From assembly GCF_900496995.4 (NCBI RefSeq), contig NC_044012.1, forward strand, positions 26,177,606-26,241,605: DNA of 64,000 nt, written 5' to 3'. Below are positions 1-64,000 of this stretch, one piece after another; position 1 is the first letter of the stretch, and each line of letters opens with the position of its first letter. Position numbers and translations under genes: made by a program. The DNA comes from Aquila chrysaetos chrysaetos (taxonomy: Eukaryota; Chordata; Aves; Accipitriformes; Accipitridae). The notes below the pieces were generated by a model, which was not told the DNA's origin, did no database searches, and saw only the letters and a program-made list of their open reading frames with translations.

Positions 1-330
1 CGACTCCCAACTCCGCGGGCAGCGCTCCAGCCCCGGCCGGGTTCGGGCAACGGCTCCGCTCCCATCCGGTGCCCCCCCACTCCCCGTTCCCGGTGGGATA
101 AAAGCGGGTTCGAGCGGGGAAGGCGGTGGTTTCGTCCGCCGGGAACCGGCGGTTTGGTCTGGGCGGGGGGGGGCGGATCCTGGTGTCGGTGCGACCCCAG
201 GCCCCGGCCCGGGTGCTTGTACCCCGGGTCCGGTCCTCGTGGACCAACCCCCTCCGTTACTGGGGGAGTCGTGATGGAGCCGGGTCGGGTTCTCCTCCTG
301 CCACCCCGGGGCTGTGTCTGTTCCCCCGGG
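1..330. promoter_or_regulatory. CpG-rich segment at the window edge
   Basis: The first few hundred bases are dense in CpG, unlike the next 10 kb, and carry a TATA-like ATAAAAG near position 100. This may be the downstream edge of a CpG-island promoter, possibly that of KIRREL1, which is the first gene downstream. I found no signal-peptide exon here that would splice in the phase KIRREL1 needs, so the link is inference. Confidence 0.3.
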
Positions 331-1794
331 TCTGGTCCTGTTGGATGCCCCGGTCTGGGGTCAAGGTCTTGTGTGTCCCCCCTGTGTCATCATGTGTCCC
401 CTCCCACCCCACATCTGGGTCCTGGTCCCCCCCAGCCTGGTCGCACGGGGGTCCCCAGGCCCGGTGCTGCCGGAGCCGGGGAGGTCGTGGTGAGGCTGGA
501 GAAGTCGGGGTATGGGGTGGGCAGCAGTGGCGGAATGTGGGAAGTTGTGGATGTTGGGAAGCCAGGGCAGGTGGGGAGGGGGGACCCAGGGTCAGTAGGG
601 TGCCCCAGCAGTGGGGACCCAGCTCTGGGCACCCCAGGTGCTGGGGGGGAGCCAGGGCTGTGAGGGTGACAGGGGCACCCGGCCTGGACATGGCGATGCT
701 GGCGGGGAGCTGAGTGGGGGCTGTTGTCTGTCCATCCGTCTATCCGCAGGGAGTGAAGGGGGTATCTCTGGGGAACAGTCAGGACCCCCGGCTCCTGACC
801 TGGGCAGCCCTTGGGAGAGGGGCTGGGGGGAGCATGGGGCACCCTTCCTCCCCCCCCATGCTTGCTTTCCAGGGCTTGCTGTAAGCCGGGGAACAGCCTG
901 AGCCCCCCCCCCCCCCCCCCAAGTCCCTGTCTGACCCCCAAAGGACTGCAAGGTGCCCTCTTGAGGAAACTGAGGCACGGGGAGTTGCTCGGCCAAGGTC
1001 ACGCAGACCAAGAGAAGCAGAGTGGGGGGACAGCCCCGCTGCCCCCCATCCCCCAGGGCCTCCCTGATGCTCAGCCTCCCTGCCCCGCTGTGCGAGGGGA
1101 GTGGGGAAGCACGCCATGCATGCAGCGAGCTCGCGAGGTCTCAGCTGGCTTGTCCCTCCACAGGGCTGGAGCCGGGCATTGCCCTGCACTGAAGCAGCCC
1201 CTGCACGGCCTCCGGTTCCTTCCCTGCTGCAAAATCCAATCTAATTTTTAATTAAGGGGGCGGCGTTGCTAAGATGCCAGGAGGAGGGAAAAAAATTGAG
1301 TTGACCCGGGGTTTAAAAGGAGCGTGCAAAGCCTCTTAGGGGGCCGGGGGCGGGGGGGCAGATCCCAGGCTCCCCTGCGCAGGGCTGGGGGAAACACCGC
1401 GGGACTCCGCTGCCCTCCCAGGAACAAAAGCGCCCGCTCTCCCGCCCGGTGCCATGTGGATCTCATCGGCGAGAGGGGCCCAGCTCCAGCATCGGCAGAG
1501 GAAAGAGTCAGGTGGTTGGGCCCAGGGCTCTGGTGGGAGGGGAGGTTGGTCACATCGCTGGGCGAGGGACCCGGTGACCCCCCGGTCCCTCCTGAGCAGC
1601 CCCGTCCCACGGCAGTCCCCACTGTCTAAGTTTTGCTCTAGCCTCGGAGAAGAGCCTTGCTCTAAATGGGGGTGCAGGAGGGGGAGGATCCTGCTTTTGT
1701 TGGGGGACAAAATTTGGGGTTCCCTCCCCCTGGAGCCGGGGCCGTGCTAGCCGGCATGTGCACGCGTGTGGGGGGGGCCGGTGCCATTCATGTC

Positions 1795-1965
1795 CTTGCA
1801 CACAAAGATGTTGAATGGGTTTCATCACTCTTCATTTCTCACTAAATAATTTTCTGTATCTTATCTAAATGAAACCCATTATTCTTCCCCCCATTTCAAT
1901 CACTCACCGTGATTGCGCCTCAAATTGAAATATTTATTCATTTTCTGGGCGATTCTTTCTCTCTG
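1795..1965. other. AT-rich island, possible conserved non-coding element
   Basis: In otherwise GC-rich DNA this block is strongly AT-rich, with TAAAT, AATTGAAAT and ATTTATTC words and no tandem structure. Such islands in introns of developmental genes are often enhancers, but nothing in the sequence alone proves function. Confidence 0.2.
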
Positions 1966-3739
1966 TGGTTCCCCCCCCCCCCCCTTCCCTCTCAAAAGCT
2001 GCAAAATTGAAACAGCGGAGAGATGGGGGCTGATGGAGGGGTGGCAGCAGGGACTTGTCCTTGGGGGGGCTCATGCCAGCCACCCTGTGGCTTGTGGGCT
2101 GCCCCAGTGTGTGGCTCTGAGACCCAGCACGCTCACTACATGTCCCCAGCCAAGCCCTGCTCCCTTAGGAGATGTCACCGCTGAATGAGCAGGGGTGGCA
2201 CCAGGTGGTTTGGGGTCAGCCTGGTCCCGTTGCTGGGGACTTTTTCATGTGAGCTTGGATGGAGCTTGGATGGAGGGATGTGGCACCTTGGCCCGATTTC
2301 TAGGGCAGGAGGGACAGTGCCGGGGCAGGAGGGACAGTGCCAGGGCACGGGACAACGCTGGCTGGCCCTGAACTGGGATGTTAATGCCCTCGGTGGCTCC
2401 CCAATGGGGAAGGAGGTGAAAGAAGGTCCTGGTGGTCCCAGCACAGCCGAGATGATGATGGGGATGGGGAGATGATGATGGGGATGGCAGCGGGCACCTG
2501 CCCATCCTTCCTCCGGTGGAGCGGCAGCAGAAGCGGCTCAGCTCCCCGCACGCTGCCGGAGCCACGGTGGCGTGATGTGGTTTGTAAGATGACCGTTGTC
2601 TGCTGCAGGGTAATAAAAACCCCCAGGAGACGCTCCAGGGCTGAGATGTGGCGGTGGGGGAGGATGGTGGCCCTCACCCCCCGCCTCCCTGCGGCTGGGG
2701 GCTGCACCAGAGCTGGTGGTGTTCGGCATCATGCCCTGGCCATGGGCACTTGGGGACTGGTGGTGATACTGGTGACCCCTGGGCTCTGTCCAATCCTGGG
2801 GGTCCCCGGGCTTCCCTTGGGTGCTTGCCTGGGGTGAACCCACCATCCCTGTGGGCACACGGTGCCCTCAGCCCAGAGCTGCTCTCCTGGAGGAGCTGAT
2901 CCATCCCTCGCCCCAGTTTGGCCTTGCTGTGTCCGGCAGCGTGTTGACGGTGGCCGGGTTCTCCCTTGCAGTGTACCTCCCACCCTCTGATGCTCTGCGG
3001 ACCTGTGCCAGTTGTCCCCCACGTCCCCGCCAGGCAGGAGCCTGGGTCACCACGATTGTACCTGCCACCCCTCTGGACCCCTGTCCCCAAAACCCCTTGG
3101 TGGAGGGGACAGAGCCACAGCGGGTCACCGCAGCCTCCCCACAGCAGGATGACACCCCCAGCCCCGCAGCCACCCTGCAGGAAACCATTCTGGCAACTTG
3201 GATGGGGGCTCTCAGGCACCAGTGGGGTTTTGCCAATGCTTTTCCCTTCTCCAGGACGGGCACAGGAAGGGGATGAAACCCCTTTCCCACCCTGGGGATG
3301 CCTCCATCTTTCCTCAGGGAAGTAGAATGAGGGAAGGGTGCATCGCAGCCCTGCAGGAGGGGTCCGGATCAGGCCCCCAGCTCTGCCCCACTGTGGGGCC
3401 AGGGCCAAGGCAGCCTTTGGGGCCGACGGGACGGGCCCTGCCGCGGCAGCCACCACCCCGTGCCGGGACTTGCCTGGGCAGTCTGTGCCAGGGCTGAATC
3501 ACCCGCTGCCGCGCTGGGGCCCGGTTCGCCGGCGGAGAGGCAGCCAGCCCAACCACGGAGGCCCCCCAGCAGCCTCCCGTGCCGGCCCCAAGCACTGCCT
3601 GTGCCAGCAGCATCCTGCCTGTTTTCTGCGGGACCCAGAGCTGTCCGTTTGTCTGTCTGCGGTGACCTCTGGCAACCCAACCATCCAGAGGTGAAATCAG
3701 GGTCGTTGGGCACCCCTCTCCCACTGACCAGAGCTGAGT

Positions 3740-4195
3740 GGCATTAATTACATTCCCATCCTTTAATTTGGGATTGGTTTAATCCCGAGCCAGCTTTCCT
3801 CCTGGCCTAGATCCTACCTGGGATCCTGGCTCTCAGGGATGCACGCCCATCCTGGTGAGCACATCCCCAGGAATGCCGGAGCCAGCTCCGGTCACGGAAC
3901 TGTGGCACGCAGTGGCTGCCCGGCCTCGGTGCTCCACCACTGCCATCCATGGGTCCATCCGTCCGTCTGGCATGCAGCCCCCCACCATGTGGGCAACACG
4001 GGGATTATAGCTAACTCTCCATAAAGATTCCCCTAATTGCTTGCCTTACCTCAGGTTTTATCATCAAAGCATCCGTTATTCCCTCTCTAGCCTCCTTTTC
4101 TTTTTATTATCTCTTAATTAATCACTCTAGCTTTCACACTTAGCAGATAATTACAGTCTCCTGGGCACACAGCTCATTTTCATAACCTCCTGCTC
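3740..4195. other. AT-rich island with homeobox-like TAATTA words
   Basis: The block holds repeated ATTAATT/TTAATTAAT cores, for example near 3745 and 4115, plus AGATAATTACAG near 4145. It is non-repetitive and stands out from its GC-rich surroundings. It is a candidate regulatory element, with no direct proof. Confidence 0.2.
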
Positions 4196-4968
4196 CCAGC
4201 CAGGAGTGGGCACGGAGTGGGAGGGAGGCAGCGAGCAGGGAAGATGGAGGGGACGGAGGGACCATCCCACGCTGGCTGCGTGACCCACGTCACTTCTCTC
4301 AGTGGCAGCATGGCCACTGTGTCACCCTCCGGATGGGCAAGCGGGCAGGGCTGGGTAGCAGCCCACAGGAGAGGGTGCTCAGGTGAGGACCCCCCGCCAG
4401 GTACCAGCCCAAAGGGGAGGGTGCTTGGCAAGCAGCGCAGCCAGGCGATGGGGCAGAGTTAAGCGTATCTGGAAAAGGGATGGAGCTCTGGTCCGGGATG
4501 CAGCCTGGACTTTGCTGCAATACATCCACAGGGGCTGGGAGCTGGAAAACGAGCTCCTTTCCACCCACCCGCCACAAAAGTCCCGTCGGCGTGGCATCAG
4601 ATGTGCCGTGGCTGGTGACGCCAGGCCCTGGTGCTGGGCTGGATCCCGGCGATGCTGGGGTCGCCGCCGCGAGGGGTTGGCCGGAAGGAGGTATTTAAAG
4701 AGCAAACCCACTTGGGGAAGGCGTAGGTAAGGGAAAAAGGGGGAGAGAGGCCTTTTCTGCAAGGGTTGGGACATAAAGGGCTGCCAGCGCTGCCATGGCA
4801 ACGGGCGGATTATGATCCAAATGGAAATCAAAATAAGGGGGGGGGGGAAAGCAAAAGAGTGGAGTAAAGGAGGAGGGGAGGAAAAACAACTTTTATTTCC
4901 AATCGGAGAGCAGTTGTGTGCCTTGGAGGGGTTGCCATAGGAACGGCAAAGAAAGGGAGCTGGGAAAG

Positions 4969-5092
4969 TGTGCGCGAGGGAGCGCGTGGGTGTGTGAGGG
5001 AGCGCGCGCATGCGGGGGCGTGCGAGGGAGCGTGTAGGTGTGCGAGGGAGCACGTGGGCATGCGAGGGGGTGCGTGTGCCTGCGGGAAGCAT
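4969..5092 (+). repeat. GTGCGAGGGAGC-type short tandem repeat
   Basis: About ten imperfect copies of a 12-16 base unit resembling GTGCGAGGGAGC. CpG steps alternate with purine runs, so some of it could adopt Z-form DNA. It sits in the putative KIRREL1 intron 1. Confidence 0.7.
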
Positions 5093-7129
5093 CACAGGCA
5101 TGAAGGGGGAAGTGGGTAGAGCGGTGAGGCAATGCAGAGGAGCGGGATGAAGGCTGCAGCCCCCTCGTTGGGGTCTCCCCTAGGGCAAACATGTCGCCCT
5201 TGGCCTCTGACACCAGGGACATGCAGTGAGCTCCATCCCGTGGGTGCTGCGGGATTGGGGGGGGCACCCAGGTTGTTCCCTCCTCAGGTTGCCACTGAGC
5301 ATCCTTGTAGGCATGGGAGTACTGTGGTGCCGGAGATGGGAATATCCAGGTGCCGCCGCCAGGCTCAGGGGGTGCCGAGGACAAAGCGGGGCTGGTCTGG
5401 GTGCCCAGTTCCCATCGCTCCCCCAGACAGAGCAAGCACCCTCTTAACCCCTTATGGGGGGGGGGTTCCAGACACCCCCTCTCTTGCTTCCTCCCATCCC
5501 TTTTTCTTTTTATTCAAAAGAAACCCCCCAAACCCCCAACTTTTCAAGTGGATTTGATTTAAAATAATAGCTTTAAAGAGGGGATTTCCTGTCCTGCACC
5601 ACTGCCAGCCTTGGTTTGGGGCATGCGGAGCTCCATCATGTGTCCCCAGGGAGGGCTGGGGGTGCTGAGCCCCCCTGGCTGGGGCCGGTGGGCTGCTGGA
5701 GGTGTCTCGGGGGCTCATGATGGGATGGGGGATGCAGGGTGATGGGCTGGGTGCTGCAGGGTGGTGTGTTTGGGTGAAGGCTGGAGCAGGCTCCCTGGGG
5801 CCAAGGAGGAGCCAGGAGAGCGGCAGTGGGGAAACTGAGGCACAAAGCACTTTGCTTTCCCCATCAACATGGGCAACCCCGATGCAGGGCCCCAGCTCTC
5901 CAGCCAGCTCTGCACCCAGCAGCGTTGGCCCAAAAAGCTGGGGAGCAATGAGAAGCAACCCCCTAAAGCTAAATGTTCCCCCCTAAAATGCACTCCCCAC
6001 CCCCCCCCCGCCCCTTGCCTGGGGTCTCAGCCCCCTACTCACTGCGGGGCAGGCATGGGGAGCTGAGGGTTAAGCTCTGGGTTTTCTTTCTCTCCCTCGT
6101 CTTCCAGAGAGCCTTGGCAGGAAATTCCTCAAATTCCAGGCTTGTGGGATCATTGCTGGGCTCTGACCGCAGGAGTGGGGAGCAGAAGCCAGGGCTGCTC
6201 CCTCCAGCTCCAACTTCTCCTGAGCAGGATTTGCAGAGCCCCAGAGGGGAGGGAGGGCTGAGTGTCCCCCCCAAACCCCAGGGTCACCCCACTGGGGTGG
6301 GTTCCCCCATGGTCGGAGATGTGATGCTCATAGGGGCCCCAGCACCCAGCTTGGGGTGACCAAGCTGGTGTGCGGACTGCTGGGCTCAAACTTCCATGGG
6401 ACACCACTTGCCTCCCGCCCCCCACCCCGCCCCAGATGTCCCAAGTGGGGTCCTGAGTCCCTCGGGGACCCAAGAACCCCAAATCCTCACAGGGGGGCCC
6501 TGTGGCTGGTTATGGGATATGACGTGGCAGCTGGGGTTCCCCAGCGTGGGGAGCCTTGCGGTTTGGGTGGCCAGCTCTCGTGGGGCTCCCACCCCACCGG
6601 GTGCCCCGCACTGCCGCCATGCTGTGCCGGGGCAATGACTCCACAGCCAGGCATGGTTGGGGAGGAAGGAGCCAAAATTCCTGTCCATGTTCTCCCTTTG
6701 GGAGCAGAGGGGGAAGGGAGCATCCAGGCTGGGGGGGGGGACACACAACCTGGGGTCCCCACCACATTTGGGGTCCAGCCAGAGGGAGACACCAACTCAC
6801 ACCCAATCCCCAGGGATTTTTTTTTACCTTCAAACCCATTTCCTCCCAGATTTGTTTTTTTATGAAACCCCCTTTGCCAGGGATCGAAACGAGCTGCTGC
6901 CAACTCCATCAGAGATGTTGAATTGAACCTCATCTCGTTACCGATGCTCATGGTGCCGCCTTTACCAGTCAGGACTCAAGCCACCCATGGGGAAACTGAG
7001 GCACGGCATGAGGCGTGCACGCCCCATCGCACATGTGGTCCCCCTGACCCTAATCGGGTGGCTAACGAGGCCGGGGCTCGTCCTCTGACTCATCCTTTTC
7101 CATATGTTGGGACGCGGAGGCCCGTATCG

Positions 7130-7450
7130 GAGCCTCATGCTCTCACAGCTGCTTGTCCCGATTCAATGTGAATGATAATCCCATTATTAGGAGATGTCTC
7201 ATTAAGACATCTGTAATGAGAGCGCTTACCAGCAGCTTGGTGGAAGGATGCCAGCGCTGTTTAAATATTTTTTTTTTTCCCCCTTCATTAATGATTAGGG
7301 ATTTTTATTTCGCCCCACACAGACACACTTTTCCCAAAGAAGAGCTCCCCTCCCTCCCCCCGCCCCACGCGCACACACAAACAAAAGTCTTAATTAGACA
7401 TTGTTCCTAACAGGGATATTACACAAATTAATTAAACTCAAGCCAATAAA
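7130..7450. other. AT-rich, non-repetitive island
   Basis: This is a stretch of low-GC, complex sequence containing GATAATCCCATTATTAGG and an inverted pair of ATTAAGAC/GTAATGAG words, followed by a T-run and ATTAATGATTAGG. The complexity and the homeodomain-like cores make it the best enhancer candidate in the putative first intron. No coding potential was seen. Confidence 0.25.
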
Positions 7451-8093
7451 CAGCACTGCTCCATAATTCTGACAGCCCCAGAAATGAAAAGGAAATAACA
7501 AGGGGAGAGGTTCCACCAGCTCCTTCTGTCTGCTGGGGGGTGGAGGGGGCCCGGATGCCTGGGTTCCCCCACGACAGTTTGCGGGGGGCTCGGGTCAGGG
7601 TCTGCACTGTCGTTGTGGGGCTCTGACCTGGGGACCCACTGGCTCTGGTCCCCACTGGGAGATGCTGGGTGTCCCTGGGGACATCGCATGGGGTAGGATG
7701 CTCAGGGTAGAGGACCACTAGGATGCGGGGGGGGCTGGGTGCAGGGAGGAGTGGGCTGGCCCCGGGAAACCCGGGTGGGAGCAACATCTGCAGCATCCCG
7801 CACATCTGTAGCGTCCCGCACATCTGCAGCCCAGGCCTTTGGCAGCGGTGCAAAGAGCAGTGCTGGGAAGAGGAGGAGGTGGAGGAGGAGGAAGTCTGGG
7901 GTGCAAAGGCAGCCGATCTGTGCCCTCGCCCCTTCTGCAGAGCCCCTGAGCATCAAAGGTGCAGCTCGACCCTGGCTCAGAGGCAGGAGCGTGCAAAGGC
8001 CCCCGGGACCTGTCAGGGACCCCCCCACCCAGGGGTGCTGCGGGGCCAAAGGAGCTCGTTTGGGGGTGGCGCGGTGGTGTCTGTCCTCGCCTG

Positions 8094-8665
8094 GGGCATG
8101 CACACAGCTGCACACGCAGGCACACACGTGTGCACACACATGGCCTGCGCTCCTGCTCCCAGCTCTTACAGACACAGATATTCCTGTGCAAGCACCCGGC
8201 GGGTGCATGCACACACGTGCCCGCTCCTGCACAAGCACCCAGCTGGTGCGTGCGTGCACACACACACTCCCATGCAAGCGCACAACCAGTGCATGCATGC
8301 ACACACATGTGCACATGTACATCATTGCAAGGACAGAGCTGGTGTGCACACACACACTCCCGTGCAAGCATGCAGCTGGTGCATGCACACACACTGACAC
8401 ATTCCTGTGTGAGCACACAGGCTAGCGCATGCACGCACATACACCCATGTGCAAACACATAGCTGGTATGTATACACACACACCCCGTGCAAGCACACAG
8501 CCAGTGCATGCACACACTCGTGCACATGCACTCCATGGCAAGGACAGAGCTGGTGTGCACGCACACAGCTGGGATGTGCACACATGCACATGCATTCCAT
8601 TGCAAGCACACAGCTGGTGTGCACACACACATGCACACGTGCAAGCATACAGCCAGTGTATGCCC
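8094..8665 (+). repeat. CA/TG-rich minisatellite
   Basis: Roughly fifteen to twenty degenerate copies of a 25-45 base unit. It is built from CACACACA tracts joined by GTGCAAGCA and CAGCTGGTGTGC segments. It produces several long but meaningless open frames on both strands, rich in Cys, Val and His. Alternating purine and pyrimidine bases make it Z-DNA-prone. Confidence 0.85.
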
Positions 8666-9224
8666 CCCACATCACCCCTTGCACCCCTTGCCTGCTGGCC
8701 TTGCCCGGTGCCCCCTGCACCCTCCTCCCGTGCCCCCTGTGCTCCCCGTGCCCCCTGCATCGCCCCGCATTGCCCCGCTCGGGGCCGGCTGAGCCCTTTG
8801 TCTTTCTGCCTGGCTGCCCCCTTTCACGGGGATTGATGGCGGGAGAAAGGGGCCGAGTTTTTCCACCAACTTTGGGTGGCCGGTGGGTCCTTCCCCAGCA
8901 TAGGGCAGGTGGGAGGGAGAGAAAGACCCCCAGCCTTCCCCCTTTTCCCCCCCAGCCCCTGCCTGCACTAGGTGGGGGGCAGGAGCGGGATATCAGGGTG
9001 CAGGGATTCCTGCCAGGACCCCCAAACCAGGGTCCCCTTAGGATGAACCCTTGGTACCTCCTCAGGGGGGTGAGGGGGGCTCCATTCTACCCTGGACCCC
9101 CATGTGTGGCCTTGGGGACATGCACTGAGCCCCGTGGGGCAGCAGTGGTGTCCCTGTGGGGCAGCAATGGGGGTCCCAGCCCCCCACAGTTCCCCCTCCA
9201 CCCCCAGCCTGGCTCGTTTGCCAT

Positions 9225-9540
9225 ACCGCACTAAAGCAATTCATTTATTTTCTTCTATATTTTCTCTCTCTGCCCGGCACTGGTTTATATTTTATTGGCA
9301 TCTTTGCAGTGCTGAAAGTAATGTAATTACGAGGGGAATTTATATGTTGTTTTGTAAGTTGGGAGTTCATTTTTTTTATATTATTATTATTAGGTGGGGA
9401 ATATTTAAGGCTCCTCAGGAAGGAAAAATAGAACCCAATTCCACCACGTCATCTCCCCCGGTATTTATGCCTCTTCCCAACGAGATTTTAATTGAAAATT
9501 GTTTTGCATGGTCCCCGCGTTGCGTGTTTTTACCCTGCCT
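9225..9540. other. AT-rich island
   Basis: Low-GC complex sequence with TTCATTTATTTTC, AATGTAATTACGAGG and a TTATTATTATTAGG run. No exon or repeat unit was recognised. It could be a conserved regulatory block. Confidence 0.2.
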
Positions 9541-10969
9541 CTAATGATGACCTGGGGCCTCAGCCCATCTTCCCCCACCATGTACCTGGGCTGGCTGTAA
9601 AAGGCAGGAGATTCTGGTGGAAAATTTGGGGATGGGTCACACCGGCAGCAGAGGGGATGGGGTTATCCTTGGAGCTGATAGACTCCCATCTCTCCTTGAT
9701 CTCTCCCTTCCCTGTGCCTCAGTTTCCCCACAAGGATGGCCAGCATCTCCTGGGGACCATGGCAACCCAGGGAGTGGTACACGGGGTACCAGGGACTGTC
9801 CCCACCACCATGGGCATCCTCCCACCAGGCTATTGATGGGGTCCGACACGGGGATGCCAGCACGGCATGGCAGCGTCCATCTCCCTGCCCAGGGAATAAT
9901 TGAGGTGGAATATTTGATCGGATGGGAAATGAGCTGCTAAATTTGTTGTGAGATTGGTGCCACCAGTGATGGTGACCAGGACTGGGAAATGAGAAATCGG
10001 GTTACGGGAGAAGCCAGTGCTGCTGCGGTGGGGACATGGCGTGTTGGTTTGCCAGGGACATGGAGGAACGGCAGAGCCAGGATCACCGTGTGCACTTCGG
10101 TGGCACGGAGGGGATGGGGAGCCCCGGTCCCGATGGGCACCCATCCCGCATCCTGATGCTCCGGGGGATGCTGTGCCAGGGTGGCACGGTCAAGGTGACC
10201 CCGATCGGGGCACAGGGAGGCCGTGGGGACCCGGCGCTGCTGAAAGCGGGTGGGGAGGAGAGGCGGCGGGGCCGGGGGAGGGGAACCAATCTCCTCCTCA
10301 TTTGTTTTTATAATTTTGCCTTTTAAAAAATGAAAATAACTGGAGCATCCTTTCCCTGGAGAGCTTCGCTACCACCAGCTTCGGGAGCGAGGAGCGGAGT
10401 GGGGAGGCATGGAGCAGCCCCTGCCAGCACCCTGCCGGCCTGCTGGGGATGCCCCAGTGTCCCCAGCCACGGGGAGGGATGCGCAGCCCCAGGGGAAACT
10501 AAGGCACAGCATGGCTACAGGGGAGTCTGTGGGTGGTTTGTGGGGGCTCCTGTGTCCCCCCCAGCCTGGTTTTCCCCGTCGGGGGGGGTTGGGTTAAAAC
10601 AGCCCCAGTTCTGCCACTGCCATCGCACACACAGAAGTAATGGCGTCAAACGCAGCGGTGGCCGGGGATGCTCGGCTGGGCGAAGCAATGCCCCCCAAGA
10701 TGGCGGCTGGGGTGGAGTGGGGCTGAGCTGGATGCAGCCCCGTCCCAGTGCCTCCCAAGCCCGGGCGCTGGGCGCTCGCCAACGATGCGCTGGCGTCATA
10801 TGATGGTGTTGAAATACTTTCCGTTCCTGCCGGGATGGGGAGGACCCGCCAGCACTGGGAGCAGAGCCAGGGCACAGGGTCCAGAGGCAGCCAGGATGGG
10901 GACAGGGATGGGGACAACTGGCCACCAAGGATGCTGGCGCGGCAGGGATGCTGCCAGCTCCCCGCACAT

Positions 10970-11060
10970 CATGGAGCAGCGGCTGCGGGATTCAATTAAT
11001 GAGGAATTAAAGGATAGTAGTATTCAATTAATGTCAATCAGAGCAGGATTATAGGAGAGA
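10970..11060. other. Paired TTCAATTAATG motifs
   Basis: The string TTCAATTAATG occurs twice within about 45 bases, joined by GGAATTAAAGG. ATTAAT/TAATTG are homeodomain-type cores. This is a small candidate binding cluster in the putative intron 1. Confidence 0.2.
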
Positions 11061-12349
11061 GATTTTGGTCAAATGGGGTCGATGCTGTTCTGACAAGGAT
11101 GCGCCAGGGGCTGATAATGAAGCCGGAGGGGGGGGACACAACAGAGCTTCAACCCCCAAATGGTATGGCGGGCACCAGGATGGGTCCCCGGTTGCCGGTG
11201 CCCCCAACATCACCATCCCAGGGTCCCCTCTGGAACTGCTCCGGCTTTGCCACCCACCATCCAGCCACATTAGCGTTAAAAAGCCAAGAGGAAAGAGAAG
11301 AAAATAGAAGGCGGCATTGAGTGACTTCGAACAAGGAGCGGAAGCGGCTTCTCCTGCCAAGCTGCTTTCAGAGCGCCCGGCTCTGCCTGTTCCTGGCCAG
11401 CGCTGTCATGCTGGGGTAATCACGGCAAAGGAGGCTCATAAATTGTTGATGGCAACAGGGACCCTCTCGAGCAAATATCAATTTACTGGCTGGGAGCTGC
11501 GGGCGAGAGCACTGCCAGGGTGGGCGGCCACTGGTTGGGTCCCCATTCTGCTGGGGCCAGCAGTGACCAGGGGATGCTACAGGAGATGGTCGGGGGCATT
11601 CCCAAAGTGAGGACCCTCCCGGGTCCTCTCCGGAAAACCTCGCCAGAGCCTTGTCCCAGCCCTGCTTCCCAGCCCTGGGGTCAGGATGGGGCCCCGCTGC
11701 CACCCTGGGCCCCCTCAGGGACACGCAGGGTGGGGGGGTCACTGGCCCCCACCAACCACCCAGAGACGTGGCTGGGTTTAGCTGAAAGACCCAAATTGCT
11801 GGAGCCAAAAATAGACCCCGACGCCAGGCGGCGAGGGGGGAGCGCGGGGATGTGCCAGGGCCGATCACGTCTTGGCGCCGGCACGTCCCTGCGGCAAGGC
11901 ACGGCACAGCTCTGCCAGCACCCGGCAGGATGGGACCCTGCAGGGGCTGCGTCCCTGTCCCCAGTGGGATCCATCAGCAGGCCACGGTGCTGCTGGCTGG
12001 GGTTGAGCTCAGGCCCCTTCCGTGCCTCAGTTTCCCCACACAGCTGGTCGCAGGCGAGGGGTCCACAGGGTCCCCTCCATTGTTGGGTTATTTCAGGGCT
12101 GGCTGCAGCACTTGTGCTTTTTTTTTTTCCATACCATTGCCTCGCCCTGGGTGACAAGTGGCTTGGGGCGCTGGCGCCGGGGCCGTGACAGCATGGTGAC
12201 AGCAGAGGGGGGACAGCGATGGGGAGCGGGACAGGAGCGATGCCCCGTCCACAGCATCCAGCCACGGCCTCATCCTGCCCTCTTCTCCCATCTCTTCCTT
12301 TCCGCTCTGCCAGGCAGGGCCACAAGGAAGCCAAATCCTCTTTTCTCTC

Positions 12350-12710
12350 CCACAGAATGAAACCAGTGGAGGGTTTTTTTTTTTTCTCTTTCCCTCCCTG
12401 TCTAATTTTTTTATTTTTTCTTTTTTTTCAATATAAATAGAAGCGAACAACTTGGGAAGAGGAAGGGGGAAAGGCTTAAATTTAAAAGCAGCCAGAAGAG
12501 GAAGGGGAGGAGGGAGAGAGATAAAATAATAAAAAAAAAAAAAAACAAAAACTCTAGCATGGAGAGATTTAGCTCCATCTGAAAGCTGTCAGCGCAAATA
12601 AAAAGCTTTTCTTTGAACCCTGAGTTTAATAGCAAGAGGAGAGAGAGGGAGATTGGAGCACCAGCCCCAGGGCTTAATCAGCCCTTCATTTGATAAATAG
12701 AGGGAGACAG
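12350..12710. other. T/A-tract and purine-rich low-GC block
   Basis: It contains a T-run near 12375, an A-run near 12533 and purine-rich strings between them, then a more complex section with AAATAAAAAGC near 12597 and a run to GATAAATAG. No coding exon was recognised. AATAAA occurs but has no gene upstream that would use it. Confidence 0.3.
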
Positions 12711-12869
12711 GGCCGGGAGTGGGGCTCCCCGGCCCCCACCGGGTCCCTGCGCCTCGCCGGCCTGCCCCACGCCCAGGAGACACGCGGGAGCCGCACGTGG
12801 GTCCACGTGTGGGTCCGTCGGGGGCACGGGAGAGCCCTGCAGGTATCCCACACGCCTGCCTCTGCCCAT

Positions 12870-13292
12870 GCCCCCCATGCGTGTTCCCACACGCAGACAC
12901 ATTCCCCTGCGCACATGCATGTTCCCAACACCCATGTGTGTGTTCCCAGGCACACGTGTGAATTCCCATGCACGCATGTATATGCTCCCGGGCACACGTG
13001 TGCATTCCCACACACGTGCACGTTCCCATGCACACAGGCACATTCCCATGCACATATGCACGTTCCCATGCTCACATGCATGTGTTCCCATGCACACGGG
13101 TACATGCTCCCATGCACACATGTGTATTGCCATGCACACATGCATATGCTCCCGTGCATTCCCATGCACGCATGTGTGTTCCCACACACACAGGCATGTT
13201 GCCATGCACACATGCACAATCCCATGCATGCATGCATGTGTTCCCATGCACACAGGCACGTGTTCCCATGCACACATATATGCATGCACGCT
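12870..13292 (+). repeat. TTCCCATGCACACA minisatellite
   Basis: About twenty copies of a roughly 20-base unit close to GTTCCCATGCACACATGCA. The unit is alternating purine-pyrimidine over most of its length, so it is Z-DNA-prone. All six frames stay partly open because the unit lacks stops; these frames are not genes. Confidence 0.9.
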
Positions 13293-14849
13293 TAGAGCCC
13301 AGGGCCACAACCCTCTCCATGCCTGCCGCAGGGTGAGGAGCGTGTGGGATCGGCTGTGCCGAGGTGCCAACGCTTCCCGGGGTGGGCGGCGTGGCGAGCC
13401 AAGGCGGGCACGGTGACGAGGCAAGGGAGGGCATGGAGGCGAGGCAGGCACCCCTTGCCTTTTAAGCCTCCAGCCTTTGGGAAGCTGCCCGTCTCCTCAG
13501 CATAATGTCAAGGCCCCTGCAACATGGAAAGACTTTCAGCCCTCGCTGTGCCGTGGCAATCGCTCGGCGTGCAGCCTCCCCCGCGCCCTCTGGCCCCTTA
13601 TCACCCTCCTCCAGACTAAACAGCCCTTTGCCCAGCAGGACAGGCAGCGCAGGGGGTTGCTTGATGAGGGTGGAGACATTCAAGCCCCCCCACCCCACCC
13701 TGATCCCTTGGAGCACCCCCAGCAAAGCTCATTTGAGGAGGAGAGGAAAGGGAAGGAGGCAGAAACCCCCTGCAAGCTGGCGTGCAACACGTGCTGATGG
13801 CTCCCGCGCTGTGTCAACCGCCGCCAGCACCCACTGGTGACCCGTCGCCTCGGCTGGCACGGGGAGGGGGGGGTAGCACCAGCACCCACCGGTCCTTGCC
13901 CCGGGGAACTGCTGCATAGGGTGCTGGGGTGTGGGAGGGTCCTGGCGATGGGTGTTTCAGTGCTTGGGGACAGCTGCGTGGTGATGGGCACGGGGGGCCA
14001 GTGGCAGTTGCATCCCCTCTGCACCGGGTGGGTACCATGGGGCATCCCTGCTGCGGCGGTGCCCTCGCCCTGCCGGGGAGGAGGGAGATGCTGCCTGGGT
14101 AGCTCGCACCCTAAATACCCGTGGCAGCCGATTATCCGCTGCTGGGATTAGCAGCCGAGTTGGAGTTTGCCGGAGCTGAGCAGGGGCAACATCCCCTGCA
14201 CTGGGGATGCTGGCACAGCTGGAGGAGGGCAGAGCATCCAGAGCGGGCAGCTCCTCGCTGCCTGCCGTTGTCACCTTCATCTGCCGAAAACATCACCCGT
14301 GTTGCGCCATGCCAGCGTCGTACCATGCCAGGCCTGTGCCGTGCCAGCCGGGTGCCAGGCCACCGCTGCCCGTCGGGCAGGCAGAGGGCTGCGGGTGTCC
14401 CTCCCGTGCTGTCTGGCAGGCGGCCGCCGCTGCCTTTGCCTCCTCCCACCCGTCTCGCTCCCCCTTTCCCGGCTCTGATCTTCCCTCACGCCCACCTCTC
14501 TCCAGGCACCTTCCTCTTTGATCTGCGCTCTGCTTTTTATTCCCCCCTCCCCTCGGCCCGCCATTCCTGCTCCATCCCTCCCCTCCTTCCCCCACCTCTC
14601 CCACTCTTTCCTTCCCTTTATCTCCCTCCCTGCCTGCATCCCTGCTCTGTCTCCCCTCCCGGGGGGGGGCCACAGGGCTGGCAGGCATGGGCTGGGGGAG
14701 TGGGGCCAGGGTGGTGGCACGGGGTCAGTCCAGGGGGGGCCAGGAGCAGTGACTGTCCCCAAATCACCACTGTGGGCTGCAGGTCCCTGGTGCACAGCCA
14801 GCAGTGCTGCGAGGCCTGTTGGCTGCACCCTGTTGTGCTGGGGTGGCCC

Positions 14850-15405
14850 ATCATGGGGATCCTGGGGTGTCTGATCTGGAGGTGTCTTATCCCAGGGGTA
14901 CCTGGGTACCCCATCCCAGGGATCCTAGGGTACCCCATCCTGGGGATCCTGGGGTGTCTGATCTGGGGGTGCCCTATCCCAGGGATACCTGGGTACCACA
15001 TTCTGGGGAACCTGGGATACCTCATCCCAGGGATCTGGGGTGTGATGTCCTGGGGATCGTGGAGTGCCCAATCCCAGGGATCTGGGGTGCCATGTCCCAG
15101 TGATCATGGGGTGCCCGATCCCAGGGATCCTGGGGTGCTATGTCCCAGCAATCCCAAAATATACCAGGTCCCAGGGATCCTGGTGTGCCCCATCCTGGGG
15201 ATCCTGGGATGCCTGATCCAGGGTACCCCATCCCAAGGATCCCTGGGTACCCCATCCTGGGGATGCTGAGGTGCCACATCCCAGCAATCGTGGAGTGCTT
15301 AGTCCCAGGGAATCCCAGGGTACCCCATCCCATGGGTCCTGGGGTGCCATGTCCCGGTGATCCTGGGGTGCACCATCCTGGGGTTTTGGGGATGTCTGAT
15401 GCTGA
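14850..15405 (+). repeat. CCCAGGGATCCTGGGGT minisatellite
   Basis: About twenty-two copies of a 24-26 base unit of the form CATCCCAGGGATCCTGGGGT followed by a short variable part (ACC, GTCTG, GCC). Each unit contains a near-palindrome around GGATCC, so single strands could fold. It lies about 1.1 kb before the first KIRREL1 Ig exon. Confidence 0.9.
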
Positions 15406-16545
15406 CTCTTTCAGCGTACCTCTTGGCAAAGTTTGGCACCTGGGGATGCCACCTGTGGGTTGTGGGGTCTCTCCAGCTCAGGACCCTGTGGATTGCCATA
15501 TCCCCACCCTGTGCCAAGACCCATGGGCAGGCACCGGGGCGATGGTGGCGGATCCGTCCCCCGTGGCGGGCATGGCGAGGAGGGTGCCAAGCGCCAGCAT
15601 GTCCCCGTCCCTTTGGCGGGAACAGGCAGCCTGGCTGCGCCTCAGCACCACAATGTCCTCGGGGCAGGCGGGAGGGCGGAGGCTGCCAGGAAGGGAGGCA
15701 GCAGCCTGGGCTGCGGCAGGGGGATTTCAGGAGCTGTCGGGGGCTTTGTTTGCAGGATCAAAGGCAGAAGGGAGGCCGGAGCCCCCAGCTCTCCCGGGAC
15801 GCAGCACAACCTGGGGACAAATCTGAGCAGGTTGGGGTGCTTGAGCTGTGGCTGTGTCTGTCATGGCCGTGGCAAGGGCATGGGGCACCCCATGAATGGC
15901 ACGGTCATGCCGTGCCGTGCCGTGCCGTGCCAGGCCCAGCAGGGCCACGCAGGCGGAGGCCGTGCTGGGGACTTAGTGGCTTCATTATCCACAGCTCGCT
16001 CATCCCCAAAAGGGATTTCTGCCTCCCCCTCTCCCGCACCACGGCGGAAATCATTTGAATATTTTAGAAAAAAGGCTCTTAAGGGAGGGAACCGCTGGAG
16101 GAGAGGCAGCTCCTCCGCCTCAATGCCCCTCTCCCCACTACCCTCCCAGGGTCCTGGTCCCCGTCCCCTGCCTTGGGGCCAGCAGCACACACATGTGTCA
16201 GGCACACCCGCACTGGCACATGCCACGCGTCCCCCCCCGCCGCGTCCTGGTCAATACCCACTAGCCATGTGACGGGTGCCGTGCTGGGGCACCGAGATCA
16301 ATCCCAGTTGCTGCACAGGGCTGGGGCTCAGGGGCACAGCGGAGCCCGGCTTGGGGGGGTCCAACACCCCCAGCAGCCTCTCCAAAACCTCCAGGGACCA
16401 CGGGGACCTCTGGGGGGGTTCCCAGTGGGGCCGTGCTGGAGGCAGCTCCGTGGCAGCTCCATGACGGAGCACTCGGCGCTGCCGGCATGGCCACCAGCAT
16501 GCAGGGCACCCCAAGCCCTGGCTGATCCCCTTCCTCTGTCCACAG

Positions 16546-16695
16546 TGGCACAGACGCGGTTCGTGGAGGAACCAGAGGACCAGACAGTGGTGGCTGGCCA
16601 GAGGATCGTCCTCTCCTGCGTGGTGCTCAATTATTCCGGGATCGTGCAATGGACCAAAGACGGCCTCGCCCTGGGGATGGGGCAGGGGCTCAAAG
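16546..16695 (+). CDS. KIRREL1: KIRREL1 exon: Ig1, first half
   Basis: Acceptor CCACAG; the exon starts in mid-codon with TG and encodes [18 protein letters not shown] onward. It includes the first Ig cysteine (LSC) and the core tryptophan in QWTKDG. It ends GLK plus one base before GTACAC (phase 1). Confidence 0.96.
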
Positions 16696-19600
16696 GTACA
16701 CACGGGGCCGCAGGCAGTTCTGGGGACGTCACCGTGTGGGGCAGGGGCTGTCACCGAGCGGGAGGCTCTTGGGTGTTATGTCTCGTGCGATGGCTGCTTC
16801 CCTCCTCTCTGTTTCCCAGCTCCCTGTGGAGCATCCCCGGCTGCCGTGGGGCCGGTGCCAGGTGCCCCAGAAGCAAAGCACCAGCTGGGGCTGGGTGCCC
16901 ATGCTGTGCTCCTTCCTGCATGTTCTGGGGTCCCTGTGCACACCAGGGTCCCCACGTGCACTGGGGTCCCTGCATGCACTGAGCATCCCACATGCACCAG
17001 GGATCCCACATGCGCCAGGTCCCCGCTGGCTGCCCATGTCCCCTCCAGGGCTGGCATCAGGTACAGGCAGAGACCTGCCTGCAAGCTGGCAGCCCCTCAG
17101 GTCTGCCCAAGATGTACCCAAATGGGCAGGAGCTGATTCTCCATGAACAGGGGGTTCCCTTCCACACCGGCCTCTCCTCCCTAAAAAAGGGGCCCTGGAG
17201 CATCCCCCCAGCCCTAGAGAATTTGGGTAAACCCCGTCCCCTCCATGTTGACCCTCCCCGTGCTGTCCCTGCAGCCTGGCCACGCTACCGCATCGTGGGC
17301 ACAGCCGACTCCGGCCAGTACAACCTGGAGATCACTGACGCCGAGCTCTCCGATGACGCCGTGTATGAGTGCCAGGCCACCGAGGCTGCACTGCGGTCCC
17401 GCCGGGCCAAGCTCACCGTGCTGAGTAAGACGCCAGCCCCTCACTGCACCCCGTGTCCCCCACTGCACCCCACGTCTCCCGAGCCATCGCAGGCAGCACG
17501 GCGGCTCGCAGGCACAGGAAAGGCTGTCGCTGCCTGCACTGCTGCCCTCCCCCTTCCCTCTGGCAGCCTGGATGTGCCATTATCTTTAATGCCTTAATCT
17601 ATATTCACGCCGTGGCTGAGTTACGGGACCTACGAGTGCAGTAACTTTGATTTCCCTGACTTTTGTGTCTTGTAAAAAAAGAAAAAAAAAGGAAAGAAGA
17701 TGCTGGAGCCGCAGCAGAAATGTTGCATGAATGGGGTTTTGGGGCAGATTTCTTTCTTTTCTTAATAATTTTTTTTTTTCCCTCTTTCTCCTTCTTCCCC
17801 TGGCATTGAAATTCCCATTAGAAAGACAGGAGATAAAAGGCACGCAAGCAGGAGATGTGGCTGGGGTACTGAGCAGCATGGTTCTCCCCATGCCGCAGCC
17901 ACTGGAGCCCCCCCAGGCAGGGACTGTCCCTGGGGACCCCCAGCCCAAAGGGACCGTGCTTGGCCTGGGGGCCTGTGAGCCGGTGGGAACAGCCTTGCCC
18001 CAGGGTCTTTGGGGTGGCACTGCCAAGGCTGGGGGTACCTGGGGTCTCCTCCATCCCCTGCCAAGCTTATTGGGGTCCCCCTGCATCCCCTGCCCATTGT
18101 TGGGGCTCATCTGGGGCAGGGCAGGGGGTTCTCCAGGCAGGGAGGTCCCTGGGCAGAGAGATTGCCAGGCTGGGGGGTCCCTGGACAGGGTGGGCGTCCC
18201 AGGCAGGGGGTTCCTCAGGCAGGGGGGTCCCTGGGCATGGGGGTCCCTGGGCAGAGGAGGCTCCTGTGGGTATTGGGGTCCCCAGAAAAAGGGGGACCCT
18301 CCCTCTCCGCCCATCCTACAACCACCTCTGCCCGTCCTACTACCACACTCTTCCACCAGACACCCGGTCCCCATTCCATCATTACCGCCAGCTCCCCGGG
18401 GCGGTTCGCAAACAGCCAAGGCTGTTCCAGCACATCCATCTCCGCACACATGGCACAAAACCCCCAAGCCCCCCTCTCCAAGCCCCCACATCAGGGACGA
18501 CCCAGGCCAGGCAACTGTGCCTGGCTTGTGCCTCCTGCCCCGGCTTCTGCCGGCACAGTGTCACCTTCCCAACACCAAATGGCATCTTTACCTCTCCCCG
18601 AGAGCTGAGCCCTAATAAATCAGTAATGGGGCTTTAGCTCCTGATCAAAAAGGGGATTAATACCCACGTGGCGCCGGCCCAGTTGACACTCTGCTGTCAA
18701 ATGCTGCCTGCAGTTGCAGGCAGCAGGGAGGAGGTCTGCCTCCGCTGCCCTTAAATCACTCTCCCGTTATCAGAGCAGCATCAATTTTTCAGCATCATGT
18801 GGTGCAGAGCGGGGTCTGCCTGTGCCTGGGGCTGCAGGCAGGAGCCCTGGCTCCAAGCAGCTGGCACCCACCCGGTGTCCCCTCTCCCCTCTGCAGTCCC
18901 CCCCGAGGACCCCAGCATCGATGGAGCCCCTGAGATCCTGCTGCGCGCGGGGACGCCGTACAATCTGACCTGCCGGGCACGCAACGCCAAGCCGGCGGCC
19001 ACCATTGTCTGGTACCGGGATGGGCTCCAGCAGGACGGAGCCATCACCAGCACGGTACGAGGACGCGCCGGGATCCCGCATCCATCCCCTCCACCCCACA
19101 CCATGCCTCAGTGTCCCCAGGGCTGTGCTGGGAGCCAACAGGGACCATCCCCTCTCCCTGGCAGGAGGTGTTGGCCGACGGCAAGCGGGAGACGACCACC
19201 AGCCAGCTTGCCATCAACCCAACTGACCTTGACATCGGGCGGGTGTTCTCCTGCCGCAGCACCAATGATGCCATCCCAGCGGGCAAGGAGACCTTCATCA
19301 AGCTCAACGTTCACCGTGAGTCAGTGCTGGGGGCAGAAGGGACAATCCCTGCATGTTGGTGGCACAAGGAAGGCAGGGAGAGGTGGCACAGGGTTGCAGC
19401 TGGGACAGGGAACTGGAGACAAGCTCTGGGGGTACCTGGGTGTCGTGGGGGACCCCAGCCCCGTGTTTGGAGCTGTGTCCCTGCAGAGGGGCTGTGCCCA
19501 CGGGGGGGATTCACCCAGTCCCACCCGGCTGGAGGCGGGAGGCCAGGCTGGGTCTTCGTGGTGAACACCGACCTCCAGTGGCTGCTGCGGGAAGGCTCTG

Positions 19601-22600
19601 CTCTGCCAGGGCCCGGCACCCACCGCCAGCACCCACACCGGGCACGGATGCTGGGTGCCCACACCAGGAAGGGATGCTGGGTGCCCACAGCAAGCATCCG
19701 CACCGAGAAGGAATGCTGGGCACCCACGGTGAGCACCCACACCAGGCAGGGATACTGGGTGCCCACACTGGGAAGGGATGCAGGGCACCCACGATGAGCA
19801 CCCACAATGGACAGGGATGCTGGTTGCCCACACCAAGCATCAGAGCTTTTGGGATCTCCCACACCACGGGCCATGCCCTGGGTGGCAGCGTGGGGAGGGG
19901 ATGATGCAGGCAGCGCTGGGCAGGGGGATTTTTCTCTTTGTCCCCTCTCCCTCTGCCACGCTGAGCCTGTACCAGCACCCGTGATGGCTCCATCTGCCCT
20001 CCCCGCAGATCCCCCGACTGTCACCCTGTCCATCCAGCCCCAGACGGTGCAGGAGGGCGAGAGGGTTGTGTTCACCTGCATGGCGACTGCCAACCCTGAG
20101 ATCAAAGGCTACAGGTGAGGGTCCCGCAGGACCCCAGGAGGTCCCCCCCCAACCTCCTGGCTTGGGTTCAGCATCATATGGAGATGGGGGGGTTTAAAAG
20201 GGGCCCTGGGGGTCCCCTGAACATGCCCACCTTGGGTCTCTGCCCCCCCCCCAGGTGGGCCAAGGGAGGGGTGATCATTGAGGATGCCAAGGAGAACAAG
20301 TACGACACACAGGTGGATTACACTTTCTTCACGGAGCCCGTCTCCTGCGAGGTGCACAACGACATTGGCAGCACCAACGTCAGCACGCTGGTGGACGTGC
20401 ACTGTGAGTGGGGCAGCCCCCTCCCCGACACCCCCAAGCTGCTGCTGCCACCCCCCCCCCAGGCTCTGCTCCTCACCCTCTTCCTCCCCCCACTCTCCAG
20501 TTGCCCCTCGGATTGTGGTGGACCCCAAACCCACCATCACAGACATTGGCTCCGACGTGACACTGACGTGCGTGTGGTCCGGCAACCCACCGCTGACCCT
20601 CACCTGGACCAAAAAGGAGTCCAACATGGTAGGGTCTGGTGGCCGGGGTGGGGGGGTGGTCCAGGGGGGCCTCGTGCCCCCTCCCTGATGACCCCATGGC
20701 ACTTGCATCCAGGTCCTGAGCAACAGCAACCAGTTGTACCTGAAGTCTGTCACGCAAGCCGACGCAGGGCAGTACGTCTGCAAAGCCATCGTCCCCCGCA
20801 TAGGCGTGGGCGAACGCGAGGTCACCCTCTTTGTCAATGGTGAGTGCTCCCCACCCTGGGAGCAGGTACCAGCCCCCCCGTGACAGACCCTGCTCCAGGA
20901 CACAGATGGGTTGATGGCATTGCGATGCCCATGATGAGCAGTGCCTGTGGCACAGCATGTGTCCCCCTCAACCCAGCGTTTCAGTCAAGCTCCCCCTTGC
21001 TTCTTGCAGGACCCCCCATCATCTCGAGCGAGGCCGTGCAGTACGCGGTACGTGGGGACCGCGGCAAGGTGGAGTGTTTCATCGGCAGCACACCACCCCC
21101 GGACCGCATCGTGAGTGCCGCGGCGGGGGGCCGGGAGTGCCATGGGGGTGCTGGGGACAACGCTGACCTGCAGGTGCTGACGCAGCCCCCTCTCCCCTAC
21201 CCTGGCGGGGCCAGGCATGGGCCTGGAAGGAGAACATTTTGGAGGCAGGGACGCTGGAGCGGTACACAGTGGAGCGGACTAACACGGGCAGCGGGGTCCT
21301 CTCCACCCTCACCATCAACAACGTCATGGACGCCGACTTCCAGACCCGCTACAACTGCACGGCCTGGAACAGCTTTGGGCCAGGGACCGCTATCATCCAG
21401 CTGGAGGAGAAAGGTAGCGCCGGCATGGCACCGTGGCTGCCTGGCACGCCGGGACACTGGGGAGCCCGGCTAGGTCTCAGGCGTTGCAGGCAACGGGGCT
21501 TCAGCAACAGCAGGTGCCCTCCTGCCACAGCCACCTCCTGGTAGTGCCCCTGTCCCCTGTCCCCAGCTAATGTCTCCCCATCTCCTGTAGAGGTCTTGCC
21601 CGTGGGCATCATCGCCGGTGCCACCATTGGGGCCAGCATCCTCGTCATCAGCTTCCTCATCGCACTCACCTGCTTCCTCTACCGGCGCCGGAAAGGAAGT
21701 GAGTGAGGGACACGGGGGGTCTGCAGCCACAAGAGGGGAACATGGGTGCTACCCATGGGGGGATGCTGCCCACGGGGCGGGGAGTGGGAGGATGCTGCTG
21801 GTGGCCACCTCCATCCCTGATCCCCCATGTCCCCAGGCCGTAAGGATGTCACCCTGCGCAAGCTGGACATCAAGGTGGAGACAGTGAACAGGGAGCCCCT
21901 GACGCTGCATGCAGACCGCGACGAGGACACGGCCAGCGTCTCCACGGCCACCCGTGTCATGAAGGCCATCTACTCGGTAAGGGACACCCCATGCCGGGGT
22001 GTCGCCCTGCAAGCATCCTTCCCTGCCCTGCGCCGGGACAGATCGGACCAGGGAGGAATGAGCCCATCTCTCCCCCCTCTCCTGCAGTCGTTCAAGGATG
22101 ATGTGGACTTGAAGCAGGACCTTCGCTGTGACACCATCGACACCCGCGAGGAGTACGAGCTCAAGGTCCGGTGATGGTGCTGGGGCACGTGGGGTGTAGA
22201 AGAGGGGCAAGTCCCGGTTTTGTCCCGAGTCAGGAGGCTGCGAGATGCTCAGTGGAGGGGGCCGGGACTCGTGGGTCCTCTCCCCTGCAGAGCCCAGTCC
22301 CTGCTAGGCTCAGCATGTCCCCCCACTATCCCCGTCTCCTTGCAGGACCCCACCAACGGCTACTACAATGTCCGCGCCCATGAGGACCGCCCATCCTCCC
22401 GCACCGTCCTCTACGCCGACTACCGCAACCCCGGCCCAGCACGCTACGACACCCGCCCACCCTCCCGCCTCTCCCACTCCAGCGGCTACGCTCAGCTCAA
22501 CACCTACAGCCGTGGTCCCACGTCCGACTACAACGCCGAAGCGGCACCGGGTCCCGGACCCCCTCCCGGCACAGCAGGTGGTGAGACGGCAAGCCAGCTC

Positions 22601-22816
22601 TCCTATGAGAACTATGGGGGTCACGCTGCCTTCCCAGCCGGCACCGGTTATGCCACCTACCGCCTGGGGTACGGTCAGCCCCCCAGCCTGGACCGGGCAC
22701 CCTATGACGCCTACGACCCCATGGGCAAGTACGCCAGTGCCACCCGCTTCTCCTACACCTCCCAGCACTCGGACTACGGGCAGCGCTTCCAGCAGCGGAT
22801 GCAGACACACGTCTAG
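16546..22816 (+). CDS. KIRREL1: Kin of IRRE-like protein 1 (NEPH1), all but the signal-peptide exon
   Basis: KIRREL1 is a type I membrane adhesion protein with five Ig domains. It binds nephrin at the podocyte slit diaphragm and also acts in other cell contacts. Fourteen exons join in phase: 16546-16695, 17275-17424, 18897-19054, 19165-19315, 20009-20114, 20255-20403, 20501-20628, 20713-20839, 21010-21110, 21215-21413, 21591-21698, 21837-21976, 22088-22165 and 22346-22816, giving 737 residues. Every intron is GT-AG and under 1.5 kb. Visible are paired Ig cysteines, an RGD in the fifth Ig domain, one membrane helix followed by YRRRKG, a GYYNV motif (the Grb2 site in mammals) and the C-terminus QTHV (PDZ ligand for ZO-1). 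Identity to the human protein is high throughout. Only the signal peptide is missing, because the first exon lies upstream or was not recognised. Confidence 0.98.
17275..17424 (+). CDS. KIRREL1: KIRREL1 exon: Ig1, second half
   Basis: Starts with the rest of the Ala codon, then WPRYRIVG. It contains [19 protein letters not shown], with the second Ig cysteine in the DxAxYxC signature. It ends after one base of the Ile codon before GTAAGA. Confidence 0.97.
18105..18262 (+). repeat. GGCAGGGGGGTCCCTGG tandem repeat in KIRREL1 intron 3
   Basis: About nine imperfect copies of a 16-24 base G-rich unit (GGGCAGGGGGGTCCCT-like). The G-runs could form G-quadruplexes on the + strand. It lies in the 1.47 kb intron between the Ig1 and Ig2 exons. 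Confidence 0.75.
18897..19054 (+). CDS. KIRREL1: KIRREL1 exon: Ig2, first half
   Basis: Acceptor CTGCAG; encodes [15 protein letters not shown] and then NLTCRARN, which has an N-glycosylation sequon overlapping the first cysteine. It continues to [12 protein letters not shown] and ends AITST before GTACGA (phase 0). Confidence 0.97.
19165..19315 (+). CDS. KIRREL1: KIRREL1 exon: Ig2, second half
   Basis: Acceptor TGGCAG; encodes [19 protein letters not shown], then [14 protein letters not shown] with the second cysteine. It ends in the His codon before GTGAGT. Confidence 0.97.
19600..19830 (+). repeat. GGATGCTGGGTGCCCACACC tandem repeat in KIRREL1 intron 5
   Basis: About seven to eight copies of a 28-30 base unit containing GGATGCTGGGTGCCCACA with a variable CCAGGAAG/CGAGAAG linker. 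It lies inside the intron between the Ig2 and Ig3 exons and accounts for much of its length. Confidence 0.8.
20009..20114 (+). CDS. KIRREL1: KIRREL1 exon: Ig3, first half
   Basis: Acceptor CCGCAG; encodes [18 protein letters not shown], then [15 protein letters not shown] with the first cysteine of Ig3. It ends in the Arg codon before GTGAGG. Confidence 0.97.
20255..20403 (+). CDS. KIRREL1: KIRREL1 exon: Ig3, second half
   Basis: The acceptor follows a C-run. Encodes [18 protein letters not shown], then [18 protein letters not shown], with the second cysteine. It ends in the Phe codon before GTGAGT. Confidence 0.97.
20501..20628 (+). CDS. KIRREL1: KIRREL1 exon: Ig4, first half
   Basis: Acceptor CTCCAG; encodes [18 protein letters not shown], then [20 protein letters not shown]. 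It ends ESNM before GTAGGG (phase 0). Confidence 0.97.
20713..20839 (+). CDS. KIRREL1: KIRREL1 exon: Ig4, second half
   Basis: Acceptor ATCCAG; encodes [19 protein letters not shown] and [18 protein letters not shown], with the second cysteine of Ig4. It ends one base into the Gly codon before GTGAGT. Confidence 0.97.
21010..21110 (+). CDS. KIRREL1: KIRREL1 exon: Ig5, first half with RGD
   Basis: Acceptor TTGCAG; encodes [20 protein letters not shown], then [14 protein letters not shown]. The RGD integrin-type tripeptide known from the human protein is kept. It ends at a whole codon before GTGAGT. Confidence 0.97.
21215..21413 (+). CDS. KIRREL1: KIRREL1 exon: Ig5, second half
   Basis: Encodes [19 protein letters not shown], then [20 protein letters not shown] and [19 protein letters not shown]. 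The last Ig cysteine sits in an NCT sequon. It ends one base into the Glu codon before GTAGCG, a somewhat weak donor. Confidence 0.97.
21591..21698 (+). CDS. KIRREL1: KIRREL1 exon: transmembrane helix
   Basis: Acceptor CTGTAG; encodes [18 protein letters not shown] and a hydrophobic run to CFLYRRRKG, so one membrane-spanning helix with a basic stop-transfer sequence on the cytoplasmic side. It ends in the Ser codon before GTGAGT. Confidence 0.97.
21837..21976 (+). CDS. KIRREL1: KIRREL1 exon: juxtamembrane tail
   Basis: Acceptor CCCCAG; encodes [20 protein letters not shown], then [19 protein letters not shown]. It ends at a whole codon before GTAAGG. Confidence 0.97.
22088..22165 (+). CDS. 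KIRREL1: KIRREL1 exon: cytoplasmic tail, middle
   Basis: Acceptor CTGCAG; encodes [20 protein letters not shown] and EEYELK. The donor is AAG then GTCCGG, a poor match to consensus after the GT. Reading on into the intron gives VR and a stop, so a short-tailed isoform is possible if the intron is kept. Confidence 0.95.
22346..22816 (+). CDS. KIRREL1: KIRREL1 last coding exon: signalling tail and PDZ ligand
   Basis: Acceptor TTGCAG; encodes [18 protein letters not shown] and a Pro/Tyr/Ser-rich tail with [19 protein letters not shown] and QLSYENYGG. It ends FQQRMQTHV and TAG. The double tyrosine is the site phosphorylated by Src-family kinases to recruit Grb2 in mammals; THV is the PDZ ligand. 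A segment after YENY differs from the human sequence and is shorter. Confidence 0.97.
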
Positions 22817-25110
22817 GGTGGGCGGGGGCTGGCAGGCAGCACCGAAAACAGGGGGGTGGGGGTGCACAGGTAGCAGGGGTCCACAGGTACCTCAAGACTG
22901 TCCCCTGATATTCAGGGGCTCATCCTGACCCTCCTGTCCCGCTTCTCCTCCGGCAGCTGGACTCCCCATGCCGGGGTTTGCTGGCGGTGGGGATGTGCCC
23001 CAAGTCTCTTCGAGCTTCCACACATTCAGTTCTTTTTCGGTACCTTCCCAGAGGAGGGAGAGGGTTGGGGGGAACCCTCCCCCCCGTGCCCACCCCATCT
23101 CCCCCCCTTCCCACCCAGCCTCAGCGGGTGCGTGCAGGTCCGCGCAGCTGTCGGGGCCAGCTCTGCAGCCTCTGCTCTCCCACCATCCCAGATCCCCCCC
23201 CGAGCTCCACAGGGCCAGATCCTTCCCCGATGGGTCCCCAGTGCCCCTGAGCCAGCACCCGCTTCTCCCTCCTCTGCAGGAGCAGGGGGCTGCACATGAG
23301 CTGCCCCCAGAAACACCTCCCCCATCCCAGCCAGACCCCCGTGCGAGGGAGCAGGGAGGTGCTATATGTGCGTATATACGTGTCTGTATGTACATACATA
23401 TATGCAATGCCTGGTTTCTGGTTTCGCGCAAAAAAGCCCCATCCCAGCCCATTCCCGTTCCCTGTGCCTTGATTTCGGGGACAGCCCTGACTCGGGGCCG
23501 GCTCCCCACTTCCCCATCCGTCCCACCTGCCCACAGCCCCTGCACCCACCCTTGGAGCTGCAAGCAGGGGGTGCCCCAGGGGTCCCAGGGGATCAGGACC
23601 AGTGAGTTCTGAACAGCAGACCCCCGGCATCTGTGTGCCCCCCCCCCCATACGCACACTCATACCTATGGGACAGGCAGCGGTGGATTTCCATCCCGCTG
23701 TTGTCAGCCTGACCCTGAGCAACACGCTGTTGGACCAGCCAGCTCTGTCCCACCATCACTGCCACAGCTGGTGGCACCAGCCGGCGTGGGGATTTGGGGA
23801 AGGGGGGGGGGTCCCTCTTATGAATGTATATAAAGGCATATATAAGGGGTGTAAGCACCCTCCCAGCCACCAGCAAGCGTTACAGCTCTGCAACCCCATC
23901 CCCAGCATGCTCACGCCCCAGCCCCGAGGGTTTGGTGAATGTTTTGAGCCGTGGCAAACCAAACCAGCCAGGAGCGGGAGCTCGGCCAGTCCCCCAGCTC
24001 CAAGGACTGGGAGGCACTGGGCAGCCAGGGCGATGGGGGCCCTGATTTCGCTGCCTGCAGCAATAATGCTCACCTGGCCACCAGCTCAGGAGCTGGGGGA
24101 CAGGGGTCTTGCCGGCGTGTGATGAGTTTTGGAGGGAGGGTGGAGGCACAAGGCGGGTTTTGGCTGGGGAGCCTTTCCCAGTCACATTGCTGCCCAAAGC
24201 TGTCCCTGTGGTCCCCTGGGATTAGGTACGAAACACCTCCCCATGTATGCCTGCCCCACGGGGTCTGCCACAGGAAGGGGGACGTACTTTGGGGTCCCCG
24301 TCCCACTGAGCACACCCTGTTCCCAGCCGCCAACAGAGCTGGACCGCGGTGAGCTGAATCTGGCCCCGTCGCCAGCAGGTACGATTTTGGAAGGCTGCTG
24401 GGAGGGTTTGGGAAGGGGCTGGCAGAGCCGTGATGCTGATGCAGCCCCAGTGGCACAGCCGGGGGGGCGGAATCACTTACCCCCCTCCTTTCCTCCTCGA
24501 CCACCCCCAAAAGGTACTGTCAGGACGGGCCAAACCCTGGAAGGTGCTGAGCCCGCGCCCAGCCTGAGCCTCCGACTGCAGGACTGCGTGCCATTTCTTT
24601 TAATGGTGCCTGATGTAACCCCCACCCCAACACCCTCCTCCTCGCCCCGCACCCCTCCACACACACACACCCTCCCCGGGGACGGCCCCGTTTTTGGGGG
24701 GCTCCCATCCCAGGTGCTGCACCCCCACGTCGATAGCAATAGCCACTGCGGCAGCGCGGGACGGGCACCCTCCCCAGCCATCCCCGGGTGCCGTGAATCG
24801 AAGCCGAAGCTTTAAATTAAAACTCCCCCGGGGTGGGGAATGGGACTCCCCCCCAGCCCACCCCGAGACCACGGCTGAGCCCCACCCCTTCCGGCACCGG
24901 GTGAGCGGGTCCCTTCCTTAGCACAGGCTGTTTTAGACCCCTAGAGACACGTATCTGTGATCCCCCATCCTGCCCCAACCTCCCATTTTTTATTTTTCAT
25001 TCTCCTTTTTTTTAAATATTATGTACTATATTTTTAGTCTTAAACACAATATATTATATATATTTAATTTTTTTATATATATATATAAATATAAATGTTA
25101 AAAAAGGGGG
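22817..25110 (+). other. KIRREL1: KIRREL1 3' untranslated region
   Basis: Non-coding sequence follows the stop. It ends in an AT-rich block (24980-25100) with TATATA and ATAAATATAAATG strings followed by a T/G-rich stretch, which looks like a 3' UTR end, though there is no perfect AATAAA. A Pumilio-type TGTACATA occurs at 23389-23396. The end point is inferred; the human 3' UTR is also several kilobases long. Confidence 0.55.
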
Positions 25111-26928
25111 CTGCAGTTCGCCTTTGTTCTGTGGGAGCATCGTGACGGGGTGGGCGCAAGTGACACACCCCCCCCCCCCCCATGGGACAGAGCAGCTCAG
25201 AGGGGCTGGGGGGGGGGTCCGCAAGGTCTTGGGGGACCCCGCATTGGGGACATAGGTGCTACAGCTGCCCCGGGGAGGGACGACCTCCTTCTCCATGCCC
25301 AGCAAGGGGCAACACTTGAACACTTGCTCTGGTTCCCGTCCCCAGCGGGGACATGGGTCGGCAGGCCAGGGAGGGTCCACTGGCCCTGCAGACACCAACC
25401 AAGCAGCTGAGGGGGCAGCAGGATGCGCGCTGGGCTCCGCTGACCTATTTCAGTGATGCTTTTAGCCGGAGCCGATGCCAAGAGGGGCAGGGGAGGCTTG
25501 CCAGCCCCTCCACACCCAGCCTGGCTTTTTTTTTTTTTTTTTTTTTTTCCAGAAAACCCTGCAAACAGGCTCGCTTAATGATTTTGTTTCCTTACAAATG
25601 TAGCCTATTACTCGGCGTGTTTCCACGCCTGGTTTATTATGCATCAACCAAGCAATTTGCCTCCTGCTCCTGGGGACCCATCTTTAAAACAAAAAAGGTG
25701 CTTTGTCATCCTTAATGGTTTTTGCTGGAGCGAGGAGCAGGCAGCTGGAAGCACGGATAGATGGACACGGAGGAAAGGAAGAGACATTAAGTTTCTTCTC
25801 CGTCCATAACCCCTCTAACTCAAACGCTGCCACACGAACCAAGCCAGGCAGCTTCAAAGAGATCAGCTCAGCGCTGAAATCCAAGCCCCGAAGGTGTTTC
25901 TACCTTGCTGAAGAGGCAGCCTCCTTTCCCCAGGAAACAAATCTCCCCTCCTCGCCATCCGGCTAATTTATTCCCAAGATGTATTCTAATTTATTCCCCA
26001 GGACGGCGGCAGGCTCACCGTCTCCTTGCAGCAGCACAGAAATCTCTCGCTTCGTTCTTCCTCCCGCTTCCCTCACTGAGGTCGAAGCCTTCGGCGGGGG
26101 GGGGGAGCAGGAGGGGGCGGAATTTGGGGTGGGCTGTGTGATTTTATTGTTGCTTCCATCTCCCTGCACACCCATTCTCCCCTCAATGTGACAGAGAGGA
26201 GGGTGGCAGGCAGGAGGGTAGCATCTCTTGCCAAAGTTTGGGGGTGCAGGTGAAACCCCTGCCCTTGTCCCCGCATTTGGGGCGGGACGACACCAAGACG
26301 TACCCACCTTCACATCCCAGGGTTTTCTCCAAAATCCAGCCCAAGAAACACAACCCTGCAGCTTGGAGCTTGAGTCACCCTGACGACTACAGTGAGGAAA
26401 AAAAAAAAAAAAAAAAAATTAAAGATTCCTTCATGAAAACCATCATTTGTCTCTCAGAGCCCAGCGCCTGATAACAACACGCTGTAACCAAAGAGAGATA
26501 CAATTCCTGTCCCTTCCCTCAGTGCTGGTTGTCATGCTGGAATTTAATCTGTTACCCAGGCTGGCGATAAAATATAATTTGATTTCGTTCCTAATAAGTC
26601 ATGAACTCTTGGAGAAGAAAGACAGCGGGAGGGTTAAGGTTCCCTGAATTTGTCTGCGTGGCAGAACAACATAGAATTGGGAGCTAATGCCAGCACCCCA
26701 GCTCAGCGCTTAACACAAACACCCAAAGCAGAGGTTACAGGCAGAGGACAAGCAGATGCTGCCTACTGGCAGGGCCAGGTAAGTCCTGGGAGCAAACCGG
26801 GAGGGCACTGACCCTGGGACAGCGTGACCCAGTGGCCACCCCTCCAGCTGCAGCCCTTGGGCAAGACAGCTGCTTTGAGTTCAGTGGAGAAGAGGGGCCG
26901 AGGGCATGAGACGCACCCCCCCAAGTGC
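25111..26928. other. Intergenic, no gene recognised
   Basis: It contains a 23-base T-run (25526-25548), an A-run near 26398 and two complex low-GC blocks (about 25560-25720 and 26430-26650) that could be conserved elements. No exon with a family match was seen on either strand. Confidence 0.5.
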
Positions 26929-27210
26929 CAGTCCTCGGCCCTCACAGGCCTCCAGAGCAGGCCTCAGCAGCAGTCCTCGGCCCTCACAGGCCTCCGCAGC
27001 AGGCCTCAGCACCAGGCCTTACCCTCACGGGGCTCCAGAGCAGGCCTCAGCGCCAGGCCTTGCCCTCACGGGGCTCCGGAGCAGGCCTCAGCGCCAGGCC
27101 TTGCCCTCACGGGGCTCCGGAGCAGGCCTCAGCAGCAGCCCTCGGCCCTCACAGGCCTCCGGAGCAGGCCTCAGCGCCGGGCCTCGGCCCTCACAGGCTT
27201 CAGGCCTCGG
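26929..27210 (+). repeat. 41-42 base minisatellite next to a CpG-island promoter
   Basis: Six to seven tandem copies of a 41-42 base unit built from CCCTCACAGGCCTCC, AGAGCAGGCCTCAGC and a variable CAG/CGC joint. Copies 3-5 share CACGGGGCTC where the others have CACAGGCCTC. Because the unit has no stop codon, three overlapping open frames run through it; these are not genes. Confidence 0.9.
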
Positions 27211-27214
27211 CATC

Positions 27215-27402
27215 GCCCCTTCAGGACAACCGCCCCGGCTCTCCCGAGCTGCCGCAGGACCTCCAGCCCCAAGACCGCCGGTCCCAGGCCCTCCCCGCCC
27301 CGCCCCTCCCCGCCCCGGCCGGGCACTGAGAAGCCCCGCCCCCACAGCGGGGCTACTTATAGCCTCCGGAATCCCGCGAGACTTGGGTGGGGCCGCCGTC
27401 AG
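27215..27402 (+). promoter_or_regulatory. CpG-island promoter with a first-exon splice donor
   Basis: Several CCCCGCCCC Sp1-type boxes are followed by CTACTTATAGCC, which is TATA-like, and CCCGCGAGAC, which resembles the TCTCGCGAGA core of some CpG promoters. A good donor, CCGTCAG then GTGAGA, has its GT at 27403. It looks like a real promoter plus short non-coding first exon, but I recognise no protein downstream before the SLAM-type copies. Confidence 0.45.
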
Positions 27403-28165
27403 GTGAGAACGAGGCGGGGCGGGACGGGGCGGGGTTTGCCTGTTGCCGTTCCCTTCGTGCGTCATCAGTCGGTGCCCGGCGGCAGCCACGCCCTGGGGCG
27501 GGGGGTGCCGGTTGGGGCCTGGAAGCAGCAGCGGAGGGGGGTCCCCGGGAGTCTGGGGTGGGGGCTGGGGGTTGAGGGGCCCTTGGTAGGGTCAGAGGGC
27601 ACTGGGCTGTGGGGGCCTGAGGGGAGCGGGAGCCTCCAGAGGTGTTGGGGGGAACGCTGAGGCCCGGGGCTGTGGTAGGCCCAGGGCTGGGGCCTGAGCC
27701 TGGGGGCTCCACCCAGAGCTGGGGGGCACTGGGGACCTTGGGGGGGCGGGTCTGCTACCCCCATAACCCTGTTTTGCTCCCTGGCTGGGGGGCAGCAGCT
27801 TGGCTGAGGTGGGCAGGGTCTGTCCCCTCGCTTCCATCTGCAGCCTCACCCACAGGCAGGCCTCTGTCCCCGGCTGCACCCCAAGCAGCGCGGGGTCTCC
27901 TCAGCCTCGGCAAGAGCAGCCCGGAGGGCACAGTTGAGGCCCAGAGGCGGCCACAGCGGCCAGGCCCATGCCCAAGAGTGATGGGAGAGGAGGCAGGAAG
28001 GGACAGGATGGGGTTTGCAGAGCGCTGCTGGGCTCTCCTGGTGAAGATGCTGCCTGCAAAGTGCTAAATTGTGTTACTGCTGGCCTGCCTCTGGAGGAAG
28101 CGATATGTAAGAGTGAATCTCTATCCCTAACCATTGGTGGTAAATAATAAAAGACTGTGTTTCTC
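27403..28165 (+). ncRNA. Possible short spliced transcript of unknown nature
   Basis: Between the donor at 27403 and a clean AATAAA at 28146-28151 (followed by a TGTGTTTCTC element) there is a plausible acceptor, CCCCAAGCAG, ending at 27887. The last exon would hold an open frame ending VKMLPAKC and TAA near 28067, with no family resemblance. Treat it as a candidate non-coding or lineage-specific transcript. Confidence 0.25.
28146..28151 (+). terminator. Poly(A) signal AATAAA
   Basis: A perfect hexamer with a T/G-rich element just downstream. It has no recognised gene upstream other than the candidate transcript from the 27.4 kb promoter. Confidence 0.45.
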
Positions 28166-28169
28166 TTCT

Positions 28170-29800
28170 CCCTGCGTTCTCAGCCCCCTCCAGCAGCCGT
28201 TTCTGGAGCAGTGGCCTGTTTCACAACATGCGCTTTCATGGCAGGGGCACTTGCTGCATGTGGGACTCGCTCACAGCAGCCCTTGGTGCTTTAACCATGT
28301 CGCGACTCTTTTTCTGAGGAGCAAAAGTGTCTTAACTATTTTGAGTTTGGCCATCTCTGCCCCTCGCAGAGGGTCAAAATCAGGACCCGGCACCGACACT
28401 GGCAGGTTGAGCTCTGGCCGTGGCTGTGGGGTGCACAGGCACCCCCAGTTTATGTTACCTGCTGAGTCCCTCATGGTTTTAAATGGTTGGTTTTCGGTCA
28501 CTGGTGTGTGCTGGAGGGAACCGGGAGCTGGCATCAGCTTGCCGGGGGGGGGAGGGGTGTCCGTGCCCCGCCCCCGCAGCCTATGCTGGCCCCTGGCTCC
28601 TTCTCGTGCTTCGGGGCATGAGATGGCAGCACTGGGGGCGAGTCCGGAGTCCGGGTCGTGGGGGATGAGATCCCAACCCTGCGCCGGGGCAGGGTGGTAA
28701 CGGGGTGGCTGCAGCAGGGGTACCCTATGGAATGGGGGGCTGAAAGCAAGGCCGTGGGCTGGTGCAGCCCCATGGGACCCACAAGATCCCTACAAAATAA
28801 CATGTTTTCTGTCTGCACCGGGTGATGATTAGCTGTGACTGTCGCTGAGTCCTTTCCTGAGGCCACACTTCCCTCTGCTGGAAGGCCACATGGGCACATC
28901 CTTCTCCATTCATAAGATCTTGTTTACTGGGAGCAGTGGGGAAACCCCCAAACCCCCTCGGGTTGTCGCCTGCAGGCACAGAAACGACCGACAGTGCACT
29001 GGGTGAGGAAAACATGTGGCGGTGCCTCGGACACGACACTTTCGCACCCATTTCGGGAGCCGAAGCGAGGGGCACGGTCTGGCCAGGCACTGCTCCTCCT
29101 CCTCGCCTGCCAGCTGAGCCTGGGGTCTGTGGAGTGTGGCAGCTGCGGGCACCACTGCCCGTGGGGACCAACATCTGCGAGATGACGCCGGGCAGCCTGA
29201 ATGTGGCTGTCTGAAAGATGGGAGAGGCTGGGGGACGGTGGGTGAGGAGGGCTGGATCCAGCCCTGAGGCATGCCCACCAGGAGGTTATGCTGCTCGTGG
29301 GGCTCAGCCGAGCCCATGCTCTGAGCAGACTTTGTCATCGCTACTGTGACAGTGATGGGGACAAAGAGAAGTGGGCTCTGACGCCCAGGACCCCCCTCGC
29401 TCACCCCACTGCCAAGACCTGGCTGAGGGGGACTTGACACCAGCTGGCAGCCCCAGGGCCAGGGGGATCCCCCGGTTCTGGTGCAGGGACGTCACTTCTC
29501 AGCCCTCCCTCCTTCCCTGTCTGGCAGGGCTGCGCCTGGGGGGGCCACAGCAGCAGGGGTGGCACGGCGGGTGGCAACGCAATGTCCCCTCCTTGTCACT
29601 CTGACCCTGCTAACGCAGGGACAGCAGCGCAGGTCGTGAGGCGGGAGGTGAAGGAAGGCTTTGCTGAGCTGCAGGCTGGCAAACGGGTGACGTGTGAAAT
29701 TGCGGGGGGTTGTTGCTACTTATAGATGCCGGAGTGCGAATGTGGAACCCCACAGCTTTGTGCTTTCATTTGCTGCTGCATGAGAAGGCAGCAAGGGTTG
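28170..29800. other. No gene recognised
   Basis: GC-rich unique sequence with a 9-base G-run near 28545 and no large tandem repeat. No exon with a family match was seen before the signal-peptide exon of SLAM-type copy A. Confidence 0.5.
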
Positions 29801-29803
29801 AGG

Positions 29804-29867
29804 ATGGGCAGGCACCGTGTCTGCCTTTTTGGGGTCGCCTTGCTGACCGCAGCCGCCGGCTTTGCAG
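29804..29867 (+). pseudogene. Copy A: signal-peptide exon
   Basis: An ATG is followed by RHRVCLFGVALLTAAAGFA, a good signal peptide with a basic start and a hydrophobic core. It ends after one base of the next codon at TTTGCAG before GTGGGT. The phase matches the signal exons of copies B and C. Confidence 0.65.
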
Positions 29868-30063
29868 GTGGGTGAAGGGCAAGAGCAGAGTTGTCTGCAA
29901 AATGGCTGGGGACGGTAGGCTTAGGTCGGCTGCAGCAGTCAGATCCCCTGCTGCAGGTAGTTTGCGGTCCCTCATCGCCCTGTGCCTGCAGCCCTGGGGT
30001 GAGGGACGGGGCAACGAGCTCCTGGGACCTCCCTTAACTTCTCTTCTGCACCCTGTTTTTCAG

Positions 30064-30405
30064 ACACTTAATTACCCCAAGCCTGGGCACAGCCCCAGCA
30101 GGTGAATGGTGTCCTGGGGGTGTCTGTGCTGCTCTCCCCGGCTCTGCCCCCCAACAAGATGGTGAAGGAGATCGAGTGGAGCTTTTCAAATGGTGACGGT
30201 GCCAGCATTCGAGTGGCAGAGTTTGGCCCCGGCAGCTTTGAGCACCCCAACCCCAAGGACCGGTTCAAGGACGAGCTAGAGATGTTCAACAAGACGGCGC
30301 TGAAGATCAGGGCCCTGGAGCGGGGTGACAGCGGGGTCTACGGGGCTCGGATTAAACTGCAGCCGGCGCTGGTGGAGGATCCGTTCTTCAACCTCTTCAT
30401 CTCCG
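30064..30405 (+). pseudogene. Copy A: IgV exon
   Basis: Encodes an IgV-type domain with VNGVLGVSVLLSPALPP, EIEWSF, LEMFNKTALKIRAL and DSGVYGARIKLQP. By eye it differs from the copy B exon at about 21 of 310 bases. TAA at 30069-30071 lies in the expected frame six bases into the exon. The donor after FIS is GTGGTT, weaker than the GTGAGC of B and C. Confidence 0.7.
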
Positions 30406-31072
30406 GTGGTTGCAAAGCGGGGGGATGGGTTTTACAGAAATTCTTTCATTTGGGCACTAAACGCCAGCGTGCGTGGCCCCTCTGCTAGTGCAGTTGGGAT
30501 GTTTCCAGCCCTGGGAACAGATTCGCCCCCATGTCCCTCTTCCCCCCTTGTGTGCAAAGTGACAATTTATAATCACTCGAGCTGAGTTCTCAGTACATTC
30601 TGTGGTTTTCCTGGCTGTGAAAAAGCACGGTCCCTGCCCCCCGCCCAGCCAGGACTCAGCGCCGCTCAGCATCAGCCGTGCACCGGGCTGCTGGCTGCAC
30701 ACCGGGGCCCCGCGTTCCCCCCAGCACGGCACGCAGGCGCTCGCTGCTCCTCGTGCGTCAAACGGCAGCTGCCGAGCCAAGGCTGGTGAGCACGTAGGCA
30801 GCTCCGGCTCTGAGCTTCCTGCTCCTGCACTGTTTCCTGACCTCCTCGCTCCATCATGCTGCAGCCACGCCGGGCTTGAGCTAATTGACTCTGGCAGCTG
30901 GCTGCGGCACAGGGCGTGTGGCTGGTCCCCGCAGCCATGGTGCGTGTTGGGCTGCGTCCTGGCTGTTCCCAGCCTCTGCCCAACCTTTTGGTTGCCCCTG
31001 AGCTCCCCCAATAAAGGAGGGCAGCAGGGAGCATCTGCTTTTGCCAGTGTGTATAATTCCCTTCTGCTGCAG

Positions 31073-31358
31073 AGCCGCTGCCGGACCCTGAAATCCAGAG
31101 CTGGCTGCTTTCAAGGAGCCCCATGTGGTGCCACCTCATGCTGTGGTGCCACATACCCAGCGGGGCTGGGGGCACCATCATCTGGATGAAACCCCGGGGA
31201 GAGCCGGGGGGGTGTCAGGGTGCATCCCCTCTGCAGCAGTGTGCTCCGTGTTGGGGTGCAGCCCAGCTCCCCCAACACCACCCTCACCTGCAGGGTCTGG
31301 CATGACCTGGAGGAGAGGAGCCAATCCATAGACCTGGCCAGCATGTGCTGGAGCGGAG
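31073..31358 (+). pseudogene. Copy A: IgC2 exon with a frameshift
   Basis: The first half reads EPLPDPEIQSWLL, MWCHLMLWC and GGTIIWMK, aligning with ESVPSP, EWCNLTLQC and VNVTWK of copy B. The second half, SSPNTTLTCRVWHDLEERS then MCWSGG, is in another frame. The 286-base length (one more than a multiple of 3) agrees with a net +1 shift. Confidence 0.65.
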
Positions 31359-31507
31359 GTGAGGGCAGCATGGAGGGATCAGAGGGGAGGTGAGGGTCTT
31401 GGGGGGCTCTCCTGGTATTTCCAGGCACCCACAAGCTCCCTGCTGCCCCGCAAAGGGCTGGTTTGGGAGCCGGGCATCCCCTCACTGTGGTCCTTTCCCC
31501 ATCACAG

Positions 31508-31580
31508 GGGACAGCATCAGGCCCGGCTGCTAGACCACGGTGGCTGCAGTGGTGCTCCTGGCAGCCTACGCCACCACGCT
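31508..31580 (+). pseudogene. Copy A: membrane exon with an in-frame stop
   Basis: Acceptor ATCACAG. In the expected phase it reads DSIRPGC and then TAG (31531-31533), followed by TTVAAVVLLAAYATT, a hydrophobic helix. The 3' edge of this exon was not fixed. Confidence 0.5.
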
Positions 31581-32054
31581 GGAGTTTCCCCAAGTCCCTC
31601 CGCAGCACCGTCCCTGAAGAAGAGGGATGTAGTAACGGCTCAGACCTCCATGGCCGCCTTCACTGATGCTCTCCACTTTGCATTGGCGCTGCCTGGCTGC
31701 CCCTTCGGGCCAGCTCCTTGTGTGGCGGGGACATCCCTCGCTGTCACATGCCAAGAACCGTAGCCTGTTTCCATGGTCAGACGGCCCCAGCCACAGCGGC
31801 TCTGGGAGCAGCACGTGCTGACAGGAATGATGACCTTGGGACTGATACCATCTCCTTCCCCTGGGTCCCATGGACACCCTGACATCCCCGTAGAGGACCG
31901 AGTCAGCAGCTTTTCCCGGCGCGATTGTGGGGGAGTGACAGATCCAGCAGCTCTGCTTGGTGTTTCCCGAAGTCCTGAGCCAGCACCTGGTGCTTTCAGC
32001 CCACCCAGCCAGACAAGCCCTGGTGAGATGCTGCCCGTCTCCTCATTCACGCAG

Positions 32055-32098
32055 GTACCACGGGGGATGTCCAGTACAGTGATGCTTCACCTCGCCAG
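32055..32098 (+). pseudogene. Copy A: tail exon with a tyrosine motif
   Basis: Acceptor CACGCAG; in the phase used by copies B and C it reads TTGDVQYSDASPRQ. This aligns with the QYTEIVRRSPPE segment of B. The exon is followed by GGATG rather than GT, so the donor is lost. Confidence 0.5.
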
Positions 32099-32692
32099 GG
32101 ATGTCCCAGCTTGCAGAACCCCTCAGTGCCAGCTCACAGGCAGGAGAATTTGGCAGGAGGAAGCCCCTGCCTTGCACAAGAGCTGGTGACATCCCCAGCA
32201 AGCGCCTGCCGCAGACCCCTGCCTCCAGATGGATGGCCTTCATGCCATCCAGCTGCATTCTTCTTCTTCTCCTTGGCTCTCAGAGGACCAGCTGGACTTC
32301 CCCGTTAGCTGGAATTTTCAACTCAGCGATTTTTATTTCCCCTCTGCCCTTGAGAGATGTGGGAGGAACTGGCAGAGTGGGCAGCATGTCCAGCCCCTGC
32401 TTGGCTGCCTGCTCCTCTCAGGGGTCCCCAACGGGCAGTTTTGGGACATTCACCGGCCACAAACAGCCCGTGTCCCTCTCTGCACCAGCCTCAGTTTCCC
32501 CAGTGCTTTGAGGACCCTCTTTGAAAGTGCCCCAGGAGAAGCGCTGGAGTTAATAGTCCCCTGGGTGCAGGTTAATGACTTGCTCATAGGTGGGGAGCAG
32601 TGAACACTGTCCCATCTGCTCTCTCCTGCAGCCCTGCTGCAGAGGCTGCTTTCCCCCTCCCTGTTTTCCATTTTGAGTTGCTGGAGGTTTTA

Positions 32693-32698
32693 AATAAA
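32693..32698 (+). terminator. Poly(A) signal of SLAM-type copy A
   Basis: AATAAA inside TTTTAAATAAAAAATAAGC, followed by a T/G-rich CTTTCTGTGCTGC. It lies after the last recognised copy A exon and before the copy B signal exon. Confidence 0.5.
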
Positions 32699-33473
32699 AA
32701 ATAAGCTTTCTGTGCTGCTAATGCAAAGTGCTTCCTTCCAGCCACGGCCCCCGCAGCAGCTCAGGGCTCTGACATTGTGGCTGGAGGGCTTGGTGGGTGG
32801 CTTCTGCAGCCCCCTGAGAGGGAGAGGTGTGTGAGGGACTGGGGGGAGCCCATGGGGACGATTTGGTGGGTCCACGGCTGCCTTGGCATTACCACCAGAC
32901 CCTGCCAAGGCATCTATTTCCCAGGTGTGCCCCCTGTGATTCAGGCAAGACCTCCCATCTGCTCAGGGACATCCCCTCCCATGCTGTTTTCTGCACCCAA
33001 GGGGGCTCAGGCACCCCCATGCTCCCCATGGGAGTGGAACTGGGGGTGCTCCCACCACCCAGCTCCAGGACGCTCCTGCTGCCTGGGTTTCCCCAGGGAA
33101 GTGCTCTTGATATTGGGAAGCCCATTTCAATGAGCCCTCGGTCATCCCCAGGGCCAGTGGGGGAGACCTGGTAGGGCTGTGCTGGGCATCGCCAGCGTTA
33201 ATTCAGGCACTGAACCAGGCTGATGAGGGATGCTGCAGGGTCGGGGGTCACCAGCAGCCCCCACCATGCTCGCTTAGCATCCTCGGTGGCATGGGTCCTG
33301 CACGCTTCCCCCCCTTGACCACCTCATCATTTATGGCCAGCTAATTAATAAGCTGGCTGTGCCCTGCTATGCACGGCTTCCTACGACTTGCAGGGAGAGG
33401 CAGCTTTGCTCCTCCCCATCTCTCCTGCTGCTGACTCTGCCCACTGAGCCACACGAAGAGTCGAGGAGGAGAA

Positions 33474-33546
33474 ATGGAGGGGGAATTGGCCAGGAGCAAA
33501 GCCCAGCTACCCTCGCTGCTCCTGGCGCTGCTCAGCCTCGGGCCAG
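33474..33546 (+). CDS. Copy B: signal-peptide exon
   Basis: The ATG lies in GAGAAATGG; the exon encodes MEGELARSKAQLPSLLLALL and SLGP, then one base of the next codon before GTGAGT. Phase 1 matches the IgV exon 2.9 kb downstream. No better upstream start was seen. Confidence 0.8.
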
Positions 33547-36500
33547 GTGAGTGGGTGGGCGGCCGCTGCTGAGCCCTCGTCCCTCGGGAGCCTTGTGGCA
33601 GGGGGCTGGTGCAGGGTGGGCTACGGGCAGGGATGCCGACCCCATCCTGCCTTCTCCCTGCCTGCTGCTGGCTAATTGCAGCCCACCCCAACGCTGCCCC
33701 TCCATCCCTCTACACTCCCAGCTGGGCGCGAGATGATTTCTGGAATGCTGGTTTAGCGGTCCAGCCTTAATGAGAGGTTTCATAATGAGGCGGCAGCCAA
33801 GCGGCCACGGACCCCCTGACTCCATCCCCCCGTGAGGGTCCCCTCACCCCTAACGTGGCTTCTGCCTGGTGCTGCTGTCGCCCCACGGAGCCCTTTAACC
33901 CCCCGGGACCGTGTCAGATCTGACTGTGAAGCAGCTCCTTACGTAAAGCAGGAGCGAGGAATCCCCTTAATTCCCAGCGTGCTAATCCACACTTTTAATA
34001 ATTCCCATAAAACCTCCAATTCCTACAGAAAGCATCTAGTAGTACAGGCAGATTAGCGGCAGGGGGGTTATCTTCCTAATGATTAATTGGCTTCACGAGC
34101 AAGACAGGCTGTCGCCAGCCATTGGGCAGGAGGGCTGTGGTACAAGGTGCCAGCTCTGCCACACTGATGACAAATATCTGACCCAGCTAGATGGAAAATA
34201 GACTGTTAATGATGCTTTGGAGTTTTCCAGCTGCTTTCTTTGATCAAAATTATTTGATATCAGAGTGTAGTGGGGTGGGGGGTGTGTGTGATGAGAAAGA
34301 GCAAAATCTGGGCTGGCGGTGAATAAATACTGGGCTAAAATCAGCCCTGTAGCTGTTTTTTTGAGGGTCTGATGGAGACCCGAGTTGGACTAATCTGGGT
34401 GCCAAATGCATCATGATGCATCGAGCATCAACGTGTTTGTCCCCCTCCCTCGCCCACTGGATCCTGCCTTGGAGTTGTGGCTATGGAGAGTCGGGTTCCC
34501 GGAATCCTGTGGTAAACAGGATGAACCGGGAGGATGCCGGGGAGGCAAGGCGGCGGCTGGGCTCGGCAGAGGCCTGGAACCAGCCGGCTTTTCCCAGCCG
34601 TCATTTCCTCTAACCGCTCATACAATAGGGTGGGGGTGGCCAGCGGGGACCCCCCCACAGAGCCACAGCTGGCGGATGTACTGTGGGAGGGTGGAAAACG
34701 CCGGGAGGCGTGCAGGGAGGATGCCCATGCCGTGCCCATGCCGTTGCCTGCACGGTGCCCTAGGTGAGCAACCCCTGGTTTAAACGCGGTGGGCAGCGCC
34801 ACTGGGGAAGCACGGCTGACGGACAGATGGATGGCGGGCAGACGGGGCACACATGCACCTCCAGCCTTCGCATGGCTGTGGCGAGGGATGGGGGAAGAGC
34901 ATCTGCCCAACGTCCTCCATAAGGAACCTGATGAGCTTCTGCAGGACCCCCCCAGCTCCTTTTTCCTACTCAGGGTGCTGGCTGTCCCCTTCTGTCCCCC
35001 CCCAGACCCCAAACCTGGTATCTCAGGACTCCCAGCTTCCCCCTCACTATCCCACTGATCCCCCCATGCCACCCCACTCCCACGCACAGGCTCAGCATCC
35101 TCCCTTAAAGCTCAGCGAGAGCCACGCGTCGATGGTGCCCACGGCCGGGGCAGCTTCACAGGGCCCCGAAAACTTCACAGGCACCCAGGAAAGCGGTAGA
35201 AATCTGATCGGGCTTATGATTCGCCTGGAAGAACAGGAATCGAGCCTGGGATAAGCAGGATCAGCGCAACAAAAGCTCCAGTGACATGGAGCACTTCTTA
35301 TAAAGCAAAGCGAAGAGGCAGCTTGTAATGTGGGGCTGCTGGAGGGTTTTATACAAAGTAAACACTCGAATGTCTGTGTTTAATCTGCTTTAATATACAG
35401 GCACATCTGTTTCTGCCTCCTGTGGGCGGGGGGAGAGGAGGGGAGGCGGCAGGGGGCTGCACCGAGGCGATGCAGGACCCATCAACCCATTGTGGGGACC
35501 CATCCTAGCCAGGACAGGGGGAAAGCCGCTTGCCCCGACCTCGCCATTCCAACAGCTGGGCAACCCGGTCCCCATGTGGGACAAGGAGAGGGAGAAGGGG
35601 AGGCTGTTATCCCAGTGGCAGAGAAGCGTGGGGGGCTGCGGGGGCCGGGGCCGGCAGAGGAGACAGCTTGTAGGTAGGCGGGAGCTGCCAGGAGCGAGGG
35701 AGGTGGTGCCGAGCAGCTCCTGGCATGATTTTGCAGAGAGCTGTCGATGCTGCCAAAAAAAACCCCATGGTGGCAGCTCAGATGGAGGGGCTGAAACTTG
35801 CCCCTTGCTGAAACTTGCTGGGGAGCTGCCTGGGGTAGAGACAGCAAACTCCATCCCTGCAGGAATCACCCTGGTCCTGCATCTCGGAGGTGGCTCCATC
35901 CCTTCTGGGTCCAGCATCTCCACCATGCAGGGACCCCAGCAACCATCCCAGCTCTCCCCCATCACCTTAACCCTTGTTGATCTTTTGTAGGCATCTTGGC
36001 CGAGGTGCGTTTTAAGGCGGACAATGAGGTTTTGCAGATGCTGGCTGGGAACTCCTCCCAGACTCTGTTGGAGCGTTGCTCTGGTGAGAGCCCGGCTGCA
36101 GCCCCGGGGATGGCACCGTTCAGATGGGGCACCCGCATCTGAACCAGTAGATGCTTTATTTTTTTTTCGGCAACCAGTCTCCAAGCCCTGCATCCTTCCC
36201 TCCCTGCCAGAGTAGGAAGTGGCTCCGTCGGGATATGGGGTCTTTTGGGTGGGGACATCCCCGTCCCCAGCCCAGAAAGGGACCAGCCGGCGGAGAGACC
36301 AGGTGGCTGCGTCAGGGTGGGGAGATGCTGCTTCTTCCGCCTGAAAAGGGACACGTCCCCAGGGGTCCTTCTGTCCCTGTCTTTTCCCTGCTGTCCCCGT
36401 CTTGTCCCCACGCACCCGATGACTTTCTGCCTTGTCCGTAGAGCTCCTCTTCGGCCAAGCCAGGGCACAGCCCCAGCAGGTGAATGGTGTCCTGGGGGGG

Positions 36501-38775
36501 ACCGTGCTGCTCTCCCCGGCTCTGCCCCCCAACAAGACAGTGAAGGAGATCGAGTGGAGCTTTTCAGCTGGTGCTGGTGCCACCATTCAAGTGGCAGAGT
36601 TTGGCCCCGGCGGCTTTGAGCGCCCCGACCCCAAGGACCGGTTCAAGGACCGGCTGGAGATGTTCAACAAGACGGCGCTGAAGATCAGGGCCCTGGAGCG
36701 GGACGACAGCGGGGTCTACGGGGCTCGGATTAAACTGCAGCCGGCGCTGGTGGAGGATCAGTTCTTCAACCTCTCCATCTATGGTGAGCAGCTGCATGCT
36801 GGGGTTTTGGCAGAGGTGCTGGGGGCAAACCTAGAAAGCCCTGAGTGCGAGCACTAACACATTTACAGGTGGGGAAACTGAGGCACGGAGCAATGTTGGG
36901 GTTTACCAGGGTTAGGTTAGACCCTTGCCTTTGCACCCCAGTGCCTGCAGCCCCTCAAGCTCTGCAAAAGGCCAAATCCTGCCACCACAGGGGCCCCCGG
37001 GCTGGCTGTGCCATGCCCGGCTGGGGACAAGCATGATGGTGGGGATGAGCAGCGTGGAGAAATCCCTGCTGTCCCATGCTGATCCGTCCCCTCCATCGGA
37101 TGCAGAGTCGGTGCCAAGCCCCCGGACTCGCAGCCAGCTCCTGGCCAGCACCCTGGAGTGGTGCAACCTGACATTGCAGTGCCAGGGCGCCGGCAAAGGC
37201 GCCGTCAATGTCACCTGGAAGAAGGACAACGTCATCTGGGACCTGACCTCTGACCGCCACCAGCTCTCCCCGGATGGGACCACCCTACGGTTGGCCCTAC
37301 CACCCACTGCCGCCAATGTCACCTACGCCTGCACCGTCAGCAACCCTGCTGACCAGAAAGTCGTCCTCTTTGACCTGCAAGCCATCTGCCAAAGCGGAGG
37401 TGAGACCCTTGCCCCGGGGATGCACAGGTGTCCATCATCAGCTGGCTGGCTCGGCACGGGGAGGCGGGGGGGCTCAGCCCTTGATGGGGGGTTGGCACCG
37501 CTCTCTCTACCCACCCAGGGGGACAGACATCCTTCTCAAAGTCAGGGTACATCGTCCTGACCCTCATCCTGCTGGCGGTGAGCTTGGGGGGAGCCTTCTG
37601 GTGCTGGCGGATGAATAGTGAGAAGGCAGCAGACCCAGGCAAGTGAAGCCGCCCCCCTCCCCGAGAGCTGGCATGGCTTTGAGGGGCCTGGGGGAGTGTG
37701 TGTGGGGGTTCCTGGCCCCCCCTCATGCCCTGCTCCCCTGCAGCTGCCACCCCCACGGTGCCCGCCGAGGAGAGCCCCTCTGACCCCCAGTACACCGAGA
37801 TCGTGCGCCGGAGCCCCCCGGAAGGTAATGACCAGGTGAGGCCCCCGGGGGGCTGGGGGCTGCCGCCCAGGGAGGGCTGTGCTGGGGGGTCCCAGCCATG
37901 CTGAGGGGGTCCCAGCCAAACTGGGGTCCCAGCCATGCTGGGGTCCTGACAACTCCAGGAGTCCCAGTCAAGCCGGGAGTCATGGCAACACTGGGGGTCC
38001 CAGCCACATTGGGGGTCTTGGCTGACTGGGAGTCCTGGCCACGCTGGGGTCTTAACAACACTGGGGGTCCCAGCCACATTGGGGGTCTTGGCTGACTGGG
38101 AGTCCTGGCCACGCTGGGGTCTTAACAACACTGGGGGCCCCAGCCATGCCAGGGGGTCCTGGCCAAACTGGGGTCCCAGCCACACTGGGCTTATGACAAC
38201 ACTGGGGGTCCCAGCCACAGTTGAGTCCTGTTCAAACTGGGGGTCCTGCCAAACCGGGGGTCCTGGCCACACCAGGGTCTTGGCTACACCAGGGGTCCCA
38301 GTCACGCTGAGGTCATGGCATCATGGGGGCCCCAGCCACACTGGGGGTCCCAGTCACACTGGAGTCATGGCCACACTGGGGGTCATGGCCACACTGGGGG
38401 TCCCAGCCACACTGGGGGTCCCAGCAATGCCAGGGGTCCCATCAACACTGGGGGTCCCAGCCACACCGGCGTCCCAGCCACACCAGGGACCTGGTCACAC
38501 TGGGGGTCCTGACCACAGCAGTGTCCTGGCCCCACGGGACACCCATGGGTGCAGGCTGAACTCCGTGCCAGGGCAGAGCAACCGGCAGGCCCTCCCCAGG
38601 GCTGGGGAGGGGATTGGGGCTGGCGGGTCCCTCAGCAGCCCCCCAATTTCTGCCGCAGGGCCTCAGTCACCCCGAAAATAACCAGGAGCAGAGCCCGCCA
38701 CAGAAAGCACTGGTCACCACCGTCTACGAGCAGATCCGCCGGGCGCCAGAGGACACAGCCGAAGAAGTGACATAG
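33474..38775 (+). CDS. SLAM-family (CD2/CD150-type) receptor, copy B, intact
   Basis: Exons 33474-33546, 36442-36783, 37106-37399, 37519-37638, 37744-37835 and 38659-38775 join in phase to give 345 residues. Order: signal peptide (1 to about 25), IgV lacking the usual disulfide (about 31-138), IgC2 with four cysteines in the SLAM pattern (139-236), membrane helix (about 247-266) and a tail. The tail has QYTEIV at Tyr293 (ITIM/ITSM-like, Pro at -2) and TVYEQI at Tyr330, a good ITSM (TxYxxI). In SLAM receptors the ITSM binds SAP or EAT-2 after phosphorylation, and the IgV domain mediates self-binding between leukocytes. I cannot assign a particular SLAMF member. Intron 4 appears to use a GC donor. 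The poly(A) signal is at 39784. Confidence 0.85.
33547..36441 (+). other. Copy B intron 1
   Basis: A 2.9 kb intron between the signal and IgV exons. It contains a low-GC block at about 33940-34350 with TAATGATTAATTGGC and GATCAAAATTATTTGATATC strings that could be regulatory. No extra exon was recognised. Confidence 0.5.
36442..36783 (+). CDS. Copy B: IgV exon
   Basis: Acceptor GTCCGTAG; encodes ELLFGQARAQPQQVNGVLGG, EIEWSFSAGAGATIQVAEF, LEMFNKTALKIRALERDD and SGVYGARIKLQP. There are three N-glycosylation sequons (NKT twice, NLS). DDSGVYG gives the DxGxY core of an Ig fold. It ends SIY plus one base before GTGAGC. Confidence 0.88.
37106..37399 (+). CDS. Copy B: IgC2 exon
   Basis: Acceptor GATGCAG; encodes ESVPSPRTRSQLLASTLEWC, NLTLQCQG, VNVTWKKDNVIWDLTSD, NVTYACTVSNPAD and LQAICQSG. 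The two cysteine pairs (EWC with AIC, LQC with YAC) are the SLAM/CD2 C2 pattern. It ends after one base of a Gly codon before GTGAGA. Confidence 0.87.
37519..37638 (+). CDS. Copy B: membrane exon, GC donor
   Basis: Acceptor CACCCAG; encodes GQTSFSKSG, then YIVLTLILLAVSLGGAFWCW and RMNSEKAADP. I place the end at CCAG before GCAAGT because copy C ends its membrane exon at the matching codon (KKAAEGG) with a normal GT. An upstream GT (AATA then GTGAGA, at 37618) would also keep the frame and shorten the tail by 7 residues. Confidence 0.75.
37744..37835 (+). CDS. Copy B: first tail exon
   Basis: Acceptor CCTGCAG; encodes AATPTVPAEESPSDPQYTEI, then VRRSPPEGNDQ. Copy C has the matching PFYAKIQRRTPPPETHEW. 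A second donor, GAAG then GTAATG, lies 12 bases upstream of the one chosen. Confidence 0.8.
37885..38525 (+). repeat. 18-base minisatellite in copy B intron 5
   Basis: About 35 copies of an 18-base unit, CTGGGGGTCCCAGCCACA, with many variants. Within it a 70-base block is duplicated in tandem without a mismatch (37991-38060 and 38061-38130). It fills most of the 0.82 kb intron between the two tail exons. Confidence 0.92.
38659..38775 (+). CDS. Copy B: last coding exon with ITSM
   Basis: Acceptor GCCGCAG; encodes GLSHPENNQEQSPPQKALV, then TTVYEQIRRAPEDTAEEVT and TAG. TVYEQI fits the immunoreceptor tyrosine-based switch motif that binds SAP-type SH2 domains. Confidence 0.83.
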   Translation, partial: GLSHPENNQEQSPPQKALVTTVYEQIRRAPEDTAEEVT

Positions 38776-39190
38776 GCCCTCAGGTGCGGGGGGGCTGCCC
38801 CCAAAAAAAGACTGATGCCGGGTTGCGGGGGGTGTCTGTATGTGGGGACCCCCTGAACCTCCATCACTGCACACTGCGGAGGCTGAAGGGGCTCCTCTCT
38901 CCCACAGGCACCCGCAGAGCCGGAGCATCGGGATTTCCCGGAAGGGCTGTAAAGTGCGTTGTGTGCCAAATCCGAACCCTTCAGCCCCCCTTTTGGCTCC
39001 AGGGATGGGAGACACCATCTCGGGGCCATAACCGGCCGGATACTTTCCCCCCCACCTCCGGTTTCTCTCCAATCTCCTTGTCTGATGCCCTTCGAGACTG
39101 TTTTGGGGAGCAGGATCCCGGACCAAGGCAGAGACAAGTGGCAGCGAAGATGGGGGACCCTCTGTGGTCCCCAGTTACCCCGGGATGGGG

Positions 39191-39210
39191 ACACACACAC
39201 ACACACACAC
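39191..39210 (+). repeat. (AC)10 microsatellite
   Basis: Ten perfect AC dinucleotides in the copy B 3' untranslated region. Confidence 0.95.
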
Positions 39211-39783
39211 CGGGGTTCACCTCCCACGTGCCGCCACTGCCGGGCTTGGCCGGGGCTGGGGGCATTGGGGAGGGCAGGGGCACATCCTGGTGCCAGCCAG
39301 GCCATGCTGCTTCAGCACGGCACTGCACGTCCAGGATGAGACCCCCTTGGGCACACTGACAACCCCCAACCCATCCCACTCCCACCCATTCCCAGGCCTC
39401 CCCCCCACCTCCAGCTCCCCCCCAGGGCCTCACAGGGACCCTCTGTCGGGAGATGCCCACGCAGGGTGGACCTGCCCACCCGCTTCGCTGCTGCCACAGA
39501 GACACGGGGAGGGGGGACACTGGGGTGTCCCCCCAGCCCCATCCCATGCAGCTTCCACTGGAGTGGAGCTGGGTGGCATCTCCAGGGCCATGGAGGGATG
39601 CAGAAGGGACTGTCGCCCAAGCAGACCCACTGAGAAGCACCCCCCCCTTCCCTACTCCCCGAGCTGTTGCCTATGTAGCCGGTATTGTGACGATGGAGGG
39701 GGTGTCCCACTGCCTGTGTGTCCAGCATCTACTGTCACGGGGCCCCTCGCTCGGCCAGACCTCCCACCGTTGTAAAAACAGCA

Positions 39784-39789
39784 AATAAA
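39784..39789 (+). terminator. Poly(A) signal of SLAM-type copy B
   Basis: AATAAA in GCAAATAAATGTTGGTGAG, with a T/G-rich element directly after it. It is the first good signal after the copy B stop codon. Confidence 0.75.
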
Positions 39790-39827
39790 TGTTGGTGAGA
39801 TCACAGGGGAGAGCTGGCAGAGCGGGC

Positions 39828-39945
39828 ACGCGTGGGCATGCGTGGGCATGCAAGTACATGTGTGTGCATGCATGTGCGTGTGTGTGCATGCATATACCTG
39901 TGTGTGCATGCATATACGTGTGCACACGTACACCTCTTTGTGCAT
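39828..39945 (+). repeat. GTGTGCATGCATATAC short tandem repeat
   Basis: Imperfect copies of a 16-22 base unit made of GTGTGTGCATGCATATAC and related strings, alternating purine and pyrimidine throughout. It lies just downstream of the copy B poly(A) site. Confidence 0.75.
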
Positions 39946-40957
39946 CCGCACGTGGACCCGTTGCAGTAAAAACATCCCGGGGCCGTGCAAACTGCCCAGG
40001 TTTGGGGCTGCACCCCAAGAAACCCCAGCCCGGCCCCCTGTGTGCAGGGGAGGGACACAGCTGCCTCTCTCTTCCCTTTTTGGAAAGGCAGCAGCGGCAT
40101 GACCTCTGCTTGTGGTCTGTGTGCTGCCTGGGGCCAGCCCGGCCCCCCACATCCCTCCCTGAAACCCAGGGGGCTCTCGCAGCCTGACCCTCCATCACAG
40201 CTGGGAGTCCCAAGGGGTGACAACCGCCATGGGGACAGGGCAGGGCTGTCCCCAGAGACCTGCTCCTATTTTACCTGTCTTCTGCTGCTGCTGTGGGGGG
40301 TTTGGTGCAGCAAAAGCTTCTCAAGCAAAGACTTTGCTGCTGGTGGTGAGAAACTGGCCAAGCCCCCAGCAAGAAGTGCAGCATCAGGGCAGGGGAACAG
40401 GACATCCTGGGTGATGGGGATGGAACATCCTGGACACTGGGAACCCAACCAGGACATTTCCAAGCCAACAGGGACCCTCTCCCCTCAATTTAAAGCCAGG
40501 GAAACCCTCCTTGGGAAGAGCAGCCACCCCAGCTTGGCCCCATGGTGGGAACAAGGACTCATCCTTATCCCAGGTGTGCTCAGCTCCATACAGGCAGCCA
40601 GCCCAGCTGGTATTATTTACCCAACAGCAGGCAGGAGAAGATAGCATCCGGCTCCTTCCTTTATTTATTACACCTGGTTCCCAGGGGGAAATCAAGGGCT
40701 GGGCAGTGGGGATCAGCTTGGGGGTTTTGGGGACCAGCAAAAAACCCTTGGTGCAGCTGGAGGGAGAGATCCCACTGACCCCAACCCATGGCTGGGCTGT
40801 GCTGGCTGTGGCTTGGTGATGTCCCCATGGTGTCCTTGTGTCACCACTCCTCTGGGAAGGTGCGTTACCATACGTGGGTAGATTTGCATGTTCACTCCCT
40901 CCAAGCTGGTACATCGAGCTGAGATCAAGGCTTTGAGCTCGCAGCAGTGTTGGAGCA

Positions 40958-41027
40958 ATGGGGATGTCGCTCGGCTGCCCATGTCCCCGTGTCCCCTGGC
41001 TGCTGGTGCTGCTCCTCGTGGTGGCAG
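40958..41027 (+). CDS. Copy C: signal-peptide exon
   Basis: The ATG in GAGCAATGG starts MGMSLGCPCPRVPWLLVLLL and VVA, a strong signal peptide. It ends after one base of a Gly codon before GTAGGA, giving the same phase as copies A and B. Confidence 0.75.
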
Positions 41028-42825
41028 GTAGGAGTGAGGGGAGGGCAGCAACTGTGCTGGGAGGGGACCATGGCTGTTCCGATGCTTGTGACCCCCATTT
41101 TTTAGGGAGCGGGTGGCGGTGGGAGAGAGCTGGGGGGCGTGGCTTTGGGTCCCAGTTGCAAAATGAACCCTAGCCCTGGGAGTTCAGAAAATACATGAAA
41201 TATTAAGGGCAAGAACAGGAATTTCCCTCTGCGAAGGAGCCGGGAATGATGTATCAGGGCACTGGTGGTTCCTTGCCAGGGTGAGCTGGGGCAAGCTGGG
41301 GCTGCTTGCTTGCAGCTGATGGGGGGAAATGATGTGGGGCATTGCTCAGCCTCCCCTCCTCACTTTATTGCTGGCATAAATCAATCCTCGAGAGGTTTAC
41401 GGACCCCAGGGCCAGCACCTGGGGCTGTTTCCTCCTTCTTCTGCTCTGTGGCTGCTGCTTGGACACCCTCGGCCCAGCCAACCCGCCACAGGAAAAAGGA
41501 AAATTAATTTTGGCGAGTTACGGAGGAAGGCAAGGAGGGGCAGTCTCCCCTCTTTGTTTGCCTGTGTGTTTCCGTGAGGAGGAAGAGGGACGCCAAAGGG
41601 TGGCTTGGCCCTGGGCTGCTCCGGCTGTGCTGCAGCATTACTGCTACATACCCACCTCTTCGGGGTTTGGGGGCGGGGGGGGGGGCGGCTGTATCCTGCA
41701 GCTGTCGGGTGCACCTGGAAAACGCTCGATGGGTGCAATGAGTGGGCAGGGGTTGGGTGCTGCCCAGCATTTAACCACCACCTAGCTGGGTGCCCCCAGG
41801 GACGGCTGGGACACGGCAGTGCCATGGTCTTGCTCCCCACCACCGCACACAGCCGCTGAACTGAGCGCAGCATCCCGCCAGCACCTGACGTGGTGGTACC
41901 CAAATGAATCCCCCCACTCCGCTCCCAGGGGAGCGCATGCCCTGAACTGGGGGGTGGGGGTGTCCACGGCCATGCTCGCATGATGGTGTGATGAACCCCC
42001 CAACGCTGCGCTGGTGCGTGCATTTTGCAGCTATGCTGGCTGTGTGGTGCCCTTCACCTCGCCTTCCTCTCTGAAAACCAAAGCAGTGGAGGGAGACGTC
42101 AAAGCCGGCCCCAAAGCACGCAAGAGGTGAGTAACTGGCAAGTTGGGGTGCAGAATGAGCCCTGCGATGTGTGGACATGGTTGGCTGGCTGTCTTTCCCC
42201 TGTCCGGGGGTGGCTGCATCGACATCTCACAGCATTCAACGTCTTGGAGTTGCATCGCCCAGCGTGGGTAGCTCTGCTGCTGGGAGCATCTCACTGTCAC
42301 CCCAGGAATAGAGGGGCTGCGCCCCCCCAAAAGCTCAGCGCTGAGCTGTCCCACAGCCCTGGACGGAGGGTCCCTGTCCCCACTGGGACCCATGGGCACG
42401 TTTCCCAAAGGTTTAACCTGAAATGCGCCCTGTTTTGAGCCCTGCTTGGGTGCAGGCATGGTGGGGAGAGCATCCCTGTCCTCTCCGTGAAGCCCTGGCT
42501 GGTCCCTATCATGGGGATGACCCATGCACAGTGTGGGGTGACACTGGGACAACACAAGATGATACTGGGAAGGCACCATGAGCGCCCAGCATCCCCCCTG
42601 GCCCCGGGGGATGCCCAGCCCCGTGCGTGGTACCCAGCCACCAGGGATGCTGGCAGGAGAGGTGATGGGTGTAGGATTAAATGAATCATCTCAGGCAGGC
42701 ACTGCACTCTCATGACTAAGGCACCAGTGGGCAGGTGCCCACAGGTACCTCAGGTGGGGGCTGTGGGCAGGAACAGGGGGTCTGCTGGGGGTCCCCATCC
42801 TCCACACTATCCCTGTCCTGGCCAG

Positions 42826-43156
42826 GTGCTGCGGCTGCCCAGCCCTGGCACGTGAACGGCGTCCTGGGAGGGGTCTATGCTGCTCTCCCCGGCTCTGCCC
42901 CCCAACAAGACAGTGAAGGAGATCGAGTGGAACTTTTCAGTCGGTGCCGGTGCCACCATTCAAGTGGAAGAGTTTGGCCCCAGTGCCTTCAAGCGCCCTG
43001 ACCCCAAGGACCGGTTCAAGGACCGGCTGGAGATGTTCAACAAGACAGCGCTGAAGATCGGGGCCCTGGAGTGGGACAACAGTGGGGTCTACGGGGCTTG
43101 GATTAAACTGCACCCAGCAGTGGTGGAGAATCAGTCCTTCAACCTCTCCGTCTACA
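42826..43156 (+). pseudogene. Copy C: IgV exon with a one-base insertion
   Basis: Acceptor CTGGCCAG. The first part reads GAAAAQPWHVNGVLGG. After an extra base the IgV domain continues in another frame as LLSPALPPNKTVKEIEWNFS, then LEMFNKTALKIGALEWDN and SGVYGAWIKLHP. It ends SVY plus one base before GTGAGC. Confidence 0.75.
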
Positions 43157-43474
43157 GTGAGCGGCTGCAAAGCAGCAGGTGGTAGAGTTGGGTTTACAGC
43201 CCCAGCGGGACCAGCCTGCGGGAGAGGCAATAAAACCCTTCTACGCCCGGAGTTATCAGCGCCCAGGAAAGGGGAAGAGAAATTGCTCTTGCTGCTGAGC
43301 ATCTGTCATGGGAATTTTCCTGGGTTTATGACTAACCACAATCCACCCCCACCTGCACTTCCCCTTCCCGCACCCCCTTGCTGCCCCTCCGGCCCAGCTT
43401 GCTCTCCCTGGGGGATCAAGGGTGTCCCTGGGCAGGCTGGGTTCCATGACAGGTTTTGTTTACACCTTAAACAG

Positions 43475-43756
43475 GGCCGGTGCCAGTGCCGGGGATCCAG
43501 CACCGGCTGCTCCCCCTCACCACCCAAGGGTTCAATGTCACCCTGCGGTGCTGGGTGCCGGCCAGCAGCAATGCTGAAGCCATCTGGCAGCTCAGTAGCT
43601 CCCCCAGGACGCCGTGGGGACAGCTCTGTGAAGACAGCCAGACGCTGTGCCTGGCCGTGCCTGCCAGCACCTTCAGCTCCAGCTACACCTGCGTGGCCCA
43701 AAATCCCATCCAGGAGAAGAACACCTCCATCCGCCTGGACGCCCTGTGCCAGCAGG
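43475..43756 (+). CDS. Copy C: IgC2 exon
   Basis: Acceptor TAAACAG; encodes PVPVPGIQHRLLPLTTQGF, NVTLRCWVPASSNAEAIWQL, ASTFSSSYTCVAQNP and TSIRLDALCQQ. The frame is clean and the cysteines resemble the SLAM C2 pattern, with an extra CEDSQTLC pair. Similarity to copy B is low, far below that of the IgV exons. Confidence 0.72.
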
Positions 43757-43835
43757 GTAAGCACCCACCCCACCCCCCCGGCACCCACTGCCACCCAACC
43801 AGTGGGGTCCTGGCACCCACCACGGCTTGTCGCAG

Positions 43836-43958
43836 CAGGGACGCCTGACTGGTGGAGGTGGCATATGTGCCTGGGGCTGCTGGCCGTGGGCGTGGGAGCC
43901 CTGCTCAGCGTCGACTGGCTGCGGAGGAAGAAGAGGAGAAAGAAAGCAGCCGAGGGAG
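43836..43958 (+). CDS. Copy C: membrane exon
   Basis: Encodes GTPDWWRWHM, then CLGLLAVGVGALLSVDWL and RRKKRRKKAAEG. This is one helix with a strongly basic inner flank. A second acceptor three bases downstream (CGCAGCAG) is equally possible. The donor is GTGGGT. Confidence 0.68.
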
Positions 43959-44155
43959 GTGGGTGCTGCTGGGTCAAGGCTATGTCCTCGCAGCCAGGAT
44001 TGCTTGGCAAACAGAGCTGGGAAAGAGGGAACCGGCTTTTTTCCTTTGCTGTGGCTCTGCCTGCCTGCCCCTGCCTGGACCAGGATGGCTCCATCACCTC
44101 CTTCCCCGCATCCCAGCTCCCCTCGGCTCACTCCCACCTGCTCCTCTCTCCACAG

Positions 44156-44250
44156 CCGCCCTCGCCTCCCCCTCGAGCGAGGATGCTCTGCCGGAGCCAT
44201 TTTATGCCAAGATCCAAAGGAGAACCCCCCCCCCAGAGACGCATGAGTGG
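44156..44250 (+). CDS. Copy C: tail exon with a tyrosine motif
   Basis: Acceptor TCCACAG; encodes ALASPSSEDALPEPFYAKIQ, then RRTPPPETHEW. PFYAKI aligns with PQYTEI of copy B. The exon ends at a whole codon before GTGAGG. Confidence 0.68.
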
Positions 44251-44363
44251 GTGAGGCTGGGGGGCCGGAGCCAAATTTGGCTCCTGGCCAGTTGCACAGT
44301 GATGCTGGGGCCGAATTTGGCTCATGCTGGGGCCAGGCTCCAGCTTTCAGCCCTTCTCTCCAG

Positions 44364-44480
44364 GTTGAGGGTCCCTCCATGTCCCTGAAGTCCCCTGAGC
44401 TGGGGGCTGCAGCCCCCTTCCTCAAGCCCCATCCCCCTGGAAGCGGCTCCTGGGGTGGACGGGGAGGTGCTGCGAGGTGA
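44364..44480 (+). CDS. Copy C: possible last exon
   Basis: Acceptor TCTCCAG in the right phase; encodes VEGPSMSLKSPELGAAAPFL and a Gly/Ala-rich end to a TGA at 44478-44480. It has no tyrosine and no likeness to the ITSM exon of copy B. A TTIYS followed by TAG lies farther on at about 44628-44644 in another frame. Confidence 0.35.
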   Translation, partial: VEGPSMSLKSPELGAAAPFLKPHPPGSGSWGGRGGAAR

Positions 44481-45126
44481 CATTGAAGGGCACTTTCCAG
44501 GGCTACCATGTCCCCGGGGGGCTCGTCCCCAGCCAGGGAGCGGCTGTGACCATCCCCCTGCCAAAAGGTGGGTGGCTCAGGGGGGGGTTCTCCCTGTTTT
44601 CTGGCCCCAAGAAGCAAGACCACCCCACCACCATCTACAGCTAGCTGCAGGCAGGCACAGGCAGCTGGGCCGAGACAGTTGCCTTGCCTGCCACAGCTGG
44701 TGAGTGCCGCTGGCATCTCGTCCATGCCGGCACTGGCGGGGGCTCCATCCTCATCCCACTAGCTGCAGAGGGACCCGGCTCTGTCCCAGCAGTGATTGTC
44801 CCCAAGCAGGACAGCTGGAGCTGCAGGATGGGACCCACTGATCCCCCGTGACACTGGGCAGGAGTGGCTGCCACATGAAGCCGTGGGCTGACGGACACTC
44901 GTGTACCCCCCCCACCGCATCCTCTATGTTCCCCCACCTCTGCTGTGAGAGCAAAGCAGGACTCGGGGCAGGGGGTTGGGGGGGGGTGGCAAGCAGCAGC
45001 CCTGGGGGCTGCCACATCCCCTTTCCCCAAACGCAAGAGCAGCCTGGCAGGGATGGGGGTGTGGGACAGGCTGGAGGGGGGGGGAGGCCAACCTCCATCC
45101 CCACCCCTTGGCTCATGTGTGACTCC

Positions 45127-45132
45127 AATAAA
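45127..45132 (+). terminator. Poly(A) signal of SLAM-type copy C
   Basis: AATAAA in ACTCCAATAAAGGTGG, followed by a T/G-rich stretch (GGTGTGGGTGG). It is the only good signal between copy C and the ETV3 promoter. Confidence 0.7.
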
Positions 45133-45404
45133 GGTGGTTGAAGGTGAGGTGTGGGTGGATTTATGGGGGCCAAAGTCCTCCCTGGGGCACCCAGAGGTGT
45201 GGGGGCTCTGCAGCGTGGTGGGGGTCTCTGGGTGATGGGGGGGCAGGGAATAGCACCCCATGCCTCTGTGCAGCAGGTCAGGGGTGGGTCACAGGGTGCC
45301 CTCTCCTAGAGTGTGGGGCCTCCCCAGCTGCCCGCACCCCAGGGCTGGATCCTGCACAAGCAGGTCCCCCCATACAGCCTCATCCCCATAGGGCCTGGTC
45401 CCCA

Positions 45405-45765
45405 TAGGGCCGAATCCTGCATGACTGGATCCCTACACAGGTGGATCCCAATGCAGTCATACACCTGCACAGCTGGATACTCATACAGTCACACTCCTGC
45501 ACAGCTGGATCCCAGTAAAGTAGGATGTCTTCACAGCTGGATCCCCATGCAGCGGCATCCCTGCACAACTGGATCCCAGCAAGGTGGGACCCCTGCACAG
45601 CTGGGTCCCCATATACCAAGACCCCTGCACAGCTGGGTCCCAGCAAGGTGGGACCCCTGCACAGCTGGATCCCCGCACAGCTGGATCCCTGTAAAGTGGG
45701 ACCCCTGCACAGCTGGACCCCCGTATACCAGGACCTCTGCACAGCTGGATGCCGGCCCAGCCGGG
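45405..45765 (+). repeat. Minisatellite of CAGCTGGATCC units before the ETV3 promoter
   Basis: About eleven copies of a 25-35 base unit containing CCTGCACAGCTGGATCCC and a variable AGCAAGGTGGGAC or GTATACCAAGA joint. About nine copies hold the palindrome CAGCTG, an E-box. The array ends about 100 bases before the ETV3 CpG-island promoter. Confidence 0.88.
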
Positions 45766-45789
45766 CCCTTTGCTTTCCGCCCTCCTTTG

Positions 45790-45905
45790 TCCCCAGCCAC
45801 CACCCGTCGCAGGGGCGGGGCGGGGGAGGCGGGGCCGTGTGCGCGCGCCCGCCCGCCCCGCCCCCTAGCCGGAAGCGGAAGCGCGTGGGAGCGTGCCCGG
45901 AAGTG
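45790..45905 (+). promoter_or_regulatory. ETV3: ETV3 CpG-island promoter with clustered ETS sites
   Basis: CpG-dense and without a TATA box, with GGGGCGGGG and CCCGCCCCG boxes. ETS cores lie at 45869 (CCGGAAGC), 45876 (CGGAAGCG) and 45896 (CCCGGAAGTG, a near-perfect consensus). Two more occur in reverse at 45924 and 45930 (TTCCGGTTCCGG). Such promoters are usually driven by GABP/ELK-type factors, and ETV3 itself is an ETS repressor. Confidence 0.75.
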
Positions 45906-46085
45906 TGTGGGCGGTGGCGGCGGTTCCGGTTCCGGCGGCCGTGCGGGGGAGGCAGCGGCGGCAGCGGCAGGAGCGAGGCAAGCGGCGCGTACCCCGCATC
46001 GGCACCGCGGCCCGGGCGCGCTCCGCCGCCCCACCGCACCCGCTTCAACCCGCCGGACCCGGCCCGGCCCGCGCCGCCCCCGCAG
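45906..46085 (+). other. ETV3: ETV3 exon 1, non-coding
   Basis: The 3' edge is fixed by a donor, CCCCGCAG then GTGGGT (GT at 46086). The 5' edge is a guess placed just after the ETS cluster. No ATG in this segment opens a frame into exon 2, and the ETV3 start lies in exon 2 as in mammals. Confidence 0.55.
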
Positions 46086-46204
46086 GTGGGTCCCGGGACC
46101 GAGGTGGGCCGAGTACGCCGCCACCGCCGCCTCCCGGCCTCCGGTGGGGCCGCTTCGTACGCGCGGGCTTGGGGGCTCGGTTGCTGGCGAGGAGGGGGCC
46201 TAGG

Positions 46205-46552
46205 GCGCCGGTTACTGGAGGCGGGGGGGTAGGGGGGGACGGATGACGATACGGGGACGTGGGTGCCACGGGGAACCGGGCGGCCCTCGGTGAGGCGGAG
46301 GCCGCGGCGGGCCCGGCTACCGGAGGCCTTTGGCGGCGATGCGGGGGGGGGGGGGGGGGGGGTAAGTGGGGAGCCCCCGGTTACCGGGAGGCGCTCGGCG
46401 GGAGGGGCTGCGGGAACGATGTACGGTTACGGGGAGCCGTAATGGGGGACCCTCCCGGTAACCGAGCGCCTCGGTACGTAGGAGGTCGATGGGGGTGAAT
46501 GGTTCCCGACGGCTGGGGGCGGGGGGGAAATGGCCCCGGTAACCGGGAGGGC
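46205..46552 (+). repeat. Recurring CCGGTTACCGG palindromes in ETV3 intron 1
   Basis: Six related palindromic words, CCGGTTACTGG (46208), CCGGCTACCGG (46313), CCGGTTACCGG (46379), ACGGTTACGGGG (46422), CCCGGTAACCGAG (46454) and CCCCGGTAACCGGG (46535), lie within 350 bases. Parts of the flanks (GGGAGGCGCTCGG and CGAGCGCCTCGG) are inverted copies of each other, so a hairpin is possible. Confidence 0.6.
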
Positions 46553-46748
46553 CCGGGCGGCGGAAGGGTTCGGGGGGGGGGGGGGGGGGGGGGTTAGGGG
46601 GGTGGCGGCGGCCTGGGCTCTTCCCGGAGCTCCCTGGGCTGGGGGGGGGGGGGGGGGGCGGCCGTGCCGGCGCTGCCCTGCCCGGGGCAGGGGAGGGAGC
46701 GGCTCGGCGGGCGGGCAGGCCGGGGCAGGCCGGCGGGGGGGGGGGGGG
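46343..46748 (+). repeat. Four long poly-G runs in ETV3 intron 1
   Basis: Runs of about 20 (46343-46362), 22 (46572-46593), 18 (46641-46658) and 14 (46735-46748) G bases lie within 410 bases of each other, starting 260 bases after exon 1. They are strong G-quadruplex candidates on the non-template strand. Their lengths may be unreliable because such runs are hard to sequence. Confidence 0.9.
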
Positions 46749-47524
46749 TGGATGGGGGGGCGGCGGCGGCTGTAACGGGAGCCCGGCAGCCCGGGCCCGG
46801 CCGCCGCGGCGGCGCCTGGTCTCCTCCTGGCAGCCATTTACATACTTTGAACATTTCAAAGCAGGAAAGCCTAGCGGGGCCGGTTCCTCGCGGGGGCTCG
46901 GCTGGCTGCCGGGTCTTTGGTGGGAGGGGGGCTCCCCCCCGCCCCAGAACCGGCGGCTGTCGCTGCTGTTGCACACTAGAGCCCCTTTTACATTTTTGGG
47001 GGACACCCACCCTACATCCCCCCCAACAACGCTTGATTTCCGAGGCACTGGCAGGTACAGCTTTGAGCTGAGCCCACCTAAAGCGATTGGAATCAGACGT
47101 GCCATATCCGAAGGGGATCGGGAACCGGGATTTTATTCCCGCCCCCCCCCCTCTTTTTCCCTCGCTGGTACATCTGGGCGAGCTCAGCAGCTTGTGTATT
47201 TTGGCAGTAGAGCCCGTCTAGTAACAGAAGACAAACTGTGTTTGGCTTGTTTTGTCTGTCTGACGGCCTCGCTGTGCCGCCGCATTTCGTTCATGGGCTT
47301 TAATGGCAGGGCAGGAGGGAGGCAGGGATTAAATGCCAGTTTTTGGGAAAGACGGACAGGGATGATTATGGTCAGGGAGACCCCGGGCAGCATCTCTGGG
47401 CATGGGCAGGGCTACAGCTCGAGGTGGCCTCTCCAGAGAAATTCCAAGTGCCGCCTGCGATGATGGCGTGTTGATGTCGCTGATGCAGATTTCCTTCTGT
47501 TTCGCAGTCAGCAGGAGGGAGAAA

Positions 47525-54842
<7,318 letters not shown>

Positions 54843-55523
54843 GCCTGGGGGAGCTTTGCAGTCCTTCTGTGCTGAAAACATCTGTGTATTTATGTAGCAA
54901 GGTTGCAGAGTGTGGGGGGCGGGCGGGGGGCTGGGGCTAGCCTGGTTTGGTAATTCTAGAAACTAGGGGGTTTGTGTTCTTTGTTTTCATTGTTGAATTG
55001 CAGGTGAGACGCGGTTGTCTTGCTCCAATTAGGAGAGGCGAGGGAAGCCGGCCGCCCTTGTGCGTGAGCTTCAGGCCTTGCATGAACTCCAGTGGGGTTG
55101 AGGCCTCCACCGGGACGGAGGAACTCCAGACACGGTCTATTTTATATACACTCTAGCATTTATAGAAGCAGGAATCTCTGAATTCATCTAGTTCCCTTTT
55201 TTTTTTTTATATATGGAGCCTGGTGCGATGGTGGGAGAGGATTTCCTGCCCGTTCAAGACGTGCCGTGCGTCAGCCTCAGAAGCCGTCTGTATTTTCCGG
55301 GGAGGGGGTGCTGGGGGACAGGCAGAGGGAATATTGCACTGTCTGTGGAGTGGAGAAGGTTGCAGAAAGACAACTCGGAAAGTCACTTGCGCGCCAGCAA
55401 GGTGGGACGCTGCTGGAGAGAGGGAGCCGTGTTCCCGGCGAGCGGATCTTGGTAGCGCTTCAGGATACGTTAGTCGTCCTTTTTGCCTTTCTGAAATACT
55501 GCAGAAGCCATGAGCAAAAGATT

Positions 55524-55593
55524 TAAAAAAAAAAAAAAAAAAAAAACAAAAAACAAAACAAAAAAAAAAAAAAACAAAAAAAAACCAAAAAAA
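55524..55593 (+). repeat. A-rich tract in the ETV3 3' UTR
   Basis: About 70 bases of A interrupted by single C bases. No target-site duplication or retroposon body was recognised beside it, so it is treated as simple sequence. Confidence 0.9.
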
Positions 55594-58252
55594 TCTTTCA
55601 GGGATGGGAGTGGGGTGGGAAAAAAATAACCTAATGCCTTTAATATACGCATTAAAATGTACCCTAGGTTTTTTTTTTTTTTTCCTAATTGTATGGGTGG
55701 AGTTGGGAGTGATTGGAAGATTAACACTGAAATGATTGTGGTGAGTTCATAGAGAAGGAATGACAGGAGCTTTGTTAAATCTTACTTCCTTTGTTTGGTT
55801 CCCCTATCACTTTGACTCATGCCTTAACTACGAGTACACTTTATGCGAGCAGGGTCTATTGACAGGAGCAGCCTGCGCCAGAGCCAGATGCGCTTGGCCG
55901 AGGTTGGGTTTCGCGGAGATTTTGAATTTTGCCTGATGACGGAGAAGTGATGGAGAGTGCGGTGGTTGTGGGAGCGAAGGATGATGGAGGGGCAGCTGTG
56001 CCTGCCGGGCTCTGTCTCCGCAGGCTGGGTCGAGGCGGGGTTCGCCATGTAAATCTCGCTGTATTTTTGCTATAAATCTGCTATTTCCCTACGCAGCTGC
56101 GTTTCTTGTTAGGCTGATTAACTTAGGCTCCGGATTACACCGAGGAACACGCTTGTCTCCCGCTGCGTCGGGACGAATCCCTAACGATTCCTTGAAAGGA
56201 GCTTGGAAACAACCCATCTCCATGGGGCTAAGAGCTGTATCCAGAGAGCGGCTGATTATTCACGCGGTCGTAGGCGAGAGGCGTGCGCGGGCAGATTTTT
56301 CCAGTCGAGGACTCAGTAACTGTTGGAGGAGGGCAGGGAGCGTGTGTGAGCACAAGATTATTTGCAGACATTGTTAGATGGGGCTGGTTGGGCCCTGCCG
56401 AAAGAAGATTCCGTGCATGGTACCTGGAGAGGTCCCGGGGAGGGGGGGATGCAGGAGCCGTAATCCGCTTACCTGGCTGAGCTCAGCTCCGGACCCCCGG
56501 CACCTGGATTTACCTCCACGGCCAGAGCCGAGTGTGGAGGAAAGGGGGAAGGAACCCCTCAATCCGGTCCCGGAGAGGGGATCGAGTGAACTCAGGAATT
56601 AGAAACACGAGGCCTTTTCCATCAGTAATGCATATCGTCACCCTTCCTCGTGCCCAAGTGCCAGAGCCCGTGGGTGCCTCTCCTGTTTGAGGAGGGGGCT
56701 GGCGGGGCAGGGAGCCACTCTTCTTGCCCTTAATTTAAGGCAAAAAAACCAACAAAAAACAGAAAAGTTGAACTGTTGTTTGGCTTTAAAAGTTTGTAAT
56801 TGGTTTTGGGGGCCTGGGGAGGGGAGGGAGGGGGTGTTGTCTTCATAGCCATTGCACTGCAAACCGGGAGCTCCGCGTTCAGGGATAAAGGACTCAGGTT
56901 CTCAGGACAACGGACCAGTGACCGACTGCGGGTGATGGGCTCCGCTTTGGAAAGGAGGGGGGGTAAGGGGTGGGCGGGGGGTGGCCAGCCAGCCCCCCCT
57001 TCCCCGCTCCCTCCACGCTGGCAGCATCATCCACGTCCCCACCGGCTCAGGGGGTCACCTCAGTGCAAGGCGGGGGCTCCTCCCGACCAGACTTCACATT
57101 GCCTAGCAGCAGCCTCGGAGGAGGGCGCTTATAAATACATTTTAAATAATAAATGAAAAAAAAATATATATATTCCGATGTGCCAAAATATTTAAACTTG
57201 TAAAGTTTAAATGGTTGAAATCTCAACGTCCACCTGTATTAATTAATCAAGAGCATGTTAATGTTTAAACCATTTTTGCTTTGTTTAGTCATAGAGAATC
57301 TGTAGGAAAGAGACTTTAATCGGACAACCAGCAGTAAGCCAAGATTTTGGGGGGGGGGGGAAAGAAAAGATCAAGATGGGGCAGGGAGGATTAGCCATAC
57401 ATCTCCCTGCGGCGGTGAGCAAGCTTGGCAGAACTTAACGAGCTGCAGAGCCAAAACGAGCCCCGGGCTGGGGCCACTGTGCCCATCCCCTCCTCAAAAT
57501 GCCAGGGGGGAGGAGGAGGAGGAGGAGGAGGAAGAGCCCCTCTCCAGAAGCATTAACCTTGGCAGCCGATCGAATTGCCCTCATTGCCTGTGGGAGGTTC
57601 CACCCATTGCTTGGTTGTCCCTTGCTTTTATTTATTCCATAATTATGTTTTTGTTTTTAAAGTAACTTTTTTTCGTGGTTTTTTTTTTTTCTCTTTTTGT
57701 CTTATGGATCCTGGTGGGTTTAAAAAAAATGAATTTCTTCTTTTGGTTTGAAATAATCGTAATCAGATTGTTTAAAAAAAAGTTCGATTTTTTAGAGTGC
57801 TTTTAAGGAGAAAGTATTTACCAATAGAAAGTTGTTTTTTTGGTTGGGTTTTTTTTTAAAGAAAAACAAATCACTTTTCCTGAGGCATGTTCTTTGACTT
57901 TACTAGAATTGATTCAGCAGGGATTAGTGTGGATGCATACACGTATGGCGGGGACGTGGTTAGTTTGAGCTGTCTGTCCACGGAGAGCAGGATTGAACGT
58001 GTGTGTATATGTACATAACAATGTAAAGTAGTCTTTAAATACTCCATTGTGCAGTGCCTTTAGACGTTCCACTTTCTATAAAGTCTTCAAAAAAAAAAAA
58101 GTTTGCATATATATATTATATATATATGATGTAATGTTATAGAAATATATGTATAATATACATATTTTTTCCAGGGGTATCTGATAGCTCTGTATTTTGT
58201 TATGGAAGTTGAAAGAAAAAAAAAAAGTATTTTACCTCAAATTAAAACGTTA

Positions 58253-58258
58253 AATAAA
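58253..58258 (+). terminator. ETV3: ETV3 poly(A) signal
   Basis: AATAAA in CGTTAAATAAACCTTTTAAATAAGC; a T/G-rich element (TTGCTGCTGG) follows about 15 bases later. It is the last good hexamer before the sequence turns GC-rich again. Confidence 0.8.
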
Positions 58259-58275
58259 CCTTTTAAATAAGCATT

Positions 58276-61200
58276 GCTGCTGGTAGCTCAGTTCTTGGCG
58301 GGTTTCACCCTGGGACTAGGGAGCCAGTGGTGCCGCTTTGACCAACATCTCTCCAAGCTTTTCCTAGAGCCCACGTCGCGTCTGGATCCCAGGTTGCATC
58401 CGGAACAAGATGCCCTTGGCTCGATTTTGGAGAGGAGCGTCCCCAGTGACCTGCTGCTCTGCCCTGCAACCCCCTGCGCTCCCATCCCTGCCACTGCCAG
58501 GGTTTTCCCAAAGGTAATTGCTGTCCCGTCCGCCTCTGGTGATCCTGATTTTCCATGTCCCCGTCCCCTGGGGGCGGCTCTGCAAGGGGATGGATGGACA
58601 GACAGAGCTTTGCCGACAGGTACAGGTTTGGGAAGACTTGAAGTGCCGCTGACCGGGGTGGGGGGGATGCAGGGCTGGGCTTGTAAAGTTATGTTTAAAC
58701 TAAATTCAACTAAAACTGGCTTAAATTCCAGCCCTGAGACCAGTGCGGCTTTCCACCTTGGCCAGGCCCGCTGCCAACGGTGCCTTTTTTATAGGGTTTC
58801 TCCAGTGGAAAGGGGCTGGGATGGAGGGGCTGGGGATGTGCTGGCATGGGGGACCCCGCTTGGGCTGGGAAGGCAGCTCAGAGCTTTTTTTTATTTCCTT
58901 TTTCATTTTATTTCTGAGCAGAGAAAGGGATCTGTGTCAGGAGGGGATTAGCGGATGGAGCTGGCTCTCAGCCTTGTGCTTACACCGTGGGGCTCTGCTC
59001 CATGGCCATCACCTTTCCAGGCCTTTATTATTATTAATTCTCTTGCAAATGGTGGTGGGACGTCTGGGGCAGTGACACCAGGCACAGGGCAGCTCGACCC
59101 CCCACCATCCCCCCAGCACCCTCTTGTTCATGCCACGCTTTTGGAGGGACAGAGCTGCCCAGCGAGAGCTTTCCACTCCCTTCCTTGGACAAACAATTAA
59201 TCTAATAAGAAGTATATTTAATTAAACACCCATTAATTCCAAGGACACACGCACTAGGGTCCTGACAAACGGCTAATCCTGATGGTGGATTTTTTTTTTT
59301 TTTATTTATCAATTAGGTGTGAATTCAAGACCTTGGTTTTGCTGTTGCCGGTGGCCGGGCCAAGCGAGGTGGCTTCAGCAGGGCATTCCCAGGCCAATCC
59401 TGGGGGGCATTTGAGACATTTTCAGAAAAAACAGGTCCTGTTTGGAAGTTAGCAAAATGGTCATTGAAAAAAAAAAAAAAAAAAAAAATCCCATTGCACA
59501 ACAAGGCAGCAAGTGCGGGAGCTGGAGGAGTTGTGTCCTCTTGCCCAGAGGATGCTGCTGGCCCCTGTGCAGGATCAGGCCCCTCCCAGGGAGCGAGCAG
59601 CCAGGAAAATAAGGGGAAAAACCACACTTTTGCAGATGCTTTTCCAGCTTCTTGATTAAAAGGGAAAACTGCAAATCCGCTTCCCATTTCATGAGGAAGA
59701 TGAGCACCCTTCCAGCCCCGCTGAGGATTCCTCTGGCGCGGAACGTTGTCTGCTTTCCAGGATAAAATAAGGGAGATTTGAGCCCAAACTGGAAAACCAA
59801 AGCTTTATCTTTAGAAATTTCCAGCAAAAATCCAAGTGGGAATTTTCCAAAGTGGCCTCAGCAGCTCGTGCCGGCAGCCGATGGCAAAGCTGATTAAGAG
59901 CCTGCCTGCACTTCGGAGCCAGGGCTGCGCTCCCAGCCAGGTGCTTCCCCCTCCTTCCCAAACACTGGCACGGCCAAGAGCCGAGTTCAAAGCCTCACGT
60001 TGGGGGAGCAATATGGGGGCCAGGAAAGCTGCCCCCCACCAATGCTGTTCCTCCTTCCATTGCTCACTTGTCACTCCCTGAGCTGGAGCCGCATTGGCTT
60101 GCGGGATGGGGGTGATACTGCAGCCCCTCGTGGTTCAGGGTTTTTTCGGGGGGGGGGGGGCAGCCTGTGATTCGGGACTCCTCGTCTTCATCCCAGCCCC
60201 AGGAGCAAGTGCTTGGCGGGGAGGATGGGAGGTGTGAAGCAGGACATGGGCTGCGTCTCCCTCTGTGACTCCTCTTCATCTCTCTCCCCTCCTTCACCCC
60301 CCTTTTCCCCCTTCCTCCTCACCTGCTGGGGCCGGGGCGGGGGGCTGCCAGTATTTATCTGTGCTGTTCCTCCATTTCACCCACATTGATCAGGTACTTG
60401 CTTTATCTCTTATTTGGCCACCACGTTATCTGCTCTCGCTCTGGCTCCCGGCTGGCCCCCCCCAGTTCCCCGGGGAGGAGTGAAAAACCATGCTGGGGTT
60501 TCATCTGTTCCTCCCAGCATCAGGCCTCGCATCCCCCAAGCGAAGACCCCCATGGTTATGCCAAGCCGATGGCATCTGCCATAACCTAATGGGAGCAGAG
60601 TCTGGCCTCCCTGGAGGAGCTGACAGCCGGCTCCTGCCCCTCTGTCCATGCCCACGGCCATATTCCACCTGCTCCATCCTGAAACAGGGTTTGGGGCAAG
60701 GTAATCTGCACTTTTATTCCCTGCCCCGTGTCCTCATGGGGACGGCAGGACAGGTGTCCCCACTGCATCTGTTGGCTCCCAGGTCTGGTGTGCTGACACA
60801 GTCGGTGCCAGCAGCCCGCACCGCTGCCGGGTGCTGCAGCTCCAGCCCCACAGGGCATCAGTCAGAGCCCTGGAAATGAAAAAAACAGGTTTAAGAAACA
60901 ACCCCGCAGAGTTTTCCCTTCTCCCTCGGAGGCACAGGAGCCCCAATGGGGTCTGGGGCAGGGCAGGGATGGGGTTCCCTGTCCCCAACTCATTCCGCAT
61001 CACCCCAGGACCTCCACTGTCCCCATGCTCTTGCTTGCAGGCAGTGAAGATGAAATGGGAATGGGGGGACGAGGCTCTACAGGTTGCCAGAGGGGAGCTG
61101 GACCGGCACAGACAGCCCAGGAGCTGCTCCCTGACCCAGCACCACAGCATCACGCCGTGGCCGAGCATTTCCCCGATGCCGGAGCATCATACTACCAGGT

Positions 61201-64000
61201 TCATGCTAGGCTGGATAACACGGCACTGGGCAGGGGGGGGGGGGAAATCTTTCCGGGACTTTCCAAAGCCTTTTTGGGGAGGGATGCCTGGCTCAGCGGG
61301 GTGGGGGGATGCCTGTGTGCAGCTGGGCACGTGGGAGGTCCCCCCCCCCCACTCCCTAAGGGTAGCGAGCCTGCAGACCCACTGGGAATTTCCACACACC
61401 CTCTCCACCCCATGCTCACAAGTCCCCCGGGTCTCTTCTTGGCATCCCCCCACACCCCCCCAAATTTATCCTGGGGGGGGGGGGGTCTCTGCTCCCCACA
61501 GGGATCTGGTCAGGAGCACCTCCCAGGTCGGCAGGAGCCTGCTGCTGTTGGAACCACCCAAATTCACAGGTGCAATAAAACCCCAAAGCTCTTTCATCCA
61601 GTCCCAGCCTCCTCTTAATGGCAATTAAAACCACCTCCAGCCCCATTCCTGCCTGGGGTGCTGTTAATCTTCTCTTGGCACCAGAAAGGCACCTCTGAGA
61701 GGCAGAGAGCACTGCTCCCGCCTGGCCAGGAGGAGGGATGAGCCCTGTCATCCCAGCTCTGTGAAGCCCCAGGGCCTCATCCTGTCCTGCATGTGGGTTT
61801 TGCATGATGTCAGCTGCAGCCAAAAAGGGGCCTGGAGGCAGCCGTGGTCTGGGGGGCTTCTGCTGGGGGGTGGCAGGCGGGCGCTGGATGGGCCAGGGCA
61901 CACAAAAACGTGAGCAAAATGGGTTTATTACCGGGAGTCTGTTGGTGCAATTGCTATCGATCGGCAGCTGTCACCTTACATCCCCGCTAATGGGACCTGA
62001 AGAGGCTTTGAGATCGGGAGCAGGGCGTGCGCCTATGTGCCAGCCTCATCCTGCTCCCGGCATGGTCCCCCAGCACCCCTTGCCCTGGCTCCTGCCTCCT
62101 TTCTCCCTTTTCCTTTCCTCCGCTTGCTCTTTTACTATTTTCTGCTGATTCTGCCTTCCCTCCTCTCTCCCCATCTCTCGTTCACCACTTCCCCTTGCTC
62201 TTCATCTCCCCCTCTCGCCCCATCCCTTGTCCTCATCTCAGATGAGCAGTCCCCCACCCTCAGATGAGCCCCCCCTGCTTGTCCCCTCCCTCCTCCTTCC
62301 CTTTCCATCCCCTTTCCCCTTTTTTCTTTTATTTCCCCCCCTCGCTCCACAGGTTTGGCCGCTCCACTCTGCCCTGACCCCTCGGCTCAGCCACCAACGT
62401 CCATGGCCGTTCCTTGGCTTGGCTCCCTGCTCCCGACCCACCTCTCACTTTTCCCCCCTTCCCACCCGACCTCATCTTATTATAATTTTAATTTGCGAGG
62501 TCTCTCAGCAGGGTGGGGGGGATTAACCCATGAGAAATGACTTATTGATCCCAGCTCATGCTTTGCGGCTCCATCCCCAGGGAGATGGGGATGTCTTGGT
62601 GGTTTATCTACCACGAGCTGCTGGGACTGGACCTGGAGCATCCCCTGGCTCTGCACCAGTACAATGGGCAGGGGGAAGCTGTGCACGGGGTACTCTGGGT
62701 ATCAGGACATGGGTCTGGCACCAGCGCTGCTGCCTCCCCATCCCGCTCACTCCCGGCACGCTCTAGACATTCAAGTCTGAACAGATAGCGAGCTGCCCAG
62801 GCCCTTCCTCCCAATTACAAGGAGGGAAAGCAAAGGAGCGGGAACCCGCCCGGCGCTTTGGTAGGCAAAGCGCTCGGTGCCTGAGGCCCTGGCACCACGC
62901 CGTCGTGGCTGATGGTGTCGCAATGGGTGGGCAGCCGCGAGCTGGCTACACCCTGCGGGATTCGCAGCGAGCTCCTGGATCGGCAAGAAACGTTCACCGG
63001 CTCCACCCGGCCTCTGCGCTGCCAGGGCGCGTCTGGCTGGCTCCGGCTGGGCTCGGGCCGCGGGCAGGAGTGTTGCCGACAGAGCTGTGCTGGCTGGGAG
63101 CGGGCAAAGCTTGGCCTGAGCACCAGCGAGGTGCCGATGGGCACATCTCGGTGAGCGTGGCCATGCGAGGCGGGGCGGGGGGGGGTCATGCTTCCCACTG
63201 TGGTGTGGGCTTGCATCCCAGTGGGAACCAGCCCAGGGGGACGGATGCCGGGTTGGGATGGGGTCTCTTGGCACCGACCAAGCTGCACAGCGGTCAGGAG
63301 ATGGATGCGGCACAGAGAGATGGGAGATTTTCACTCCAGCCCTGATGCCTGGGCGCTTTGGACCCAGACACCTCAATTTTGCAGCATCCCTGTGATTCCC
63401 AAAGGGATGAGCACCCACCAGGGATCCCCACAGCCATCCCCCGCACCCGTCTCACATGCCCCTTGCTCTCCCACCCCCGTCCATCCGTCCCGTCCCCCCC
63501 AGCCTGTATCGCTTTCCACCATGTTAGCCTTGCTTGATTTAACCAGCAAACAGTCCCAGGATTTAATTCCCCAGCACCAGGCAGAGCGGGTGCACAGGAA
63601 GGAACGCGGCTCCCCACTGTTGCTGCTGGCTTCCTGGGATGGTTGAGCCGAGCGGGGCCCATGGCAGATGGAGGGGGCATCTGGCTCTGTGTCCCAGCCC
63701 CTCCTCGCCCAGCCTTCCCCTTCGGGTCCCAGTTTTCCCCATGGCCGAATCCCTCCTGGCTCAGATGTGACCCTGTGTTGCTGGAGGAGATAAACTGGGG
63801 AGGGTCGCGTCACCTTTCTGGCTGTCTGGCATCACCCGCTCCTACAGGTCACAGGGATGGGCAGTGCAGGCAGGGATGGGCTACTGGCCCTTTTGGTTGC
63901 CCTTGGCTTCATGTGTGGTTCTGGCAGGGTTTTCCGGAGGCCTCCAGGGTGGGTGAAACCCTGTCCTGGCCAAAACATCCCTGCTGGATCCCTGCTTCTC
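58276..64000. other. No gene recognised after ETV3
   Basis: Mixed unique sequence. It contains an AT-rich block at about 59195-59330 with TAATTAAAC and CATTAATTCC cores, an A-run at about 59466-59487, pyrimidine-rich stretches near 62060-62460 and a CpG-rich piece at 62820-63165. In mammals ETV3L and ARHGEF11 lie beyond ETV3, but no ETS, PDZ or RhoGEF exon was found on either strand here. Confidence 0.5.
62820..63165. promoter_or_regulatory. CpG-rich block, possible promoter or exon
   Basis: CpG density is raised compared with both sides, and a donor-like ACATCTCG then GTGAGC sits at its right edge (GT near 63151). The open frame within it has no family resemblance. It could be a promoter-proximal exon of the next gene. 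Confidence 0.2.

Follow-up and report, generated by a model that had tools for sequence, protein, structure and literature searches.

The window analysed here is a stretch of 64,000 nucleotides from Aquila chrysaetos chrysaetos (contig NC_044012.1). It holds three tandem SLAM-type genes, referred to as A, B, and C, which lie between a KIRREL-type and an ETV3-type gene and whose exons are listed in Table 1. From its sequence, gene B reads as an intact six-exon SLAM-type gene that bears an ITSM. It is the only copy that looks functional today, with A and C having the appearance of relics. An earlier note on this DNA had called A and C broken and this is borne out, as A has a stop codon and a C2 exon with a decayed frame and the IgV exon of C is frameshifted. 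All comparisons of A, B, and C were made within one assembly.

Table 1. Exons of genes A, B, and C and the putatively homogenised tract in each gene (positions are those of the window).
Feature	Position	Strand	Basis or remark
Gene A, putative leader exon, signal peptide	29804..29867	+	frame open from ATG; phase-1 donor GTGGGT at 29868
Gene A, IgV exon	30064..30405	+	TAA stop at start once joined to leader; weak donor GTGGTT
Gene A, putatively homogenised tract	30077..30418	+	30077-30408 with B (92.8%), 30087-30418 with C
Gene A, decayed C2 exon	31073..31358	+	weak match to C2 exons of B and C; frame lost within; translation as it stands
Gene B, leader exon	33474..33546	+	gene model
Gene B, IgV exon, intact, cysteine-free	36442..36783	+	domain search and gene model
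Gene B, putatively homogenised tract	36455..36796	+	36455-36786 with A, 36465-36796 with C
Gene B, C2 exon, four cysteines	37106..37399	+	domain search and gene model
Gene B, transmembrane exon	37519..37638	+	followed by probable GC-AG intron, donor GCAAGT
Gene B, cytoplasmic exon	37744..37835	+	contains DPQYTEIV
Gene B, last coding exon	38659..38775	+	ITSM TVYEQI, then stop
Gene C, leader exon	40958..41027	+	gene model
Gene C, IgV exon	42826..43156	+	+1 frameshift close to its start
Gene C, putatively homogenised tract	42837..43173	+	end 43169 with B, 43173 with A
Gene C, C2 exon, open	43475..43756	+	open frame; aligned with C2 of B

SLAM receptors typically have an N-terminal V-set domain without the canonical cysteine pair and a membrane-proximal C2 domain with four cysteines, and the ITSM is defined as TxYxx[VI]. 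In the 345-residue B protein the V-set domain (29.8 bits, cut-off 26) is cysteine-free as the first cysteine is found at residue 158. The cysteines of the C2 domain are at residues 158, 164, 214, and 233 (Ig_3, 30.8 bits, cut-off 30), and the ITSM is at residue 328. Short PxxP-type strings also occur in the tail of B. The cysteine-free IgV domain, the four-cysteine C2 domain, the transmembrane segment, and the ITSM are shared with SLAMF6, CD244, and their relatives in the SLAM/CD2 family, but the sequence likeness of A, B, and C to this family is weak, and none of its mammalian members could be named as a one-to-one counterpart. A search of solved structures gave SLAMF6 (2if7) as the best of the 23 distinct chain sequences listed, a weak match with an E value of 0.00096. 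The Pfam family Receptor_2B4 scored 13 bits with A (cut-off 21), B was not among the matches listed, and a genome search with this family gave six matches, none of them in the window. AlphaFold2 modelled the IgV domain of B too poorly for the structure to be of use (mean pLDDT of 51, 3 sequences). The arrangement of paired activating and inhibitory receptors, two intact receptors with a common ligand domain and opposite signalling, is not seen at this locus, where A and C are broken. The chicken gene chB6 is SLAM-like and has a CCC palmitoylation motif, as summarised in PMC11882424; this motif is not present in the B tail.

All three genes have closely similar IgV exons. A and B are 92.8% identical over 332 bp, gap-free and with 24 mismatches, close to the roughly 21 differences in 310 bases (about 93%) estimated by eye in the earlier note. 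B and C are 88.9% identical, with 36 mismatches and one gap in 333 columns, and A and C are 83.7% identical over 337 columns, so that C may be called close to B, as had been proposed, and less so to A. In a best-fragment permutation test of our own, 0 of 20,000 permutations equalled the observed fragment in each of the three pairs; the IgV match is therefore not due to chance. The likeness begins inside the exon and ends near its donor, as the earlier note had it, although the start given there, GGCACAGCC, has to be moved for A and B, where the tract begins 10 bp further upstream, 13 bp inside the IgV exon of A. In the pairs that contain C, the tract begins 23 bp into the exon for both A and B and 11 bp into it for C, and in all three pairs it ends 3-17 bp beyond the end of the exon. 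A runs test on the site types inside the tract gave 27 runs with 31.2 expected (P = 0.13); the clustering is not significant and thus no internal mosaic is visible. No fourth close copy of the IgV exon was found among the best candidates scored in the genome searches: the DNA search with the A exon returned three places, A, B, and C themselves, and the protein search with the B domain added one match at 30% identity (E = 0.11). Viral contigs were also scanned for the B IgV domain and gave 10 pattern matches, with no relative confirmed.

The C2 exons have a different history. In a multiple alignment 32% of the residues are identical between B and C, 24% between A and B, and 25% between A and C. 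The earlier figure of a third of residues thus fits B and C (33 of 88 residues in the pairwise alignment) and is generous for the two pairs with A. The C2 exons were also compared to those of a control set of four further SLAM-like genes, which lie on this contig upstream of the window and had their exons set from six-frame translations, and the identities were 19-31%. In C2, the distances among A, B, and C are about the same as those to these neighbours, which indicates that the loci are old. The C2 domain is more alike than the IgV domain in all six pairs of control genes (IgV 16-23%, C2 23-37%), whereas the opposite is found in all three pairs of A, B, and C. When the genome was searched for the C2 domain of B at E values up to 10, there were 14 matches, which comprise B itself, C (E = 2e-4), one neighbour (E = 0.02), and 11 matches at E = 0.28 or worse; the A C2 exon is absent from these 14.

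Synonymous divergence (dS) differs between the two exons in the same way. In the IgV exon it is 0.078 for A and B (95% bootstrap 0.02-0.15), 0.193 for B and C (0.09-0.33), and 0.207 for A and C (0.10-0.35). The C2 exon gives 1.039 (0.64-2.05) for B and C, the single pair available because A has lost the reading frame of its C2 exon. The extremes of the B-C bootstraps overlap (highest IgV value 0.57, lowest C2 value 0.41, 5,000 resamples each). Third-position GC is about equal in the IgV and C2 exons (0.79-0.80 and 0.80-0.86, respectively), so the contrast is not due to composition. Equal synonymous divergence in the two exons, which the earlier note regarded as evidence against gene conversion, is thus not what is observed.

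The likeness fades at the edges of the tract. When the flanks were compared in 25-bp steps, only the first A-B step (84%) stood out upstream, and downstream the first step was raised in all three pairs (60-68%). Of the further steps, 63 of 66 were not above the highest of 50 shuffles, and the other three were at 68% each. The flanking introns are unalignable and are at or near background. At a fixed offset of 6378 bp, the 29 windows of 200 bp that lie outside the IgV exon are 20-34% identical between A and B (99th percentile of the background, 34.5). This comparison was used for A and B only, since an insertion in C places B and C one base out of register in most of the IgV exon.

The changes private to each gene were determined for the 98 codons that are comparable in A, B, and C. 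In A, 14 private changes are nonsynonymous and 3 are synonymous, to be compared with about 68:30 expected without constraint, which indicates that the A IgV exon is not conserved even though it is 92.8% like B. B has 0 nonsynonymous and 2 synonymous private changes in the same codons. Two more B-private sites lie beyond them in a single codon, Thr where A has Ser, which is among the three codons masked owing to the C frameshift. The earlier note had suggested that A and C may act as sequence donors for B. This finds no support in the 0 private nonsynonymous changes of B against the 14 of A, and three sequences do not reveal which way the most recent transfer went.

We infer, with a probability of roughly 0.8, that the three genes are old paralogues of the SLAM/CD2 type, arranged in tandem, in which the IgV exon alone has been homogenised by non-allelic gene conversion in at least two episodes. 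Both the B-C synonymous divergence and the unalignable introns support the earlier proposal that conversion was limited to the IgV exon. The overwritten part would be a tract of about 0.33 kb that runs from 11-23 bp within this exon to 3-17 bp beyond its end. One episode would have involved C (synonymous divergence of about 0.2) and a later one would have taken place between A and B (about 0.08), so that at least two episodes would be required. Gene conversion would be the mechanism, and an earlier loss of homology in the introns may be the reason why the tract halted at the exon edges. For as long as the copies were functional, their having a ligand-binding domain in common may have been tolerated or favoured.

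Several other explanations can be considered. The nearly equal IgV start-to-start spacings (6378 and 6373 bp) are what a recent tandem duplication of the whole gene would give, followed by very fast divergence of the C2 exons, introns, and tails. This was rejected as highly improbable, since it is contradicted by the B-C synonymous divergence of about 1 in C2 and by the introns; additionally, the spacings of the leaders and of the C2 exons are unequal and A and B are at background outside the IgV exon at the 6378-bp offset. Strong selection on the IgV sequence, at the protein or nucleotide level, could have preserved the likeness of three old exons with no exchange between them, and the lack of private nonsynonymous changes in B is in keeping with this, but the likeness extends to synonymous sites and the unconserved A branch (14:3) makes a reading by selection alone very unlikely; it was likewise rejected. 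An assembly artefact, in which reads from the IgV exon of a single gene entered the assembly more than once, can be dismissed with similar assurance because the copies are 7-16% different, far above sequencing error, the window is free of N, and each copy has distinct flanks.

Exon shuffling, in which non-homologous recombination placed an IgV exon copy in the older genes by insertion or exchange, is more plausible than these and still improbable. In its favour, given the large distance between the C2 exons, the IgV exons originally present may have differed too much for conversion to set in. However, the tract starts inside the exon and carries no acceptor, and each gene has an unrelated acceptor and leader, which argues against an inserted exon that brought its own splice sites. 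A tblastn search of the window with the B IgV domain gave no match below E = 1 besides the three exons, and thus no displaced older IgV exon is seen. The favoured reading by gene conversion has a difficulty of its own: if the IgV exons were once as different as the C2 exons, ordinary conversion could hardly have started, and exchange that was continuous from the split of the genes onwards, or another type of transfer, would be needed. It is possible, and we put it forward tentatively, that exchange between the IgV exons has gone on without a break from the time the genes separated; introns, leaders, C2 exons, and tails would meanwhile have lost nearly all likeness while an exon-edged pool of 0.33 kb stayed, with the broken copies perhaps participating. 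That the broken copies might serve as templates in somatic cells, by analogy with the pseudo-V segments used for bird antibodies, seems far-fetched.

Gene conversion of the IgV exon alone would match what has been published for the ligand domains of Siglecs and CEACAMs. In primates, SIGLEC11/SIGLEC16 (and Siglec-5/Siglec-14) are summarised as undergoing repeated conversion around the exon of the ligand-binding domain, with participation of the nonfunctional copy SIGLEC16P and relaxed constraint on the converted exons (PMC5701461, PMC6288428). The Siglec system differs in that there is a functional partner of opposite signalling and the nonfunctional allele is the donor, according to the same summaries (PMC5701461, PMC6288428), whereas in A, B, and C the divergence is older and both partners of B are broken. 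In the CEACAM1-like genes of ruminants and other mammals, conversion of the IgV-like (N) exon is summarised as keeping paralogues alike, with exons more alike than introns; these belong to the mammalian CEA family, and their leader and stretches of intron are still alignable and also converted (PMC7042247, PMC2832619). Gene conversion in immune receptors is also reported in the summary of a study of the TLR1 family that includes bird genes (PMC3125219), although these are Toll-like and not Ig receptors. In a literature search of titles and the beginnings of abstracts, no IgV-limited conversion among SLAM genes was described among the matches listed.

Gene conversion that involves only the ligand domain, known from mammalian Siglecs and CEACAMs, would thereby be extended to SLAM-type receptors in a bird. 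Orthology and ages taken from IgV-based trees of such genes can be wrong and should be treated with caution. The locus also offers an internal contrast following the same exchange, in which the broken A has drifted (14 + 3 private changes) and the protein of B, the copy that appears to work, is nearly unchanged (0 + 2).

The 64,000-nt window is located at 26.18-26.24 Mb on a 45.2 Mb contig of the 1.23 Gb golden eagle genome, and the SLAM-type genes A, B, and C are found in tandem between what we take to be a KIRREL-type gene and an ETV3-type gene. At the window end, two short C2-like peptide stretches match no better than expected by chance (E 1.4 and 1.9); they could be part of an Fc-receptor-like gene lying past the ETV3-type gene. 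The coordinates of these and other features are included in the table.

Features of the SLAM-type locus (window coordinates unless stated)
Feature	Position	Strand	Remark
KIRREL-type gene (assumed product)	end near 22.8 kb		left part of window
A, IgV exon	30064..30405		IgV copy at 30077
B, IgV exon	36442..36783		IgV copy at 36455
B, probable GC-AG intron	37639		donor GCAAGT, after transmembrane exon
Minisatellite	37904-38535		last intron of B, unit ~17-18 bp
C, IgV exon	42826..43156		IgV copy at 42828
Minisatellite	45429-45764		downstream of C, 32/16 bp unit
ETV3-type gene (assumed product)	exon near 48.6 kb		right part of window
C2-like peptide matches	63728-63999		window end
Several further SLAM-like genes	contig 26138001-26165300	mostly minus	upstream of window
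Inverted SLAM-like V + C2 pair, first copy	1800-2800 of L024 (contig 26158001-26168000)	-	upstream of window
Inverted SLAM-like V + C2 pair, second copy	6585-7556 of L024	+	lacks ~27 bp of V region

B reads as an intact gene with six coding exons and 345 residues, in an exon model based on splice consensus and open frame and not on transcripts. The predicted protein has a cysteine-free IgV domain, four cysteines in C2, a transmembrane stretch, and a tail carrying QYTEIV and the ITSM TVYEQI. In A, the IgV exon carries a TAA at its start and is followed by a weak donor, and the C2 exon is out of frame; in C, a +1 frameshift lies close to where the IgV exon begins. Four bases just past the exon end that are present in C are missing in A, which leaves A with a weakened donor. 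V-set scored over the Pfam cut-off in A and B, and the closest solved structure is SLAMF6, a weak match (E 0.00096). The SLAM-type Pfam model Receptor_2B4 fell under the cut-off in A and gave no listed match in B; a profile search of the genome with this model gave six matches, none inside the window.

As the earlier note had stated, the IgV exons are nearly identical in the three genes whereas the C2 exons are far apart; measured C2 identity is 24-32%. Blastn between the gene regions matched each pair strongly in a single place, the IgV exon, with identities of 92.8% (A-B), 88.9% (B-C), and 83.7% (A-C); the remaining matches, C2 pieces among them, were weak (57-80%, E 1e-4 or worse). As described there, the tract starts inside the exon and stops near its donor; judged by the blastn ends, it begins 11-23 bp into the exon and runs past it by 3 bp (A-B), 13 bp (B-C), or 13-17 bp (A-C). 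In anchored flank alignments the 25 bp next to the anchor on its upstream side were 84% identical for A-B and 52-56% for the pairs with C, with identity near the shuffled mean farther upstream, and the adjoining 25 bp downstream were elevated for all three pairs (60-68%). Only 3 of 66 later 25-bp steps exceeded the highest of 50 shuffles, at 68% each. Among the best candidates scored, a genome DNA search with the A exon gave three matches, A, B, and C themselves, and one with the B IgV protein gave four, of which the last had 30% identity (E 0.11). Spacing between the IgV copies is nearly even (6378 and 6373 bp), probably by coincidence; the leader and C2 spacings differ.

Synonymous divergence (NG86) of the IgV exon was 0.078 for A-B, 0.193 for B-C, and 0.207 for A-C (bootstrap 95% ranges 0.02-0.15, 0.09-0.33, and 0.10-0.35), with three C codons around the frameshift masked. 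The C2 comparison was made for B-C only, as the A exon has lost its frame, and gave 1.04 (0.64-2.05). Equal divergence of the two exons had been named as evidence against conversion, and for B-C it is unequal. Third-position GC is similar in both exons, and a best-fragment permutation over the leader, IgV, and C2 alignments reached the observed value in 0 of 20,000 trials for each pair. The control consisted of four SLAM-like genes upstream on the same contig (two from stretch L022, one from L023, and a single copy of the L024 pair), with exons delimited here from six-frame translations. C2 was more alike than IgV in 6/6 control pairs, the reverse of A, B, and C, where IgV was more alike in 3/3, and C2 identity among A, B, and C is similar to that with the control genes (19-31%). 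The IgV likeness is not accounted for by age or constraint. The inverted pair in L024 is itself 99.0% identical over 302 bp and 99.7% over 672 bp, and is a recent duplication, a conversion, or an assembly effect.

The pattern is explained most simply by non-allelic gene conversion restricted to the only segment that stayed homologous. An inserted IgV exon is less likely, since the tract lacks an acceptor, leader and acceptor are particular to each gene, and a search of the window turned up no displaced IgV exon. For conversion, the starting homology may reflect exchange that has been ongoing since the genes split and shrank to the exon as the introns diverged, or a rarer kind of transfer may have come first.

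In the 330-column IgV alignment, private sites number 38 in C, 18 in A, and 4 in B, and the relative-rate test for A versus B gave a chi-square of 8.9 (P 0.003). With C as the outgroup, 98 codons could be compared in all three genes. A has 17 private changes, 14 of them nonsynonymous, and B has two, neither nonsynonymous; as ~68% would be expected under no constraint, A is drifting freely and B is held, the picture that an exchange leaves behind when one copy is dead and the other alive. The silent clocks are similar (3 vs 2 changes). C shows 25 changes (15 nonsynonymous), a count that, without a further outgroup, mixes the C branch with the A/B stem. In the masked codons, A and B differ as Gly/Val at the last A site, and two B sites share one codon (Thr in B, Ser in A), so that replaced residues over the whole B domain number at most one or so. 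The suggestion that broken A and C could act as donors for B is not supported, as this pattern speaks against their having passed variants to B since the exchange. An avian neutral rate near 2e-9 per site and year would put the latest A-B exchange at ~20 million years ago, as an order of magnitude, and exchange with C at about 50 million, both with wide error.

Conversion of ligand domains has been published for SIGLEC11/16 and Siglec-5/14 (PMC5701461, PMC6288428) and for CEACAM N exons (PMC7042247, PMC2832619), and A, B, and C show the same pattern. There, a common ligand domain keeps paired receptors matched (PMC5701461, PMC6288428, PMC7042247, PMC2832619); with A and C broken, the locus lacks such functional pairing. 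No such case for SLAM genes appeared among the literature titles and abstract starts listed, a coverage that excludes most subscription journals. We file A, B, and C as a further, probable example of the already published pattern of ligand-domain conversion.
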